Shown piece by piece: positions 1 through 64,000 of a stretch of 64,000 bases of DNA. Below the pieces are notes generated by a model. The model was not told the DNA's origin, searched no databases, and saw only the letters and a list, made by a program, of their open reading frames with translations. The position numbers were made by a program, and so were the translations under genes. The DNA is from Flavobacterium phragmitis (GTDB lineage Bacteria > Bacteroidota > Bacteroidia > Flavobacteriales > Flavobacteriaceae), in the NCBI RefSeq assembly GCF_900112575.1, contig NZ_FOMH01000002.1, forward strand, positions 496,001 to 560,000, written 5' to 3'. Numbering within the stretch: position 1 is the stretch's first letter; each line of letters begins with the position of its first letter.

Positions 1-508
1 CAATCGGATTTGAAACTGTACCAAAAGAGGGCTGATGCAGAATCCCATCTGATTCTTTAGTTTTTACCATTCGTTTAACGAAAGGAAATAATACCAACTC
101 TTCTTTTTTCATGTGCTGTGCTAATTCTCCCGCACAGCCAATAAACAATTCATTAATTCGGAATAATTCAGGATGGTTTGCACCGTGAACTTTACACAAT
201 TTATCTAAAAAGGGAATCAAAACATTCGTTTTTTCCTCCACATAACGATGATGCGTTTTTTCGATATAATCGACTAATAAATCTAAAGGCCAGGAATTAA
301 AATCGATACTTCTATTATTCTCAGATTGTGCTACCTGAAGAATATTTTCCAGTAAAGTATCTGCATCAATATCCTGCTTCTTGCAAACTTCATTTACAGT
401 TCTATTTCCCTTACAGCAAAAATCGATTCTGTATTTGGAGAAAACGGCTGCTGTTCTAAAATCTTCAGCTACAAATGATCCTATTGTTTTTTCTTTTAAA
501 CTTTCCAT
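1..508 (-). CDS. ric: Iron-sulfur cluster repair di-iron protein RIC (ScdA/YtfE family), 3' end outside window
   Basis: This family repairs iron-sulfur clusters damaged by nitric oxide or peroxide, using a haemerythrin-like di-iron centre in the cytoplasm. I translated the minus strand from an ATG at 508 and found 169 uninterrupted codons running off the window. The N-terminal ScdA_N part carries the FCCKGN motif (Cys31-Cys32), the family's hallmark. It is followed by haemerythrin-like helices with histidine/glutamate pairs (EKTHHRYVEE, KVHGANHPEL, AQHMKKEEL). The family is usually about 220-245 residues, so roughly a quarter of the protein is missing. A palindrome at 548-575 lies just upstream. 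The upstream genes are an azurin-like protein and an Rrf2 regulator, which fits nitrosative-stress control. The family call is firm; the regulation is inferred. Confidence 0.9.
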   Translation of the reverse strand, partial: MESLKEKTIGSFVAEDFRTAAVFSKYRIDFCCKGNRTVNEVCKKQDIDADTLLENILQVAQSENNRSIDFNSWPLDLLVDYIEKTHHRYVEEKTNVLIPFLDKLCKVHGANHPELFRINELFIGCAGELAQHMKKEELVLFPFVKRMVKTKESDGILHQPSFGTVSNPI

Positions 509-547
509 CTTTCAAAAAATTACTTTTAATATTTAATCATTTTATTT

Positions 548-575
548 CAATAAAAGACAATTTTATCTTTTATTG
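548..575. promoter_or_regulatory. Candidate Rrf2-family operator upstream of ric
   Basis: A perfect 10-bp inverted repeat (CAATAAAAGA / TCTTTTATTG) is separated by 8 bp and ends 40 bases before the ric start codon. Its core, TAAAAGACAATTTTATCTTT, matches a segment in front of the Rrf2 regulator gene (1669-1688) at 17 of 20 positions. That makes it a good candidate binding site for the neighbouring regulator. No clear TAnnTTTG box was seen between it and ric. Confidence 0.55.
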
Positions 576-583
576 TGTTATAA

Positions 584-617
584 AAAAACTCCAACCTCAA
601 TTTAGATTGGAGTTTTT
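584..617 (-). terminator. Intrinsic terminator after the azurin gene
   Basis: An 11-bp perfect stem (AAAAACTCCAA / TTGGAGTTTTT) with a 12-base loop begins ten bases beyond the azurin stop codon. It has a T-run on the minus strand. It separates the azurin-Rrf2 transcript from ric, so ric probably has its own promoter. Confidence 0.75.
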
Positions 618-626
618 AGTATTTAT

Positions 627-1151
627 CTATTCAACAATCAAAACGCCTTTCATTAGGGCAACGTGACCTGGGAAAGAGCATACGAAAGGATAACTTCCTT
701 TTTTATCAATTGTAAATTCGATTGTATCTTCTTCTCCGCCTCCTAATAATTTAGTATGCGCAATAATCGAAGCTTTTTCAGATTCCGGAATATAATCTGT
801 TGCTTTGGCATCATTTGCTTTTACTGCAAAAGCCGCTTGATCTGTTCCTTCCTTAAGAATAACCAAATTATGCCCCATCACTTCCTTCGCAATTTGCCCA
901 ACATGTTTCAAAGTTAATTTGATTGGTTTTCCTGCAACCGCTTTCAGTTCGTTTACATTAAACTGCATTTGGTCATTTCCTTCAATAACTAATACATTTT
1001 CTTCCGTTGAAGTTACTGGAGCTGCTTCACCTTCTGTAGAAGTTTCATTAACTTCTGTAGATTCTGCTGGCGCTGTTTCTTTTTTACCGCAAGAAGTTAC
1101 TGCTAAAAATCCCATTAGCATTACCATCGAAATTTTAATCGTCTTATTCAT
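627..1151 (-). CDS. Azurin-like blue copper lipoprotein
   Basis: This is a small periplasmic electron-transfer protein of the azurin/plastocyanin cupredoxin fold. A lipoprotein signal peptide ends in AVTSC (lipid-anchored Cys21). An acidic, Thr/Glu-rich linker runs to about residue 50, and the cupredoxin domain covers about residues 52-174. The expected type-1 copper ligands are visible: His94 in MGHNL, Cys158 in PFVCSF, His163 in PGH and Met167 in ALM. It lies 25 bases downstream of the Rrf2 regulator and is probably co-transcribed with it. Membrane-anchored azurins are common in flavobacteria, where they may feed electrons to peroxidases or denitrification enzymes. The partner here is not shown by the sequence. 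Confidence 0.9.
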   Translation of the reverse strand: MNKTIKISMVMLMGFLAVTSCGKKETAPAESTEVNETSTEGEAAPVTSTEENVLVIEGNDQMQFNVNELKAVAGKPIKLTLKHVGQIAKEVMGHNLVILKEGTDQAAFAVKANDAKATDYIPESEKASIIAHTKLLGGGEEDTIEFTIDKKGSYPFVCSFPGHVALMKGVLIVE

Positions 1152-1176
1152 TATTAAGTATTTAAATTATAAAATT

Positions 1177-1626
1177 CTATTTGTTCTGGCTGAAGATTTT
1201 TAAATGAAAATCTCCTGAATTTACGCCAAGCGCCAGTTCTTCCAATGTCGTTGTTGTAAGCATTGTTAAGAGCAGTTCTCGTATTTTTTTAAATTGATTG
1301 TGTACGGGACAAGGATGAACTTCTGAGCATTCTTTCAGACCAATTCCACAGCCTTTATAAATGGAGTCACCATCAATTGCATCTACAATCTGAATCAATT
1401 TTACGGAACGCAATGCCTGATTTGAAACTTCGAAACCTCCTCCTACACCTTTTGCTGAATGAATGATTCCATTTTTGGTTAAAATCTGCATGATTTTCGC
1501 AGTAAATGGTTCCGGCGAATCAATTTCTTTTGCCACATCTTTTATTCCAACCCTAACTCCCTCAGAAGATTTGGTCGCAATAAAAATAGAAGCTCTAATT
1601 CCGTATTCACACGCTTTTGAAAACAT
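1177..1626 (-). CDS. Rrf2-family transcriptional regulator (NsrR/IscR-like)
   Basis: The protein is a winged-helix DNA-binding regulator of 149 residues, the usual size for Rrf2 proteins. The N-terminus (MFSKACEYGIRAS) and the GVGGGFEV wing are typical. Three conserved cysteines (Cys93, Cys100, Cys106) lie in the spacing CGIGLKEC...HPC that binds an iron-sulfur cluster in NsrR and IscR. The neighbouring azurin and ric genes suggest sensing of nitric oxide or cluster damage. Its own promoter carries a motif that overlaps the -33 element and is shared with ric, which points to autorepression. Whether it is closer to NsrR or IscR cannot be decided by eye, so no gene symbol is given. Confidence 0.88.
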   Translation of the reverse strand: MFSKACEYGIRASIFIATKSSEGVRVGIKDVAKEIDSPEPFTAKIMQILTKNGIIHSAKGVGGGFEVSNQALRSVKLIQIVDAIDGDSIYKGCGIGLKECSEVHPCPVHNQFKKIRELLLTMLTTTTLEELALGVNSGDFHLKIFSQNK

Positions 1627-1647
1627 ACAATCCTTATTTTTTCTTTA

Positions 1648-1688
1648 CAAATATATTTAAATTTCGCATAAAAGACAAAATTATCCTT
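1648..1688 (-). promoter_or_regulatory. Promoter of the Rrf2 gene with overlapping operator
   Basis: On the minus strand a perfect Bacteroidota -7 box TATATTTG lies at 1648-1655. A TTG at 1676-1678 follows 20 bases upstream as the -33 element. The segment 1669-1688 (TAAAAGACAAAATTATCCTT on the plus strand) covers the -33 element and resembles the core of the palindrome upstream of ric. A repressor bound there would block polymerase. Confidence 0.6.
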
Positions 1689-1790
1689 AATTAGTTTTTA
1701 CATAGAAAAACCTTATTTATAATGAAACTAATTAGTGATTAAAAAACGACTTATTCCTCTCTTTACTCTTATAAAAACCAATTTTAATTC

Positions 1791-1798
1791 TAACTTTG
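1791..1798 (+). promoter_or_regulatory. -7 promoter box (TAACTTTG) for the NYN gene
   Basis: TAACTTTG matches the flavobacterial TAnnTTTG consensus 28 bases before the start codon. No clear TTG -33 element is present at the usual distance, so the call rests on the -7 box and its position. Confidence 0.5.
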
Positions 1799-1826
1799 AG
1801 AGTAATAATTCCCTAATTTTAAAATA

Positions 1827-2606
1827 ATGGCTTTAAGCAACTCGAAAGATTTAAAACTAGCTGTTCTTATCGATGCCGATAATGTCCCGTATAGTAATGT
1901 AAAAGGCATGATGGAAGAAATTGCAAAGCTTGGAACTCCTACCACCAAAAGAATTTATGCCGATTGGACCAAACCAAATGCAAATGGATGGAAAGGTGTA
2001 TTATTAGAACATGCCATTACTCCTATTCAACAATATAGTTATACCGTTGGAAAAAATTCTTCGGATTCTGCATTAATTATTGACGCAATGGATTTGCTGT
2101 ATTCCGGAAAATTAGACGGATTCTGCATTGTTTCAAGTGACAGTGATTTTACGCGTCTCGCGATTCGTTTAAGAGAATCTGGAATGAAAGTTATTGGAAT
2201 TGGAGAAAAGAAAACCCCAAGTTCTTTTATTGTAGCCTGCGACCGATTTATTTACATTGAAGTTTTGGATGGAGCCACTCAAAAGAAAAAACCAAAAGTC
2301 ACGGCTGCAGATACCAAAAAGCCTGTCGAAAAACCTGCTGAAAAAGCATTACACAAAATTGACAAACAAACCATTGAACTTATCGAAGCCACTATCGAAG
2401 ATATTGAAGATGATGATGGCTGGGCTTTCTTGGGAGATGTTGGAAACTTGATTGTAAAGAAAAAACCTGAATTTGACCCCCGAAATTATGGTTTTTCTAA
2501 ACTCACTCCAATGTTGAAATCTTTAACTGATATTCTGGAAATTGATGAAAGAGAATCGGACAAAAAAGGAATCAAACACGTTTATGTACGTTTAAGATTC
2601 AACTAA
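1827..2606 (+). CDS. NYN-domain (PIN-like nuclease) protein with C-terminal LOTUS/OST-HTH domain
   Basis: The N-terminal half (about residues 8-150) is an NYN domain of the LabA/DUF88 group. The acidic residues of this PIN-like nuclease fold are visible in LIDADN, SDSALIIDAMD and VSSDSDF. A lysine/proline-rich linker (about 153-180) leads to a C-terminal region of about 70 residues. It contains GWAFLGDVGNLIVKKKPEF and YGFSKLTPMLKSL, the pattern of the LOTUS (OST-HTH) RNA-binding domain. NYN plus LOTUS is a known bacterial arrangement, thought to act on RNA. The substrate is unknown. The next gene starts 36 bases downstream on the same strand, so the two may share a transcript. Confidence 0.88.
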   Translation: MALSNSKDLKLAVLIDADNVPYSNVKGMMEEIAKLGTPTTKRIYADWTKPNANGWKGVLLEHAITPIQQYSYTVGKNSSDSALIIDAMDLLYSGKLDGFCIVSSDSDFTRLAIRLRESGMKVIGIGEKKTPSSFIVACDRFIYIEVLDGATQKKKPKVTAADTKKPVEKPAEKALHKIDKQTIELIEATIEDIEDDDGWAFLGDVGNLIVKKKPEFDPRNYGFSKLTPMLKSLTDILEIDERESDKKGIKHVYVRLRFN

Positions 2607-2642
2607 TTATCGCATTTATTACCTATTTAATTCTTTAAAAAC

Positions 2643-4157
2643 ATGAGAAAGAAATTCTTTATTTACGGATTCTTATTGTTTCTAATTGTTCTTGCAATTT
2701 ATTATTACACAGGACGAGGTTATTTACTCGTTTTTATTATTCCACTTTTGCTAATTTTAGGCGCTTACAATGCCTCTCAGGAAAAACATGCTATTTTAAG
2801 AAACTTCCCCGTTCTAGGTTATTTCCGATATTTATTCGAAATGATTGCTCCGGAAATTCAGCAATACTTTATCGAAAGATCTACAGACGGAAAACCTTTT
2901 TCTAGAAATCAGCGTTCATTAGTTTATCAAAGAGCTAAAAACATTGATTCCAGCACTCCTTTTGGAACACAACTGAACTTAAATACCGAAAACTACGAAG
3001 GAATAAAACATTCTATTTTTCCGGCAAAAGTAAACGAAGAATTACCTCGCGTATTAGTTGGCGGCAAAGACTGCAAACAGCCTTATTCTGCTTCTTTATT
3101 TAATGTTTCGGCAATGAGTTTTGGATCATTGAGCGAACATGCTGTTCGTGCCATTAATATTGGTGCCAAAAAAGGAAATTTCTACCAAAATACAGGAGAA
3201 GGCGGATTAACAGAATTTCACCTTGCTGGTGGCGGAGATATTACCTGGCAGATTGGTACTGGCTATTTTGGATGCCGTGATGCTGAAGGAAATTTTAGTC
3301 CGGAAAATTTTGCCGAAAAAGCGAATCTTCCAAATGTAAAAATGATTGAAATTAAACTCTCTCAAGGTGCAAAACCAGGCCATGGAGGTGTTTTACCTGC
3401 TGCTAAAAACACAGAGCAGATTGCCAAAATCAGAGGTGTTGTACCACATACTATGATTCTTTCTCCTCCTGGGCATCATGCTTTTTCTGATGCGAAAGGA
3501 TTAATTCATTTCATTAAGCAATTACGTGATTTATCAAACGGAAAACCAATCGGATTTAAATTGTGTATTGGAAATACAGCAGAATTTGAAGCCATCTGTC
3601 AAGAAATGATTAATGAAGATATTTACCCAGATTTCATCACAGTCGATGGCGCTGAAGGCGGAACAGGTGCTGCTCCTTTAGAATTTGCTGATGGCGTTGG
3701 AATGCCTTTTGAACCTGCTTTAATCTTTGTAAACCAGACTTTGGTTCGTTTAGGAATTCGTGATAAAATGCGCATTATTGGAAGCGGAAAAATCATCTCA
3801 GGTTACTCTATTTTACATGCTGTAGCGCTTGGTGCAGATATGTGTAACAGCGCAAGAGGATTTATGTTTTCTTTAGGCTGTATTCAAGCACTTCGTTGCC
3901 ATAACAACGAATGTCCAACAGGAGTTGCGACGCAAAACAAAATGCTGATGAAAGGTTTGGTTGTAACCGACAAATCTGAAAGAGTTTATCATTTTCATAA
4001 AAATACATTGCATTCTGCCAATGAACTTTTGGCGGCCGCTGGTAAAAACAGTTTTGCCGATGTAGATATTAATATCTTCATGCGAGGCGACGAATTTGCC
4101 AATTTATCAGATATGTATTTCCCTGATAATTTAAAAAACGTTACGCAGTTCTCTTAA
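2643..4157 (+). CDS. FMN-binding glutamate synthase family protein
   Basis: The protein resembles the FMN and synthase domain of the glutamate synthase large subunit without the glutaminase part. Two hydrophobic helices (about residues 5-42) anchor it to the membrane. The catalytic domain (about 100-490) shows GEGGLTEFH, GAKPGHGGVLPA, SPPGHHAFSD and TVDGAEGGTGAAPLEF, all typical of GltB-type barrels. The stretch CIQALRCHNNECPTGVATQ holds the three cysteines that bind a 3Fe-4S cluster in GltB. Length (504) is normal for this stand-alone family, which is widespread in Bacteroidota. The physiological substrate is not established, and the absence of a glutaminase domain argues against ordinary GOGAT activity. 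It ends at a strong bidirectional terminator. Confidence 0.9.
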   Translation: MRKKFFIYGFLLFLIVLAIYYYTGRGYLLVFIIPLLLILGAYNASQEKHAILRNFPVLGYFRYLFEMIAPEIQQYFIERSTDGKPFSRNQRSLVYQRAKNIDSSTPFGTQLNLNTENYEGIKHSIFPAKVNEELPRVLVGGKDCKQPYSASLFNVSAMSFGSLSEHAVRAINIGAKKGNFYQNTGEGGLTEFHLAGGGDITWQIGTGYFGCRDAEGNFSPENFAEKANLPNVKMIEIKLSQGAKPGHGGVLPAAKNTEQIAKIRGVVPHTMILSPPGHHAFSDAKGLIHFIKQLRDLSNGKPIGFKLCIGNTAEFEAICQEMINEDIYPDFITVDGAEGGTGAAPLEFADGVGMPFEPALIFVNQTLVRLGIRDKMRIIGSGKIISGYSILHAVALGADMCNSARGFMFSLGCIQALRCHNNECPTGVATQNKMLMKGLVVTDKSERVYHFHKNTLHSANELLAAAGKNSFADVDINIFMRGDEFANLSDMYFPDNLKNVTQFS

Positions 4158-4159
4158 AT

Positions 4160-4194
4160 AAAAAAGCCTCTTCAAAATTTGAAGAGGCTTTTTT
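4160..4194. terminator. Bidirectional terminator between convergent genes
   Basis: A 14-bp perfect stem (AAAAAAGCCTCTTC / GAAGAGGCTTTTTT) with a 7-base loop lies three bases past the plus-strand stop and 15 bases past the minus-strand stop. A and T runs flank both sides, so it can terminate both transcripts. Confidence 0.85.
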
Positions 4195-4209
4195 AAAGTC
4201 TATTTTTAA

Positions 4210-4641
4210 TTACAATTTTGCTGTTTCTTTATTTGGTTCTGCGGTTCCTTCTAAAACTGCCAGTTCTTCTTTATTTACTAATTGCTGTGCTAAAATAGCG
4301 TTGTTATAAGCTAAAAAGTAAACATCAAAAGAAACTCCTTCATTAATTAATTCTGTAGAGATTTGATCGTTCTTAATCATTTCTCTTAACAGATCAGGAA
4401 ATGAATCTTTGTAGGCTGCTCTGTTTTCATCTGTTTCTTCTAGGTTCGTTTCGATTCTAATTTCAATTTTATTGTCATTTAGAAAAGCTTTTGCGGCAGT
4501 ACTTGTAATTCCATGCCCTTTAATCGAAGAAGAATTATTGTAGGTGCTTACATGTTCTTGGATTTTCTGCTTGGTATTTTTACAGCTGATTAAAAATAAT
4601 GCGAAAGCGAACGCAAATGCGATTTGGGTAATTTTTTTCAT
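4210..4641 (-). CDS. Small lipoprotein, paralogue of the gene at 4897-5304
   Basis: I do not recognise a named family. A short lipoprotein signal peptide ends in LFLISC (Cys at about residue 20), directly followed by KNTKQK, so the mature protein should be lipid-anchored in the envelope. The remaining 120 residues are predicted to be a small mixed alpha/beta domain. The pattern T.AKAFLNDNKIEIRIETNLEE and LINEGVSFDVYFLAYNN aligns throughout with the next gene, so the two arose by tandem duplication. A terminator at 4827-4859 separates it from its paralogue, so it probably has its own promoter in the roughly 180 bases upstream, although no clear box was seen there. Confidence 0.75.
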   Translation of the reverse strand: MKKITQIAFAFAFALFLISCKNTKQKIQEHVSTYNNSSSIKGHGITSTAAKAFLNDNKIEIRIETNLEETDENRAAYKDSFPDLLREMIKNDQISTELINEGVSFDVYFLAYNNAILAQQLVNKEELAVLEGTAEPNKETAKL

Positions 4642-4826
4642 AAATTATTGGTTTTATAGTTATTTTTTAACTCAAACATAACTAATTTATAATATAAAAA
4701 CAACATTAAACCCACAAAAACCGCAACATAATCATTTGAATACAAATCATTTACAATAGTAAACAAAGAAAATTTGTAAGAATAAAAGGTTGATTTCACA
4801 CTTAACAATAAACGTCAAACATAAAA

Positions 4827-4859
4827 AAAGTCTCTTTAAATCAAATTTAAAGAGACTTT
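4827..4859 (-). terminator. Terminator of the GH88-lipoprotein operon
   Basis: A perfect 15-bp stem (AAAGTCTCTTTAAAT / ATTTAAAGAGACTTT) closes on a 3-base CAA loop. The A-run on the plus side gives a U-tract for minus-strand transcripts. It begins 37 bases beyond the lipoprotein stop codon. Confidence 0.8.
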
Positions 4860-4896
4860 CAATATGTAAGAATCAAATGAAGTAAAGACACTTCTA

Positions 4897-5304
4897 TTAT
4901 TTCAAAAAATCTTTTAAAGATTCTCCCTTTAAGATTTCTTTATCCAAAACCGTATTGTCATCAGCCAGAAAATAAACATCAAACTGAACTCCTTCTTCAA
5001 TTAATTGTCTTGGAATCTGATCCTTGTCAATCATTTGTTTTATCAATTTTGGAAAAGAAATTACAGCCGCTGACTTATTGGCTTCATTTTGCTCTAAATT
5101 GGTTTCAAATCGCAGTTCGATTTTATCATCATTTATATAACCTCTAGCAGTTGTAAGCGTTACATCATCTGCTCTAAAACTTGGAGCAATTGTTTTATTA
5201 TAAGTTACAACATATTCCTGAAGTTTTTGCTTGGTATTTTTACAGCTTACAAGCATTAATACCATCGTGAATGCAAAGGCAATTTGGCTTATTCTCTTGA
5301 TCAT
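4897..5304 (-). CDS. Small lipoprotein, paralogue of the gene at 4210-4641
   Basis: This 135-residue protein has a lipoprotein signal peptide ending in MLVSC followed by KNTKQKLQEYVVTYNK, nearly the same opening as its neighbour. Shared features further on are ARGYINDDKIELRFETNLEQ and LIEEGVQFDVYFLADDN. Function is unknown. It starts six bases after the GH88 stop codon, so it is co-transcribed with that enzyme. A terminator follows it. Co-transcription with a polysaccharide hydrolase might suggest an envelope role, but nothing in the sequence shows this directly. Confidence 0.78.
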   Translation of the reverse strand: MIKRISQIAFAFTMVLMLVSCKNTKQKLQEYVVTYNKTIAPSFRADDVTLTTARGYINDDKIELRFETNLEQNEANKSAAVISFPKLIKQMIDKDQIPRQLIEEGVQFDVYFLADDNTVLDKEILKGESLKDFLK

Positions 5305-5310
5305 AATTTT

Positions 5311-6489
5311 TTATTTTAATTTCTGAAGTCTTAATAATGCCTCAAGATAGTAATAATCTGCGTAATTTATAGAACAATCTATCTCACTTCCTGCTGGTTT
5401 ATGTCCCGTTGAATGTAATAAAAATGCCGAATTAACATCATGACTCTGATAATGGTCTGAAAGCGAAACGATCATCTTTTTAGCTTTTGCTAAATATTCA
5501 TTTTTCAAGTTTTTATCTTTTGTATAAGAACTTAACTCTAAAAGTGCAGAAGAAACAATTGCTGCCGCCGAAGCATCTCTAGGTTCGTTCGGAATATTTG
5601 GCGCATTAAAATCCCAGTACGGAATTAAATCCTCTGTTGTTAATTTATCTAAATAAACACGTGCCAGTTTATGAGCAAACTCTAAAAACTTGACATCCTT
5701 TGTTTCTCTATATGTCATAGTAAATCCATAAATAGCCCAAGCCTGGCCGCGCGCCCACATACTGTCGTCACTATATCCTTGAGCCGTTCTTCCCTTTATT
5801 TTTTTACCAGTTTCAAAATCATAAATGATTACGTGATAAGAAGTGTTATCCGGTCTAAAATGATTTGCCATTGTAGTTTCGGCGTGTTTTACGGCAATAT
5901 CGTATAACTTTTTATTTCCGCCATTTTTTGAAGCCCAAAACAACAATTCCAAATTCATCATATTATCAATAATTGTATTATGACCGCCCATTTTATTATG
6001 AGGCCAAGATTGAATGGTTCCTACTTTTGGATTAAAAAGTGTTGCCAAAGTATCAGCAGTTTTCAGAATAATTTCTTTGTATTCTGGATTTTTAGTCAAT
6101 CTGTATCCGTTTCCGAAACTATTAAAAACCTGAAAACCTAAATCGTGATCTCCTGCTTTGGTGACAGATAAAGGCGTTAAAAAACGACTGAACTTATCGG
6201 CTTCTTTTTCCCATTTTTTATCTTTGGTTGCTTCGTATAAAAACCATAATTCTCCAGGCCAGAACCCGCTTGTCCAGTCCTTGTAGCCAACAAATTTCCA
6301 GTCTTTGCTTCCATTCGGAACTGTTCTTGGCGAAGTTCCATCGTTTGGTATTACTTTTAATGTTTTAGAAGCTTGTTCTGCACAATATTCCAACTGTTTT
6401 TTAATATTAAACGTTTTGTCTTTTTGAGCATAACCTTGATTTCCTAGAAGAAACAAAGCGATAATCAAGATAAAAAATTTTGTATTCAT
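5311..6489 (-). CDS. Glycoside hydrolase family 88 protein (unsaturated glucuronyl hydrolase-like)
   Basis: GH88 enzymes remove 4,5-unsaturated uronic acids from oligosaccharides released by polysaccharide lyases. The protein has a signal peptide (to about residue 22, ending GYAQ) and a single alpha/alpha-barrel domain of about 370 residues, the normal family size. Two aspartates in characteristic settings fit the catalytic pair: Asp116 in GDHDLGF and Asp175 in IIDNMMNLE. Their 59-residue spacing is close to the 61 in the Bacillus GL1 enzyme (D88/D149). Other family blocks are GYSDDSMWARGQAWAIYGF and RDASAAAI. No lyase is adjacent, so the substrate (chondroitin, hyaluronan, xanthan or gellan fragments) is unknown. 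Confidence 0.9.
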   Translation of the reverse strand: MNTKFFILIIALFLLGNQGYAQKDKTFNIKKQLEYCAEQASKTLKVIPNDGTSPRTVPNGSKDWKFVGYKDWTSGFWPGELWFLYEATKDKKWEKEADKFSRFLTPLSVTKAGDHDLGFQVFNSFGNGYRLTKNPEYKEIILKTADTLATLFNPKVGTIQSWPHNKMGGHNTIIDNMMNLELLFWASKNGGNKKLYDIAVKHAETTMANHFRPDNTSYHVIIYDFETGKKIKGRTAQGYSDDSMWARGQAWAIYGFTMTYRETKDVKFLEFAHKLARVYLDKLTTEDLIPYWDFNAPNIPNEPRDASAAAIVSSALLELSSYTKDKNLKNEYLAKAKKMIVSLSDHYQSHDVNSAFLLHSTGHKPAGSEIDCSINYADYYYLEALLRLQKLK

Positions 6490-6631
6490 GTGGTTACTTT
6501 TGGTAAATAGTTATTTTAACTGATAAATGTATTAAATAAAGTAAATCGATTTGGGTTTTGTATTTTCTGCACCCTAAAAACGGATTATTGATGTACTACT
6601 TTATGTATGTTTTTTTTCTTTTCGCTTTCCT

Positions 6632-6660
6632 CTTTGTCAAAGTTTAAAACTTTGACAAAG
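6632..6660. repeat. REP-like palindrome, copy 1 (3' side of RAYT)
   Basis: A perfect inverted repeat has 14-bp arms (CTTTGTCAAAGTTT and its complement) and one central base. Each arm contains the smaller odd palindrome CTTTG-T-CAAAG. The flank ATTCCTT on the right shows this copy is in the opposite orientation to copies 2 and 3, which have AAGGAAT or AGAAT on their left. It lies 14 bases beyond the transposase stop codon. Confidence 0.85.
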
Positions 6661-6673
6661 ATTCCTTAGAACC

Positions 6674-7276
6674 TCAGAATTTAAAATCAATTACATTATT
6701 ATGACAAAAAACAAAATTCTCTAAATTGTCAAAATACTCAATCACTTCACTTCTTTTTAAATTAGTTTTCAACGAAGACAAAACAGTTATATACGATGAA
6801 AATTTATAAGTTTTAAAATCTTTTTTAATATCTATAGGATTTCGATGAACATAAATAATCAAGTTCCTCAAATACTTTTCAGAATCTATTTTTTTTCTTT
6901 TAAAAGGAGATTCAAACAATGTCCCATGTCTATCAAAAACTTTATTGTAAGCCTGAGTATAAGAACTGATAAACTTACTTAGCTGTTTACTTGTAAGACT
7001 CTCCATTGCATGCAATCCCTTTTTAATTGGTCTTTTATTTTTTTCCTCGAAGAAATCAAATAATTCTTTTTGAGATTTAATTTTAATTACAAAATGAAAA
7101 TGATTCGGCATTAGACAATACGCATAAAGATCACAAACTTCATTTAAGTATTTACGAAATTGTACCATAAAAAACATATAATTATCATTATTTTGAAAAA
7201 CTATATCTCCATTAACTCCTCGATTATAAATATGATAAAAACAGTCTGGCTCTAAATTTTGATTTCTGATATCCAC
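6674..7276 (-). CDS. REP-associated tyrosine transposase (RAYT, Y1_Tnp/IS200-like domain)
   Basis: RAYTs are single-domain HUH endonucleases, domesticated relatives of IS200/IS605 transposases, that nick DNA at REP palindromes. The start codon is GTG at 7276; an in-frame stop lies two codons upstream. The opening CFYHIYNRGVNGD is diagnostic, and the HUH metal motif is seen in MPNHFHFV (His59 and His61). The candidate catalytic tyrosine is Tyr106 or Tyr110 in SSYTQAYNK, followed by HGTLFESPFKRKKI, the usual RAYT pattern. Length (200) is normal and the frame is intact. Three near-identical palindromes flank the gene, one downstream and two upstream, which is the expected arrangement for a RAYT with its cognate repeats. 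Confidence 0.92.
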   Translation of the reverse strand: MDIRNQNLEPDCFYHIYNRGVNGDIVFQNNDNYMFFMVQFRKYLNEVCDLYAYCLMPNHFHFVIKIKSQKELFDFFEEKNKRPIKKGLHAMESLTSKQLSKFISSYTQAYNKVFDRHGTLFESPFKRKKIDSEKYLRNLIIYVHRNPIDIKKDFKTYKFSSYITVLSSLKTNLKRSEVIEYFDNLENFVFCHNNVIDFKF

Positions 7277-7352
7277 TGATTAGTTTCTTTAAAAATTGCA
7301 AATCAAAAATATCAAAAAAAATAAGATTTTTCTCAAATAAACATAAAGGAAT

Positions 7353-7381
7353 CTTTGTCAAAGTTTTGAACTTTGACAAAG
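7353..7381. repeat. REP-like palindrome, copy 2 (5' side of RAYT)
   Basis: A 29-bp palindrome has 13-bp arms (CTTTGTCAAAGTT / AACTTTGACAAAG) and a 3-base centre. Identity with copy 3 continues into the flanks (GAATC before, AGAA after). Relative to copy 1 it is inverted, so copies 1 and 2 bracket the transposase like terminal inverted repeats of about 38 bp. Confidence 0.85.
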
Positions 7382-7432
7382 AGAAGCTATCATATTTGCT
7401 ATTAGAAAACTTGATTTGCGTTAGACCAGAAT

Positions 7433-7461
7433 CTTTGTCAAAGTTTTGAACTTTGACAAAG
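7433..7461. repeat. REP-like palindrome, copy 3
   Basis: This copy is identical to copy 2 over all 29 bases and lies in direct orientation exactly 80 bp further on. The pair resembles a two-REP mosaic unit. The 51 bases between them show no other feature. Confidence 0.85.
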
Positions 7462-7632
7462 AGAAATTACCATTGTTTTAATCTAAATTTGCTTTCAACT
7501 AAACCCTTCCTAACCTTGAAAAAAACAAGAATCTACTAATCCTTAATTTTTCTCTCCATCATAGTCCTTGGAATCCTTTCAAGAAAAATCTCTTTCATTC
7601 CGTTATGGATAGGCGATTTTCTGTATGCCGTT

Positions 7633-7899
7633 ATGATTTATTTTTTGATGCGAATATTTTTTCCTTTTCAAAAACCCAACATTATACTATTGATTTCCTT
7701 AATTACTTGTTACTGTATTGAATTTTTGCAATTATACCAAGGAGAATGGGTGGCAGAACTCAGAAAAACTCTTTTTGGAAGATATGTATTAGGTCAGGGA
7801 TTTTTATGGTCGGATATTGTGGCTTATACTTTTGGAATTCTTACTGCTTTTATTGTAGAAAGATTTACTTTGAATTTTCTTAATCGAAAGTCTGTGTGA
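7633..7899 (+). CDS. DUF2809 membrane protein, probably interrupted near its N-terminus
   Basis: DUF2809 proteins are small integral membrane proteins of unknown function. Family blocks such as CYCIEFLQLYQGEWV, TLFGRYVLGQGFLWSD and a final helix are clear. The ATG at 7633 gives only 88 residues, but the frame continues upstream with family-like sequence (LSIIVLGILSRKISFIPLW, then IGDFLYAV) that lacks any ATG, GTG or TTG. Still further up, in the same frame, a TTG at 7516 begins LKKTRIY followed by a TAA at 7537-7539. Reading through that stop would give a normal 127-residue protein. The gene is therefore either broken by a nonsense codon or starts at a rare codon. It overlaps the end of the convergent ABC gene by 20 bases. 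Confidence 0.6.
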   Translation: MIYFLMRIFFPFQKPNIILLISLITCYCIEFLQLYQGEWVAELRKTLFGRYVLGQGFLWSDIVAYTFGILTAFIVERFTLNFLNRKSV

Positions 7900-9601
7900 T
7901 TTTATCAATGTTTAAGCTGTTTGCCATTGCCATAAATATTTGATAATAGGTTCCTTTATTATCGTACAATTCATCGTGAGTTCCTTTTTCGACACATCTT
8001 CCTTTTTCTAAAACAATGATATTAGAAGCATCAATTATTTGAGAAATACTATGCGAAATGATAATAACGGTTCTGTCTTTTTTAATCGCATCTAGCGATT
8101 TTTTAATTTGTTCCGTTGCGATAGCATCTAAACTTGCTGTTGGTTCATCCAGAAAAATGATGGGTGGATTTTTGAGAAAAAGTCTAGCAATGGCAATTCG
8201 CTGTTGTTGCCCGCCTGAAAGCAAATGCGCATCAGAATCGTATCCTTTTGGTAGTTGCATCACTTGTTCATGAATATAAGCTTGTTTTGCCGCTTCGATA
8301 ACTTCTTCCTGAGAAGCTTCAGGTTTTCCGTATAAAATATTTTCAGCAACCGTTCCTTTAAAAATATGGTTTTTCTGCAGCACCAATCCGATATTTTTAC
8401 GCAGAAAATCGGTATTATAATCTGTTAAATCCACTCCATCCAATAAAATCTGACCAGATGATGGCAGATAAAATTTATCCAACAAATTAATAATGGTACT
8501 TTTTCCGGCGCCACTTAATCCTACCAAAGCAGATGTTTCATTCGGTTTAACCGTAAAATTAATATCAAATAATGCCTGAGTTCCGTTTGGATAAATAAAG
8601 TCAACATTTTTAACTTCAATTAATCCGATAATTTTTTCCGGCATATAATCTCCGCTTGTTTCAACCTCTTTTTCTGCTTCCAGAATATCAAAGAAACCTT
8701 CGGAATAAATTAAGGCGTCATTTACTTCATCATAAATTCGGTGTAATTGACGAATTGGAGACGAAACATTATTAAACAACATAATATGAAACATAATTGC
8801 CCCAATCGTCATTTGATTATTCAACACAAAATAAGCTGTCAGAATTATAATGATTACAACTCCAATCTGTTCGACAAAGCTTTTGATACTTTCAAAAATG
8901 AAACTGGTTTTTCGCGTTTCCAGCTGATTTTCGGTCATTTCATACTGAATCTTTTCATGTCGATCCGCTTCTGTTGATTCGCGTACAAAGGATTTAATCA
9001 CGGTAATCGATTCAATTAAACTGATGATTCCGTTATTCTTGGTTTCCCGATAATTACGCATTCTTCTCCTGAATCCACTTAATCTTGATGCCTGTAACTG
9101 GCTAATATAAAAGTAAATCGGAATAATACACAAACTTACCAAGCCTACATAGACATTGGCATAAAACATAATAACCAAAGCCACAAAAGCATTAGCAAAT
9201 AAAGGAAGAATATCAATAAAAAAGTTTTGGACCAATCGTGTCAAACTGCTAATTCCTGCATCGATTCGGGTTTGCAGTTTTCCACTTTCATTTTCATCAG
9301 AAGTATAAAATTCCATTCTATAGCTCAGAATTTTTTCTACTATGGTTTGAGAAATATCACGAGCAATAAAAATACGGAGTTTTTCGCCATAAAATTTCTG
9401 ACCAAACTGCACAACAGAATTCACTAATTCCTTAGCCAGCAAAACAATACTAATAATTCCCAAAAGATGAAATCCTTTTGATAATGGTTCATGCGCTACC
9501 ATCAAATTATTGATTGTATCTACCGTGTATTTTAAGATTATGGCATTGACCTGCGCTGCAAATGAACCTAAGAATGTAAGCAATAAAGTAGCAATTACCA
9601 T
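7880..9601 (-). CDS. ABC exporter, fused permease and ATPase (MsbA/peptide-lipid exporter type)
   Basis: Six transmembrane helices fill about residues 1-300, and a nucleotide-binding domain follows from about 325. The NBD shows Walker A GLSGAGKST, Q-loop LVLQKNHIF, signature LSGGQQQRIAIARLF, Walker B PIIFLDEPTASLD and the H-loop ISHS. Such half-transporters work as dimers; the substrate cannot be read from the sequence. The start is uncertain. Upstream of the ATG at 9601 the frame reads LSVLYKKILPFVKPYRK, a typical N-terminal elbow helix, preceded by ATG-TAA at 9658-9653. That fits a nonsense change at codon 2 of the original gene with reinitiation at 9601. Otherwise the domain structure is complete. 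Confidence 0.88.
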   Translation of the reverse strand: MVIATLLLTFLGSFAAQVNAIILKYTVDTINNLMVAHEPLSKGFHLLGIISIVLLAKELVNSVVQFGQKFYGEKLRIFIARDISQTIVEKILSYRMEFYTSDENESGKLQTRIDAGISSLTRLVQNFFIDILPLFANAFVALVIMFYANVYVGLVSLCIIPIYFYISQLQASRLSGFRRRMRNYRETKNNGIISLIESITVIKSFVRESTEADRHEKIQYEMTENQLETRKTSFIFESIKSFVEQIGVVIIIILTAYFVLNNQMTIGAIMFHIMLFNNVSSPIRQLHRIYDEVNDALIYSEGFFDILEAEKEVETSGDYMPEKIIGLIEVKNVDFIYPNGTQALFDINFTVKPNETSALVGLSGAGKSTIINLLDKFYLPSSGQILLDGVDLTDYNTDFLRKNIGLVLQKNHIFKGTVAENILYGKPEASQEEVIEAAKQAYIHEQVMQLPKGYDSDAHLLSGGQQQRIAIARLFLKNPPIIFLDEPTASLDAIATEQIKKSLDAIKKDRTVIIISHSISQIIDASNIIVLEKGRCVEKGTHDELYDNKGTYYQIFMAMANSLNIDKITQTFD

Positions 9602-9697
9602 CTTTCTGTAGGGTTTTACAAAAGGCAGGATTTTTTTATATAATACCGATAATTACATTTATTTTACTTTTAGGCAGCATATCAAATATAAGAATTC

Positions 9698-9705
9698 TAA
9701 ATTTG
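9698..9705 (+). promoter_or_regulatory. -7 promoter box (TAAATTTG) for rdgB
   Basis: TAAATTTG matches TAnnTTTG and lies 32 bases before the rdgB start codon. No convincing -33 TTG is present at the usual spacing. Confidence 0.5.
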
Positions 9706-9737
9706 TGTTGAAAATCATTTAAAAAAACATTAATCCT

Positions 9738-10316
9738 ATGGAACTCGTTTTCGCTTCGAACAACAAAAATAAAATAGCCGAAATTCAAAGTATGCTTCCT
9801 GAAAGCATCAAAATACTAAGTTTAGAAGATATTAATTGTTTTGAAGATATTCCTGAAACAGCAGATACTATTGAAGGAAATGCGATTTTGAAGGCCAATT
9901 ATGTAACACAAAAGTTTGGATACAACTGTTTTGCAGACGATACTGGCTTAGAAGTAGAAGTTTTAAATGGAGAACCTGGTGTTTATTCTGCAAGATATGC
10001 AGGCGAACAGAAAAATGCGGATGACAATATGAATAAACTTTTAGACGCATTAAAAGATAAAGAAAACCGAAAAGCCCAATTTAAAACCGTTATTACTTTA
10101 AATCTTGACGACAAACAATATTTATTTACCGGAATTGCAAAAGGAGAAATCACCTTAACTAAAACAGGAACAAATGGTTTTGGTTATGACCCAATTTTTA
10201 AACCTGAAAATTTCGAGAAAACCTTTGCAGAACTGCCATTGGAGACCAAAAACACTATTGGTCATCGAGGAAAAGCAGTTCACCAACTAATTGATTTTCT
10301 GAACAACACAAAATAA
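9738..10316 (+). CDS. rdgB: Non-canonical purine NTP pyrophosphatase (RdgB/HAM1)
   Basis: The enzyme hydrolyses ITP, dITP and XTP to monophosphates and keeps deaminated purines out of DNA and RNA. The 192-residue length is standard. Family motifs are [13 protein letters not shown] at the N-terminus, [22 protein letters not shown] in the middle (catalytic aspartates in ADDTG), and GFGYDPIF and TIGHRGKA near the C-terminus. It is a single-gene transcript with its own -7 box. Nothing unusual was seen. Confidence 0.95.
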
Positions 10317-10491
10317 TTGTTTAAAATACAACATTTTAAGGCTTAAATTTTACATTTCACGACGTGTTTTTTGAGCATTTTCAGTATTTCTCACAAAAAA
10401 TCATTTTACCAAAATCGTAACTTTTTGATAATCAAATCACAACAAATATATAATTCTTGAAATTGCATTAGTTTATCTGAATAATTAACAG

Positions 10492-10499
10492 TAATTTTG
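10492..10499 (+). promoter_or_regulatory. -7 promoter box (TAATTTTG) of the helicase gene
   Basis: TAATTTTG fits the flavobacterial -7 consensus and would place the transcript start near 10506, about 15 bases before the chosen ATG. This rules out the TTG at 10497 as the start codon. Confidence 0.6.
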
Positions 10500-10520
10500 C
10501 ACCCTATTTTAAAAACACAT

Positions 10521-12425
10521 ATGAATAAATTTGAACAATTAGGATTAAATGAATCGTTACTGAAGGCGATTTTAGATCTAGGATTTGAAAATCCGTCAGA
10601 GGTACAGGAAAAGGCGATTCCCCTATTATTGGAAAAAGACACGGATATGGTTGCGTTGGCTCAAACAGGGACAGGGAAAACGGCAGCTTTCGGTTTTCCG
10701 CTAATTCAAAAAATTGATGCCGACAACAGAAATACACAAGCATTAGTTTTATCGCCAACACGCGAGTTATGTTTACAGATTACTAACGAACTTAAAAACT
10801 ACTCTAAATACGAAAAAGGTATTAATGTGGTAGCAGTTTACGGAGGAGCTAGTATAACAGAACAAGCAAGAGAAATAAAGAGAGGAGCGCAAATTATTGT
10901 CGCAACTCCAGGAAGAATGCAAGACATGATTAACAGAGGTTTGGTTAACATTAAAAACATAGACTACTGTGTTTTGGATGAGGCTGACGAAATGTTAAAC
11001 ATGGGATTCTATGATGACATTGTATCTATTTTATCAGATACTCCGGATGAAAAAAGCACATGGTTGTTCTCTGCAACTATGCCACAAGAGGTTGCTAGAA
11101 TTGCTAAACAATTCATGAGCGAACCATTAGAAATCACTGTAGGAACCAAAAACTCTGGTTCATCTACAGTTTCTCACGAATTTTATTTAGTTAATGCTCG
11201 TGACCGTTACGAAGCTTTAAAGCGTTTAGCAGATGCCAACCCTGACATTTTCTCTGTAGTTTTCTGTCGTACAAAAAGAGACACTCAAGCTATTGCTGAG
11301 AAGTTAATTGAAGATGGATATAGCGCCGCTGCGTTACACGGAGATTTATCTCAAGCGCAACGTGATGGTGTAATGAAATCGTTCCGTGGAAGACAAATTC
11401 AGATGCTTGTTGCTACTGACGTTGCGGCACGTGGTATTGATGTTGATAACGTAACTCACGTTGTGAACTACCAATTACCTGACGAGATTGAAACTTACAA
11501 CCACCGTTCTGGTCGTACTGGTAGAGCTGGAAAATTAGGTACTTCTATTGTAATCGTTACAAAAAGTGAATTACGTAAAATTTCTTCTATCGAGAGAATC
11601 ATCAAACAAAAATTCGAAGAAAAAACTATTCCTTCTGGAATCGAAATCTGCGAAATTCAGTTGTTGCACTTAGCAAACAAAATTAAAGATACTGAGGTTG
11701 ATCACGAAATTGACAACTATTTACCAGCAATTAACAATGTTCTTGAAGATTTATCTAAAGAAGAATTGATTAAGAAAATGGTTTCAGTAGAATTTAACCG
11801 TTTCATCGCTTATTACAAAAAGAATAGAGATATTTCTGTTCAATCTAGTGAAAGACGTGAAAGAGGTGATTCTGAGCCAAGAGAATTCAATAATAACGGA
11901 GCAGTTCGTTATTTTGTAAATATCGGTTCTAGAGATAACTTTGACTGGATGTCATTGAAAGATTACTTGAAAGAAACATTAGATTTAGGTCGTGATGATA
12001 TCTTTAAAGTAGACGTAAAAGAAGGATTCTCATTCTTCAATACTGATCCACAGCATACAGACAAAGTAATGGACGTTTTAAACAACGTACAATTAGAAGG
12101 TCGTCGTATCAATGTTGAGATTTCTAAAAATGATGGCGGTGGAAGACGTGACCACAACAACCGTGGTGGAAGACGTGATTCTGGAAGAAGAGAAGGAAAT
12201 TTTGCACCAAGACGCGAAGGCGGATTTAGAAGCGATAGAAATTCTTCTAGAGACGGAGGATCTAGAGACGGAGGTTTTAGAAGCGACAGAAACTCATCTT
12301 CAAGAAGAGAAGGCGGTTTTAGAAGTTCTGCTCCAAGAAACGAAAATGGAGGTTCAGATAGAGCTCCAAGACGTTCTGAAAACTTTGGCGACAGCTCAAG
12401 ACCAAGAAGATCAAGAAGAGATTAA
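10521..12425 (+). CDS. DEAD-box ATP-dependent RNA helicase (DeaD/CsdA type)
   Basis: The enzyme unwinds RNA with ATP and is linked in related bacteria to ribosome assembly, RNA decay and cold growth. I chose the ATG at 10521 (MNKFEQLGLNE) because the longer frame begins inside the promoter. Helicase motifs appear in order: Q motif, AQTGTGKTAAF, PTREL, TPGR, VLDEADEM, SAT, VVFCRTKR, VAARGIDV and HRSGRTGRAG. A DbpA-like RNA-binding domain follows (about residues 465-545, VRYFVNIGSRDNFDWMSLKD). The last 90 residues are an Arg/Gly/Ser-rich tail with repeated GGFRSDRNSS units. An RGG-type tail of this sort commonly adds non-specific RNA binding. A strong terminator follows. Confidence 0.93.
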   Translation: MNKFEQLGLNESLLKAILDLGFENPSEVQEKAIPLLLEKDTDMVALAQTGTGKTAAFGFPLIQKIDADNRNTQALVLSPTRELCLQITNELKNYSKYEKGINVVAVYGGASITEQAREIKRGAQIIVATPGRMQDMINRGLVNIKNIDYCVLDEADEMLNMGFYDDIVSILSDTPDEKSTWLFSATMPQEVARIAKQFMSEPLEITVGTKNSGSSTVSHEFYLVNARDRYEALKRLADANPDIFSVVFCRTKRDTQAIAEKLIEDGYSAAALHGDLSQAQRDGVMKSFRGRQIQMLVATDVAARGIDVDNVTHVVNYQLPDEIETYNHRSGRTGRAGKLGTSIVIVTKSELRKISSIERIIKQKFEEKTIPSGIEICEIQLLHLANKIKDTEVDHEIDNYLPAINNVLEDLSKEELIKKMVSVEFNRFIAYYKKNRDISVQSSERRERGDSEPREFNNNGAVRYFVNIGSRDNFDWMSLKDYLKETLDLGRDDIFKVDVKEGFSFFNTDPQHTDKVMDVLNNVQLEGRRINVEISKNDGGGRRDHNNRGGRRDSGRREGNFAPRREGGFRSDRNSSRDGGSRDGGFRSDRNSSSRREGGFRSSAPRNENGGSDRAPRRSENFGDSSRPRRSRRD

Positions 12426-12446
12426 TCATTCAATTTCTTAAATATA

Positions 12447-12491
12447 AAATCCCAAATTCCAAACACAATTGGAACTTGGGATTTTTTTTTT
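12447..12491 (+). terminator. Intrinsic terminator of the helicase gene
   Basis: A two-part stem (AAATCCCAA then TTCCAA, pairing with TTGGAA then TTGGGATTT, with one mismatch between) has a 6-base loop and a run of T residues. It starts 21 bases after the helicase stop. Confidence 0.85.
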
Positions 12492-12678
12492 ATAACTAGA
12501 ATTTTATTCTCCATAAATGAGTTTTATAATCGAAAACAATACCATTTTATCTTTCGATCCCTTTTCATTACATATAAAAAAGCAATACTGCAGCCTTTGT
12601 TAATTTTCTTATAATTAAATTCCAAGACTGCGAGATATTTAATCCCGATTTACTACTTTTAGAGCTTTAAATCAGGAT

Positions 12679-13452
12679 ATGAAATATTTCGCAGTTTTCT
12701 TTTTTATTCTTATGGCCAACATTGGTTTTGCGCAGGATACGCAGCCTACAGTTCCTCAAAGAGTTTCAGGTTACATTATTAACGACAACAGTAAACAGCC
12801 CTTAGCAGGTGTAAACATTATTAATACCAATAAAGTTCGCGGTGCAAAATCTGACGAAAAAGGGTATTTTGAAATTGACGTTCAAGTCAATGATACCCTG
12901 CACTTTTCTATTCTTGGTTTCCAATCTCTAAGAATTAGAGTTACGAATGACTGGGTAAAAAACAAAGTAACGCGAATCCAGCTTACTGAAAAAGCAATAG
13001 CCTTGGAAGAAGTTATCATTGCTCCATTTACCTTAACTGGATATCTTGAAATCGACTCTAAATTAATCCCTACCAAAGAAAACTATCGTTATAGTATTTC
13101 TGGTCTTACACAAGGTTATGAAGCAGGAGAATATGCTCCAAATGCTTTTGGTAAAGTTTTGGGTTCCATCTTTAACCCCGCCGATATGCTCTATAATTTC
13201 TTCGGAAAAAATGGTAAAGAGCTCAAGAAATTAAAGGAAATGAAGAAAGACGACACCGTTCGAACGCTTCTAGAATCAAAATACGATCGTGAAACCGTTG
13301 CCGTATTATTAGGAATCAGCAAAGACGAAATTCCTGAAATCATGCATCGATGCAACTATTCTGATTCCTTTATTCAAACAGCAAATGATTTACAGATTAT
13401 GGACGCCATCAGTGCTTGTTATGAACAGTATAAAGTTTTGAAACGAAACTAA
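12679..13452 (+). CDS. Exported protein with carboxypeptidase-like regulatory domain
   Basis: A signal peptide ends near residue 18 (NIGFAQD). Residues about 28-105 form the beta-sandwich CarboxypepD_reg-like domain, recognised by RVSGYIINDNSKQPLAGVNI, KSDEKGYFEI and LHFSILGFQSL. The remaining 150 residues are helical (MKKDDTVRTLLESKYDRETV) and carry no motif I know. Proteins of this shape are common in Bacteroidota, often in the periplasm or outer membrane, with unknown function. It is a single gene with a strong terminator downstream. Confidence 0.8.
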   Translation: MKYFAVFFFILMANIGFAQDTQPTVPQRVSGYIINDNSKQPLAGVNIINTNKVRGAKSDEKGYFEIDVQVNDTLHFSILGFQSLRIRVTNDWVKNKVTRIQLTEKAIALEEVIIAPFTLTGYLEIDSKLIPTKENYRYSISGLTQGYEAGEYAPNAFGKVLGSIFNPADMLYNFFGKNGKELKKLKEMKKDDTVRTLLESKYDRETVAVLLGISKDEIPEIMHRCNYSDSFIQTANDLQIMDAISACYEQYKVLKRN

Positions 13453-13463
13453 AAAAAGTAATC

Positions 13464-13570
13464 AGTGGTCAGTTTTTTAGTGATCAGTATACATAAAAAA
13501 AGGAGTGATTTCACTCCTTTTTTTATAACATCAGTTTTCCTGAACACTGGTTACTAAAAAACTGATCACT
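13464..13570. repeat. Large inverted repeat enclosing a terminator between convergent genes
   Basis: Two 25-base arms (13464-13488 and 13546-13570) are inverted copies matching at 22 of 25 positions. Each contains CAGTTTTTTAGT. They enclose the perfect terminator hairpin at 13495-13524. The right arm overlaps the pepD stop codon. The result is a hairpin nested in a larger stem, placed where two transcripts converge. Confidence 0.7.
13495..13524. terminator. Bidirectional terminator, inner hairpin
   Basis: A 14-bp perfect stem (AAAAAAAGGAGTGA / TCACTCCTTTTTTT) with a 2-base loop has A- and T-runs on both sides. It can serve both the plus-strand gene ending at 13452 and pepD on the minus strand. 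Confidence 0.85.
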
Positions 13571-15032
13571 AATTTTTAACTGGTATATTCTCAAGAATTT
13601 CCAATACAAATTTCCAATATTTCTGAGCAGAAGAAATACTTGCTCTTTCATCTGGAGAATGTGCTCCGTGAATAGTCGGGCCAAAAGAAATCATATCCAT
13701 ATCAGGATAATTTGTTCCTAAAATACCGCATTCAAGACCAGCATGACATGCTACAACTTTTGGTTGTTCTCCGTTTTGTTTTTCGTATATTTCTTTTAAA
13801 ACTTCCAAAATCTCAGAATTTACATTGGGAGTCCATCCAGGATAAGAGCCTGAAAGTTCTACTTCACATCCAACCAATTCAAAAGCAGAACGTAAAGAAT
13901 TAGCCAAATCAAATTTCGAAGATTCAACAGAAGAACGTGTTAAACATCCAACCAAAATTTCTCCGTCTTTTACAACTACACGAGCAATATTATTTGAAGT
14001 TTCAACCAAATCAGCCATATCAGCGCTCATTTTATACACTCCGTTTTGTGCGGCATAAATTGCTCTGATAATTCCTTCCTGAACACCAAGATCCATTACT
14101 TTTTCGGGCAAATCTCCTTTTACGATTTCAATCGTTAAATTGGGTTCAGTTGTTTTATATTCTGCTTTGATATCAGCAATGATTTCCTGCATATCGTATA
14201 CATAAGCTTCATCAAACATTTGAGAAATAATTACTTTGGCGACACTTTCTCTCGGAATTGCATTTCGAAGACTTCCTCCGTTGATTTCAACAATTTGTAA
14301 ACCGAAGTTTTCAAATCCGTCAAACAACAAACGATTCATAATTTTATTGGCATTTCCTAAACCTTTATGAATATCCATCCCTGAATGTCCTCCGTTTAGC
14401 CCTTTTACTGTAATCGTATATCCAACAGAACCTTCTGGAACTTCCTCTTCATGATACGTTCTTGTAGCTGTTACATCGATTCCTCCAGCACATCCGATAT
14501 CAATTTCATCATCTTCTTCCGTATCTAAGTTCAATAAAATCTGTCCTTGTAAAATACCTCCTTTAAGATTTAAAGCTCCTGTCATTCCTGTTTCTTCATC
14601 AACAGTAAACAAAGCCTCAATTGCTGGATGCGGAATATCTTTGCTTTCTAAAATCGCCATGATAGTTGCTACTCCAAGTCCGTTGTCAGCTCCAAGAGTA
14701 GTTCCTTTCGCACGAACCCAATCACCGTCAACATACATATCAATTCCTTGTGTATCGAAATCAAAAACTGTATCTGCATTTTTCTGATGCACCATATCCA
14801 AATGTCCTTGCATTACGATTGGCTTACGATTTTCCATTCCAGGAGTTGCAGGTTTTCTGATGATCACGTTTCTGATTTCATCTTCGAAAGTTTCCAAACC
14901 TAAGCTGTTTCCAAAGTTTTTCATAAACTCAATTACGCGCTCTTCTTTTTTCGATGGACGCGGAACAGCATTTAAATCTGCGAATTTATTCCAAAGTGCT
15001 TTTGGTTCGAGATTTCTTATTTCTTGACTCAT
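13569..15032 (-). CDS. pepD: Aminoacyl-histidine dipeptidase (PepD, M20 family)
   Basis: The enzyme is a cytosolic zinc dipeptidase that cleaves carnosine-like and other Xaa-His dipeptides. The start is set at the ATG giving MSQEIRNLEPKALW, where homology begins; an upstream in-frame codon adds only eight unlikely residues. The zinc and catalytic residues of the M20 family are visible in VMQGHLDMVH, TTLGADNGLG, TVDEETGMTG, LNLDTEEDDEI, HAGLECG and GPTIHGAHSPDE. The lid domain lies between. Length (487) is typical for PepD. It is transcribed alone and ends in the nested inverted repeat. Confidence 0.94.
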   Translation of the reverse strand: MSQEIRNLEPKALWNKFADLNAVPRPSKKEERVIEFMKNFGNSLGLETFEDEIRNVIIRKPATPGMENRKPIVMQGHLDMVHQKNADTVFDFDTQGIDMYVDGDWVRAKGTTLGADNGLGVATIMAILESKDIPHPAIEALFTVDEETGMTGALNLKGGILQGQILLNLDTEEDDEIDIGCAGGIDVTATRTYHEEEVPEGSVGYTITVKGLNGGHSGMDIHKGLGNANKIMNRLLFDGFENFGLQIVEINGGSLRNAIPRESVAKVIISQMFDEAYVYDMQEIIADIKAEYKTTEPNLTIEIVKGDLPEKVMDLGVQEGIIRAIYAAQNGVYKMSADMADLVETSNNIARVVVKDGEILVGCLTRSSVESSKFDLANSLRSAFELVGCEVELSGSYPGWTPNVNSEILEVLKEIYEKQNGEQPKVVACHAGLECGILGTNYPDMDMISFGPTIHGAHSPDERASISSAQKYWKFVLEILENIPVKN

Positions 15033-15185
15033 TATATTTTGTTTGATGTTTAACAATTAAGAGCCTCAAAGTTACAAAGTTTAATTGCTTTTTTAGCCGC
15101 GAATTGCATCAATTAGCACAAATTATAATGGGTCTAAAGTTGTCTTAAAAAACATCTAATTAGACCAGAAATTTAAATATAAAAT

Positions 15186-15224
15186 GAGGATACTTTACAG
15201 AGGATACTTTACAGAGGATACTTA
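15186..15224. repeat. 14-bp tandem repeat across the toxin stop codon
   Basis: GAGGATACTTTACA occurs twice exactly and a third time partially (GAGGATACTTA), head to tail. Read on the minus strand each unit contains CTCTGTAAAG, so the unit itself supplies the TAA that ends the toxin gene. This is the signature of slippage or recent duplication. Confidence 0.9.
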
Positions 15225-15502
15225 GAAGGATTTAATGATGTATTAAAAACAGACATTATATAGACTGTTTTGATTTCCTCATCAATAAAGTAAAAGATAA
15301 TAAATGGAAATTTTCTAATAGCAAGAGCGCGATAATCCTTGTATCTAATTTCAAAAAAAGGGTTCTTCGCTAATATATTTAAATATTCATCGACGATTTC
15401 ATAAAAATGTTCGCCCAACCCAACTCGTTTCGAGTCATAATAATCAATTGCATCTTGAATATCAAGAATTGCTCTTGGTTCAATTACAAGATTAAAAATC
15501 AT
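15209..15502 (-). CDS. Type II toxin of the RelE/ParE family
   Basis: The 97-residue protein has the RelE/ParE fold pattern: LVIEPRAILDIQDAIDYYDSKRVGLGEHF, then KNPFFEIRYKDYRALAIRKFPFIIFYFID and VYIMSVFNTSLNP. The central RYKDYRALAIRKFPF segment is the usual basic beta-hairpin. RelE members cut mRNA on the ribosome and ParE members poison gyrase; the sequence does not decide between them. Its ATG overlaps the antitoxin stop by four bases, the normal arrangement for translational coupling. The C-terminal residues and stop codon fall in a 14-bp tandem repeat, so its last residues may vary between strains. Confidence 0.85.
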   Translation of the reverse strand: MIFNLVIEPRAILDIQDAIDYYDSKRVGLGEHFYEIVDEYLNILAKNPFFEIRYKDYRALAIRKFPFIIFYFIDEEIKTVYIMSVFNTSLNPSKYPL

Positions 15503-15711
15503 TTTTCAGATTTAAATCGTAATTGTTTTTTTGCTTCATCCCAAGGAAGGAAATCATCTACTTTTGAAGTTGATCTTCTTTCATCTAATAAATTTTTCAT
15601 TTCTTCAGTCATAGAAAATTCATTAATCACAGTTTCGTAATTAAATTTTTCAATTAACTGCATAAAGAAAGACAATTCATTATCTGGAATATTTAAAGTA
15701 ATTTGTGTCAT
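15499..15711 (-). CDS. Antitoxin partner of the RelE/ParE-type toxin
   Basis: The start is the ATG giving MTQITLNIPDNELSFF. The longer frame would add 15 hydrophobic residues not expected in an antitoxin. The 70-residue protein opens with a short beta-strand and amphipathic helix, in the manner of small DNA-binding antitoxins. It continues with a charged C-terminal segment (LDERRSTSKVDDFLPWDEAKKQLR) that would wrap the toxin. It precedes the toxin and overlaps it by four bases, so the pair is presumably autoregulated. The antitoxin class was assigned mainly from position and size. Confidence 0.78.
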   Translation of the reverse strand: MTQITLNIPDNELSFFMQLIEKFNYETVINEFSMTEEMKNLLDERRSTSKVDDFLPWDEAKKQLRFKSEK

Positions 15712-15794
15712 TTTTTCCTTATTATTGAATAACAAATTTACAAAAAATAATATCAACCCATTTTTTAATTATTATTTTTATAAAAACCAAAACT

Positions 15795-16856
15795 GTGAAA
15801 TCAAAATACATACTTTCCCTATTTCTTTTATTTCAAATTATCTTTTTAAGAATCCTAAGATATTTTCCGGATTATGTCGAAGGATTCTACAGCAATAATC
15901 TCTTTTTTAGAATTTCGCACTTTTCGAGAATAGCTTTAGGAAAAATTCCTTTTTCTCTTGGCGATTGTATTTATGCCATTTTAATTTTATCTATAATTGG
16001 ATGGTTTTGGAAAATCAGAAAAACATGGAGAACAGATTGGAAAGACAATCTTTTGACAATCTTAGGAAAAATTTCTGTTTTTTACTTTTTCTTCCATTTC
16101 CTTTGGGCTTTCAACTATTATCGCAAACCTCTCTTTGAAAAGATGGAAATTAAAAGAGAGTATTCAGATGCTGATCTTTATGTTTTTACAAAAAGGTTAA
16201 TAGTAAAAACAAATGAAATTCAACTTGCCATTACAAAGAATAAGAGTGAAAAAATTGTGTTTCCATATACTCAAAAAGAATCTTTTGATATGATTTTGAA
16301 CGGTTATAATAATTTGGCAAACGAATATCCATATTTCAAATATGAAACTTTAAGCGTAAAAAAATCTTTATTCAGCGTTCCTTTAACTTATATGGGGTTT
16401 GGTGGTTATTTAAATCCGTTTACGAATGAAGCACAGATAAACTATTTACTTCCAATGTATAATTTCCCAGTCACCACTTCGCATGAAATGGCGCATCAAA
16501 TTGGTTATGCCAGTGAAAATGAATGTAACTTTATTGGTGTTTTGGCTTCAGTTAAAAATGATAATTTATATTACCAATATTCTGGATACAGTTTTGTGTT
16601 GCGTTATTGTTTAGGAATCTGGAAATACAAAAATGAGAAGGTTTTTAATCAACTAAAGAAAACAGTTCATCCCGGAATTTTGAAAAACTACAAAGAAAGT
16701 GAAGATTTCTGGAAAAAATACGACACTTTTATAGATGAAGGCTTTCATTTTCTCTATGATAATTTCTTAAAATCAAACAATCAGAAAGATGGAATGGAAA
16801 GCTACAGTAAGTTTTTAGATCTAATGATTAATTATTACAAGGACAGAAAACTTTAA
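15795..16856 (+). CDS. DUF3810 membrane protein with zincin-like motif
   Basis: The start is a GTG. Three hydrophobic segments fill about the first 115 residues. A soluble part follows with a metalloprotease-like motif, TSHEMAHQIGYASENECNF, where HEMAH matches HExxH and a downstream glutamate could be a third zinc ligand. DUF3810 is widespread in Bacteroidota and has no assigned role. The motif makes a membrane-linked metallopeptidase plausible but unproven. It is flanked upstream by the toxin-antitoxin pair in the opposite direction and downstream by a long terminator. Confidence 0.85.
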   Translation: MKSKYILSLFLLFQIIFLRILRYFPDYVEGFYSNNLFFRISHFSRIALGKIPFSLGDCIYAILILSIIGWFWKIRKTWRTDWKDNLLTILGKISVFYFFFHFLWAFNYYRKPLFEKMEIKREYSDADLYVFTKRLIVKTNEIQLAITKNKSEKIVFPYTQKESFDMILNGYNNLANEYPYFKYETLSVKKSLFSVPLTYMGFGGYLNPFTNEAQINYLLPMYNFPVTTSHEMAHQIGYASENECNFIGVLASVKNDNLYYQYSGYSFVLRYCLGIWKYKNEKVFNQLKKTVHPGILKNYKESEDFWKKYDTFIDEGFHFLYDNFLKSNNQKDGMESYSKFLDLMINYYKDRKL

Positions 16857-16861
16857 CGTTT

Positions 16862-16904
16862 AAATACCTAACAGGTTTTGAAAACCTGTTAGGTATTTTT
16901 TTTT
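16862..16904. terminator. Bidirectional terminator, 18-bp perfect stem
   Basis: The two arms (AAATACCTAACAGGTTTT and its complement) are separated by one base and followed by a run of T. It sits between convergent genes ending at 16856 and 16906. The core AGGTTTT-n-AAAACCT recurs in the terminator at 27844-27876. Confidence 0.85.
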
Positions 16905-16905
16905 A

Positions 16906-19900
16906 TCAAGGTAAAACCTCAATTTCTAAACCAGAATTCCAATTTCTGTGCTCATTTTCATAATATAAATAAGCTGAAGAAGCAATACCTTTATAGTTGC
17001 CAGGAACAACGGCTTTAAAATCTATATTTACTTTTCTTATTTCTTTGGCGTTTAATTTTCTAAAATAAAACACTAATTCACTTCCGAAAATTTCATAATA
17101 ATCAACTATATTTTTATCGATCAATTCTTTTAACTGCCAAGGTTCTGGTGTTAATCCGCCAGGGATTCCAATTCTTGCAATAGGGTTCGAAACTTCTGAA
17201 AAACTGGTATTTTGCACCTCAACTTCAACTCTCGCCGTTTCGCTAGTTTTTATTTCAGTTTTTAGAGTTTTACTTTTTAAAACTAATTTACAGTCTTTTG
17301 AATTATTAGGTTTATAGCTTTGATATTGAACATACAGCAAATAAGGTATTGGACTTTGCTCTGGAATTTGAATTGAAAAACTATTATTTCCAGAGTTGAC
17401 CTTTAAATCTTTTAAAATTACATTTCCGTTCTTGTCTTTTGAGCTAAGCGCTACCAATTCGTTATTGAGACTCATTACTAGATCCTCAGAAAGTACAGAA
17501 GTAACTCCCATACTAATTTTAGCATATTCAGTAATACATTTTAAAGCCAATGCTGTTGCCTGTGTCGATCCAAATCCATACACTGTTTTTGCTGACTGAA
17601 TGTAATCTAAAACATCAGAAACCTCTTTGGTCAGCTGTTTTTCTTTAAGCAAAGCCAGACCATAAAGCGATACAATTTCCATATTCATCGATTTGCCATA
17701 ACTATGAATAACAGATTGTTGTGCTTTCAAATTTTCGAATCCATTTTTTTTGATCTCGTTTTTTATCAAAACCATTAACTCCTTGTATTGATTTATTTTA
17801 TTCAGATTATACGAAGCCAAAGCCATCAAATTCATTCGGTACAAATCATTGCTTTTCAATGCTTCTTTTAATGCTGCGTCATATTGCTGTTCTATATTCC
17901 CATTTCCTATCTCAGACAAAACATATACGATATAAGCATTATTAACCTCATATCTTATTCCTGAAAAACCATATCTGCCTGGATTTTGTTTAAAACCGCC
18001 TTTGTCGTCTTTTCTCGAGTCAATCCATTTCATTGATCTTTCAATTAATTTCTGGTCAACATTAATGAATTCTTTCATTTCATTAAACTGCAGTAAACCA
18101 TAAACTGTTAATGCTTCATTGCCAGGATTTCCTCCATACCACTCAAATCCACCGTCTTTAGATTCGTAGTTTTTCAACTTCTGATAACCGTTTTCTAAAT
18201 ACTGCATGGCTCTTTTCTTGAATTCTGGAGAAATACTTTTAAATTTCATCAGCTGCATGGCCATGATGTTCGGATAATTGCTGGACGAAACCTGCTCAAA
18301 ACAGCCGTAAGGTTCTCTCATCATGCTTTCTAAACCGTCAAAAATGGATGAAAACGGATTGTAAAACAATTTAAATCCAGTTTCTATAGAACCTGGAATT
18401 GGATCGCTGATAAAAAAATCTTTTTTTTGAGAATTCATTCCAGAAACATCCACATTAGCTGGAAATCCTTTAGTATAAACATCAATTTCTTTTCTAATCT
18501 GGGTCTTATAATTGTCTCCTATTAAATTAATTTCTAACGGAAGTTTTTTTCCTGTTTCGCTTGCAGTAAATGAAACATAAATTGTTTTAGATTCATTGGG
18601 TTTTAAAAATAGGTTTTCTTCTGAGAAATTGATTTTTCGTTTATTAAATGAAACCCCGCATTGTAAATTCAAACCTAAATTAGTGTTGTTTTTCAACCAA
18701 ATCGGAAGCATAATAACATCTTCATTCGAAGCATAAATGGGAACTTTAACATCACTTTGGATCAACTCTTTTACAGCAAAAGCAGTTTCCGATTTTCCTA
18801 AATCTCCTTTATATGAAGTCCCTTCTGCCAGAATTTTAAATGACGTATTATCATCAGAAGTGTAGAATTCAAAAACAGCTTCCCCTTTATTATTGGTTTG
18901 AACAACAGAGTTCCAATAAATACAGCTTCTAAAATCTGTTTTTTTCTCTGTAATTGTAGTTCCATACTTTGGTACATAAAAACCTTCTGCTTCATTAATA
19001 TTTTTTACTTCCGATCTGTTTATATTCTGAAAAGTATAATGATGGCGTTTTCCAACAATTATCTTGCTTCTGTATATTTTATTTTTTGTTGTAACCAGAA
19101 TGACTCCATAAGCACCATTAGATCCGTACAAAGCCGTTGCCGACGCATCTTTCAAAACAGTAACAGATTGAATGGAAGCTGCGGGAAAGCTTCCAAAAAT
19201 CGATGAATTCTCGTTGTTAACATACGGAACTCCATCAATGACAATTAAAGGCTGGCCTCCTGATCTGCTACCATAAACAGAACTCAATCCTCTTATCAAT
19301 ACTTTATCTGCAGAACCGGTCTGTCCTGTAGAAGAAGTTATCTGCAATCCGGTCACTCTGCCATTTAGCGCTGTACTATATATTTCTTGCGCACTAATGG
19401 TCATAACGGAACCCGTAATATCTTTTTTCTTCTGCATTCCGTATCCCACTACTACAACTTCATTTAAAGATTGGTTATCAGAATCTAAAGAAACAGAATT
19501 ACCTGTAACATTTACTTCTTTTTTAAAAGATTCGGCAGTTTCTTTATAATCGTAATTAATGTCTGAAGTCACATTATTAGAAAGTGTATCCTTCATTTTT
19601 AGGAATTCCTGCGCATTGGAAATGGAATTTTTCATTACATACCTGCGATTCTTTTTACCATCGACTATTAAATAGGCCAAATCTGTAAAATGTACTTTGC
19701 TGAATTGAAAATAACCACTAGAATTACTTTTTGTTTCAAATGCTTTTCCTTTGTCCGTAAATAAAAAAACTTTTAAAGTTGCAGGTTTTCCTTTATCATT
19801 TAAAATAAAACCTTCGATACTATTATTTTTTTCAGGTTCTATTTTATTGGTTTCAAGTAACAGTTTCTGAAGGTTCTTTTGATTGAATTTTCTCCATCCA

Positions 19901-21444
19901 TGTGTGTTCAAAAGCAGGTCAATAGCTTCTTCGCGTTCTTCGTTTTTTTTATTTTCATCAAAATAAAACCTTGGTTCATGAATTTTTCCCTTCAGCTCAA
20001 AACCTAAAAGCATCCATGATAAAATATTGTCCTGTTTATCGTCTATATAAGTCAAAAGCTTTGAATCTACTACAGAAACAGAAAGATTGGATGCAATTGG
20101 CAAATTATTTTTATCTTTTGTTATAACTGAAACTTTTACCTTCTCTCTTGGCAGATAGGTATCTTTATCTGTCTTTATTTCTATCTTCAATCCGTCCTGA
20201 TAATTAAGAAAAACGAGTCTTTCTGCCACAATCTGATCTTCCACCATTAGCGAAAAAGACTGAATTCCAACTGGAAAATCTTTTGTTTCTACAGTAATAG
20301 AATTCCAACCCAGTTTTAAACTTACATCTATCGTTTTATAAATCTTAGCTGTATTTCTAACCAACATTTTAGATTGCATGGCTACAGGTGCATAAATATT
20401 TACCACAACATTCTGAGGATTCTTCTGTGTATTAACTACAAAAAGATTTTTTTCTGCTTTGGGAAGCGCTATTTTCTCTGCTGACTGAAAAGGAGAAGTT
20501 ACAACGGCATAATACTGTTTGTTTTCCATGCTTTTTAAAATCAAATTTCCCATTCCGTCATGAATGCTCTTAAATTCACTGATTTTTGTTCCTTTTTCAT
20601 CTTCTATAAAACCTGCAACATCCATTGGAAGTCCAAATTCATTTTTAGCAATAAAAAATAAAGATGATGATTCATTTGCCACTAGATTACCACTTTCTGG
20701 TAAAAACTGCAGATCAATAAAATTCAAATTAATAGGAATCGAACGTGTTACAGATTCTTTGAAATTATCGTAATCCAGCATTACATTTAAAATTCCGTCA
20801 TTTGATGTCAAATCAGCTGGAAGCTTAAAACGTACTACAGCTTTGCCTAAATCATCTGTCTTTCCTTTAAATGAATCTATCTTCTTTCCCGATATGAAAA
20901 TGTCATAAGTAAAATCATAGTTTTTTATCGGCTGGTTTTCCAGATTTTTCAAATCAAAATCGGCCTCGCAAACTTCCCCTCTTCCATAGGCTTTTTTCTT
21001 AAAATCAAGTGTCATTAAAATTCTTGGAGCAACTACTTTTTGCACAAAAAATGTTTTCTCGAATATATTTTCAAGCGTTTGGTTTTGTATCCTGGTATAA
21101 GCTCTAATTTTATACATTCCAGAAACGGCTGTTTCGGGAATTTTATAGGAACCCGCTGCACTTCCATTTTCAATTACATAACATTGAGAGACTATTTTTT
21201 TATTACTGCCATCCAATAAATCAACATAAAGATATTCACTTAAACCTGAAGGACTATTATCTGCTTCGGTAATAAAACCTGTAAAATAAACCGTTTCATT
21301 AGGCGTATAAAGTACATTGTTCAATTGAAGATAAACTTTCTCGGTAACCGATTTTTTGTAAGCAGTATTCCAGTCTTTTTCTGTTTTCTGCGCCCAAGTT
21401 GTTTGAAACAGAACAAACAATACTATATATTTAATATTTTTCAT
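16906..21444 (-). CDS. Alpha-2-macroglobulin family protein with an embedded TonB-receptor plug domain
   Basis: Bacterial alpha-2-macroglobulins trap proteases through a reactive thioester. This 1512-residue protein has a cleavable signal peptide (to about residue 18) and MG domains with the MG2 opening EKVYLQLNNVLYTPNETVYF. A carboxypeptidase-like domain covers about 545-610. A complete TonB-receptor plug then spans about 655-790, with NEVVVVGYGMQKKKDITGS, VLIRGL, QPLIVIDGVPYV, VTVLKDASATALYGSNGAYG and VILVTTK. After the plug comes the A2M domain (FRSCIYWNSVVQTNNKGE), the thioester motif GCFEQ with Cys1048, and the alpha/alpha-toroid and receptor-like domains. It begins four bases after the stop of a TonB receptor that has no plug of its own. 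There is no lipobox. A role in trans-plugging is inference. Confidence 0.88.
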   Translation of the reverse strand: MKNIKYIVLFVLFQTTWAQKTEKDWNTAYKKSVTEKVYLQLNNVLYTPNETVYFTGFITEADNSPSGLSEYLYVDLLDGSNKKIVSQCYVIENGSAAGSYKIPETAVSGMYKIRAYTRIQNQTLENIFEKTFFVQKVVAPRILMTLDFKKKAYGRGEVCEADFDLKNLENQPIKNYDFTYDIFISGKKIDSFKGKTDDLGKAVVRFKLPADLTSNDGILNVMLDYDNFKESVTRSIPINLNFIDLQFLPESGNLVANESSSLFFIAKNEFGLPMDVAGFIEDEKGTKISEFKSIHDGMGNLILKSMENKQYYAVVTSPFQSAEKIALPKAEKNLFVVNTQKNPQNVVVNIYAPVAMQSKMLVRNTAKIYKTIDVSLKLGWNSITVETKDFPVGIQSFSLMVEDQIVAERLVFLNYQDGLKIEIKTDKDTYLPREKVKVSVITKDKNNLPIASNLSVSVVDSKLLTYIDDKQDNILSWMLLGFELKGKIHEPRFYFDENKKNEEREEAIDLLLNTHGWRKFNQKNLQKLLLETNKIEPEKNNSIEGFILNDKGKPATLKVFLFTDKGKAFETKSNSSGYFQFSKVHFTDLAYLIVDGKKNRRYVMKNSISNAQEFLKMKDTLSNNVTSDINYDYKETAESFKKEVNVTGNSVSLDSDNQSLNEVVVVGYGMQKKKDITGSVMTISAQEIYSTALNGRVTGLQITSSTGQTGSADKVLIRGLSSVYGSRSGGQPLIVIDGVPYVNNENSSIFGSFPAASIQSVTVLKDASATALYGSNGAYGVILVTTKNKIYRSKIIVGKRHHYTFQNINRSEVKNINEAEGFYVPKYGTTITEKKTDFRSCIYWNSVVQTNNKGEAVFEFYTSDDNTSFKILAEGTSYKGDLGKSETAFAVKELIQSDVKVPIYASNEDVIMLPIWLKNNTNLGLNLQCGVSFNKRKINFSEENLFLKPNESKTIYVSFTASETGKKLPLEINLIGDNYKTQIRKEIDVYTKGFPANVDVSGMNSQKKDFFISDPIPGSIETGFKLFYNPFSSIFDGLESMMREPYGCFEQVSSSNYPNIMAMQLMKFKSISPEFKKRAMQYLENGYQKLKNYESKDGGFEWYGGNPGNEALTVYGLLQFNEMKEFINVDQKLIERSMKWIDSRKDDKGGFKQNPGRYGFSGIRYEVNNAYIVYVLSEIGNGNIEQQYDAALKEALKSNDLYRMNLMALASYNLNKINQYKELMVLIKNEIKKNGFENLKAQQSVIHSYGKSMNMEIVSLYGLALLKEKQLTKEVSDVLDYIQSAKTVYGFGSTQATALALKCITEYAKISMGVTSVLSEDLVMSLNNELVALSSKDKNGNVILKDLKVNSGNNSFSIQIPEQSPIPYLLYVQYQSYKPNNSKDCKLVLKSKTLKTEIKTSETARVEVEVQNTSFSEVSNPIARIGIPGGLTPEPWQLKELIDKNIVDYYEIFGSELVFYFRKLNAKEIRKVNIDFKAVVPGNYKGIASSAYLYYENEHRNWNSGLEIEVLP

Positions 21445-21448
21445 TTAC

Positions 21449-24214
21449 TTAAAATTTAATAGTTAAAGAAGTTCCAAAACTTCTCATCATAGGCGAATTG
21501 AAATAATCTAAACCATTGGTTTCAATAGAGCTAAACATTGAATTATTACCAAATGCCGATTTGCTTTTGGCTATTACAAAGGCATTATTAACAAAGAGCG
21601 AAATCTTAAAACTGCATATATCGTTATAATCTCTGAAATCTTTTGAATAGGACAAACTAATGGTACTAAGTCTTAAATAGGTGGCGTCTTCGATAGCATC
21701 TTCTGCAACACCATCAATACCATATCGTGCCCAGCGGTTTTGTTCAACTGGAAGATTTACATCATAAAATGAAACAGCTTTTGCGTTTACAGCACCTGCA
21801 GCAGTTACTCCGTCAAAAATATAATTAGCAACATATCGCTGTTCGCCAGTCAAATCAGACTTTCCGTAATAATTTAAAGTCTGCTGTGTACCGTTCCAGA
21901 TTTTTCCGCCTTGACTCCAATCAAAAACAAAATCAAATGTGAATCTTTTATATCTTACAGTATTCGAAAAACCGACTACAAAATCAGGATTTGGATCTCC
22001 CAAAATTTGTGGCTCTGGATTTTTGATAGGAAAGCCATCTGCATCAATTATCATATTCTGATTCGCATCTCTTAAATAGCTGCTTCCGACAATAACTCCC
22101 AGCGGTTGACCTACTATGTAGTTTTTATTGACATCTGCAAAACCAGCAAACGGAATTCTTGTCTGGCTGTTTTCTAAAGCTGTGACTTTATTTCGGTAAT
22201 AAGTGAAATTTAAATTAAAACCGTATGTAAACGACTTTCCTGAATAAATGTTTCGATCGACGCCAAATTCAATTCCGCTTTGTTTATAATTTACTTCTGG
22301 CGACCATTCTGCTGTATTTGAAAACAAAACAGGTACATATAAATTTTCTATCTTTTTATGGTAATAATTAAAACTAAGGTTCCATCTGTAATTTAATCTG
22401 AAATTCAAATCAATAGAACTCATGTCTTCTGTTGTCGCTACTGCATTTTTTTGGGTAATCAATTCGTGATTATTTTGAAGCTGTTTGAATTCATTTACTT
22501 GATAAAACAAAGAATTAAAATTTAAGTTATTATTCTGCAATAAAGGTTCATTTTCTGTATGACCATGTCCTATTTTTATTGACAACTTATCATTAAAAAG
22601 CCTATTTAATTCAGCCGATACAAAGTAGCCTGGAAGGAAATTACTTTTAACTGTTGAAGAATAATTCAAATTTGAACTTGCTTTTAAAACAAGTTCATCA
22701 TAATAAGAAAATATATCCCTAAAAATATAGGAACCGTTTATATTGGTTAAAACTTCAAATCTTTGCTGTGAAATGTCCATTATACTTTGGATATCACTTT
22801 GATAAGGAAAATTATTAATAGTAGAATATCCGCTGAAATAATGTCTTGCCAACGCTCTTTTCTGGAATCTAAAATCTACTTTCGATTCAATAAAGGCTCG
22901 ATAACTAAAAGTATATTTGTATATATCAGAAACTGAAGCGCTCTTAAAATCTTCGGTTCTTTTATTGAAATTTGGTTCTGTTATTCCAGCAGCATAAAAA
23001 CTTTGGCCATTTGTATTTTTGATTTCTGATGACTGAAAAACAGTATTAAAAGTATTCGAAATTTTATTCTTAGAATAAACATGATTAAAATTAAAAGAAT
23101 AGGTTTTACTTTTATTAGTATCTAAATTATTGTGGATTAAGAAGTACGGATTATTTTCTGTTGCTGCATAACTTCTTTGCTGTCCATTTTCTAAAGCTGA
23201 TGCCCATTTATTGTCAAAATGAACTGGCGTAACGGAATTAGCAAAAAAGACTTTGTTCATTCCAAAATTGGCATTTGAAAAATTGTTTTCAAAATTATTA
23301 AACGATAGAGAACCTTCAATTTTACTGTTTTCTGAAGTATTTCTAAAATATTTTAACGATGTGCTAATCTCATTATTTCGCGTATCTGGAACAACAATAT
23401 TTCCTGTTTTGTAAGCAAAATTTACTTTTAAATAATTCCCTTTTGGACTTTCAATCTGAGCATTAAAAACGGTTTTGCTTTCTTCTCCATCTTGATAAAA
23501 ATTATTTGGATTATATCGAGTAAGTGGAGCAGCTGTAGCAGAAAATCTGTTTACTATATCTCCCTGAGGATAATATTGAGAGCTATTTTGAGAATATTGT
23601 AAAGTGTTGACATTTGGTCCCCAACTGAAGATTTCATTCGTTTCAGGCGACTGATAAGTTAATTCTCCGTTAAGACTTCTTCCTTGAGCAAAAAACTGCT
23701 GATACCGAGGAAGTCGGAATGGAGTTGAAACAATATACTCTTGATTTATCTCAAAAGCTGCTTTATGGAGCTGGTATTTATTTTTAGTTTTATAGAAACC
23801 ATCCGGCTGTCTAATTATTTTTACAATTTCCTGACGCTCTAAGTTTGGCAATAGATTTAAGTCAAAATATCCCGAAGATTTTGATTTCTTTACAGAATCT
23901 GAAGGCTTCTTTAACTTTTCAAGATAATCAGAACTGATTATCTGCACCACTCTTCCGTCATTTTTTGTTAGATTAGAATTACCTACTCTGATAATTTTGT
24001 TTTTCATTCCCACCATAGAAATCTGCAGTTGCTCACCACTGGTGGCTTCTATAACGTAATTTCCGTCAAAATCAGATTGAGTACATCTGGATGTACCAAG
24101 AACACAAATCGTCGCCCCCGGAATTGGCATACCATTCTCGTTGATATTCCCTCTGTAAATTGTTTGCGAAAAACTGGCTGTGGTTATAAGAAGTAAGAGT
24201 AATAGTTTTTTCAT
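21449..24214 (-). CDS. TonB-dependent receptor-like outer-membrane barrel lacking a plug domain
   Basis: The start is the ATG giving MKKLLLLLLITTASFSQ; earlier codons precede the signal peptide. Residues about 18-85 are a CarboxypepD_reg-like domain (GMPIPGATICVLGTS, QSDFDGNYVI). The next 100 residues do not show the plug signatures (VDGVP, IESIEVLKG, ALYGSRGANGVI). The sequence passes directly to barrel-type sequence (RLPRYQQFFAQGRSLNGE, IFSWGPNVNTL). The C-terminal half is SusC-like (GQPLGVIVGSSYLRDANQ, PDFVVGFSNTVRYKRFTFDF) and ends in an outer-membrane terminal strand, SFGTSLTIKF. At 921 residues it is about 100 shorter than ordinary SusC proteins. It is the first gene of a tight pair with the plug-bearing macroglobulin. 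Confidence 0.87.
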   Translation of the reverse strand: MKKLLLLLLITTASFSQTIYRGNINENGMPIPGATICVLGTSRCTQSDFDGNYVIEATSGEQLQISMVGMKNKIIRVGNSNLTKNDGRVVQIISSDYLEKLKKPSDSVKKSKSSGYFDLNLLPNLERQEIVKIIRQPDGFYKTKNKYQLHKAAFEINQEYIVSTPFRLPRYQQFFAQGRSLNGELTYQSPETNEIFSWGPNVNTLQYSQNSSQYYPQGDIVNRFSATAAPLTRYNPNNFYQDGEESKTVFNAQIESPKGNYLKVNFAYKTGNIVVPDTRNNEISTSLKYFRNTSENSKIEGSLSFNNFENNFSNANFGMNKVFFANSVTPVHFDNKWASALENGQQRSYAATENNPYFLIHNNLDTNKSKTYSFNFNHVYSKNKISNTFNTVFQSSEIKNTNGQSFYAAGITEPNFNKRTEDFKSASVSDIYKYTFSYRAFIESKVDFRFQKRALARHYFSGYSTINNFPYQSDIQSIMDISQQRFEVLTNINGSYIFRDIFSYYDELVLKASSNLNYSSTVKSNFLPGYFVSAELNRLFNDKLSIKIGHGHTENEPLLQNNNLNFNSLFYQVNEFKQLQNNHELITQKNAVATTEDMSSIDLNFRLNYRWNLSFNYYHKKIENLYVPVLFSNTAEWSPEVNYKQSGIEFGVDRNIYSGKSFTYGFNLNFTYYRNKVTALENSQTRIPFAGFADVNKNYIVGQPLGVIVGSSYLRDANQNMIIDADGFPIKNPEPQILGDPNPDFVVGFSNTVRYKRFTFDFVFDWSQGGKIWNGTQQTLNYYGKSDLTGEQRYVANYIFDGVTAAGAVNAKAVSFYDVNLPVEQNRWARYGIDGVAEDAIEDATYLRLSTISLSYSKDFRDYNDICSFKISLFVNNAFVIAKSKSAFGNNSMFSSIETNGLDYFNSPMMRSFGTSLTIKF

Positions 24215-24367
24215 TTCGGTTAGTTGTTTTTTATATAGAGAACCATTTTTTGCAAAAGGTTGGGAACAATTAAAAAAAAACAAGAATAATACTAATATTT
24301 TTATTTCGCATATTTTTTTTATTTTTAAAGCTGTAACAAAATTGGTTGCAGTACTACTAATACAAAT

Positions 24368-24862
24368 ATGAGCGAAAATCTAGAACAGTCATTTGTTGCG
24401 CAATTGCAGGCAAATCAGAATATAATCCACAAGATTTGTAGATTATATACTGATAATGAAGACGCTCATAAAGATTTATTCCAGGAAATCACTATTCAGC
24501 TTTGGAAAGCTTATCCAAAATTTAGAGGAGACAGCAAATTTTCTACTTGGACGTATCGTGTGGCTTTAAATACCGCGATTACGTTGTACCGCAAAACCAA
24601 AAGAACAATATCTACCGTAGATTATGAAAGTCACCAGCATTTTGTTCGAGATGTTGATTACAACTATGAAGAAGAAGAACAGATAAAATTGATGTATAAG
24701 GCTGTTTACCAGCTTAACGACATCGAAAAAGCATTAGTTTTTATGTATTTAGAAGACAAAGATTATCAAGAAATAGCCGAAACCTTAGGAATCAGCGAAG
24801 TGAATGCACGAGTGAAAATGAACAGAATTAAAGGGAAACTTAAAAAAATACTAAATCCTTAA
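24368..24862 (+). CDS. ECF-type RNA polymerase sigma-70 factor
   Basis: The 164-residue protein has sigma region 2 (AHKDLFQEITIQLWKAYPKF, FSTWTYRVALNTAITLYRK) and region 4 (LNDIEKALVFMYLEDKDYQEIAETLGISE), the two regions of ECF sigma factors. Promoter specificity cannot be read. It is divergent from the receptor and macroglobulin operon, with 153 bases between the start codons. The next gene starts eight bases downstream and encodes a small membrane protein that could act as its anti-sigma factor. No FecR-type protein is present. The receptor lacks the N-terminal STN signalling domain that usually couples TonB receptors to ECF factors. Confidence 0.9.
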   Translation: MSENLEQSFVAQLQANQNIIHKICRLYTDNEDAHKDLFQEITIQLWKAYPKFRGDSKFSTWTYRVALNTAITLYRKTKRTISTVDYESHQHFVRDVDYNYEEEEQIKLMYKAVYQLNDIEKALVFMYLEDKDYQEIAETLGISEVNARVKMNRIKGKLKKILNP

Positions 24863-24870
24863 AAATTATT

Positions 24871-25503
24871 ATGAAAGAACTGGATTTACTAAAAAAAGAC
24901 TGGCAAAAGAACTCGGGTTCTTTTCAACAAATTTCTGAAACTGAAATCTATAAAATGATTCACAGAAAATCATCTTCTATTGTAAAATGGATTTTGATTA
25001 TCAGTATTTTGGAAATTTCATTTTGGACTTTTTCAAATATATTTATCAATACAGATGATGTTCTAAGAAAAATGAACCATCCTGAAATTGTAACAGCTTT
25101 AGAGTTTCTAACCTACTTTAATTATGTTGTAGTTTTAATATTCGTTTATATCTTCTATAAAAATTACAGAACCATTTCGACCACAATAGCTACAAAATCT
25201 TTAATGAGCGCTATTCTAAAGACAAGAAAAACGGTTCAATATTATGTTTGGTACAATTTGGGAATGATTGTAATAACAGCCATTTTAAGCTTTTTTGTTG
25301 CCTTTGTTTACAATCCGGATATGGAGTTTCTTAGAGATAAATTAGCCATGAATGGAAGAGCTATGTTTGTTACAATAGGCATCTTGTTTTTAGTAATTTT
25401 AGGTTTCTTCGGATTGTTCTGGTGTTTCTACAGAATCATTTATGGAACACTTTTGAGAAGATTATATGCAAATTATAAAGAGCTGAAGAAGATAGATTTT
25501 TAA
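24871..25503 (+). CDS. Membrane protein co-transcribed with the ECF sigma factor (putative anti-sigma)
   Basis: I do not recognise a named family. The 210-residue protein has a cytoplasmic N-terminal stretch (MKELDLLKKDWQKNSGSF) of about 35 residues. Four hydrophobic segments follow at about 37-57, 80-100, 125-150 and 165-190, with a basic C-terminal tail. The short N-terminal region before the helices, together with co-transcription (eight-base gap) with the sigma factor, suggests an anti-sigma factor of the membrane type. No zinc-binding ZAS motif was seen, so this is by context only. Confidence 0.7.
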   Translation: MKELDLLKKDWQKNSGSFQQISETEIYKMIHRKSSSIVKWILIISILEISFWTFSNIFINTDDVLRKMNHPEIVTALEFLTYFNYVVVLIFVYIFYKNYRTISTTIATKSLMSAILKTRKTVQYYVWYNLGMIVITAILSFFVAFVYNPDMEFLRDKLAMNGRAMFVTIGILFLVILGFFGLFWCFYRIIYGTLLRRLYANYKELKKIDF

Positions 25504-25505
25504 GA

Positions 25506-25536
25506 TTCTGAGGTTCTAAGTTGCTAAGATTCTAAG
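25506..25536. repeat. Octamer-periodic repeat, copy A
   Basis: TTCTGAG is followed by three 8-bp units ending in CTAAG (GTTCTAAG, TTGCTAAG, ATTCTAAG) and a run of eight T. The same construction recurs at 27783-27836, inverted at 27898-27928, and in shorter form at 6665-6679 and 40996-41010. It begins just after a stop codon. Confidence 0.75.
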
Positions 25537-25653
25537 TTTTTTTTAGCTTGATTATAGCTTCTTGCAAACGAAGCTTCGACTCCTCTCAGCCTGACAATTT
25601 TGAAACAAATCTTAAAATCTATCCCGAGGCTTCTGGACTGAAATCTAAAATTC

Positions 25654-26463
25654 CTAATAATCCCATTGTCTCAATTTGTTAAGTTCCTCCTGTGCTTTTA
25701 TTTCTTCTGCAGGAATTACTTTTAAAAACGATGGATGTTGTTCGATTGCGTATTCTACTTTTTCTACAATTTCGTCAATTGTATCATTTTCATAATCAAT
25801 CTGAAGCGGTTCTTTGATAATAAAGGATTGAAGAATATTTTTCTTTTTAAGACGTAAACCTTTTTTATCAAAAGATCTACGAAAACCATCAATTACAATT
25901 GGAATAACAATTGGTTTATGCTGTTTGATAATATGCGCTGTTCCTTTTCGAACAGGTTTAAATGATTTTGTAGTTCCCTGCGGGAAAGTAATAACCCAGC
26001 CATCAGCAAGAGCTATTTTAATATTTTCAGTATCGTTTGGGTTTACTTCTCTTTTTTCTGTAACATCAACTCCTTTTGCGCGCCAAGTACGCTCAACTGT
26101 GATGGCCCCAACGTAAGCTAAAATTCTAGGTAATAAACCCGCCTGCATCGTTTCTTTTGCTGCAACGTAATAAATATTCATTTTAGGTTGCCATAAATAA
26201 CCAATATTCTTAATAGTATCCTGACGACCGCTTAAACTTGCGTTAAACACATGAAACATCGCTACAACGTCTGCAAAATAGGTTTGGTGGTTGGATATAA
26301 ACAAGACATTCGTATCTGGTAGTGTTTTAATGATTTCAGATCCTTCAATCTGCAATTCATTAAAACCTCTATATCTTCTATGCGTCATAGCACCCAAGAT
26401 TCGGATTAACCATTTCTTGATGAATAATATATGCCCAAAAGGATTTCGTTTAAACAATCCCAT
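25654..26463 (-). CDS. Lysophospholipid acyltransferase-like protein (PlsC family)
   Basis: PlsC-type enzymes acylate lysophosphatidic acid at the inner membrane. I chose the ATG giving MGLFKRNPFGHILF; a longer frame adds 14 unlikely residues. The acyltransferase blocks are recognisable but not standard. The first block reads SNHQTYFADV, which gives HX5D in place of HX4D. The third block reads FPQGTTKSFKP, with Gln where the usual motif FPEGT has Glu. Block IV (VIPIVIDGFR) is normal. The variants look like a conserved subfamily, not decay, because the rest is intact. Substrate specificity is uncertain. Confidence 0.82.
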   Translation of the reverse strand: MGLFKRNPFGHILFIKKWLIRILGAMTHRRYRGFNELQIEGSEIIKTLPDTNVLFISNHQTYFADVVAMFHVFNASLSGRQDTIKNIGYLWQPKMNIYYVAAKETMQAGLLPRILAYVGAITVERTWRAKGVDVTEKREVNPNDTENIKIALADGWVITFPQGTTKSFKPVRKGTAHIIKQHKPIVIPIVIDGFRRSFDKKGLRLKKKNILQSFIIKEPLQIDYENDTIDEIVEKVEYAIEQHPSFLKVIPAEEIKAQEELNKLRQWDY

Positions 26464-26589
26464 AACTACTTGTATCTTATTTTTTGTTAGGTCGCAAACA
26501 TACAAAATTTATTCTTTTAGCAATGCATATAAACATTTTCTCGGATTTAAAGTTATCCAAATGAATATCAAATTGTTAAATAAATATTT

Positions 26590-27240
26590 CTAAGCCTCTT
26601 TTTCAAAAGTTGATTTTAGCACATCTCTCAATTCGCTCAAAATCATTGCCGTTGCTCCCCAGACCATATGATTTTGAATGTTAAATGCAGGAACTAAAAT
26701 ATTAGCACCATAAGAAGTTGATAATCTGGCTTCAATAATAATTTCATCATTCAAAAAAACGGATAACGGCAGTTCTATAATTCCTGCAACTTCTCTAATA
26801 TCAGGATAAAACGAAAGTTCTTCTCTTGCAATTCCTAAAAACGGATGCACTAGAAAATTACTTGGCGGAATATACATGGGGGAAAAGTTTTTAACGATTT
26901 CAATTTTCTCTCGTTCAATTCCTACTTCTTCGTGAGTCTCTCTAAGAGCCGTATTTTCAAAATTAAAATCGTCTTTCTCAAACTTACCTCCTGGAAAAGC
27001 AATTTGTGCCGAATGAACGCCTTCGTATGTATTTCGAACAATCAAAACCAAATGTGTTTTTTCCTGTTTGGGATAAAACAACATCATTACACCCGCCATT
27101 CTAGGATTTAATACGTTGATATCAAGATTCTTTAAACCTTCAATACGTTCTTTGGGTGCCATTTTCAAATGTGATTCTACTGCTGGCAGTTTAACTGGAA
27201 TTATATTGGGAACATATTTCAAAAAATCTTGAAAATTCAT
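26590..27240 (-). CDS. NUDIX hydrolase, CoA pyrophosphatase-like (NudL group)
   Basis: The start is the ATG giving MNFQDFLKYVPNIIP. The 216-residue protein carries a NUDIX box ending in RETHEEVGIE, preceded by QIAFPGGKFEKDD, the UPF0035/NudL pattern of CoA pyrophosphatases. Family members cleave CoA and its derivatives to phosphopantetheine and 3',5'-ADP. Other conserved elements are VLIVRNTYEGVHSAQIAFPG and NFLVHPFLGI. It is 126 bases downstream of the PlsC-like start on the same strand. A CoA substrate is likely but not shown. Confidence 0.88.
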   Translation of the reverse strand: MNFQDFLKYVPNIIPVKLPAVESHLKMAPKERIEGLKNLDINVLNPRMAGVMMLFYPKQEKTHLVLIVRNTYEGVHSAQIAFPGGKFEKDDFNFENTALRETHEEVGIEREKIEIVKNFSPMYIPPSNFLVHPFLGIAREELSFYPDIREVAGIIELPLSVFLNDEIIIEARLSTSYGANILVPAFNIQNHMVWGATAMILSELRDVLKSTFEKEA

Positions 27241-27332
27241 AATCAAAGCTTATTTTTGTACTTTCAAATAAAACATAAATATACTCCAGAAAACGCAGTA
27301 CCACAAGTTTTCTAAAATTAAAGCCTTAAAAA

Positions 27333-27773
27333 ATGTACAGCAGAGAAGAATCACAAAGAATTAAAAGAGAATTTTGGGTAGCTTTTGCCGAAAAATATCC
27401 AAGAAAGTGGGTTCTTTATGATACCAAAATAAAAGACTTCTCTTTCAAATTTTATGTGGATAATAAAAAAGCACAAGTTCTTATTGACATCGAACATAGA
27501 AGCGATGAAAAACGAACTGCTTACTTTGAAAAACTAGAAGCTTTAAAGAATATTCTTGAAGAAGAGTTTATTAAAGATTTAGTTTTCGAAAAAAACTATA
27601 CTTTGGAAAGCGGTAAAACCATCAGCCGAATCTGGGTTGAAAAAACAGGTGTTGGTTTTAGCAATAAAAACACTTGGGACACTATTTTTGATTTTTTCAA
27701 CGAAAACATGCATGCTCTTGAGATGTTCTATTTAGAATATGATGAATTTATTAAGGATGTTGATTTTTTATAG
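27333..27773 (+). CDS. DUF4268 domain-containing protein
   Basis: The 146-residue protein is mostly one DUF4268 domain. It is rich in charged and aromatic residues and has no signal peptide, so it is cytosolic. Typical blocks are KREFWVAFAEKYPRKWVLYD, KFYVDNKKAQVLIDIEHRS and ISRIWVEKTGVGF. The fold has been likened to restriction-endonuclease-like domains in larger proteins, but the stand-alone flavobacterial form has no assigned function. It is a single gene followed by an octamer-repeat element. Confidence 0.85.
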   Translation: MYSREESQRIKREFWVAFAEKYPRKWVLYDTKIKDFSFKFYVDNKKAQVLIDIEHRSDEKRTAYFEKLEALKNILEEEFIKDLVFEKNYTLESGKTISRIWVEKTGVGFSNKNTWDTIFDFFNENMHALEMFYLEYDEFIKDVDFL

Positions 27774-27782
27774 TTGATAAGG

Positions 27783-27928
27783 TTCTGAGATACTAAGATA
27801 CTAAGATACTAAGATACTAAGTCGCTAAGTTTTTTTATATAGCAAACCCGAAAGGTTTTAAAAACCTGTCGGGTTTATTATTTTTAAATCAAAAACGCTT
27901 AGCGACTTAGTATCTTAGTATCTCAGAA
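27783..27928. repeat. Octamer repeats in inverted orientation around a terminator (copy B/B')
   Basis: The left arm at 27783-27836 is TTCTGAG, four exact ATACTAAG units, TCGCTAAG and seven T. The right arm at 27898-27928 is its inverted counterpart with only two ATACTAAG units. Between them lies a 16-bp terminator stem. As at 13464-13570, a terminator hairpin sits inside a larger stem between two convergent genes. The difference in unit number shows that the octamer array expands or contracts. Confidence 0.85.
27844..27876. terminator. Bidirectional terminator inside the octamer-repeat element
   Basis: Two 16-base arms (AAACCCGAAAGGTTTT and AAAACCTGTCGGGTTT) pair with one mismatch around a single central base. 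The core AGGTTTT-n-AAAACCT matches the terminator at 16862-16898. Confidence 0.75.
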
Positions 27929-27932
27929 ACTT

Positions 27933-28343
27933 TTATACCGTAAAAATATTATAAACTATTATATGATTATCGTAGTTAATGTAAAGCTGTTTTCTGAAGT
28001 CTTGTTTTTTACGTGTTATAATTGAAAGCTTACATTCTTTCCCATCATTATCTTTGCACATAAAAGAATAGACAATATCAGTATCATTTTCTTCTCTTTC
28101 AATATAATCTAAAATATTGAATAACTGAATTTCCTGAGAATACACCACAATTCTATGTTTATCAGTATCTAAAACGACGGAAAGATTTACCAATTCTAAT
28201 GCTGACCAATTTCCCCATTTCCCTCTTTCATTTTTTTGTAATACGCTAAAACCAGAAGTTTTAAAATGATAAGACTGACTTTGAACCTGTTGCAATCCGA
28301 AAGCTAAAAACAATAATACAATATAAGTGCGTAAAGAATTCAT
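27933..28343 (-). CDS. Exported protein of unknown function
   Basis: The start is the ATG giving MNSLRTYIVLLFLAFG, because the longer frame would overlap the preceding gene and push the signal peptide 20 residues inward. A signal peptide ends about residue 22 (QQVQSQ). The mature part (about 115 residues) is rich in beta-strand pattern (KHRIVVYSQEIQLFNILDY, YINYDNHIIVYNIFTV). I recognise no family. It is the last gene of a minus-strand run (mnmA, S8 protease, nitronate monooxygenase-like, this gene) with a 19-base gap, so it is likely co-transcribed. Confidence 0.72.
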   Translation of the reverse strand: MNSLRTYIVLLFLAFGLQQVQSQSYHFKTSGFSVLQKNERGKWGNWSALELVNLSVVLDTDKHRIVVYSQEIQLFNILDYIEREENDTDIVYSFMCKDNDGKECKLSIITRKKQDFRKQLYINYDNHIIVYNIFTV

Positions 28344-28362
28344 AAATATTTCTTGCAGATAA

Positions 28363-29307
28363 TTAAAACTCAAATGTAGCCTTTTCTTTGCTGGCAACTT
28401 CAAATTCGGCGATCATTTGTTTAACAATTTGTTCGACTGGCAAGATTTCATGAATTAGTCCTGAAATTTGTCCAATTTCTAATTCCCCTTCTTCCAAATC
28501 TCCTTCAAACATTCCTTTTTTGGCTCTTGCTCTTCCTAAAAGCTGTACTAAATCTTCTTTAGACGGACATTTTTCATACAAAGCCTGAACATCATGAAAG
28601 AACTTATTTTTCACCAACCGAACAGGAGCTAATTCTTTCAATGTCAATTGAGTACCTCCTTCTTGAGTATTAACTATCGTTTCTTTAAAATTATTGTGTG
28701 CAGATGATTCTACAGAAGCGGCAAAGCGGCTTCCAACCTGAACTCCATCGGCACCTAGAATCATTGCGGCCAGCATTCCTCTTCCCGTTGCGATTCCTCC
28801 GGCAGCAATTAATGGAATTTTAATTTTTTCTTTTACCATCGGAATCAAGGTCAGTGTAGTAGTTTCTTCACGGCCGTTGTGTCCACCCGCTTCAAAACCT
28901 TCAGCTACAACAGCATCAACACCTGCTTCCTGCGCTTTTAAAGCAAAAACACTACTGCTGACAACATGTACAACTGTAATTCCTTTTTCTTTTAAAAATG
29001 AGGTCCATGTTTTAGGATTTCCAGCAGAAGTAAATACAATTTCAACGCCTTCTTCTACCACAATATTCATGATTTCCTCAATGTTAGGATATAACATCGG
29101 GATATTAACCCCAAAAGGTTTATCTGTAGCTTTTTTACATTTCTGAATATGTTCTCTTAAAACTTCAGGATACATCGAACCTGCACCAATGAGTCCTAAA
29201 CCTCCAGCATTACTTACCGCTGAAGCCAATTTATAACCGCTGTTCCAAATCATTCCGCCCTGAATGATTGGATATTTTATATTAAAAAGTTGGGTAATTT
29301 TATTCAT
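28363..29307 (-). CDS. Nitronate monooxygenase family flavoprotein (FabK/NMO-like)
   Basis: This is an FMN-binding TIM-barrel protein of the 2-nitropropane dioxygenase family, whose members oxidise nitronates or, as FabK, reduce enoyl-ACP. Family signatures seen are YPIIQGGMIW near the N-terminus, SNAGGLGLIGAGSM, VAEGFEAGGHNGREE (with the active-site His region), PLIAAGGIATGRGM and GADGVQVGSRFAAS. Length 314 is normal. It starts eight bases after the S8 protease stop. Which activity it has cannot be decided here. Confidence 0.88.
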   Translation of the reverse strand: MNKITQLFNIKYPIIQGGMIWNSGYKLASAVSNAGGLGLIGAGSMYPEVLREHIQKCKKATDKPFGVNIPMLYPNIEEIMNIVVEEGVEIVFTSAGNPKTWTSFLKEKGITVVHVVSSSVFALKAQEAGVDAVVAEGFEAGGHNGREETTTLTLIPMVKEKIKIPLIAAGGIATGRGMLAAMILGADGVQVGSRFAASVESSAHNNFKETIVNTQEGGTQLTLKELAPVRLVKNKFFHDVQALYEKCPSKEDLVQLLGRARAKKGMFEGDLEEGELEIGQISGLIHEILPVEQIVKQMIAEFEVASKEKATFEF

Positions 29308-29315
29308 TAAGAAAA

Positions 29316-30923
29316 TTATTGCTTGATTATCTTTCCTGTTTTATGCAGATTTTCGGCGTCAAAACTATAAAAGTAAAGACCGCTTTGCAGAGACTGCATC
29401 GAAAGAATTGGATTTGAATTATTTATTTTTTCTTCTATCAATTTCTGACCTAATACAGAATAAATTGTAACAGACGCGGTATTACTTTCATTTAAAAAAG
29501 AAAAAGTAAGAGTGTTTTTAACTGGATTTGGATATACAGAAAAAGCAGTTTCGGCTATAAAATCATCAACACTTAAAGTCTTTCCAAAATTTGGAATTCC
29601 GTAACCATAATTATTATCCGGAGTTGAATAACGATCAGCAGAAGCGATAATCATTTGCCTGATTTCTTTATTTGTTTTTGTTGGAAATGCCTGCCATAAA
29701 CAAGCGGCCATTCCCGCCATAATAGGACACGAAAACGAAGTGCCACTTGCTGTACCGATATTTCCATTTGGATCAGAAACTACCGCTGAAGCTCCCTGTG
29801 CCATAACTTCTGGTTTTATTCTGAAATCATAACTTGGGCCAATTGAACTCGAGCCCGCTTTGACCTTGGATGCAGTAACAGAACCAATTGCTAAAACAGA
29901 AACAGCATCGGCAGGAGCACCAATATGTTTTTCTACCTGAGTACCTTCATTTCCTGCCGAAGCTAAAACCAAAATCCCTTTACTGAAAGCAGTTTCAGCA
30001 CCACGCGAAATAAAAGTAGTAATTCCGTTCATATCGCTGTAAGTATGATTATATCTAACTTCATCACGATAAAGGAAATATCCTAGTGAAGTTGTGATAA
30101 TATCCACACCCAAAGCATCTGCTTTCTCTGCCGCTTCAACCCAAAGCGATTCTTCTAAAGGATTTTCTAAAGCATCAATTTCTGTAATGAAAAGATAATA
30201 AGAAGCATTTGGAGCTGTTCCTATCAATGCATTCTCCTTGTATCCTCCCATTGTAGAAAGCACCTTTGTTCCATGATCTCCTCCAGCATAAAAATTAGCA
30301 TTTCGAGTAGTATAATCGTAGCCTCCTAGAATTTTATTATTATTTCTAAGATTTTCAAATGGTTGAGCGGTATTTACACCTGGAAATCCCGCATCTAAAA
30401 CGGCAATAATTTTACCTTCTCCAGTATAATTCTGCTGATGCAAAACCTGTCCGTTCAACATTTGAATTTGATTGGCAGAATTACCATAAGCATAATCTAC
30501 AGCGGTCTGTGATTGCTTTTTAGTCTGATTGACTACAGCTTCAGAAACCTTTTTTCCCGTAGTATTTAAAGTTCTGTCTGCAAATTCCACTTTCTGAACA
30601 AAAGCTAATGTTTTTAAAGCGTTCACATTCGCCTGCGAACCACGAATATGAAGTGCATTCAACCATTTAGACTGTGCCATAACGGTTATTCCCGTACTTG
30701 CCTGAATCTGGTTAACGTATGAAGTTTCCAAAGGTGCATCGGTGATATCCAAAGCAATATTTTGGCTTGTTCTTCTATCTAAAGCTCTCTGAGAAAGTTC
30801 TGTCAACGGATTATCAAAGAATAACTGAGCATTCGGTTTAGATTTAAAATAAACCCAAGCTTCTTCTTGCGCAAATGCAGAAAATGAAAGAAGTATTAAA
30901 ATAAAAGTAAAGTTATATCTCAT
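29316..30923 (-). CDS. Secreted S8 (subtilisin-like) serine protease with type IX sorting domain
   Basis: A signal peptide (to about residue 18) and an N-terminal propeptide region precede the catalytic domain (about 150-445). The catalytic triad is visible: Asp in IIAVLDAGFPG, His in GGDHGTKVLSTMGG and Ser in GTASGTSFSCPIMAGMA. The C-terminus is a T9SS type A sorting domain, FSVYPNPVKNTLTFSF through to LHKTGKIIKQ, directing export by the gliding/secretion machinery. Length 535 is usual. It lies between mnmA and the NMO-like gene in one minus-strand run; the functional link to tRNA thiolation is probably none. Confidence 0.93.
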   Translation of the reverse strand: MRYNFTFILILLSFSAFAQEEAWVYFKSKPNAQLFFDNPLTELSQRALDRRTSQNIALDITDAPLETSYVNQIQASTGITVMAQSKWLNALHIRGSQANVNALKTLAFVQKVEFADRTLNTTGKKVSEAVVNQTKKQSQTAVDYAYGNSANQIQMLNGQVLHQQNYTGEGKIIAVLDAGFPGVNTAQPFENLRNNNKILGGYDYTTRNANFYAGGDHGTKVLSTMGGYKENALIGTAPNASYYLFITEIDALENPLEESLWVEAAEKADALGVDIITTSLGYFLYRDEVRYNHTYSDMNGITTFISRGAETAFSKGILVLASAGNEGTQVEKHIGAPADAVSVLAIGSVTASKVKAGSSSIGPSYDFRIKPEVMAQGASAVVSDPNGNIGTASGTSFSCPIMAGMAACLWQAFPTKTNKEIRQMIIASADRYSTPDNNYGYGIPNFGKTLSVDDFIAETAFSVYPNPVKNTLTFSFLNESNTASVTIYSVLGQKLIEEKINNSNPILSMQSLQSGLYFYSFDAENLHKTGKIIKQ

Positions 30924-30964
30924 AGTATACTTTTTATGGAATTTCTTCCAAATAAAGTATAAAG

Positions 30965-32152
30965 CTAAGAAATTACTCCCGAACCAACTAATTCATTTCC
31001 TAAATACCAAGCAACAAATTGTCCTTCTGTAATGGCTGACTGTGGTTCTTCAAACTCCACATACATTCCATGTTCAAATTGGTGTAAAACAGCTTTCTGC
31101 AAAGGCTGACGGTAACGAATTCTAGCCATTACTTCCATTTTCTCGCCCGCTTTCAAGGTCAAATCCTCTCTAATCCAGTGTACCTCAGACTCGCCAACAA
31201 AAAGCGCTTTTTTGAATAATCCAGGGTGATGACTTGATAAACCAGTATAAATAGTATTAGTTTCAACATCTGTCGCAATTACAAACAAAGGATCTGTTGT
31301 TCCTCCTACGTTTAGACCTTTTCTTTGTCCAACGGTAAAATAATGCGCACCTTGATGTTTCCCAACTACTTTTCCCATAGTTGGAAGATATTCTAATTTT
31401 TGAGATTCTAATTTTAGTGCTTCTTCCAAAGAAAGATCATCCAATTTTACAGCAGTATAAATTGGATCGTTTTTATCTACTTGAACAATTTTACCCTCTT
31501 TGGTCTGTAATTTTTGCTGCAGAAATTCTGGAAGACGAACTTTTCCAATAAAACACAATCCTTGAGAATCTTTCTTTTCAGCAGTAACCAATTCCATTTC
31601 AGCTGCGATTTCTCGTACTTCTGGTTTTGTTAAAGCTCCAATAGGAAATAAGGCTTTTGATAATTGTTCTTGAGACAATTGGCACAAAAAGTATGATTGA
31701 TCTTTGTTAACATCATTTCCAGCAATCAATTGATAAACCGTTTTTCCGTCCACTTCGATTTCGCTTTTTTGGCAGTAATGTCCTGTTGCTACATAATCTG
31801 CACCAAGACTTAAAGCGATTTTCATAAACACATCAAATTTGATTTCGCGGTTACAAAGCACGTCAGGATTTGGAGTTCTTCCTTTTTCGTATTCGTTAAA
31901 CATATAGTCCACGATTTTTTCTTTGTATTCTTCACTCAAATCAACAGTCTGAAACGGTATTCCTAGTTTTTCAGCAACAAGCAAAGCATCGTTACTATCT
32001 TCCAACCAAGGACATTCGTTAGAAATAGTAACCGAATCATCATGCCAGTTCTTCATAAAAAGGCCAATTACTTCGTATCCTTGCTGTTGCAATAAATAAG
32101 CCGCAACACTAGAATCTACTCCACCTGAAAGTCCAACAACTACTCGTTTCAT
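30965..32152 (-). CDS. mnmA: tRNA 2-thiouridine(34) synthase MnmA
   Basis: MnmA transfers sulfur to uridine 34 in tRNAs for Lys, Glu and Gln. The PP-loop [15 protein letters not shown] binds ATP. The two catalytic cysteines are in [12 protein letters not shown] and [11 protein letters not shown]. Other family blocks are [23 protein letters not shown] and [19 protein letters not shown]. Length 395 is normal. A strong promoter is visible upstream, and it leads an apparent four-gene transcript. Confidence 0.95.
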
Positions 32153-32179
32153 TTTGAAATGTTTAATTTTTTAAGGTTG

Positions 32180-32212
32180 CAAAGGTACGCCAAATAATAG
32201 AAAATTTCACAA
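32180..32212 (-). promoter_or_regulatory. Promoter of mnmA
   Basis: On the minus strand TACCTTTG (32180-32187) matches the -7 consensus exactly, and TTG (32210-32212) lies 22 bases upstream as the -33 element. The predicted transcript start is about 20 bases before the ATG. Confidence 0.65.
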
Positions 32213-32295
32213 TGGTTTTCATTAGTTTAAGTAATCCCACAGTAGATAAAACTTATTACTTTTTTAAGTACATTTAATCATCTATTTTAAAAGAC

Positions 32296-34173
32296 ATGAA
32301 AAAATACATTTACAGCTTATTTTTCCTGTTTCTCTTAACCACTTTAAATGCACAGCGTTTCGTCTCTTCTCTTCCAGATTACGAAGCTTACAAGGTATTT
32401 AAAGGCAAACCTTTATCGGATAAATTCTCCAATATTGAATCGGTTAAAGTGATTTATGACCTGAGAAAACAGAAGATGTATTATTTCAATAGCAGTCTCA
32501 TTTTACTGCATTTTGATTTTGCCACCAATTATTTGGGTTATTCTCCAGATTTAGACATTTTCAATGATAGAAATTACAGCAATACAGAAAAAGACAGGGA
32601 TTTTCTTCTTGGAAATCTAAATCATATTAAAGGAACTGATAAATGGATTTTCGAACTCGCCGCTTCCGATCATATGCCGATTGTATTGATCGAACGCTTT
32701 TTTAATATGGTTAAAAATTCTACTTTCATTGGAGGAAAATTAAAATTCTACTTGAACAATCCTCAAATGATGGAATGGTTTCAGCAACAGAAATTTAAAA
32801 TTCCGTGCGTGAAATCGGATTACATTTTTGGAGAGGTTAAATATCAAGAAGTCGTTCGAGGAACAAATGTCGGAATTCTCAAAAAATACAACCTTAAAGA
32901 ATTAGAAACCACAAAACCAAATCCCGACGAAATCATTGTTTTGAATGGAACACCAGATATTCTTCCAAATGTAAGAGGAATTATTGTAAATGAACTTCAA
33001 ACACCTTTGAGCCATTTGGTACTTTTAGGCAAGAACAGAAAGATTCCGATTATGGCATATACCGATATTGAAAAAGACAACAATATCAAAAGTCTTCTTT
33101 CTAAAAAAGTGGAATTAAAGATAGCAATCGATACTTTTTACATCAAGGAAACAACCAAAAAAATCACAGTAAAATCTGCTGGTAAAAAGAAAAAACTAAC
33201 AATCGATAACACAATAACCGAATTAGTTGATTTATCTCAAATACCTAAAAAAGGCGTAAACTACATTGGTTCCAAAGCACAAAATATGGCCTATTTGATT
33301 GCAATTTCAAAAGAAATTCCGTTTAAAGTTCCAGAAAATGCTCATGCCATTCCCTTTTATTTTTATACACAGCATATTCAGAAAAGCTCTATTTCTCCAT
33401 TGATTGCTGAACTTTTAGCTTTTCCGAAGAAAGATTCTACAGTTTGGATTAATAAGCAACTGAAAAAAATTAGAGAGGCCATCAAAAAAGAACCAATTAA
33501 TCCTGAATTAATTTCAAAATTAAATCTAGCTTTTAAGGATGCCAAATTCAAGAATTTCAGGTTTCGCTCTTCAACCAATGCCGAAGATTTGGAAGATTTT
33601 AATGGAGCAGGATTATACGATTCGAAAACTGGAATTTTAGGCGATTCTATTAAAACTTTTGAAAAAGCAATCAAGCAAGTTTGGGCAAGTGTTTGGAACG
33701 AAGCTTCATACAACGAAAGAGAATTATTTGGCATCGATCAGCAAAATATAGCCATGGGTGTTTTGGTGCATCGCTCTTTTCCTGATGAATTGGCAAATGG
33801 TGTCATCATTACTAAAAACCTTTTTAGAGAAAACTTCCCAGGAATTACCGTAAATGTTCAAAAGGGAGAGAATTCTGTTGTAAAGCCACAAAAAGGTGAA
33901 ATCTGTGAACAATTTGTCGCTTATCATTTCAATGACGGAAAAGATGAAACCGACTTTGATGTTGATTATACTTCCAATTCAAATTTAAATAACAACGAGC
34001 CTTTATTGAGCAAAAAAGAAATGAGCAACATTTTTAATGTCAGTAGAAAAATCGAAGAAAAAATGTATCGTTATTGGCGTAAAAACCAGTTTCATCCTGT
34101 TGATATTGAATTTAAAATCGTTGGCGAAAAGAGAGATTTATATATTAAACAAGTTCGCCCTTTTAATGATTAA
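32296..34173 (+). CDS. Exported PEP/pyruvate-binding (PPDK_N) protein with glucan-dikinase-like domain order
   Basis: A clear signal peptide (MKKYIYSLFFLFLLTTLNAQ) precedes a 600-residue mature protein. About residues 210-270 contain IIVNELQTPLSHLVLLGKNR, resembling the phosphohistidine domain of PEP synthase-type enzymes; the His in LSH would be the phosphorylated residue. The PPDK_N ATP-grasp domain follows at about 320-625, with FRFRSSTNAEDLEDFNGAGL and IKQVWASVWNEASYNERE, and ends in DIEFKIVGEKRDLYIKQVRP. PEP synthase and PPDK have the ATP domain first. Here the histidine domain is first, as in plant alpha-glucan, water dikinases. An exported ATP-dependent enzyme is puzzling because the periplasm has no ATP pool. 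Function is unknown. Confidence 0.82.
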   Translation: MKKYIYSLFFLFLLTTLNAQRFVSSLPDYEAYKVFKGKPLSDKFSNIESVKVIYDLRKQKMYYFNSSLILLHFDFATNYLGYSPDLDIFNDRNYSNTEKDRDFLLGNLNHIKGTDKWIFELAASDHMPIVLIERFFNMVKNSTFIGGKLKFYLNNPQMMEWFQQQKFKIPCVKSDYIFGEVKYQEVVRGTNVGILKKYNLKELETTKPNPDEIIVLNGTPDILPNVRGIIVNELQTPLSHLVLLGKNRKIPIMAYTDIEKDNNIKSLLSKKVELKIAIDTFYIKETTKKITVKSAGKKKKLTIDNTITELVDLSQIPKKGVNYIGSKAQNMAYLIAISKEIPFKVPENAHAIPFYFYTQHIQKSSISPLIAELLAFPKKDSTVWINKQLKKIREAIKKEPINPELISKLNLAFKDAKFKNFRFRSSTNAEDLEDFNGAGLYDSKTGILGDSIKTFEKAIKQVWASVWNEASYNERELFGIDQQNIAMGVLVHRSFPDELANGVIITKNLFRENFPGITVNVQKGENSVVKPQKGEICEQFVAYHFNDGKDETDFDVDYTSNSNLNNNEPLLSKKEMSNIFNVSRKIEEKMYRYWRKNQFHPVDIEFKIVGEKRDLYIKQVRPFND

Positions 34174-34727
34174 TAGAAAACTAATAAATCTATTTCGTTC
34201 GTCGCCGTATTAATTAAGACAATTCTAAAATCAAATTCTTCAATTTTAATTTGCTGCTGAATTGTTTTCCGAATATATTCTGAATTTAAAGAAAAGTTCT
34301 CGTCAAGCGAAATTTTCACATCAACAGAATTAAGGTATTTAGAAGCTTTCTTATTGACAATAATCGACGCTAAAACATAAAAACCGATTATGATCAATTG
34401 AAAAAACAGCAATAATTCAATCTTTTCAAATGGATACATAATATCCAAAATAGACAAGGTTATTGTAGCAAAAAGAAAGATTATGGCATTTACTGTAAAA
34501 GATTGTGTTCTAAAACGAAGTATCGAAAAAATAGCAAATAATCCAAACCCAATTCCTACTCCAATTTCAATTTTGGTAAACAAATAACAAAGCGAAAAAG
34601 TACAAAGTCCAACAATAACCATCAATGGATTTATGGTTGCATTATCTTTTCTGTTTGAGAAAAAATACAAAACCAAAATCGAAAAAAACAAAAGCAAAAA
34701 CCTTCCTAAAAGTTCGTTTAAATCCAT
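34170..34727 (-). CDS. DUF4956 membrane protein
   Basis: The 185-residue protein has four or five hydrophobic segments in its first 130 residues (LLLFFSILVLYFFS, GLCTFSLCYLFTKIEIGVGIG, IIFLFATITLSILD, IIIGFYVLASIIV). The cytosolic C-terminal part contains QIKIEEFDFRIVLINTATN. GFGLFAIFSILRFRT matches the usual DUF4956 core. Family members in other bacteria are often near polyphosphate or transport genes, but here there is no such neighbour. The stop codon overlaps the convergent gene by four bases, so there is no room for a separate terminator. Confidence 0.85.
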   Translation of the reverse strand: MDLNELLGRFLLLFFSILVLYFFSNRKDNATINPLMVIVGLCTFSLCYLFTKIEIGVGIGFGLFAIFSILRFRTQSFTVNAIIFLFATITLSILDIMYPFEKIELLLFFQLIIIGFYVLASIIVNKKASKYLNSVDVKISLDENFSLNSEYIRKTIQQQIKIEEFDFRIVLINTATNEIDLLVFY

Positions 34728-34765
34728 TGGTCAGATTAATTTGTTAGTCAAATGTAAAAAAATTA

Positions 34766-35818
34766 CTAATTAGTACTCCATTTATAGTTTTTGGACCACT
34801 CGTAAAATTTATCTAATTTATCTTGATTCTTTTTATGCCATTTAGCAACATCTTCCTCGCCTGAATCCACATATGCGATATACGCAAAAGGCTCAATGAG
34901 CTTTTTATTTTTCATCTCGATGAAATATGGCGCTAAAAAGTTCCAATAAAATCCTGTATTATCATTCTTTGTCTCTTCTAATGAGGCACAAATAACCTCA
35001 AATTTTCGTATAAAATTCTCTGCATCTGTTTTTTTTACATTCTTTTTATCAAAGTCTAAACCTGCACTCATAGAAAGTATCAAATCTGCCGAAGAAAAAT
35101 CATTTTCTTTTTTAACCCCTGTAGAATCTGGAAGTGTTGATGCATCGATATTAATTGTTACTGCTTTCTCACCTGTTTGAGTCACGCCTTTCATCATTAA
35201 GCTTTTTAAATTTTCAAAGTTCTTCTTTGATCTGCTTGTTTGCGGTTCAACAATTAAAAATCTTGAAAATGCCATAACAGCAGGAATTCTATTAGAATTT
35301 GTCTCTAATATCCCGATAGCATTTAATGAACCAGAATGTTTTGGATTTATACTCAAAGATTTTTGAAAGCAGGAAAGAGCTTCTGAACTTTTATTAGAAT
35401 TCGCATAACAAATCCCCTTATTAAAATACAATTGATAATAATTTGGAAATCTCTGAATTCCTTCTTCGTATATTTTTAAGGCTTCTTCATTTTTCTTTAA
35501 ATGATCTAACGCATTAGCATAATTAACGTAAACATTCTGAAGTCCGCTTTCAGGATGAGTTACAATAGCATGTTTTGAAATAGCTATAACTTCATCAAAT
35601 TTGTTTAAAGAATTCAATGTTAAAGATTTTTCAATTAAAGCAAACAAATTGTCTTTATCTAGTTCTAATGCTTTATCATAATTTTTAATTGCTCCTTCAT
35701 AATCACCTTTATCATGAAGAACTATACCAGATTCTACAAGTTTATCTGCTTCATCTTTATTTTGTGCATAAATACCCGTAAACATTAAGAACAAAAATAG
35801 TAGACTTTTAACTTTCAT
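34766..35818 (-). CDS. Exported tetratricopeptide-repeat protein
   Basis: A signal peptide (MKVKSLLFLFLMFTGIYAQ) is followed by about five TPR units at residues 22-200, for example GIVLHDKGDYEGAIKNYDKA and YFNKGICYANSNKSSEALSC. The remaining 150 residues have no recognised domain. TPR arrays act as protein-binding scaffolds, here in the periplasm. The partner is unknown and neighbours give no clue. It is transcribed alone, 38 bases upstream of the DUF4956 gene on the same strand, so co-transcription is possible. Confidence 0.85.
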   Translation of the reverse strand: MKVKSLLFLFLMFTGIYAQNKDEADKLVESGIVLHDKGDYEGAIKNYDKALELDKDNLFALIEKSLTLNSLNKFDEVIAISKHAIVTHPESGLQNVYVNYANALDHLKKNEEALKIYEEGIQRFPNYYQLYFNKGICYANSNKSSEALSCFQKSLSINPKHSGSLNAIGILETNSNRIPAVMAFSRFLIVEPQTSRSKKNFENLKSLMMKGVTQTGEKAVTINIDASTLPDSTGVKKENDFSSADLILSMSAGLDFDKKNVKKTDAENFIRKFEVICASLEETKNDNTGFYWNFLAPYFIEMKNKKLIEPFAYIAYVDSGEEDVAKWHKKNQDKLDKFYEWSKNYKWSTN

Positions 35819-35899
35819 ATAGGTTTGATTTAGATTATAAACTTACTATATTTTACTTACATAAAAACGAAATCAAGAAAAAAAACGATAACACAAAAA

Positions 35900-35929
35900 A
35901 AAGGACTTAAAAAAAATTTTAAGTCCTTT
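35900..35929 (-). terminator. Terminator of the MORN-like gene
   Basis: A perfect 13-bp stem (AAAGGACTTAAAA / TTTTAAGTCCTTT) with a 4-base loop has an A-run on the plus side, giving a U-tract for minus-strand RNA. It lies 20 bases past the stop at 35950. Confidence 0.8.
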
Positions 35930-35949
35930 CGCTAGAATTATTACATCTA

Positions 35950-36675
35950 TTATTTTTTAGGAGCCGGCCCTTTCTCAGAAGCTTTATTAGTATTTTTAGG
36001 GTCACTCATATTTACTTCCTTTATCAATTTCCCTTTTTGATAAAACTGCCAGATTCCTGCTTTTTTACCGTTTACAAACTTCCCTTTCGATGCCACTGAA
36101 GCATCTGATTCATAAAAAACAGCATCTCCATTATATTCATTATTTTTAAAAGTAGATTCTTCTAAAAGTGTTCCGTCCTGTCCTATTTTTTTATAAGCAC
36201 CTTCTTTCAAACCATTTTTATACATCATCTCTTCTGCCACTTTTGCATTAGGATAATAAATAGTTTTCAAGCCTTCCAGCTTTCCGTTTTTATAATTTTC
36301 AGAAGTCATTAAAACCTTTGAAGCTTTATGATAATATTTCCATTCTCCTTCACGAGATTTCCCAATTTCTTTTCCTTCGCTCACTATATTTTTATTCTGA
36401 TCATAGAAAATAGTATACGAACTGCCATCATTGGCACTAAAATCTCTTGTTGCGATTACATCTCCTTTTTTAGTATCATCAAAAAATTTAAAAAGACCGG
36501 TCTCTTTTCCGTGATTAAAAGTTCCTTCATAACGCGGACGCTTAGATTCAGTATAAGTACCTTTCCAAAGTCCGTCTTTTTTTCCTGCAGCATCAACTTT
36601 ATTAATTTCTGTCTGTGCATTTAAAACCAATGCATTTAGAAATAGTAATCCAAGAATGATTTTTTTAGAGATCAT
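35950..36675 (-). CDS. Exported MORN-repeat/YwqK-type antitoxin-like protein
   Basis: A signal peptide ends about residue 20. The mature protein has at least six copies of a 20-23-residue unit related to MORN repeats (KDGLWKGTY, RYEGTFNHGKETGLFKFF, SREGEWKYYHK, NGKLEGLKTIYYPN, NGLKEGAYKKI, NGKKAGIWQFYQ). Such proteins are often named YwqK-family antitoxins in databases, but no toxin is adjacent. The usual reading is a secreted or periplasmic beta-hairpin repeat protein of unknown role. The tail after about residue 225 is Pro/Lys-rich. Confidence 0.82.
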   Translation of the reverse strand: MISKKIILGLLFLNALVLNAQTEINKVDAAGKKDGLWKGTYTESKRPRYEGTFNHGKETGLFKFFDDTKKGDVIATRDFSANDGSSYTIFYDQNKNIVSEGKEIGKSREGEWKYYHKASKVLMTSENYKNGKLEGLKTIYYPNAKVAEEMMYKNGLKEGAYKKIGQDGTLLEESTFKNNEYNGDAVFYESDASVASKGKFVNGKKAGIWQFYQKGKLIKEVNMSDPKNTNKASEKGPAPKK

Positions 36676-36724
36676 AGTATATTTTTTAAGCTTAACGAAA
36701 ATCTGAATTATAAATTATATTGGC

Positions 36725-36758
36725 AAAAAAAAATCCCGATAAATCGAGATTTTTTTTG
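36725..36758 (-). terminator. Terminator downstream of yidC
   Basis: An interrupted stem (AAAAATC, CGAT / ATCG, GATTTTT with one mismatch) with a 2-base loop is flanked by A- and T-runs. It lies eight bases past the yidC stop codon. Confidence 0.7.
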
Positions 36759-36765
36759 TTTAGAA

Positions 36766-38685
36766 TTATTTCTTTTTCTTGTTCTGAGCCTGAGCTTTTG
36801 CAGCTTCCTGCTGTTCCATTACTTCTTGAAGACGTTGCTGGAACTTACTTGGTTTCTTTGGCTCTCTTTGTTTGTTTTCTTGAATCTGAGCGTGAATTTT
36901 TTCACTGTCTACAATATAATTCTTGATAACAAACATAATTCCGATTGTAATTAAGTTCGAAATAAAGTTATACAAACTCAAACCAGCACCGTAACTGTTG
37001 AAGAAAATTAACATCATTAATGGCGAAACATAAATCATGATTTTCATCATTTTTGCCATATCTGGCATACCTTCTTGCTGAGGCGCTGCCATTTGCTGAT
37101 CTCCTGAAGTCATTTTCATGTAGAAGAAAATTGCAATTGCTGCCAAAATTGGGAACAAACTGATGTGATCTCCGTACAATGGAATGTTGAATGGTAATTT
37201 CACAACCGAGTCAAAAGAGGACAAATCGTCAGCCCAAAGGAAACTTTTTTGTCTTAATTCAAATGCAGCAGGGAAAAACTGGAATGATGCATACATAAAA
37301 GGAAGCTGAATCAACGCTGGGATACATCCTGCCATTGGGTTTACTCCTGCTTTGTTGTACAGTTTCATTGTTTCCTGTTGTTTCTTCATTGGGTCTTTTT
37401 TGAATTTTTCTCCCAACTCTGCAATGTCAGGTCTTAAAACTTTCATTTTAGCCTGAGACAAGAATGATTTATATGTAATTGGCGACATGGCCAATTTGAT
37501 AATTATAGTAAAAATGATAATAGCAATTCCTAATGATAATCCAATAGTTGAACTTAAGAAACCAAATAATGGAATAAAGATAAATTTGTTAATCCATCCA
37601 AAAATTCCCCATCCTAACGGAATGATTTTATCAAAATTTTTATCGTAAGCTTTTAATGTTTTGTAATCTACAGGACCCATATACAAATTCATTTTGTAAT
37701 CGATCTCTCCGTTTGTAAACGCTAAAGGCAAATTGGCTCTAAACTGTTTAGTAAAAACAGTATCGATTTTTTCATCTTTAACTAAATCATCAGACTGTAA
37801 TTTTGATGTTTCAAATGGTTTTTCTGTAGATAAAATTGTGGCAAAGAAATGCTGTTTAAAAGCTACAAAACTAACTTTAGTAGGAGTTTCTTCTTTTCCT
37901 TGTCCGTGCTGACTTACATTATTGTATTTTGACTCGTTGTATTTGTAATCAATTTGAGCAAAACGATTTTCGTAAGAAACACTTTTCTCGTTTCTGTATG
38001 TTTTTAAATCCCATTCTAAATTTAATGGTTTAGCAGAATTTAAAACTTTATTTAAACCTTGAGAACGAATATCAAAACCAACTAAGTAATCATTTGGCTT
38101 CAAGATATATTTATACTCCAAAAACTCATTTGCTCCAGCTTTTAAACGCATAGATAAAACTTGGTCTGCACCAATTTTTTCTAATGTTGGTTCAAAATAC
38201 AAATCTTTAGAATTTAATGTTCTATTATCTGTAGTAAGAAGCTGTAAATTTAAGTTTGAGTTATTGTTTTTAATTAATTCAACTAACTGACCAGAACCTT
38301 TTTTAAATTTTTCAAATTCTTTTAAAGTCGCTTCAACAATGTAACCACCTTTATTAGCGATTTTAAGCTTAAGCTTCTCGTTTTCGATTGTTGTAAAAGT
38401 CTCTTTAGCAGAAGGAAGTGTTGCAGAATAAGCAAATCCTCCTAAAGTTTTTTGCAATTGAGCCAATTGAGCTGTATCTCCTGGCGTTGCCGCAACAGGT
38501 AATGCCGCTACTTTAGCTTTGTCTGCTTTTGCTTGTGCTTCTTGTTTAGCTACTAATTCTTTCTTGGCTTTTTCAGCAGCAATTTCTTTCTCAGAAGGTT
38601 GATTTTGATAAAAAATCCAAATCAAGATTCCGAATATCAATACAAAACCAATGATCGAATTGAGGTCTAATTTTTTTTCTTCCAT
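36766..38685 (-). CDS. yidC: Membrane protein insertase YidC
   Basis: YidC inserts and folds inner-membrane proteins, alone or with SecYEG. The first hydrophobic helix (about residues 8-24, GFVLIFGILIWIFYQ) is followed by an Ala/Lys-rich linker and a large periplasmic beta-domain (about 60-370). The conserved five-helix core (about 375-600) follows, including FSSTIGLSLGIAIIIFTIIIK-like sequence, GCIPALIQLPFMYASFQFF and a Lys-rich cytosolic tail. The 639-residue length is normal for the Gram-negative type. It lies 77 bases downstream of pyrG on the same strand and is probably co-transcribed. This is the usual neighbourhood in flavobacteria. Confidence 0.95.
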   Translation of the reverse strand: MEEKKLDLNSIIGFVLIFGILIWIFYQNQPSEKEIAAEKAKKELVAKQEAQAKADKAKVAALPVAATPGDTAQLAQLQKTLGGFAYSATLPSAKETFTTIENEKLKLKIANKGGYIVEATLKEFEKFKKGSGQLVELIKNNNSNLNLQLLTTDNRTLNSKDLYFEPTLEKIGADQVLSMRLKAGANEFLEYKYILKPNDYLVGFDIRSQGLNKVLNSAKPLNLEWDLKTYRNEKSVSYENRFAQIDYKYNESKYNNVSQHGQGKEETPTKVSFVAFKQHFFATILSTEKPFETSKLQSDDLVKDEKIDTVFTKQFRANLPLAFTNGEIDYKMNLYMGPVDYKTLKAYDKNFDKIIPLGWGIFGWINKFIFIPLFGFLSSTIGLSLGIAIIIFTIIIKLAMSPITYKSFLSQAKMKVLRPDIAELGEKFKKDPMKKQQETMKLYNKAGVNPMAGCIPALIQLPFMYASFQFFPAAFELRQKSFLWADDLSSFDSVVKLPFNIPLYGDHISLFPILAAIAIFFYMKMTSGDQQMAAPQQEGMPDMAKMMKIMIYVSPLMMLIFFNSYGAGLSLYNFISNLITIGIMFVIKNYIVDSEKIHAQIQENKQREPKKPSKFQQRLQEVMEQQEAAKAQAQNKKKK

Positions 38686-38762
38686 TATTTTTAAAAAAGT
38701 TATTCGTTTGAGGATATTAGTAATTAGTTTAATTTAAAAGTTACACCTCTTAGAATGAATTA

Positions 38763-40447
<1,685 letters not shown>

Positions 40448-40598
40448 TTCGAGAATGAGATAATTTTTAATTTTTTAGACTTCTTTCAATTTAAATGCAC
40501 GTTTGAAGTTCTGGCTTTAGAAAATGAAAGGATTTTGGATTTTTGAATAAAAATTCGCAGCTAATGATCGATAAACTTAAACAATTAAAAATCTGCTT

Positions 40599-40829
40599 TT
40601 AAGGCTTCGGATATTGCTTCTTAATGTTACGAATCAATTCCTCCAAACCATTCAATTTCAACTCATAAATTAATTGTAATTGCTGTCCAAGCTCTCCTTT
40701 TGGAAAACCTTTATTATGATACCAAACCACATAATACTCAGGCAAATCAATTAAATATTTTCCTTCATATTTCCCGAAAGGCATTTTGGTGTGGGCTAAT
40801 TTTATGAGTTGTTTTTTGTCTTGATCCAT
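40599..40829 (-). CDS. DUF3820 family small protein
   Basis: The start is the ATG giving MDQDKKQLIKLAHTKMPFGK; the longer frame adds 22 residues without homology. The 76-residue protein has the conserved core MPFGKYEGKYLIDLPEYYV and WYHNKGFPKGELGQQLQL, typical of DUF3820 (also seen as a domain in some exonuclease-like proteins). It is cytosolic and of unknown function. It is a single gene with no clear partner. Confidence 0.85.
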   Translation of the reverse strand: MDQDKKQLIKLAHTKMPFGKYEGKYLIDLPEYYVVWYHNKGFPKGELGQQLQLIYELKLNGLEELIRNIKKQYPKP

Positions 40830-41143
40830 TTTTTTTTTGAGAGGAAAGAGAATAGAAAACAGAAAACAGACTTCTGTACTTGCTTCGCTATGCAAAGCTA
40901 TTACTTATTTTTCTTTTGCCACAGATTAAAAAATAGTTTTCAGTCTCAGTCACAGTTTACAGTTTACAACAAAAACACATACATAGGCTGAAAAACCTAG
41001 AACCTCAGCATCTTAAAAAAAGAAGCAAGAAAAAAGAACCTATTTTAATTCTCTTTCCCTGCTTCAAAAATATTTTTAAAGTTTTCAGTTGCAGATTTCA
41101 ACCACAGTTAAAAACTGAAAACTGACACTGAAAACTGATACTC
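40830..41143. other. Intergenic stretch with degenerate CAGTTT/ACTGA repeats
   Basis: No gene is seen in these 314 bases. They contain short degenerate repeats: CAGTTTACAGTTTACA around 40955-40975 and AACTGAAAACTGA with ACTGAAAACTGA around 41110-41140. A worn copy of the octamer element (CCTAGAAC-CTCAGCA, the complement of TGCTGAG-GTTCTAGG) lies at 40996-41010. No terminator stem of quality was found. Confidence 0.5.
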
Positions 41144-43072
41144 TTAATAATGCCATCTCACGAAAGCTTCCATCGCAGCATAAGTTGCCAAACCTAATTG
41201 GTGGTACAATTCTGCTGTTTCACGGTTTCTGTCTTCTGCTCTCTGCCAGAACTCTCTTGCGTCTGTTCCTTGGAAAACCACTCCATCTTTTTGAGACTGG
41301 TGTTTGAAGATTCCGTGACGTTTTGCTAAAACCTGATCAGGGCTCATTGGAACCGCCATTTCAACTTCATCAATTCCCCATTCCTGCCAAGCTCCACGAT
41401 ATAACCATAACCAACAGTCGTTCATGAATTCTTTTGGTTTTAAAACTTTTACTGCTTCAAAAATAGCATCCAAACAAACTTTGTGTGTTCCGTGTGGATC
41501 TGCTAAATCTCCAGCCGCATAAATTTGATGTGGTTTAATTTTTTCAATTAAATCAACAGTCAACTGAATGTCTTCTGGTCCAATTGGTTTTTTCTCGATT
41601 GTTCCTGTTTCATAGAAAGGCAATTCCATAAAATGAATCTGAGAATCCGGAAGCCCCACAAAATAACTTGTAGCTCTCGCCTCTCCTTTTCTGATTAAAC
41701 CTTTAATGTAACGAACTTCAGGAATGTCAATTTCGCTGTTCTTTTTGTTCTGTAAAAATGCTTCAGCTTTTTTGTAGATGTTATCTGCTTCTTCGCTTTT
41801 GATTCCGAATTTCTCGTTGTAATCAATTACGAATCTTGCAAAACGAAGCGCTTCATCATCAGCAACTGCAATGTTTCCAGAAGTCTGGTAAGCCACGTGT
41901 ACTTCATGTCCCTGCTCTTGCAAACGCATGAAAGTTCCTCCCATACTAATAATATCATCATCTGGATGTGGGCTGAAGATTAATACACGTTTTTTAGCTG
42001 GTTCCGCTCTTTCAGGACGATGTGTATCATCTGAATTTGGTTTTCCACCCGGCCAACCTGTAATTGTATTTTGTAATTTATTAAAAATCTTAATATTAGT
42101 ATCGTAAGCTGGACCTGAATCTGCTAACAAATCGCTCATACCGTTTTCGATATAATCAGCATCTGTAAGCATTAAAATTGGTTTTTTCAGATCTAATGCT
42201 AATCCTAAAACCGCTTTACGAGTTAATTTATCTGTCCAAACGATTTTCTCAACCAACCAAGGCTTGTTGATTCTCGTTAGTTTTGAAGAAGCTTCTTTAT
42301 CCAAAACAAAAACCGCATTGTTGTGCTCTTGCAAGAAAGATGCAGGAACTCGGTTTGTAACTTCATCTTCAACAGATTTTTTTACAATATTTGCTTTTCC
42401 TTCACCCCAAGCTAATAAGATTACTCTTTTTGCTTCCATGATTTTTTTAACTCCAAGTGTAATAGCCGTTCTTGGCGTATTATTCAAACCAAAGAAATCT
42501 TTACTTGCCGCAACTCTTGTAATATGATCCAAAGCCACTAAACGAGTTTTAGAGTTTTGAAGCGAACCTGATTCGTTAAAACCAATATGTCCGTTTCCTC
42601 CAATTCCAAGAATCTGAAGATCGATTCCGCCTAAAGCTTCAATTTTAGCTTCATATTCGTGGCAATAATCTGCAATTTGCTCTTTTGTCAAAAGTCCGTC
42701 TGGAACGTGAGCGTTTTCAGGTAAAATATCGACATGATCAAACAAAAGTTCCTTCATGAAACGAACATAACTGTTGATTGAATTCGGTTCCATTGGATAA
42801 TATTCATCCAAGTTAAAACTGATTACGTTTTTGAAACTCAAACCTTCTTCTTTGTGAAGGCGTACTAATTCAGCATATAATCCTTTTGGAGAAGAGCCTG
42901 TTGCCAAACCTAAAATACAAGGTTTTCCTTCTTTTTGTTTTTCTTTGATTAAAGCTGCAATTTCCTGCGCTACTTCTTTTGAAGCTTCTGTTGAGTTTTC
43001 AAAAACAACTGTGTTTATGTTTTCGAATCGTTTTTCGAAACCTGTTGCTTTGTCGATTTTACTTTTTAACAT
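41144..43072 (-). CDS. nagB: Glucosamine-6-phosphate deaminase fused to a PIG-L/LmbE-type domain
   Basis: Residues about 20-270 are NagB, which converts glucosamine-6-P to fructose-6-P and ammonia. Motifs are LGLATGSSPKGLYAEL, VISFNLDEYYPM, LGIGGNGHIGFNESGS and KRVILLAWGEGKA. Residues about 365-600 form a PIG-L/LmbE deacetylase-type domain with the zinc motif SPHPDDDIISMGG and a later DPHGTHKVC. The fusion is typical of Bacteroidota NagB proteins (642 residues). If the second domain deacetylates GlcNAc-6-P, the protein could perform two successive steps, but this is inference. Two palindromic 15-bp elements lie upstream of the start. It is at the distal end of the amino-sugar locus. Confidence 0.92.
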   Translation of the reverse strand: MLKSKIDKATGFEKRFENINTVVFENSTEASKEVAQEIAALIKEKQKEGKPCILGLATGSSPKGLYAELVRLHKEEGLSFKNVISFNLDEYYPMEPNSINSYVRFMKELLFDHVDILPENAHVPDGLLTKEQIADYCHEYEAKIEALGGIDLQILGIGGNGHIGFNESGSLQNSKTRLVALDHITRVAASKDFFGLNNTPRTAITLGVKKIMEAKRVILLAWGEGKANIVKKSVEDEVTNRVPASFLQEHNNAVFVLDKEASSKLTRINKPWLVEKIVWTDKLTRKAVLGLALDLKKPILMLTDADYIENGMSDLLADSGPAYDTNIKIFNKLQNTITGWPGGKPNSDDTHRPERAEPAKKRVLIFSPHPDDDIISMGGTFMRLQEQGHEVHVAYQTSGNIAVADDEALRFARFVIDYNEKFGIKSEEADNIYKKAEAFLQNKKNSEIDIPEVRYIKGLIRKGEARATSYFVGLPDSQIHFMELPFYETGTIEKKPIGPEDIQLTVDLIEKIKPHQIYAAGDLADPHGTHKVCLDAIFEAVKVLKPKEFMNDCWLWLYRGAWQEWGIDEVEMAVPMSPDQVLAKRHGIFKHQSQKDGVVFQGTDAREFWQRAEDRNRETAELYHQLGLATYAAMEAFVRWHY

Positions 43073-43571
43073 GGTATATTTTTTTTAATTTATTTTCTGA
43101 ATTCCTTCAACTTCGATATTAAAACCTAAAAAAAAACAGCAATCCTTTTTTTGCAAGTATTTGCATTTTTTTTGCAAATATCTGCATTTTTATTGCATCA
43201 GAAAAATAAAATAGTAACTTTTATTTATTTTTAACTAAGTAGCAGCTTTTTGTTAATGTTCTTAAGTTTTCTAATATAAAACAGATATCTTTTGGTCATA
43301 ATTTCATAATTCAACAAGAAAAATAGACTGCTAAGACAAAAACCGTAACTATTCTTATACTATTGTCTAAAAGGAAATCTCGTTTATTTTTAGAACATTT
43401 TAAAACAATTAAATTTAAAATTAATTTTAATAACATATATAAAAAAACTCAACTAATCGACACATTAACAACTCATTTACAACAAATTAAGATTAAATGA
43501 AAGCAAAAACCATTAATTGTGGAATATTGATCTGCATTAAAATTGCAATCAATTATTCATTTATTCAGTTA
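43073..43571 (-). promoter_or_regulatory. nagB upstream region with two palindromic operator-like sites
   Basis: No gene was seen in these 499 bases. At 43151-43165 and 43172-43186 stand TTGCAAGTATTTGCA and TTGCAAATATCTGCA. They are two copies of a near-perfect palindrome (consensus TGCAAATATTTGCA), 21 bp apart, each followed by T5 or more, and a half-site ATTGCATC follows at about 43192. Two-turn phasing in front of nagB suggests a regulator-binding pair. The rest (43200-43571) is AT-rich with no clear structure. Confidence 0.6.
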
Positions 43572-43603
43572 AAAAATCTCCTGTTCTTGTACAGGAGATT
43601 TTT
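43572..43603 (-). terminator. Terminator downstream of the GH109 gene
   Basis: A perfect 13-bp stem (AAAAATCTCCTGT / ACAGGAGATTTTT) with a 6-base loop lies 40 bases past the GH109 stop. A- and T-runs end it on both strands. It separates the GH109 transcript from nagB. Confidence 0.85.
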
Positions 43604-43643
43604 AAGGCTAACAAAAAATAACTAAACAATCAATTATATTTTT

Positions 43644-45014
43644 TTATTTAGAAAATTCAACCGTTTTTAATTTTTGCCATGCTCCTCTCGTAAAATCAGG
43701 AATTTCGACAGGAGCTGAATTGTTATCTAAAGAAATCTCTGTTAACGGACTTAAACAAGACCATTCTGCTAAATCATAAACATCCATATCTAATGGAAGT
43801 CCTTTTTGGAGACAGTAAAACATCCTATAATCCATAACAAAATCCATACCTCCATGACCTCCTACTTTTTTAGCCATTTCTTCTATATCTTTTACAATTG
43901 GATTTTTATATTTTTCCATTAATATCTTTTTTACATCTTCCGATACAAATTCTTCAGCATTAAGATTTTGATAATTTTTAGAAATTTCTGCTCCAGCTTC
44001 TTTTGCATCAATTGCATAACCTTCGACCGGATATTTATTTGCAAATCCTTTTGTTCCTGACAATTGATACATTCTGCTGTAAGGCCTTGGACTTGTAACA
44101 TCGTGCTGAATTTGGATTGTTTTTCCCATTTCAGTACGAATCATTGTCATGGTGTGATCTCCATTTCTAAAATCAGTAACCACTTCTCCTGTTTTTTCTT
44201 TTATAAATGCTGGATTTCCAACTGCTTTAGTATCCATTGAAACTAAGAAATTCATTTTATCACCTCTATGAATATTCAAAGCCAAACAAGCCGGCCCCAT
44301 TCCGTGTGTTGGATAAACATCTCCCCTGTGTTTGCGGTTATAATCCATTCTCCAGTTATTCCAGTAGTTTTGCCAATAGGGCTGAAGTCCATGAATATAA
44401 GAACCCTCGGCATGAAGAATTTCTCCAAATAAACCTTGCTGTGCCATGTTTAAAGTAGTCAATTCGAAGAAATCATAAACACAGTTTTCAAGCATCATAC
44501 AATGTTTTCTAGTTTTCTCAGAAGTATCAATAATATCCCAGATTTCTTTCATGGTCAGAGCCCCTGGAACTTCAACAGCAACATGTTTACCATCTTTCAT
44601 AGCTTGAACTGCGATATTGGCATGATGCTTCCAATCGGTTACAATATAAACTAGATCCACATTATCTAATTTTGTTACTTTTTTCCAAGCATCTTCTCCA
44701 AAAAATTCCTGTGCTTTTGGCGCACCGAGTTTTAGCAGAGTATCATTTGCCGCTTTTGTTCTTTCTTCCATCATATCGCACAATGCTACGATTTCTACTC
44801 CTGGAATATGCGGAATACGCTCTACAGCTCCAGTACCGCGCATTCCTAAACCAATAATTGCTACTCGAACATGAGGGATTGCTGGTGTTGCCAGACGTAA
44901 AACATCAGTTTGTCCTTTATCTCTTTTTGGTGTTTTTGTTTTGATAAGCTGTGCTGATGTAGTACAAACTTTGAATAGCAAAAATGCTATGAATAAAAAT
45001 CTTAAACTTTTCAT
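43644..45014 (-). CDS. Gfo/Idh/MocA-type glycosidase of family GH109 (alpha-N-acetylgalactosaminidase-like)
   Basis: GH109 enzymes use a bound NAD and a redox mechanism to cleave alpha-linked GalNAc. A signal peptide ends about residue 22 (VCTTSAQ). The Rossmann motif VAIIGLGMRGTGAVERI and the block YIVTDWKHHANIAVQAM belong to the Gfo/Idh/MocA fold. HAEGSYIHGLQPYWQNYWNN, GDVYPTHGMGPACLALNIHR and GHGGMDFVMDYRMFYCL are strongly GH109-like. Length 456 is typical. It is 58 bases downstream of a NagX-like gene and near nagB and the SusCD operon, a context that supports amino-sugar release. GH109 members are diverse, so substrate is likely but unproven. Confidence 0.87.
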   Translation of the reverse strand: MKSLRFLFIAFLLFKVCTTSAQLIKTKTPKRDKGQTDVLRLATPAIPHVRVAIIGLGMRGTGAVERIPHIPGVEIVALCDMMEERTKAANDTLLKLGAPKAQEFFGEDAWKKVTKLDNVDLVYIVTDWKHHANIAVQAMKDGKHVAVEVPGALTMKEIWDIIDTSEKTRKHCMMLENCVYDFFELTTLNMAQQGLFGEILHAEGSYIHGLQPYWQNYWNNWRMDYNRKHRGDVYPTHGMGPACLALNIHRGDKMNFLVSMDTKAVGNPAFIKEKTGEVVTDFRNGDHTMTMIRTEMGKTIQIQHDVTSPRPYSRMYQLSGTKGFANKYPVEGYAIDAKEAGAEISKNYQNLNAEEFVSEDVKKILMEKYKNPIVKDIEEMAKKVGGHGGMDFVMDYRMFYCLQKGLPLDMDVYDLAEWSCLSPLTEISLDNNSAPVEIPDFTRGAWQKLKTVEFSK

Positions 45015-45072
45015 TTTTTTTGTTTTAATGATATTTTTTTTTGAACGTTTTCTCTGTAGTAATTTGTTCTTA

Positions 45073-46170
45073 TTACACTTTTATATAAGTCTTATTTTTG
45101 TGCATATACCAAAGTATGAAATAAAGAATTGCAAATCCTGCTAAATCACAAAATGCATCGTAATACGCTCCCGTAAACTGCTCAAAACCAAAGAAAATTT
45201 GTTTAGCTATAGCTGAGAAATTTAAAACGTGAGAACCTACATAAGCCGCAATGGCATTAAGCCCAATGACCCGAAATGGATATGCCCATTTTGTATACCC
45301 CTTTACATCTACAAGCCAATAGAATAAAGCTAATAAAACAAAGCTGATTCCTGATGAAAAAATTACAAATGAACTTGTCCATATTTTTTTTATTATAGGA
45401 TGCCAAAAACCAATAAGCAATGAAGTTGCTATTCCGATAACACCAATTACTGCCAGATGCAAAGCTATTTTTGATCTCGAATTTGAAGACAGCAGCAACT
45501 CTCCCGCAAATAATCCTGATAAAGTTGTTGCCGTAAATCCTAACCCTGTTAATAGCCAAGAATATTGTGTCTGATCATAAAATCGACCAAAAACCTGCTG
45601 ATCAATATAAATAGGAAGATTTTTATTTGAAAGCAATTCAAAATGATGTCCGAAGAAATTCGGAATCGATAATAATACGGCGTATAAAACAAGGCATGTG
45701 ACAAAAAATAAATATCTTCCTTTTTTAGGTAAATTGAGATAAGCCATACATGAAAACAAATAACCAACCGCAATGGCCTGTAATGTATTACTGAAAACAT
45801 GAAACTTCGAAATATCTAAAAACAATAAATTTCCCTGCACAATCCATCCAAGTATAAATAGAATTACGAATCGCTTTAAAATATGAGCATATAATTTGTG
45901 TTTTGAAGCTGATTCAACACTTCTATTTCCTAAAGAAAATGGAATCACTACTCCTACTACAAACAGAAACAAAGGCATAATGACATCATACAAATGAAAA
46001 CCAATCCATTCTGGATGTTCAAACTGATCCGCTAAGGTTTTTGTAAAATTGGTTTGAGATGCTACATGTAAATTATAAAAAAATCGATCTGCAACAATAA
46101 TCATTAACAAATCAAATCCTCGCAATACATCTATAGACATTAATCGATTATTGGCAATAACTTTAGTCAT
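45073..46170 (-). CDS. NagX-like membrane acyltransferase (heparan-alpha-glucosaminide N-acetyltransferase family)
   Basis: The 365-residue protein has about ten hydrophobic helices and the family opening MSIDVLRGFDLLMIIVADRF with an acyltransferase-type RGxD motif. The block YDVIMPLFLFVVGVVIPFS follows, and VIGLNAIAAYVGSHVL lies near the C-terminus. Relatives (HGSNAT, DUF5009/NagX) are multi-pass inner-membrane proteins. NagX genes occur in many bacterial chitin and GlcNAc loci, probably in acetylation or transport of amino sugars. It lies 159 bases after a PKD lipoprotein gene and 58 bases before GH109. The biochemical role here is inferred. Confidence 0.85.
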   Translation of the reverse strand: MTKVIANNRLMSIDVLRGFDLLMIIVADRFFYNLHVASQTNFTKTLADQFEHPEWIGFHLYDVIMPLFLFVVGVVIPFSLGNRSVESASKHKLYAHILKRFVILFILGWIVQGNLLFLDISKFHVFSNTLQAIAVGYLFSCMAYLNLPKKGRYLFFVTCLVLYAVLLSIPNFFGHHFELLSNKNLPIYIDQQVFGRFYDQTQYSWLLTGLGFTATTLSGLFAGELLLSSNSRSKIALHLAVIGVIGIATSLLIGFWHPIIKKIWTSSFVIFSSGISFVLLALFYWLVDVKGYTKWAYPFRVIGLNAIAAYVGSHVLNFSAIAKQIFFGFEQFTGAYYDAFCDLAGFAILYFILWYMHKNKTYIKV

Positions 46171-46193
46171 TTCTTCTTTTTTCTATTTTATAA

Positions 46194-46225
46194 TAATCCC
46201 GATATTTTTTAAATAACCGGGATTA
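46194..46225 (-). other. Hairpin upstream of the NagX-like gene
   Basis: TAATCCCG at 46194-46201 pairs with CGGGATTA at 46218-46225, with further TAT/ATA pairing inside. There is no strong T-run on the minus strand, so it is a weak terminator or a leader structure. It lies 24 bases before the acyltransferase start codon. Confidence 0.4.
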
Positions 46226-46240
46226 TAAAATTATATAAAC

Positions 46241-46322
46241 TCGATAGCTCATGCCATTGGAATAAAAACAATTAATCTTCAAAAAACGCTTCAGCCAATG
46301 GCACGTTTTGACCGGCTATCGA
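46241..46322 (-). other. Structured intergenic element with alternative hairpins
   Basis: TCGATAGC (46241-46248) pairs with GCTATCGA (46315-46322), and GCCATTGG (46253-46260) pairs with CCAATGGC (46295-46302). An alternative stem, AAAACG (46283-46288) with CGTTTT (46304-46309), would enclose the CCAATGGC arm and exclude the first pairing. The element starts eight bases after the PKD lipoprotein stop codon. No known RNA family was recognised. Confidence 0.45.
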
Positions 46323-46329
46323 TGACAAA

Positions 46330-47205
46330 CTACAATTGTAATGTAGAGAACTTAGGTCCTTCAGGGAAGTTTGCTACAAGAGCCCAGCCTGCATTCATTT
46401 CGGTGATGGCAATACCAATTGAACTTCCTAAGGTTCCTAATTGCGATTTTGGAATACTAAATTCAATCGCATTGGTAGTTGATGAAAGACTTACAATTCC
46501 AGATGATTTCAAGTTAACTCCGGAACCTACTTGTTGCCCCCAGCCCCAACCGCCATTTGGATCGGTATGTTTATAGAAATCGCCCCAACCGTTACTTACT
46601 AATGGTCCTTCAAATAAAAACTCTGCTCCAGAACCTTGAGGCCAATTGCTGTGCAAAAATCCAGTTTGGGTATTACCATCAGTATTGATATACATATCTA
46701 CCAATTCCATTAGCATTTTTTTGTTTCCTTCCAAGTACACATTTACATTTGGACCGCCCGCCCAAATCTTAATTTTTTGAATAGAGCCATTTCCTGAAGT
46801 ATTTTCATCTGTTACAGCAACATCGTCCCAATCTGTAAATTTTCCATCAACTTTTATATCAATAATTATAATTCTTGGTGCAGTAATCGTTTTAGTAATA
46901 AACGCTTCTTCTCCTTTGTCATTTGTCACAGTCAAAGAAACTCTTATTTCACCTTCAATTTTATAAGTGTAAATAGGATCTTTTTCAGCAGATGTATAAT
47001 ATAAATCCCCAAAATCCCATCGATACTTTGTACCGTTTGTTGAAAGATTGGTAAATGTAAATGTGCTTCCATCATTTGTAAAAGAAAAGTCTGCAGTAGG
47101 TTTTGTTGCTGAATCCTCTGATGACGAACCATCGCTCGAACAAGCTGTCAGCAATAACAAAACAGCAAGCAATGTTATATATTGGGTTAATTTTATTTTT
47201 TTCAT
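46330..47205 (-). CDS. PKD-domain lipoprotein with C-terminal sugar-binding-like domain
   Basis: The start is the ATG giving MKKIKLTQYITLLAVL; the longer frame adds 36 unlikely residues. A lipoprotein signal ends in LLLTAC (Cys22) followed by SSDGSSSED, a surface-export-like acidic tail. Residues about 37-110 are a PKD domain (KYRWDFGDLYYTSAEKDP, VSLTVTNDKG). The C-terminal 170 residues start DIKVDGKFTDWDDVAV, which resembles CBM9/DOMON-like glycan-binding domains. It is last in the SusC-SusD-DUF4832 transcript (28-base gap), so it is probably a surface glycan-binding protein. The ligand is unknown. Confidence 0.83.
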   Translation of the reverse strand: MKKIKLTQYITLLAVLLLLTACSSDGSSSEDSATKPTADFSFTNDGSTFTFTNLSTNGTKYRWDFGDLYYTSAEKDPIYTYKIEGEIRVSLTVTNDKGEEAFITKTITAPRIIIIDIKVDGKFTDWDDVAVTDENTSGNGSIQKIKIWAGGPNVNVYLEGNKKMLMELVDMYINTDGNTQTGFLHSNWPQGSGAEFLFEGPLVSNGWGDFYKHTDPNGGWGWGQQVGSGVNLKSSGIVSLSSTTNAIEFSIPKSQLGTLGSSIGIAITEMNAGWALVANFPEGPKFSTLQL

Positions 47206-47233
47206 GGTTTTGGAATTTAAATGTTTTGAATAA

Positions 47234-48598
47234 CTATTTAATGATAACCGTTTGCGATAATTTATTGAATCCTGTTGTTGCTTCCCATATTCCTGTATTT
47301 GCCAAACGAACACAATAGTCTGGGCGGTCTGCCAGTTTAGAAGAACTGTCTTCTATTTTTAAAAGTAATTCATAAGTTCCTGCTGGAACTCCCGACAAAC
47401 TCACCGATTCTTTTAAGTCGAAAGTCACTTTTGGCACTACTTTTCTAACATCGAAGTTTAACTTTTTCTTATATATAGTACCTCCAGTTGTTGCTCTCAA
47501 AATTAAAAAAGCATTTTTTGGATTATAAACTGGTGCAAAACCAGAATTGTTTATCAAAGCATTAAACTCCAATGAACCATTTAGTGCAACCTCTTTTTTT
47601 ATGCTTGAAGAAGACACAGAAAGTCTATACCCTAATTTTCTCTCAAAATCGGTAAAACAGTTATTATTTCTCCATTCTTGCAAAACAGGACCGTAATAAT
47701 CCAGATTTAAATACGTCCATTTTAAAAGTGTCATTTCTGTTTCTGCAATACTGCAACTGGCAATAGGTACATTTGCTGGAGGACAAGTTTCTCCTCCTGT
47801 TGGAACATAAAGCGCTTCATTGCTTATATATGTTTTATCAGCAGTAACATTTGTATATGTTCCATAATCGTCAACACTTGCCATAAAACAATCGTTATGA
47901 AAACCTAAACGAGCTGTATTTGACGTTCCATAACCCACTGTTGCATCCATTGCTGTTGTTGTAGCAACAAAATCCTGTTTTATTTTTGGCGTTCTTACCT
48001 GAATTTTCACTTCTTTTGGAAAAGATTCTAGAAGTTTATCTAGAATCAGTTTTTTATTTGCTGGCGTAGTAAGCTGATTAGTGGTGTAATACCATTCTCC
48101 CCAAGCTCCTACAAAACCTGCCTGTACAAAAGCAATTACATCTTTATTTTCTTCCAGAATAGGTTTTAGCTGATCTAAATGTCCAGATATTACGGCAACA
48201 GAAGCATCTGAACCATCCTGTGCATCAGTATAGGCGAAACGTAAAACACATTTTAAACCAGCTTCTCTCAAACGAGTAAAATCAGTTTTAATAAGATCTA
48301 ATTGTGTCTGGCTTAAAGGAGTTGTTTTAAATTTTTCTAGATAATACAAACGTAGAATAAGACTCACATTTTCCTTCTTTAAATTATTCAAAGAGGCAGC
48401 AGTGATTGCTGCTCCTTCAGAATTTACCTGCCACGTATGCATAAATCCACGCTCTGGATTTGTAAAAACTTCGTTAGAAACCGCATACGTAACTTTTTCA
48501 AGTCCATTTGTTTGCTCTCCATTATTTTTGTCGCCATCACTTTGGCAGCTTGACGCCATATTTAGGAAAAGACAAAATAGCAATAGTAAGTTTTTCAT
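47234..48598 (-). CDS. DUF4832/DUF4874 lipoprotein
   Basis: The start is the ATG giving MKNLLLLFCLFLNMASSC, with a lipobox Cys at about residue 18. The first half matches DUF4874 (NEVFTNPERGFMHTW, VSLILRLYYLEKFK, FVGAWGEWYYTTN), a TIM-barrel-like pattern of glycoside hydrolases. The C-terminal half matches DUF4832 and contains beta-strands (FNALINNSGFAPVYNPK). Such proteins are common in polysaccharide loci, with suspected but unproven glycoside hydrolase activity. It lies between SusD and the PKD lipoprotein in one operon. Several paired cysteines (GETCPPANVP, IASCSIA) suggest disulfides outside the cell. Confidence 0.85.
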   Translation of the reverse strand: MKNLLLLFCLFLNMASSCQSDGDKNNGEQTNGLEKVTYAVSNEVFTNPERGFMHTWQVNSEGAAITAASLNNLKKENVSLILRLYYLEKFKTTPLSQTQLDLIKTDFTRLREAGLKCVLRFAYTDAQDGSDASVAVISGHLDQLKPILEENKDVIAFVQAGFVGAWGEWYYTTNQLTTPANKKLILDKLLESFPKEVKIQVRTPKIKQDFVATTTAMDATVGYGTSNTARLGFHNDCFMASVDDYGTYTNVTADKTYISNEALYVPTGGETCPPANVPIASCSIAETEMTLLKWTYLNLDYYGPVLQEWRNNNCFTDFERKLGYRLSVSSSSIKKEVALNGSLEFNALINNSGFAPVYNPKNAFLILRATTGGTIYKKKLNFDVRKVVPKVTFDLKESVSLSGVPAGTYELLLKIEDSSSKLADRPDYCVRLANTGIWEATTGFNKLSQTVIIK

Positions 48599-48661
48599 TT
48601 TTTTTATAATTAAATTATCTGATTTCATTTTATACTTTCACAAAAAGTGATAACCTTCTAA

Positions 48662-50134
48662 TTAATTATATCCAGGGTTCTGAATAAATTTACCTTTACC
48701 TTCACTTATTCTATCCAATGAAAAAGGAAATAATGCTTTATAAGGAGCACTTTGACTTGCCGCACCATTTAAGGCAAGAGCATGTTCTGTAAATTTTCCG
48801 TGTCGGATTAAATCTGAACGGTATTGTCCGTTTTCGCACCAATATTCATGTGATCTTTCTAGGAGAATCATATCGTTAAATTTAGATAGCGTCGCATAGT
48901 CTGCTAATTGTATTTCGCTGATTTTAGCTCTCCTTCTTACGATATTTACTAAATCTATGGCCTCTTGTGTTGGAGTTCCAGTTTTATTCGCTATCGCTTC
49001 TGCTCTTGATAGTAAAACATCAGCATAACGATATACAATAATATCTACGGTTGTTAAAGCAGTTGTTCTGGCCGCATCTGGATCAATTTTTAGCGGAATT
49101 GGCCCTAACTGCATGTAATTAGCCGGATTTGCCCTATTGTACGTTACGCCATCTGTTCCTGTAAATTCTGCAATAAGTGCATTTTTACGAATATCTGTTG
49201 CCTCAAAAGAATCATAAAATGTCCATGAACTCTGAATAGTTCCATAGCCACCACGTCCTGGATAGTTAGCCGGCAATACCATTAACTGCCATTGGTTTTC
49301 ACTTGTCCCTGCATAATCTGCGGGAACTGCCCAAATTACTTCTTTACTATCTACAGGAGCTTTAATGTCCCATAAGCCCACATAATTTTCTTCTAAACCA
49401 TAATAATTCATTGCCATAATTGCTGCGGCTTGTTCTTCAACTTCTGCCCATCTTTTTTCATGCAGATATAATCGAATCAATATCATTCTAGCCATACCAC
49501 TACTAAATCTTCCGTAAGCTGTTTCGCCCGGTGCTTTTAAATCTGTGGCTGCATCTTTCAAATCATTTTCAATAAAACTTACCATTTCAGCATTTGAAAG
49601 TCTTGCTAAAGGTTCTTCTTTTAATGGATTTTTAAGTACATCAAGCGGTGCCACCACAAGAGGACCGTATAAATCAAAAAGTTCGTAAGCCAATAAACCG
49701 CGCGCACATTTAATTTCAGCAATTGCTTGTTTTTTAATTAACTCATTTACATTTGATGACTGAATTCTGTCAATACTTAAAGTCATACCGCTAATTTTAT
49801 TGTAAAACACATCATAAAAACGCGTAAATGCAGTAGAAGTGGCTTTATAACTGTGCAAAGATGCTTCCTGCTGTACTCCATAAGGCCCTTGAAGAATTTC
49901 GGTTGTAGCATCTAACATAAACATCAACCCGTTTTCGGAAGTAGTATGAATTCCGTTTCCATAAGATCCTCTAAGCGGATAATATGCTGAAGCCACTATC
50001 GCCTGAATATCAGCTTCCGAGCTTGGAAAAATACTCGGATTAATTTCATCGTAATTTATAGACTCTAAATCGTTGCTACATCCAGAGAATACAAGCATCA
50101 ATACTACTACTATATAACTTTTAAAATTTTTCAT
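48662..50134 (-). CDS. SusD/RagB family nutrient-binding lipoprotein
   Basis: The start is the ATG giving MKNFKSYIVVVLMLVFSGC; Cys19 is lipidated. SusD proteins cap the SusC barrel and bind glycans at the cell surface. Family blocks are IQAIVASAYYPLRGSYGNG, IKCARGLLAYELFDLYGPL, RLSNAEMVSFIENDLKDAA, and the C-terminal RRRAKISEIQL with FNDMILLERSHEYWCENGQ. Length 490 is usual. It starts ten bases after the SusC stop, the normal pair order. The position suggests an amino-sugar-containing glycan as ligand. Confidence 0.93.
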   Translation of the reverse strand: MKNFKSYIVVVLMLVFSGCSNDLESINYDEINPSIFPSSEADIQAIVASAYYPLRGSYGNGIHTTSENGLMFMLDATTEILQGPYGVQQEASLHSYKATSTAFTRFYDVFYNKISGMTLSIDRIQSSNVNELIKKQAIAEIKCARGLLAYELFDLYGPLVVAPLDVLKNPLKEEPLARLSNAEMVSFIENDLKDAATDLKAPGETAYGRFSSGMARMILIRLYLHEKRWAEVEEQAAAIMAMNYYGLEENYVGLWDIKAPVDSKEVIWAVPADYAGTSENQWQLMVLPANYPGRGGYGTIQSSWTFYDSFEATDIRKNALIAEFTGTDGVTYNRANPANYMQLGPIPLKIDPDAARTTALTTVDIIVYRYADVLLSRAEAIANKTGTPTQEAIDLVNIVRRRAKISEIQLADYATLSKFNDMILLERSHEYWCENGQYRSDLIRHGKFTEHALALNGAASQSAPYKALFPFSLDRISEGKGKFIQNPGYN

Positions 50135-50144
50135 ATCTTTTATA

Positions 50145-53100
50145 TTAGAACTTAAGATCAATTCCTACTGTGTATGTTTTTACATTTGGATATGCTGCTG
50201 CGTAACCATCTGTTTCAGGATCAATACCATCATATTTGGTAATTGTAAAAAGGTTTTGTCCATCTAATCGAACAGCCGCTCCTTGCATATATTTACCAAA
50301 CCATTTTTTTGGAAGATTATAACTTAATGATACATTTTGCAAACGAACAAATGATGCGTCCTGCAGGAAGAAATCTCCTGAACCATATTGTGTATATCCA
50401 AAATGTGAACCTGGTCGTGTATTGGTAGGATTATCAGGTGTCCATCTATTGTATACATTTCGCACAGCATTTCTTCCATTTTGTGCTACTCCTACCGCTG
50501 TTACCCCATAAGCAAAATCAGTCTGATCTACAATTTTTCGTCCAAACATTCCGTTAAACTGAAAATTCAACTGGAAATTTTTCCAAGTAATTGTATTGTT
50601 TAAACCTGCTACAAAATCAGGGTCAGATGATCCAAGTAAAACAGTATCAGCTTCATCAATTTTTCCATCCGGAGCGCCAGTTCTTAAGAATCTTCCATTT
50701 TCGTCTGTTACAGGATTTCCTGCTGCATCCCTAACAAAACCATTTAAATCTTTAATTTTGATTTGCCCTGGATATAAATCAGGCTGTGCAGGAACAACTT
50801 CTCCAATCTGCATTACACCATCGGCAATTTGACTGTATTGTGCACGAACTGGATCATTATACCCCATGTAAACTGAAGGCTTCCAATCTGGTGCTCTTTC
50901 TTTCCAATTTGTTCTAAATTGTGAATAAGTAAAAGTTGTTCTCCATTTAAGGTCAGGACGATCAATATTTAATGTGCTTAAAGTAAGCTCAATCCCCTTA
51001 CTTTGCGTACTTCCAATATTTGCCCAAACGGTATTTATTTCTTGATAACTGTTAATAGGTTTTACAGTCAGCAAATCTGAAATTACTCTGTCGTATAATT
51101 CAAATGAACCGGAAACCCTTCTATTAAACAACTCGAAATCAACACCTAAATTTTTCTCTGTTGTAGTTTCCCATTTTAAATCAGGATTTTCAAGTCTCGA
51201 AGGAAACACACCAATTAATATTGATTCATCTGGATTTAAATAAGCCGGCTGTGCATAGAAAGCTCCAAAAGCACTTCCTCCAATTGACGCATTACCTGTT
51301 TGTCCGTATCCAAATCTAATTTTAAACTGCGACACATATTTATCTATCGATTTCATGAATGATTCTTGAGAAACATCCCATCCAACGGCAACCGAAGGAA
51401 ATAATCCGTATTTATTGTTCTTTGCAAATACACTTGCACCATCACGACGGATTGTAGACGTCAACATGTATTTATCTTTATACGAATAATTAAATCTTGT
51501 GAAATAGGAAATAAAATTATTTTCAGATTTTGAAGAAGAGGTAACTTTTGTTCCTGCACCAGCATTCATATTATTCCATAAAAAGGCATCTGTAATAAAG
51601 TTGCTGTTTCCTAGTGTTGCGGCTTCAGTTCTATAGGTTTGTTGCGAATAACCTACCATTAAACCAAAAGTATTGTCTTCCATTAATTTTGTAGTATAGT
51701 TTAATGTGAAGTCGAACAAATCATCATTCTTTTCTTGAGAATTAATAGTAGCCTTCCCATTTTCTAATGCTCCGTACAAAGTAGTTCTTGGCAGATAAGT
51801 GCTTCTTTTTGAATTCCCTTGATCAAAACCTGCCTGGAATCTAGCTGTAAGACCTTTAATTGGTTTTATTTCGGCGTAGAAATTTGTTAATGTTCGATCA
51901 ATGACACCTTCATCAGAAATTGTCAAAAGCGAATATGGATTAGGTTCTAAAGCATTGTCTGGGTTTATTGGATAATTACCCAATTCATCAATCGCTAAAA
52001 TTTCAGGGCTTTGCTGTATAGCAGATCTTATGATTCCTGAGTTTTCATATTGATCTCCTCCTAATTGTGAATTTTGATTTTTGATTCGGCTTTTAGTCAT
52101 ATTCATCCCAACATTAATATAATCAGTTAATTTCTGATCGAGGCTAAAATGAAAAGTAGTTCTCTTTAAACCTGAATTTTTAATAACTCCATCTTGATTG
52201 AATAAGTTACCTGATAAAAAATACTTGGTAGATTTTGTTCCTCCGCGAAGTGATAAGTTGTTTTGTTCAATTACACCATTTCTGGTAACTAATCCAAGCC
52301 AATCTGTTCCTTTTCCAGCATTTCTAATTTGTTCATCTGAATAAATTCTTTTATATGGAATCCCGTTTACTGGAGCTGCATTTGCCTCTTCTAAGGTTTT
52401 TGGTGAATATGGATAAACTTTGTTTATAAACTCCCAATTTTCTTTTGCAGCATCATTTCTTAACTGCATCCATTCTTTCAAATCAAGGACTTCATAACTA
52501 TTGTTGTATTTTTGATAGGAATATGAACCAGAGTAGTCAACTCTAACATCACCTTCATTTCCTTTTTTAGTTGTAATCAAGATAACACCATTTGCCGCTC
52601 TGGCTCCATAAATGGCTGTTGAACTTGCATCTTTTAAAACTTCTATAGATTCAATATCATTTGGGTTAAACGAATTTAAAATACTTTGCGTTCCACCATC
52701 ATAACGGTTACCCGTTCCTGGTTGCTCTAAATTTGTAACTGGAAATCCATCAATAACAATTAACGGATCGTTGCTTGCGTTTATAGAGCCTGCACCACGA
52801 ATTTGAATATTAAATCCACCTCCTGGTTGTGCACTATTTTGAGAAATTTGCAAACCGGCAACTTTACCTTGAAGTCCCGTTAAAACAGAAGGTGCTGATG
52901 ATAACACTAAGGCATCTGATTTTACAGACGAAATCGCTCCTAAAACGTTCTTCTTTTTCTGTGTTCCATACCCTACAATCACAATCTCATTAAGACTATT
53001 GGATGAAGGTACCATTGAGACTTTTAAATTTGTGGTATTTGCAATAGCGACTTCTTTTGTCTCATATCCCACATAGGAAAATAATAAAGCTTCTGTTGTG

Positions 53101-53390
53101 GAAGAAACTACAATGGTAAAGCTTCCATCAAAATCAGTTGTAGTTCCTTTTGGAGATCCTTTTGGCACAATCGTTACACCAATCATTGGCTGCCCCAATT
53201 CATCTAAAACCACTCCTTTGATAGTAATATCTGCTTCTGATTTTTTATTCTCTATTGCTAATTTTTCGCTACTGTCTGTAAAAGACCCTGCATTTACTTT
53301 TAATGCTGCTATCAAGAAAAAGACAGTGAGTAATGTCCTTAATTTTATATCCTGATAATTACAGCATAATAACTTGTTACTTTTTTTCAT
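50145..53390 (-). CDS. SusC/RagA TonB-linked outer-membrane transporter
   Basis: The 1081-residue protein has a signal peptide (about 1-35) and a CarboxypepD_reg-like domain (about 57-130). Next comes a full plug (about 135-270: NEIVIVGYGTQKKKNVLGA, PLIVIDGFPV, IESIEVLKDASSTAIYGA, GVILITTKKG), and then a 22-strand barrel ending in TVGIDLKF. It takes oligosaccharides across the outer membrane with TonB energy and the adjacent SusD. Two palindromic LacI-type sites lie 349-387 bases upstream of its start. Its plug, unlike the receptor at 21449-24214, is in its own chain. Confidence 0.94.
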   Translation of the reverse strand: MKKSNKLLCCNYQDIKLRTLLTVFFLIAALKVNAGSFTDSSEKLAIENKKSEADITIKGVVLDELGQPMIGVTIVPKGSPKGTTTDFDGSFTIVVSSTTEALLFSYVGYETKEVAIANTTNLKVSMVPSSNSLNEIVIVGYGTQKKKNVLGAISSVKSDALVLSSAPSVLTGLQGKVAGLQISQNSAQPGGGFNIQIRGAGSINASNDPLIVIDGFPVTNLEQPGTGNRYDGGTQSILNSFNPNDIESIEVLKDASSTAIYGARAANGVILITTKKGNEGDVRVDYSGSYSYQKYNNSYEVLDLKEWMQLRNDAAKENWEFINKVYPYSPKTLEEANAAPVNGIPYKRIYSDEQIRNAGKGTDWLGLVTRNGVIEQNNLSLRGGTKSTKYFLSGNLFNQDGVIKNSGLKRTTFHFSLDQKLTDYINVGMNMTKSRIKNQNSQLGGDQYENSGIIRSAIQQSPEILAIDELGNYPINPDNALEPNPYSLLTISDEGVIDRTLTNFYAEIKPIKGLTARFQAGFDQGNSKRSTYLPRTTLYGALENGKATINSQEKNDDLFDFTLNYTTKLMEDNTFGLMVGYSQQTYRTEAATLGNSNFITDAFLWNNMNAGAGTKVTSSSKSENNFISYFTRFNYSYKDKYMLTSTIRRDGASVFAKNNKYGLFPSVAVGWDVSQESFMKSIDKYVSQFKIRFGYGQTGNASIGGSAFGAFYAQPAYLNPDESILIGVFPSRLENPDLKWETTTEKNLGVDFELFNRRVSGSFELYDRVISDLLTVKPINSYQEINTVWANIGSTQSKGIELTLSTLNIDRPDLKWRTTFTYSQFRTNWKERAPDWKPSVYMGYNDPVRAQYSQIADGVMQIGEVVPAQPDLYPGQIKIKDLNGFVRDAAGNPVTDENGRFLRTGAPDGKIDEADTVLLGSSDPDFVAGLNNTITWKNFQLNFQFNGMFGRKIVDQTDFAYGVTAVGVAQNGRNAVRNVYNRWTPDNPTNTRPGSHFGYTQYGSGDFFLQDASFVRLQNVSLSYNLPKKWFGKYMQGAAVRLDGQNLFTITKYDGIDPETDGYAAAYPNVKTYTVGIDLKF

Positions 53391-53429
53391 ATTATTCTGG
53401 TTAGTTTAAATGGTTAATGTAAAAAGCAT

Positions 53430-53475
53430 ACTTTGAGTAAGTCTAAATTGGTTAAGCTATAATCGAACTCAAAGT
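53430..53475 (-). other. Inverted repeat in the presumed susC leader
   Basis: ACTTTGAGT (53430-53438) and ACTCAAAGT (53467-53475) are inverted 9-mers separated by 28 bases. They lie 40-85 bases before the susC start codon. The rest of 53476-53692 holds only AT-rich sequence with a spurious 64-codon frame. Confidence 0.45.
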
Positions 53476-53692
53476 GAAAAAATTTGTCATGTTTTTTTTG
53501 ATTTCATAATTCTTCTATTTTGTTTTTTGTTTGATTTTTTTATTGATGTTTTTTTCGTTTTTACTTCATTAAAATCAATCTCTTTTGAAGTGTTTTTTTT
53601 TTCTGAATTGTAGTTTCCTTTCTTGTGTTTTAAAATTGAAAATTCAACTTTAAAAAGGGCAATAAAAAAGCTGATTTTCAACTTACTTTTGG

Positions 53693-53722
53693 CTAAACTA
53701 AAGAATATTTTTTAATAAACAA
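53693..53722 (-). promoter_or_regulatory. Candidate promoter of the susCD operon
   Basis: On the minus strand TAGTTTAG (53693-53700) differs from TAnnTTTG by one base, and TTG (53720-53722) lies 19 bases upstream. The predicted leader is then about 300 bases. The operator pair lies just upstream of the -33 element. Confidence 0.45.
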
Positions 53723-53738
53723 TGTCAAAATCAAAAAA

Positions 53739-53777
53739 ATGTGTTCGTACACATGAAAAAAGTGTTTTCGAGCACAT
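53739..53777. promoter_or_regulatory. Pair of LacI-type operators upstream of susC
   Basis: ATGTGTTCGTACACAT (53739-53754) and GTGTTTTCGAGCACAT (53762-53777) are centred on CG with 23 bp between centres. Both match the sites in front of the LacI-family gene at 60177-60213. The next 230 bases (53778-54011) have no visible feature. Confidence 0.75.
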
Positions 53778-54011
53778 TTTTTCGAAAAAGTATTATTAAA
53801 TTCTTAATGATTTCAAAAAACAGAAGCCTGAAAATTCAAATAATTACTAAAATAAATTGACAATATTTTAATAAATGGCTTATTCTTTTTGATTTTCATT
53901 TAATTATAAATCACAATAAAAAATCTTATTTAGTATGATTTAATTAAATGTTTAGTCATTATTTACAAAATAATTTATTTTTTAAAACGTGCTTTTTTTC
54001 TCACCAATTGA

Positions 54012-55394
54012 TTACACTAAATCGGTGATTATGGTAATAAATTCTTGAGCTAATTTGTCTGCTTTTTCTTGAGAAATACTTTCCGTATAAATTCTAATAA
54101 TAGGCTCCGTATTTGACTTTCTTAAATGAACCCATTGTTCTTCAAAATCGATTTTAACACCATCAATACAATTCGGTTTTTCTTTAGTGAATTTCTCAGC
54201 AATCTTTCCTAAAATTGCATCAACATCAATGGTTGGGGTGAGCTCAATCTTGCTCTTGCTCATAAAATATTCTGGGTAAGTTTTTCTAAGAGTTTTACAG
54301 GAAATTTTCAAGTTTGCCAAATGAGACAAGAACAAAGCGACACCTACTAAAGAATCTCTGCCGTAATGTGATGCCGGATAAATAATCCCGCCATTCCCTT
54401 CTCCTCCTATAACTGCATTAGTCGCTTTCATTAATTCAACCACATTGACTTCTCCCACTGCACTGGCTTCATATTTTCCTCCATGTTTCATTGTAACATC
54501 TTTTAAAGCTCTTGAAGATGATAAATTAGAAACTGTATCACCTTTAGTCCTTCCTAAAACATAATCTGCACAGGCAACCAAAGTGTATTCTTCGCCAAAC
54601 ATTGAACCATCTTCGCAAATAATAGCTAGTCGATCTACGTCTGGGTCTACTACAATTCCAAAATCAGCTTTTTCTGTTACCACCCATTCCGAAATATCAG
54701 TAAGATGCTCCTTTAAAGGCTCTGGATTATGCGGAAAATGACCTGTCGGATCGCAATATAACTTGATACATTCTACATCAAGCTTTTCCAACAAAGCTGG
54801 AATTGCAATTCCGCCAGTCGAATTAACTGCATCGACAACAACTTTGAAGTTTGATTTTTTTATTGCTTCAATATCCACTACTGCCAATTTTAAAACTTCT
54901 TCAATGTGTCGATTAATATAACCTTCTTTCTTTTCGTACTTTCCTAGAGCGTCAACTTCTGCAAAAAGAAAATTTTCATCCTCGGCAATTTTCAAGATTT
55001 TTTCCCCTGCCTCGGCATTTAAAAATTCTCCTCTATTATTCAAAAGTTTTAAAGCATTCCATTGTTTTGGATTATGGCTTGCCGTTACTATGATGCCACC
55101 AGCAGCGCTGTCTAATGTTACAGCAATTTCAACTGTTGGTGTAGTCGACAAACCAATATCAATTACATTTATTCCTAAACCTATAAGTGTACTTGCAACC
55201 AGATTACTAATCATTTCTCCCGAAATACGCGCATCTCTTCCCAAAACAATTGTTAAAGATTTACTGCCAGTACTTTCTTTGAGCCACATTCCGTAGGCAG
55301 CGGCAAATTTCACGGCATTAATCGGAGTTAAGTTTTCATTTACAACTCCTCCAATTGTGCCTCTTATTCCTGAAATTGATTTTATTAAAGTCAT
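54012..55394 (-). CDS. glmM: Phosphoglucosamine mutase family protein (GlmM-like)
   Basis: The alpha-D-phosphohexomutase signatures are complete. The active-site Ser106 lies in VTASHNPKQWNALK, the metal loop is DPDVDRL (Asp250, 252, 254), the sugar loop is GEGNGGIIYP and the phosphate loop is RKSNTEPIIRIYTE. Length 460 is normal. GlmM interconverts glucosamine-6-P and glucosamine-1-P. In this locus it could instead act on GlcNAc-1-P and GlcNAc-6-P, linking the kinase/pyrophosphorylase/epimerase branch to NagB. It lies 195 bases downstream of the permease on the same strand. The gene may be the housekeeping copy. Confidence 0.88.
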   Translation of the reverse strand: MTLIKSISGIRGTIGGVVNENLTPINAVKFAAAYGMWLKESTGSKSLTIVLGRDARISGEMISNLVASTLIGLGINVIDIGLSTTPTVEIAVTLDSAAGGIIVTASHNPKQWNALKLLNNRGEFLNAEAGEKILKIAEDENFLFAEVDALGKYEKKEGYINRHIEEVLKLAVVDIEAIKKSNFKVVVDAVNSTGGIAIPALLEKLDVECIKLYCDPTGHFPHNPEPLKEHLTDISEWVVTEKADFGIVVDPDVDRLAIICEDGSMFGEEYTLVACADYVLGRTKGDTVSNLSSSRALKDVTMKHGGKYEASAVGEVNVVELMKATNAVIGGEGNGGIIYPASHYGRDSLVGVALFLSHLANLKISCKTLRKTYPEYFMSKSKIELTPTIDVDAILGKIAEKFTKEKPNCIDGVKIDFEEQWVHLRKSNTEPIIRIYTESISQEKADKLAQEFITIITDLV

Positions 55395-55589
55395 TTTTTA
55401 TTTTTAAATTATTCCATTCGGATTTCCATTTTTTTACTGCTGTTTTTTATGCTTTTACAGTTAAAAAAAGGCATAAGTTGAGTACAAGCAACTCAAAAAC
55501 ATTATTTGAATGCTTTGCTTAATTTTTTTTATTAAGATCTAAATATTAAAAAAGAGGATTAAAATCTAGAGCTGTTCAATATTTTAATT

Positions 55590-56963
55590 TTACCAACTCC
55601 TATATCTATGGCCTTTGAATGCAAAAAAGACAATCATCAAATAGGCAGGGAATAAAATTAAATACGCTAATTGATTACCACTTTTTGCTGTTGCAGCAAC
55701 TCCTGTAGCAATATTGGATGTGTTAATAGCATCTGCAAGCATTCCATAAAACAATGGAAAAACAGCACCACCAATAATACCCATAATTAAAATTGCGCCT
55801 CCAATTTTGGTAAATCCCCCTAAATCCTGAAGTGCCATTGGCCAAATAGCGGGCCAGCAAAGCGCATTGGCCAATCCTAAAAACGCTACTAAAATAATAA
55901 CTAAAGGCAATTGCGGTATTCCTGGCAATTGAATCATGATTTTTGGAGAAAGTATCGCAATTAGCGAGACCAAAATCAGACCTAAGAATCCAGAAACTTT
56001 TAAAGCAAAAACTTGAGATACATATTTCGGAATCAAAGTAATTCCTAACACATAGCCAATTACCATAAAAGTCATGGTAAACGAAGTTAATTTTAAATAA
56101 AAAGAACCATTTTCTCCATAAACACCTAATTGTTTTCCAAATCCGCCGATAGAATCTCCGGCCAGAACTTCTGCTGCTACATAAACCATTAAAGTAATTA
56201 CTCCAAAAACCAGCTGCGGATGTTTAAACGCTTCTTTTATTTGCTTGAAGATACTTAAATGCTCAGCCTGTCCTTCATCATCTAAATTGATTTCTGGAAG
56301 AGGTGAATATTTTACCAAAACTGCCAATACAAACATTATGATCGCCATATAAATATAAGGCATTTGCAATTGCAAAGCGAGTAAATCTAATGCCGTTTCT
56401 TTTTGAACCGAATTCATTGCCGCAATTTTATCTGCAGAATAATCTCCAATATTCGACAACACTAAAGCCGTCAATAATAAAGGAGCTAGAAAACCTGCCA
56501 GCTTATTGGCAATTCCTAAAACACTGATTCTGGCTGCAGCACTTTCACGCGGACCAATTACCACAACATACGGATTAGAGGCTGTTTGTAAAACTGCCAA
56601 ACCAGTGCCCATTACAAATAAAGCAATTAAAAAAAGACTAAAAGTTCGTGCTTCGGCTGCTGGATAAAATAACAGAGCGCCAACCGCAATTACACCTAAT
56701 CCTAAAGAAATACCATTTTTGTAGCCTACTTTCTCAATTAAGAATGACGATGGAATTGCCATTACAAAATAGGCAATATAAAAAGCAAAAGTTACAAAAT
56801 ACGACTGCGATTCAGTCAGTTCACAGGCTAGTTTAAAAAACGGAATTAGAGGTCCGTTAAGCCAGGTTACGAATCCAAAAATAAAAAACAAGGAGGTCAA
56901 AATGACCATGGGAATCAAAGTGCTGTTTTGATCTTTTTTTAAAGTAATATCGATTTCTGACAT
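55590..56963 (-). CDS. FHS-type sugar MFS transporter (NagP/FucP-like)
   Basis: The 457-residue protein has 12 hydrophobic helices and the FHS/FucP family pattern: FFIFGFVTWLNGPLIPFFK, FYIAYFVMAIPSSFLIEKVGYK, ASNPYVVVIGPRESAAARIS and CWPAIWPMALQDLGGFTKIG. Relatives include the proton-coupled fucose and GlcNAc (NagP) permeases of the inner membrane. It is 34 bases downstream of the epimerase and shares an operon with a sugar kinase and a nucleotidyltransferase. I infer uptake of GalNAc or GlcNAc, but a different hexose cannot be excluded. Confidence 0.87.
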   Translation of the reverse strand: MSEIDITLKKDQNSTLIPMVILTSLFFIFGFVTWLNGPLIPFFKLACELTESQSYFVTFAFYIAYFVMAIPSSFLIEKVGYKNGISLGLGVIAVGALLFYPAAEARTFSLFLIALFVMGTGLAVLQTASNPYVVVIGPRESAAARISVLGIANKLAGFLAPLLLTALVLSNIGDYSADKIAAMNSVQKETALDLLALQLQMPYIYMAIIMFVLAVLVKYSPLPEINLDDEGQAEHLSIFKQIKEAFKHPQLVFGVITLMVYVAAEVLAGDSIGGFGKQLGVYGENGSFYLKLTSFTMTFMVIGYVLGITLIPKYVSQVFALKVSGFLGLILVSLIAILSPKIMIQLPGIPQLPLVIILVAFLGLANALCWPAIWPMALQDLGGFTKIGGAILIMGIIGGAVFPLFYGMLADAINTSNIATGVAATAKSGNQLAYLILFPAYLMIVFFAFKGHRYRSW

Positions 56964-56997
56964 ATTTTGGTTTTAGTTTTAGTTAGTTTTCTAAAAA

Positions 56998-57924
56998 TCA
57001 TCTGCTGACTAATTGCTGCTGATAAAATTCGATTGTTTCTTCTAATGCTCTATCAATTGTATATTCTGGTTTAAAACCCAATTGATTGAATTTTTCTGGA
57101 TTTGCTTTAGAGTGTTTGATATCGCCTGGTCTTTCTTCTAAAAATTTTATCTGAGATTTAGAATTGGTTATTTCTATAATTTTTTCCGCCAATTCTAAAA
57201 CTGATGTACTATGTCCTAAAGCAACATTATAGGTTTCGTTTCCTTTTTGAGAAGCCAGAATATTAGCTTTTACTACATCTTTTACATAAATAAAATCTCT
57301 TGTCTGTAAGCCATCCCCATAAATCGTGATCGGTTCGTTTTGGAGTGCTTTATTGATAAAAATAGGCACTGCAGCCGCATAAGCCGATTCTGGATTTTGC
57401 CGTGGTCCAAATACATTAAAATATCTCAAAGAAGCCGTTGGAACCTGATATTGATCGAGATACATTTTTAAATAATATTCGCCGTCTAACTTCGTAATCG
57501 CATACGGTGTCATTGGTTCTGGAAACATCGTTTCTACTTTTGGCAAAACAGGATTATTACCATAATTCGCCGCCGAAGTTGAAAGCACCACTTTACAACC
57601 TTTAGTATTTTTGGCCGCCTCTAAAATATTGATTGTTCCAATAGTATTGATTTCGATGCATTCTTTAATTTTTAATAAGGACTCCGGAACGCTGACCAAA
57701 GCCGCCAAATGAAAAACACCGCTGGCACCGCTTACGACTTCATTTACTAAATTTTCGTCACGAATATCTCCTTTTACAAACTCAACATTTAATCCGTTTA
57801 GGTTATTTTCGAATCCCGTTCTAAGACTGTCAAGTATCAAAACCTGATGTCCCTCGTTTGACAAATGTGCAGCAATATGGCTTCCAATAAAACCAGCACC
57901 TCCGGTAATTACATATTTACTCAT
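56998..57924 (-). CDS. NAD-dependent sugar-nucleotide 4-epimerase (UDP-GlcNAc/GalNAc epimerase-like)
   Basis: The SDR-fold protein has the NAD loop GGAGFIGSHIAAHL, a Ser in VVLSTSAANYGN and the YxxxK pair Tyr141-Lys145 in TPYAITKLDGEYYL. The block RYFNVFGPRQNPESAYAAAV is close to that of WbpP-type UDP-GlcNAc 4-epimerases, which interconvert UDP-GlcNAc and UDP-GalNAc. Length 308 fits. It starts three bases after the kinase stop. UDP-GalNAc to UDP-GlcNAc conversion would close the pathway proposed for this locus. UDP-glucose 4-epimerase activity remains possible. Confidence 0.85.
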   Translation of the reverse strand: MSKYVITGGAGFIGSHIAAHLSNEGHQVLILDSLRTGFENNLNGLNVEFVKGDIRDENLVNEVVSGASGVFHLAALVSVPESLLKIKECIEINTIGTINILEAAKNTKGCKVVLSTSAANYGNNPVLPKVETMFPEPMTPYAITKLDGEYYLKMYLDQYQVPTASLRYFNVFGPRQNPESAYAAAVPIFINKALQNEPITIYGDGLQTRDFIYVKDVVKANILASQKGNETYNVALGHSTSVLELAEKIIEITNSKSQIKFLEERPGDIKHSKANPEKFNQLGFKPEYTIDRALEETIEFYQQQLVSR

Positions 57925-57927
57925 TTC

Positions 57928-59034
57928 TTATTCTTTTAATGATCCCAGAAAATCCAAATTATACTCTTCCATTTCTTTAAATTGTTCCGAAAGACTTTCT
58001 ATTAGTTTAAATTGATTTTTAGAACGATCCAAATTATGTTCTGGATATTCTGTTTTATAATACACGTCATTATTCAAAAAATCAGTCAAAAAACGAAGCG
58101 CCATTATAAATGTCATTGTTTTTGCCCCAAGAGGAAGGTATTTTATTTCAAGCGGCGAAAGTGATGAACTTGTTTTTTCCAGAAAACCTTTTACGTAAGC
58201 TTTATAAAATTGCAAATTAAACTGAACCAACTCCAGATTTTTTTCGTCCTCAGCTGCCGTGTTGCAAATCGTTCTTATAGCATCTCCAAAATCATAATGA
58301 ATAATTCCTGGCATTACCGTGTCAGTATCAATTACGCAAAGTCCTTTTTTATTAATATCAAAAAGAGCATTAGAAATCTTAGTGTCATTGTGTGTAACCC
58401 TAAGTTTTATTTTTCCAGTGTCTTTCAAATTCTGCAAAACATGCATTTCCTCTTTTAAATCCTGAGTGATTTTAATCAAATCTTTGGCTTGTTCGATTCT
58501 TTGTTCCGAAGCTTCTTTAAGTGCGTTGTCAAACTGAGAATAACGAAAAGTCATATTATGAAAATTCGGAATTACTTCAATTAATTTTCTAGCATCAAAA
58601 TCACTGGTTAGATTCAAAAATTCTCCAAACAACTTTCCTCCTTCATAAGCGATTTCTTCATTGTTTACGGTTTCAAAAGTTAAACTTCCTTCTATATAAA
58701 CCATTACATTCCAGAAATTTCCCTCTTTATCCTTATAATAAAAAACACCTTTTTTAGTTCCTATAAAGGTTAAAACACGACGCTTTAATTCATCTTCAGA
58801 CAATTGCTTTAGTTTTTTCAACAAATGCTGGCTTACACTTACTTTATTTGCAATAAGTCCTGGAACGTCTTTAAAAACACCTTCGTTTATTCGCTGTAAA
58901 ATAAACTGTCTACGGCTATCAGCAGTTACTAAATAAGTATCATTAATATGACCGGAAGACAATTCTTCAAAAGTTTTAAAGACCTCAATATGGTCAAACT
59001 GTTCGAATATAAATTTTAATTTTTCGGCTGTCAT
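57928..59034 (-). CDS. NahK-like anomeric kinase (phosphotransferase, APH fold)
   Basis: The 368-residue protein has an aminoglycoside-phosphotransferase-like kinase fold. The N-lobe contains SSGHINDTYLV and RRQFILQRINEGVF. The catalytic loop is THNDTKISNALFD (Asn216, Asp217), and the metal loop VIDTDTVMPGIIHYDFGD (Asp236, Asp238) closely resembles bifidobacterial N-acetylhexosamine 1-kinase. NahK phosphorylates GlcNAc and GalNAc at C1. It begins one base after the nucleotidyltransferase stop and is followed three bases later by the epimerase, a kinase-pyrophosphorylase-epimerase order as in the galacto-N-biose pathway. Specificity is inferred. Confidence 0.85.
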   Translation of the reverse strand: MTAEKLKFIFEQFDHIEVFKTFEELSSGHINDTYLVTADSRRQFILQRINEGVFKDVPGLIANKVSVSQHLLKKLKQLSEDELKRRVLTFIGTKKGVFYYKDKEGNFWNVMVYIEGSLTFETVNNEEIAYEGGKLFGEFLNLTSDFDARKLIEVIPNFHNMTFRYSQFDNALKEASEQRIEQAKDLIKITQDLKEEMHVLQNLKDTGKIKLRVTHNDTKISNALFDINKKGLCVIDTDTVMPGIIHYDFGDAIRTICNTAAEDEKNLELVQFNLQFYKAYVKGFLEKTSSSLSPLEIKYLPLGAKTMTFIMALRFLTDFLNNDVYYKTEYPEHNLDRSKNQFKLIESLSEQFKEMEEYNLDFLGSLKE

Positions 59035-59035
59035 A

Positions 59036-59944
59036 TTACCAGAGATTAGTTGGATATACTTTTTGAGCTCTTAATTTTTCTATTTCTTTTTTTACGATTT
59101 CCTTATCCTCTTTATAAGTCACTCCAAACCATTTTGCATTGGATTGCAATACCTCAACAGAAGCATTATCCGATTTTAAAATTTCATTTACTACTGATGT
59201 AATAAAAAATTCTGCTTTTAAATCGTACTCATTTTCTTTTAAAAATTGTTCAAAAAGCGCACCTCCAAATTCAAAACATTTTGGCGTAAAACCCCAAAAG
59301 TTCATTGAAACTATTGTATTTTCATCAATAGGAATAAAATCCCCATCATCATTCTTGCGCATTAATTTCCCGTCAATTTTTTCGATATGAGTTCTTTCTG
59401 TAACATCTGTCAGATAATTATTCTCGTCAACTTGACATTCTCCTCTTGAAACAAAACCATGATCTGAAACGGTATTTTTGAGCAAATAAGCCATCATATT
59501 AAAATTATACGATTCTTTGTCCATTTCCATTAATGCCTTGGCCATTATTTCAAAAGCTTCTTTTCCGTAAAAGTCATCAGCATTAATTATGGCAAAGTTT
59601 TCAGTTACTTCATCTTTTGCCATAAGCAATGCGTGTCCCGTTCCCCAAGGTTTTTTTCGTTCCGGGTTTAAGTATTGCGATGGAACATTATCAATTTCCT
59701 GAAATACATATCCAACTTCCGCTTTCCCTGCCAGTTTTTTATTGAATATTTCTTTACATTCTTCCTCTATGTTTTTACTTATGATGAATACGAATTTTCC
59801 AAATCCTGCCTGAAGTGCATCGTATATCGAAAAATCCATTATTGTATCTCCTTCCGGCGTAAATGTATCCAACTGCTTTAATCCTCCATATCGACTTCCA
59901 ATACCTGCCGCTAAAATCACGAGTGTAGGCTTATTTTTGCTCAT
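59036..59944 (-). CDS. Sugar nucleotidyltransferase (UDP-sugar pyrophosphorylase-like)
   Basis: The signature LVILAAGIGSRYGGLKQLD and the downstream NADDFYGKEAF belong to the NTP-transferase fold. Also present are WGTGHALLMA and IVSMNFWGFTPKCFEFG. The 302-residue size is that of a stand-alone nucleotidyltransferase, with no hexapeptide acyltransferase tail. In the operon it precedes the kinase and epimerase. I infer UTP-dependent activation of GalNAc-1-P or GlcNAc-1-P. It is the first gene of the minus-strand operon, divergent from the LacI-family gene. Confidence 0.82.
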   Translation of the reverse strand: MSKNKPTLVILAAGIGSRYGGLKQLDTFTPEGDTIMDFSIYDALQAGFGKFVFIISKNIEEECKEIFNKKLAGKAEVGYVFQEIDNVPSQYLNPERKKPWGTGHALLMAKDEVTENFAIINADDFYGKEAFEIMAKALMEMDKESYNFNMMAYLLKNTVSDHGFVSRGECQVDENNYLTDVTERTHIEKIDGKLMRKNDDGDFIPIDENTIVSMNFWGFTPKCFEFGGALFEQFLKENEYDLKAEFFITSVVNEILKSDNASVEVLQSNAKWFGVTYKEDKEIVKKEIEKLRAQKVYPTNLW

Positions 59945-60176
59945 TTAAATAGTATTATTAATGGGTTACTTTTTTAATTTCTTTTTAGATTTTTGTTTTT
60001 TTCAATCTCCTCTTTTGGGAACGTTTTGACGAGATAATAAGTTTTTGAAAACTATCACCATAAATCAAAAAATATATAGATATATCATATTTTTTAAGTT
60101 AATATTCTAAAATATCTTATCAATATTCGGCTAAAGTATATATTAATCTTCTATAAAAAAAGAAAAATATGTTAAA

Positions 60177-60213
60177 ATGTGCTCGAACACATTAAAAATG
60201 TTATCGAACACAT
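60177..60213. promoter_or_regulatory. Pair of LacI-type operators in the divergent region
   Basis: ATGTGCTCGAACACAT (60177-60192) and ATGTTATCGAACACAT (60198-60213) have CG centres 21 bp apart. They match the pair upstream of susC. They lie between the nucleotidyltransferase operon and the LacI-family gene. The other part of this 317-base gap (59945-60176) is AT-rich with no clear box. Confidence 0.75.
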
Positions 60214-60247
60214 GGAATTTAATATTTTATGCTATCCGTTTTTTATT

Positions 60248-60255
60248 TATATTTG
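60248..60255 (+). promoter_or_regulatory. -7 promoter box (TATATTTG) for the LacI-family gene
   Basis: TATATTTG is a perfect consensus match six bases before the chosen ATG, which implies a very short or absent leader. The -33 region (TTTT) is not consensus. If the ATG at 60229 were used, this box would not be the promoter. Confidence 0.4.
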
Positions 60256-60261
60256 TTTTAT

Positions 60262-61302
60262 ATGGAAAAAATTTACACAATTAAGGATATAGCAGAACTT
60301 GCAGGTGTTTCAAAAGGAACAGTTGATCGTGTTTTGCACAAAAGGGGAAAAGTGTCTGAAGACGCCTTAAAAAAGGTAAATGAAATATTGGACAAGATTG
60401 ACTATCAGCCTAACTTGATGGCTAGAAGTTTAAAGAAAAAACAAATTTACTCTATTTGTGTACTTATTCCAGATTCTGCAAATGACCCCTATTGGCAACC
60501 TTGTATTGACGGCATAAACGAAGCTAAAAAGGAATTCAAATCTTTTAATGTCAAAATAGAAATCTTTTTATTTGACGCCACCAATACTTCTTCTTTCGTA
60601 GAAACCAATAAAAATGTTCTTGATACATCTCCTGATGCTGTTCTATTGGTTCCTCTCTTTCATAAAGAAGCCATAGAGGCTATTGAAATTTATAATTCAA
60701 AAGGAATTATTTCGAGTATTTTTAATAATCAGCTTAAATCCAGCAGTATTAGAAGTTTTGTTGGCCAGGATTTATTTCAAAGTGGCAGAATTGCAGCAAG
60801 ATTATTAGACTTACTAATAAAGAAAGGCACAATTGCAATTATTCATATTGACGAAGACTACGAGAATGCCATTCACATGCAAGAAAAAGAAAAAGGTTTT
60901 AGAGACTATTTTAATAATCTTGGCAATACTGATTTTGAAATTAAAACTTTTAAGGTAAAACATCCACAGTTTAAAAGTACCCTCAAAGAATTTTTAGATG
61001 AAAATCCAGCTATTGAAGGCCTTTTTGTTACTACTTCAAAAGCGTATCAAGTCGCGAAAATAATTGCCAAAAAACCAGAAAAGAAAATAGCTCTAATTGG
61101 TTACGATTTATTAGAAAACAATCTTGAATATTTAAACAACAAAACTATTGACTTTTTAATTCATCAAAATCCAAAAAGACAAGCCTATTTAGGAGCTACA
61201 AATTTAATTGAGCATTTTATTTTTGAAAAAGAAATAAGTTCTGAAATTCTACTCCCAATTGACATTATCAATACTGAAAATGCTAAAGATTACTTTTTAT
61301 AA
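60262..61302 (+). CDS. LacI-family transcriptional regulator of the amino-sugar locus
   Basis: The start is the ATG giving MEKIYTIKDIAELAGVSKGT; an ATG 33 bases earlier would add a hydrophobic stretch not seen in LacI proteins. The helix-turn-helix is IKDIAELAGVSKGTVDRVLH and the hinge helix lies in NLMARSLKKK. The periplasmic-binding-protein-like core spans about 62-346 (ICVLIPDSANDPYWQPCIDG, LIGYDLLENNLEYLNN), so it should respond to a sugar. Length 346 is normal. Palindromic sites with a central CG, as expected for LacI proteins, occur in front of this gene and of susC. Confidence 0.9.
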   Translation: MEKIYTIKDIAELAGVSKGTVDRVLHKRGKVSEDALKKVNEILDKIDYQPNLMARSLKKKQIYSICVLIPDSANDPYWQPCIDGINEAKKEFKSFNVKIEIFLFDATNTSSFVETNKNVLDTSPDAVLLVPLFHKEAIEAIEIYNSKGIISSIFNNQLKSSSIRSFVGQDLFQSGRIAARLLDLLIKKGTIAIIHIDEDYENAIHMQEKEKGFRDYFNNLGNTDFEIKTFKVKHPQFKSTLKEFLDENPAIEGLFVTTSKAYQVAKIIAKKPEKKIALIGYDLLENNLEYLNNKTIDFLIHQNPKRQAYLGATNLIEHFIFEKEISSEILLPIDIINTENAKDYFL

Positions 61303-61340
61303 TCTTTAGCATCTACCTTATTGACCATAAATAAAACAAA

Positions 61341-61976
61341 TTACATTAAGGTTAAAGTACCAAAAGAACTTGCTATATGAAAATTTGGTGTTTCTGTATG
61401 TGGATTTATCCACGAAATCCAAACAGGTTCGTAATCTAAATTAGATTGTTGGATGTATTTAGCTCTATAAAGTCCTGCTTCGATTTTATTTCCTTTTATT
61501 AAATTGAATTTTTTTAGAGATTCAATACTAATGGCTATTTCAACAGTAAAAAACTCTTTTTGACTGTTTGATTTTACTTTTAGATGATTTTCAGGCCAAT
61601 TCCACTCATAATCAAACTGCCTGCCTGGATAAGCAATAAAATCTAATATTCTCGGTTCAGGGTCGATTTCTAAACAATAATAAGGATTCAATAAATCATC
61701 TTTTTTAAAAAAAATCTCCACTCGATCTGATTTTGCAATACTTTCAACAGAATCATCTGTTTTGTCAATGTGAATATTTCCATCATATACTTTATATAAA
61801 AAGAAAATATGATCCAGATCCCACAAAGCTCTCAATTCAATTTTATCCGGTGTTATAGATTCCCAAGGAGAAACAAAATCAGTCAAAACTGCCGCATTGT
61901 CCCAAATCGGATTATTTCCTAAACCATCTATTTGTAAAATGTTTTTTTCAATTTGGTTTACATTGTAATTTTTCAT
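61341..61976 (-). CDS. Carbohydrate-binding family 9-like protein
   Basis: The 211-residue protein is one CBM9-like beta-sandwich: NPIWDNAAVLTDFVSPWE, ELRALWDLDHIFFLYKVYD, SDRVEIFFKKDD, DFIAYPGRQFDYEWNW and PVWISWINPHTETPNFHIAS. There is no signal peptide (MKNYNVNQIEKN), although CBM9 modules normally act outside the cell. It lies between the LacI gene, with which it converges, and a T9SS beta-helix protein on the same strand. Function is unknown; sugar binding is inferred from the family. Confidence 0.85.
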   Translation of the reverse strand: MKNYNVNQIEKNILQIDGLGNNPIWDNAAVLTDFVSPWESITPDKIELRALWDLDHIFFLYKVYDGNIHIDKTDDSVESIAKSDRVEIFFKKDDLLNPYYCLEIDPEPRILDFIAYPGRQFDYEWNWPENHLKVKSNSQKEFFTVEIAISIESLKKFNLIKGNKIEAGLYRAKYIQQSNLDYEPVWISWINPHTETPNFHIASSFGTLTLM

Positions 61977-62009
61977 TCGAAAAAGGTATGGAATTTTAAA
62001 ACTAGAAAA

Positions 62010-62041
62010 GGGAGTAAAATAAGAAAATCTCTTTTACTCCC
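62010..62041 (-). terminator. Terminator downstream of the beta-helix protein gene
   Basis: A 10-bp stem (GGGAGTAAAA / TTTTACTCCC) with a 12-base loop is followed by AAAA on the plus strand, giving a U-run on the minus strand. It lies 15 bases after the stop at 62057. Confidence 0.75.
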
Positions 62042-62056
62042 TAACAATCTTTTTTA

Positions 62057-63910
62057 TTATTTTAAATATATTTTATTATTGCTTATTTCGTTATCGGCAT
62101 TAATCTGAAGAATAACCAGTTGTGATTTTTTCAAATCAGAAACATTGATTGTTGCTGTATTCATTTCACTATATTCTTGTTTTAAAAGTACTCGACCGTT
62201 TAGATCTGAAACAGAAATTGATGCTGCTTTAATATCTTTTCCAAAATTAATAGTGATTACATCTGAAGCAGGATTAGGGAAAACAGTAAAAACTGACGCA
62301 GTTTCTTCTGTTGTTTTTGCAACAGATCTAGCTGTAGATCCAGTTTGCAATTCCGAGCATCCAATATCAATGCGACCATTTCTTTTACGGTTATTATCAT
62401 CAAAATCTAATGTACCAGAATAAGTTGCATTGTATGTTGGATCACCTTTGTCGGTGGCAAAAGCACCTGAGACTAATGAAAAATCAAAAATAGCAGCATT
62501 TACAAATCCTGGAAGACCAACTACTGAATTCACATCCTGTCCTGTAGCTGTTGCAAATTGTGCTGCGTTATAAGATCCTGTTGCTGAACTGCCATTGAAA
62601 CTAACTCCTGTTAAATCGATTATAAAATCGGTATTATCTTCTCTGTAATACAAATTATAATTGGAAACAAAATTTGAAATAGTATAGCCATACGATGCTA
62701 GAAATGCTTTTTTGCCAGTTGTAGCGTAAAGGATATTATTTTTAAAAGTAATTCCTGAACTGTTCTGAAAATGAACTTCACCTCCGTAAATATCAGCAAT
62801 CGTACTTACGGCAGTGCCTCCAATAGTTGTAACACCATTAATAGTGGCACCTGTTCTATTTTTATAAAATGTATTATTGAAAATTTTAGTATCACTAACG
62901 CTTGTTGTGTAACCACTGCCAATAACACCACCAAAAATTGCTCCGGTTACGACATTATTATAAACTGAATTATTGTTTACAATATGACCTGTAGATTGAC
63001 CTCCATTTCCTGTGGCCGTGTTTTGTTCAGCTCCAACAGCAAGTCCCACACCACAATTATAAACTTCATTTCTTTCTATGGTTACATTTAATGCACCATC
63101 TACATAAATACCGGCACTATTTGCTACGGCACTCATACAATCAAAAACTTCATTTGAAGCAATGATTCCATTTCTTGCCTGATTATTGCTCGTAGCTCCT
63201 GTTGATGTGTAATTTCCTGCCGCCACAATTCCGATATTAGCAATATCGTAAACCGTATTTCCTAAAACCGAAAAACCATTTACATTTCCAGTTAAAGTTA
63301 CTGCTTCTCCCCAGCCTGTAGCACAATTGTTTATTTCACTATTTTCAATTTTTACGTTGGTAATAGCATAAGTAGCATTTCCTCCATCAACTTTTATCGC
63401 ATTGGCGACTATACCGCTATTAGCAGGAATCGCAGATAAATTGTTGCTGATCCAGCCAATGTTTTTTACAATACAATTCTTGATTGTAATGTTGTTTAGA
63501 TTAGCTGTAGCTCCTGAATTTGCAAGAATCCAAATTCCTTTACTTCCGTTACCAATTTTATTTGATATCGTTAACCCATCAATTGTAACATTACTTGTAT
63601 TTACAATTCCTAATACGTAAGTATCTGTACTTGTCCAGCCAGATGCATTGATTATTACAGCAGCTGAACCACTTTTTTGAATTGTTAATGGTTTTCCAAC
63701 ATAAATAGGTCCTGTTACAGGATAAGTACCAGAAAGAACTAATACAGTTCCTCCAGACGGTGCAGCCTGTACTCCTTTTAATATGGTTTTAAACGGCAAA
63801 GTAGCAGTACCTGTACCCGTTGTATCATTTCCGGTTGTAGAGACATATGTCTGCGAAAAACCTTGTATAAAGCAAAATAAAATAATAAATGTAATTTTCT
63901 TGACTTTCAT
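62057..63910 (-). CDS. Secreted right-handed beta-helix protein with type IX sorting domain
   Basis: A signal peptide ends about residue 19 (QGFSQ). The N-terminal block YVSTTGNDTTGTGTATLPFK is the DUF1565/polysaccharide-lyase-like start. From about residue 80 the protein is an irregular series of parallel beta-helix coils (NVTIDGLTISNKIG, NITIKNCIVKNI, VTIERNEVYNCG, TKIFNNTFYKN). A T9SS type A sorting domain ends it (FTVFPNPASDVITINFG to NNKIYLK). Such proteins bind or cleave polysaccharides on the cell surface. No catalytic residues could be identified, so lyase activity is only possible. The 90 bases upstream to the window end are AT-rich, with no clear feature. Confidence 0.88.
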   Translation of the reverse strand: MKVKKITFIILFCFIQGFSQTYVSTTGNDTTGTGTATLPFKTILKGVQAAPSGGTVLVLSGTYPVTGPIYVGKPLTIQKSGSAAVIINASGWTSTDTYVLGIVNTSNVTIDGLTISNKIGNGSKGIWILANSGATANLNNITIKNCIVKNIGWISNNLSAIPANSGIVANAIKVDGGNATYAITNVKIENSEINNCATGWGEAVTLTGNVNGFSVLGNTVYDIANIGIVAAGNYTSTGATSNNQARNGIIASNEVFDCMSAVANSAGIYVDGALNVTIERNEVYNCGVGLAVGAEQNTATGNGGQSTGHIVNNNSVYNNVVTGAIFGGVIGSGYTTSVSDTKIFNNTFYKNRTGATINGVTTIGGTAVSTIADIYGGEVHFQNSSGITFKNNILYATTGKKAFLASYGYTISNFVSNYNLYYREDNTDFIIDLTGVSFNGSSATGSYNAAQFATATGQDVNSVVGLPGFVNAAIFDFSLVSGAFATDKGDPTYNATYSGTLDFDDNNRKRNGRIDIGCSELQTGSTARSVAKTTEETASVFTVFPNPASDVITINFGKDIKAASISVSDLNGRVLLKQEYSEMNTATINVSDLKKSQLVILQINADNEISNNKIYLK

Positions 63911-64000
63911 AATTTTGACATTTTAGGATTAATAGTTTAAAAAAAATCTATAGTTAAATATTGCAATATTTCTATATTCAGTAAAAAAACCTGATTGCTA

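Follow-up and report, generated by a model that had tools for sequence, protein, structure and literature searches.

A SusC-like barrel protein that lacks a plug and a thioester macroglobulin that carries one are encoded by adjoining genes of Flavobacterium phragmitis, and between them the two proteins hold the barrel, the plug and the Ton box of one TonB receptor. The parts belong to known families; the pair is best read as a TonB receptor in two pieces, whose plug is carried by a macroglobulin. A fuller reading, in which the plug is part of a thioester trap in the periplasm and in which closure of the barrel in trans, gating by TonB and trapping are all inferred, is in our judgement about evenly poised. 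The genes lie in the window (the whole stretch of 64,000 nucleotides that was analysed), where the list of open reading frames places the macroglobulin gene 4 bases downstream of the barrel gene on the same (-) strand (Table 1).

Table 1. Positions in the window of the two genes and of the features of their proteins.
Feature	Position	Strand	Details and basis
Thioester macroglobulin gene with CPD, Ton box and plug	16906..21444	(-)	1512 aa; ORF, Pfam, NCBIfam
C-terminal receptor-binding/MG domain	16945..17181	(-)	Residues 1422-1500; PF07677 (A2M_recep)
Thioester domain (TED)	17524..18339	(-)	Residues 1036-1307; Pfam
Thioester motif GCFEQ	18292..18306	(-)	Residues 1047-1051, Cys1048; sequence
MG6 second half and MG7 start	18676..18918	(-)	Residues 843-923; PF00207
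Putative alpha'NT trigger segment, K835-F838	18931..18942	(-)	Profile alignment to human A2M R732-F735
TonB receptor plug	19102..19428	(-)	Residues 673-781; PF07715 E 2.2e-14, TIGR04056/TIGR04057, SusC structures by sequence
Ton box LNEVVVVGYG	19438..19467	(-)	Residues 660-669; sequence and column conservation in 74 relatives
CPD domain within macroglobulin	19531..19824	(-)	Residues 541-638, custom HMM; weak PF13620 at 542-584
MG6 first half (end of bait-region domain profile)	20053..20193	(-)	Residues 418-464; weak PF07703, profile 98-138/140, E 0.078
MG2 domain	21073..21339	(-)	Residues 36-124; PF01835
Intergenic gap, barrel/macroglobulin	21445..21448	(.)	4 bases; 1-10 bases in 55/73 paired loci
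Plugless SusC-like barrel gene	21449..24214	(-)	921 aa from ATG; ORF, profiles, fold
Barrel domain, 22-strand SusC type (22 being the figure for SusC barrels generally, not a count on this protein)	21452..23767	(-)	Residues 150-921
Carboxypeptidase-like (CPD) domain of barrel protein	23969..24151	(-)	Residues 22-82; Pfam PF13715

Pfam searches of the barrel protein (E<=10) returned a CarboxypepD_reg-type match and one weak unrelated match. The plug profile PF07715 was absent from it at this threshold and present in the macroglobulin, which is the outcome that the original prediction had expected of a Pfam check. No Ton box was found in the 921 residues of the barrel protein. In NCBIfam searches (E<=1) a single SusC/RagA profile, TIGR04056, was split almost exactly between the two proteins: positions 67-225 matched residues 649-809 of the macroglobulin (E 4e-48) and positions 209-981 matched residues 150-921 of the barrel protein (E 1e-37), together covering positions 67-981. 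The SusC signature TIGR04057 was found in the macroglobulin only. The predicted structure of the barrel protein (pLDDT 89.8, pTM 0.82) aligned from residue 150 with the solved SusC protein BT1763 from residue 210. By its TIGR04056 match and its fold match to SusC structures the protein on its own is a SusC-type barrel, lacking two features of a SusC transporter, a plug and a Ton box in the same chain; the pair taken together has all three. Pfam, NCBIfam, the predicted fold and the structural alignment ruled out that the barrel protein contains a hidden or degenerate plug. These results bear out the original description of a carboxypeptidase-like domain and a SusC-like barrel with no plug, next to a macroglobulin, four bases away, with a complete one. 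They also agree with its argument that the missing and the extra domain are the same, for which the complementary split of TIGR04056 speaks directly, and the plug that would have undone that argument was seen neither by HMM nor in the predicted fold.

An ordinary SusC gene elsewhere in the window (50145-53390) served as a control: its CPD, plug and barrel are encoded as a single chain, and a SusD gene adjoins it. Upstream of the plugless barrel gene, at 24368-25503 of the window, lie divergent genes for an ECF-type sigma factor and a membrane protein with no Pfam match. The same genome also holds, at G000:C10:230606-231178, an open frame of 2186 aa with CPD and plug, twice the usual length of a SusC protein.

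The macroglobulin has MG domains and a TED with a Cys-x-Glu-Gln motif, and is thus an A2M of the thioester type. The GCFEQ motif with Cys1048 was said to be intact, and it proved invariant in the aligned macroglobulin relatives (79/79). PF07703, weak here, was stronger in plugless macroglobulin relatives (E 1e-5 to 4e-3). Ahead of the plug stands LNEVVVVGYG, a type of SusC motif that we take to be the one known as the Ton box. Its columns were conserved among macroglobulins, with L660 in 71/74, E or D662 in 70/74 and V or I663 in 72/74, and a strict Ton-box pattern was found in 49/70 macroglobulins versus 0/70 partner barrels. Structure prediction gave the macroglobulin a native-form A2M fold, with a disordered stretch at 623-678 that precedes and spans the Ton box, and a plug of low confidence (10-residue means of about 38-71).

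The association of plug and plugless barrel extended well beyond this genome. When the C-terminal part of the macroglobulin was used as a protein query, 965 relatives were found, and among the 120 listed every one carried both the plug and the TED by custom HMMs (120/120 for each). The barrel as query found 166 relatives; among the 120 listed, the first 97 had no plug and the last 23 were ordinary SusC proteins with one. The custom plug HMM matched 0/97 of these plugless barrels and 23/23 of the ordinary SusC proteins, indicating that it is sensitive enough to see ordinary plugs. The N-terminal CPD was kept in 84 of the 97 listed plugless barrels (P0121-P0217) and lost in those of Chitinophaga type.

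Eighty-five loci were annotated, comprising the best 80 of 515 relatives in species genomes, the window and four further loci. Seventy-eight of the 85 macroglobulins carried a plug, and 73 of these were paired with a plugless barrel; the remaining five start at the edge of a contig or no more than 88 bases from it. Where a plug-bearing macroglobulin had upstream DNA, a plugless barrel therefore adjoined it in 73/73 cases. All 73 barrels were on the same strand as the macroglobulin, 72 upstream and one downstream, and the gap, 1-10 bases in 55 pairs, had a median of 4, with one pair 1.2 kb apart. None of the seven macroglobulins without a plug had a barrel; five of them are intact (0/5), L106 (a frameshifted fragment) and L134 (at a contig end) being excluded. 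The linkage of plug and barrel is not due to chance. The same split recurred in 73/73 loci with usable upstream DNA, which ruled out that an ordinary SusC gene had been divided artificially by misassembly or a frameshift. The two-gene unit occurs in records of Flavobacteriales, Chitinophagales, Cytophagales, Sphingobacteriales and Bacteroidales.

Neighbour clustering of the 85 loci found no third gene common to more than 16 of them, no recurring SusD-like neighbour of the pair and no recurrent gene for a protease or other cargo. Sigma-factor-like genes formed the most frequent other cluster (16/85 loci). Two barrels had no N-terminal match, that of L138 (Dokdonia pacifica, 802 aa, 4 kb before the macroglobulin) and that of L156:7649-10069 (genome G569, 806 aa), indicating that barrels of this family can shrink further. 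One contig labelled Limnohabitans (Pseudomonadota; L073) groups inside the Flavobacterium clade and is probably a mis-binned metagenome contig. Comparison of distance matrices for plug and barrel gave no plug-specific signal: plug-barrel correlations were r 0.54 (C part) and 0.39 (N part) versus 0.71-0.79 for TED and MGN, and the partial correlations were 0.30 and 0.05 versus 0.44 for MGN.

Whole-genome surveys agreed with the locus data, with which they overlap, some genomes being likely of the same species (e.g. L158 and L085). Of 392 Bacteroidota genomes, five had a long thioester macroglobulin (E<1e-100). Full barrel matches (E<=3.4e-67) occurred in four genomes, exactly those in which the macroglobulin bears a plug; the fifth (G133), whose macroglobulin is plugless, had no barrel match at E<=1e-25. 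The remaining barrel matches in the 392 genomes were ORFs of 973-1138 aa, the length of an ordinary SusC protein, and mostly concerned the C-terminal part. The survey of 395 Flavobacteriaceae genomes detected the macroglobulin in 18, which represent 15 of 203 genera. Searching for the barrel (E<=1e-50) recovered 17 of the same 18, on the same contig, and in the 18th (G569) reading of the locus revealed the 806-aa plugless barrel 4 bases upstream, which the search had missed. All 18 macroglobulin genomes thus have an adjoining barrel, the conserved pairing that a survey had been expected to reveal. No barrel without a macroglobulin was found in the 395 genomes with two candidates scored per genome, a procedure that could miss a lone barrel, as it did the barrel of G569. 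A search for further plugless forms in 95 genomes of the class of G133 returned only G133 itself.

By its own criterion, the original prediction would have been refuted by homologues that routinely occur without the partner gene. Such homologues exist, and to that extent the concern was justified; they are confined, however, to macroglobulins without a full plug, namely a plugless thioester clade and a short, TED-less family with mostly partial plugs. The intact plugless loci (L049, L123, L133, L135 and L142) had no PF07715 match at E<=1, and all keep the CPD at the site. In a tree rooted on the short family they formed one clade (support 96), nested with weak support (61) in a group with twelve plug-bearing forms; one tree of the 85 loci omitted 14 rows (motif filter, two fragments). 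Five independent plug losses were ruled out by this single clade and, as judged from the tree, the absence of plug and barrel in the five is one event. L135, from Saprospiraceae, has a Ton-box-like stretch and the start of a plug (custom HMM, E 6e-3) at the bait site, with no plug and no barrel, and this remnant makes it more likely that plug and barrel were lost together than that both were gained late.

Short macroglobulins of about 800-1200 aa without a TED are common in Bacteroidota. By the custom HMM, 7 of 19 had no plug, 11 a partial plug and 1 a near-full plug, and the plugless barrel was absent beside them in 16/16 fetched loci. In two loci (L063:3077-9359 and L065:5583-11355) the genes for a TonB receptor, a small lipoprotein-like protein and then a short macroglobulin-plug protein form a single run, an arrangement that is possibly another receptor link of the macroglobulin family.

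The original description did not mention that the plug of the long macroglobulins occupies the bait site with a CPD ahead of it, or that the macroglobulin body would then lie on the periplasmic side. The bait region, or anaphylatoxin site, is the trigger of the macroglobulin superfamily. Here the site is filled, in place of a short exposed bait, by CPD, Ton box and plug, a module placed at the bait-region/C3 anaphylatoxin site, with one half of MG6 on either side. A profile of 76 macroglobulins was aligned with human A2M (6tav numbering), in which the family stretch EERTDFR paired with human VRKYF, i.e. with R732 and F735, the corresponding residues here being K835 and F838. R or K at 835 was found in 71/74 and F at 838 in 69/74 plug-bearing relatives, and by this alignment putative equivalents of the alpha'NT trigger residues R732 and F735 are present. 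The module stands about 48 residues ahead of this segment, with linkers of 38-55 or more among the relatives listed. Native A2M structures matched the macroglobulin model across the insert, and the alpha chains of complement C3 and C5 matched it from protein residue 836-839 (model residue 507-510) onward. According to the available part of a study of human A2M, the bait region is P690-T728; the alpha'NT that follows, with R732 and F735, passes through a channel, and the change is set off when this segment withdraws once the bait has been cut, whereas lengthening of the bait does not set it off, a break being needed (PMC9352918). In the model of the present protein, the disordered stretch 623-678 could serve as bait.

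The plug suggests where the macroglobulin may reside. TonB receptor plugs have both ends on the periplasmic side, so the macroglobulin body must hang beneath the barrel if the plug is inserted. Apart from an ordinary signal peptide no signal for secretion was found in the macroglobulin, NCBIfam (E<=1) giving no T9SS C-terminal signal, and a lipobox was found in only 2/74 macroglobulins; the lack of a T9SS tail and the rarity of the lipobox fit a periplasmic protein. A surface-exposed or secreted macroglobulin was rejected on the grounds of these two observations and the plug topology.

We propose that the macroglobulin lies in the periplasm under the SusC-like barrel, where its plug would insert into the barrel and stopper it in trans. 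This step is the best supported and in our view very likely. That the plug closes the barrel in trans and couples the macroglobulin to the outer membrane, as originally suggested, is well supported, if indirectly, by the profile split, the pairing counts (73/73 versus 0/5) and the 18/18 genomes. TonB would then pull the Ton box, shift the plug and open a wide pore, and gating of this kind is probable; TonB remodels the BtuB and FhuA plugs by force, according to the text available (PMC5413942). Unstructured stretches flanking the plug may act as bait and be cut by a protease arriving through the pore, upon which the alpha'NT segment just behind the plug would retract and the thioester would bind the protease covalently. 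The result would be a trap guarding a door, with a wide pore opened by TonB, a protease trap as its stopper and a thioester at its mouth. A role as the gated protease trap or sensor originally suggested is plausible from the bait-site position and the intact thioester, but the bait-triggered trap is the least supported step, with a chance somewhat short of even. Counted against the proposed door guard as a whole are that human A2M is not triggered by a longer bait alone and that no plug-specific distance tie to the barrel was seen. In a variant of the mechanism the pair would include a complement-like protein triggered by force: the plug would have replaced the bait, and TonB, by pulling at the Ton box, would take over the role of the protease cut, working the alpha'NT and firing the thioester as the pore opens. 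We consider this variant unlikely. If true, it would couple inner-membrane energy to the covalent capture of whatever enters, and the pair would provide the first case of a macroglobulin that is switched mechanically and of a TonB receptor built from two proteins.

The same linkage data are consistent with docking alone, in which the plug would be an anchor that does not move: it would close off a scaffold barrel and keep a protease guard of the periplasm attached to the outer membrane, with no transport and no role for TonB. The available text of PMC5764988 describes bacterial macroglobulins as guards against proteases in the periplasm, and neighbour clustering found no recurrent SusD or substrate genes nearby, both in line with such an anchor. 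A conserved Ton box column and a full SusC barrel, however, exceed what an anchor needs, and docking alone seems to us improbable. The barrel might instead let a periplasmic protein out, with the plug-bearing macroglobulin as chaperone, inhibitor or cargo. TonB- and plug-dependent secretion of a protease has a precedent in Oar and PopC of Myxococcus (PMC6434023, in the part available), and the macroglobulin is on the periplasmic side by topology. Export nevertheless fits poorly with the lack of a recurrent protease or other cargo gene in the 85 loci and with a macroglobulin in which only an ordinary signal peptide was found, and we regard it as decidedly unlikely.

Finally, the plug might have a structural role as an insert within the macroglobulin and never enter this barrel, in which case the neighbouring protein would be an open or otherwise closed pore. 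Short relatives with mostly partial plugs and no such barrel are consistent with this, as are distance correlations that were no stronger for plug and barrel than for other parts. Yet gain or loss of a full plug goes with that of the barrel (73/73 versus 0/5 intact loci), and the plugless barrel adjoins full plugs, not partial ones, which leaves an unrelated plug very improbable. A receptor in two pieces, closed in trans by the plug of a periplasmic macroglobulin, remains our preferred reading.

In the open-access literature searched (preprints excluded) we found no description of a macroglobulin with a TonB plug or of the barrel-macroglobulin pair; the database names 'TonB-dependent receptor plug domain-containing protein' and 'MG2 domain-containing protein' exist. 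TonB receptors are defined by a built-in plug and macroglobulins by a bait cut by proteases, and here a single domain departs from the first definition and alters the second. With such a pair a cell might be able to guard, at the entrance itself, a pore of a width that admits proteins, and a free-standing plug would allow plug removal to be studied without altering the barrel.

TonB receptors are by definition a barrel and a plug in one protein, as stated in the available part of PMC6434023. The SusC/RagA transporters BT1763, BT2264 and RagA have plug and Ton box in the same protein as the barrel, whereas here they are in another, and no SusD-like neighbour was seen to recur in the clustering of the 85 loci. 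Oar of Myxococcus xanthus is likewise a CPD-type TonB receptor that handles a protein, PopC, and deletion of its plug lowers barrel stability and function; in contrast to the present pair it is a one-piece receptor, serves secretion and, in the part of the source available, involves no macroglobulin (PMC6434023).

Among macroglobulins, the Type I bacterial A2Ms (E. coli ECAM/YfhM and Salmonella A2M) share the MG domains, a TED with a CXEQ-type thioester and the native-form fold (Foldseek E 1e-33 to 1e-35). Their proposed role, in the available text, is that of a periplasmic guard, with a PBP1c gene as neighbour (PMC5764988). The present protein differs in having about 380 residues (CPD, Ton box and plug) at the bait site, a barrel as its recurrent neighbour (no third gene, PBP1c included, recurred in more than 16/85 loci of the clustering), and no lipobox in 72/74 relatives. 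MagD, a Type II macroglobulin of Pseudomonas aeruginosa, is also periplasmic and in complex with co-encoded membrane partners, but it has no thioester and belongs to a six-gene operon, and the available part of the same source reports no plug or TonB receptor (PMC5764988). The short Bacteroidota macroglobulin-plug proteins share MG domains, CPD and, often, a partial plug at the same site, and by the tree belong to the same family; they differ in having no TED or thioester, in the near-full plug being the exception (1/19) and in lacking the neighbouring plugless barrel. A parallel in placement is offered by complement C3 and C5, which hold a whole folded domain, the anaphylatoxin, in the same place between the MG6 halves. 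In C3 that domain is released by convertase cleavage, whereas the domain here is the plug of a TonB receptor.
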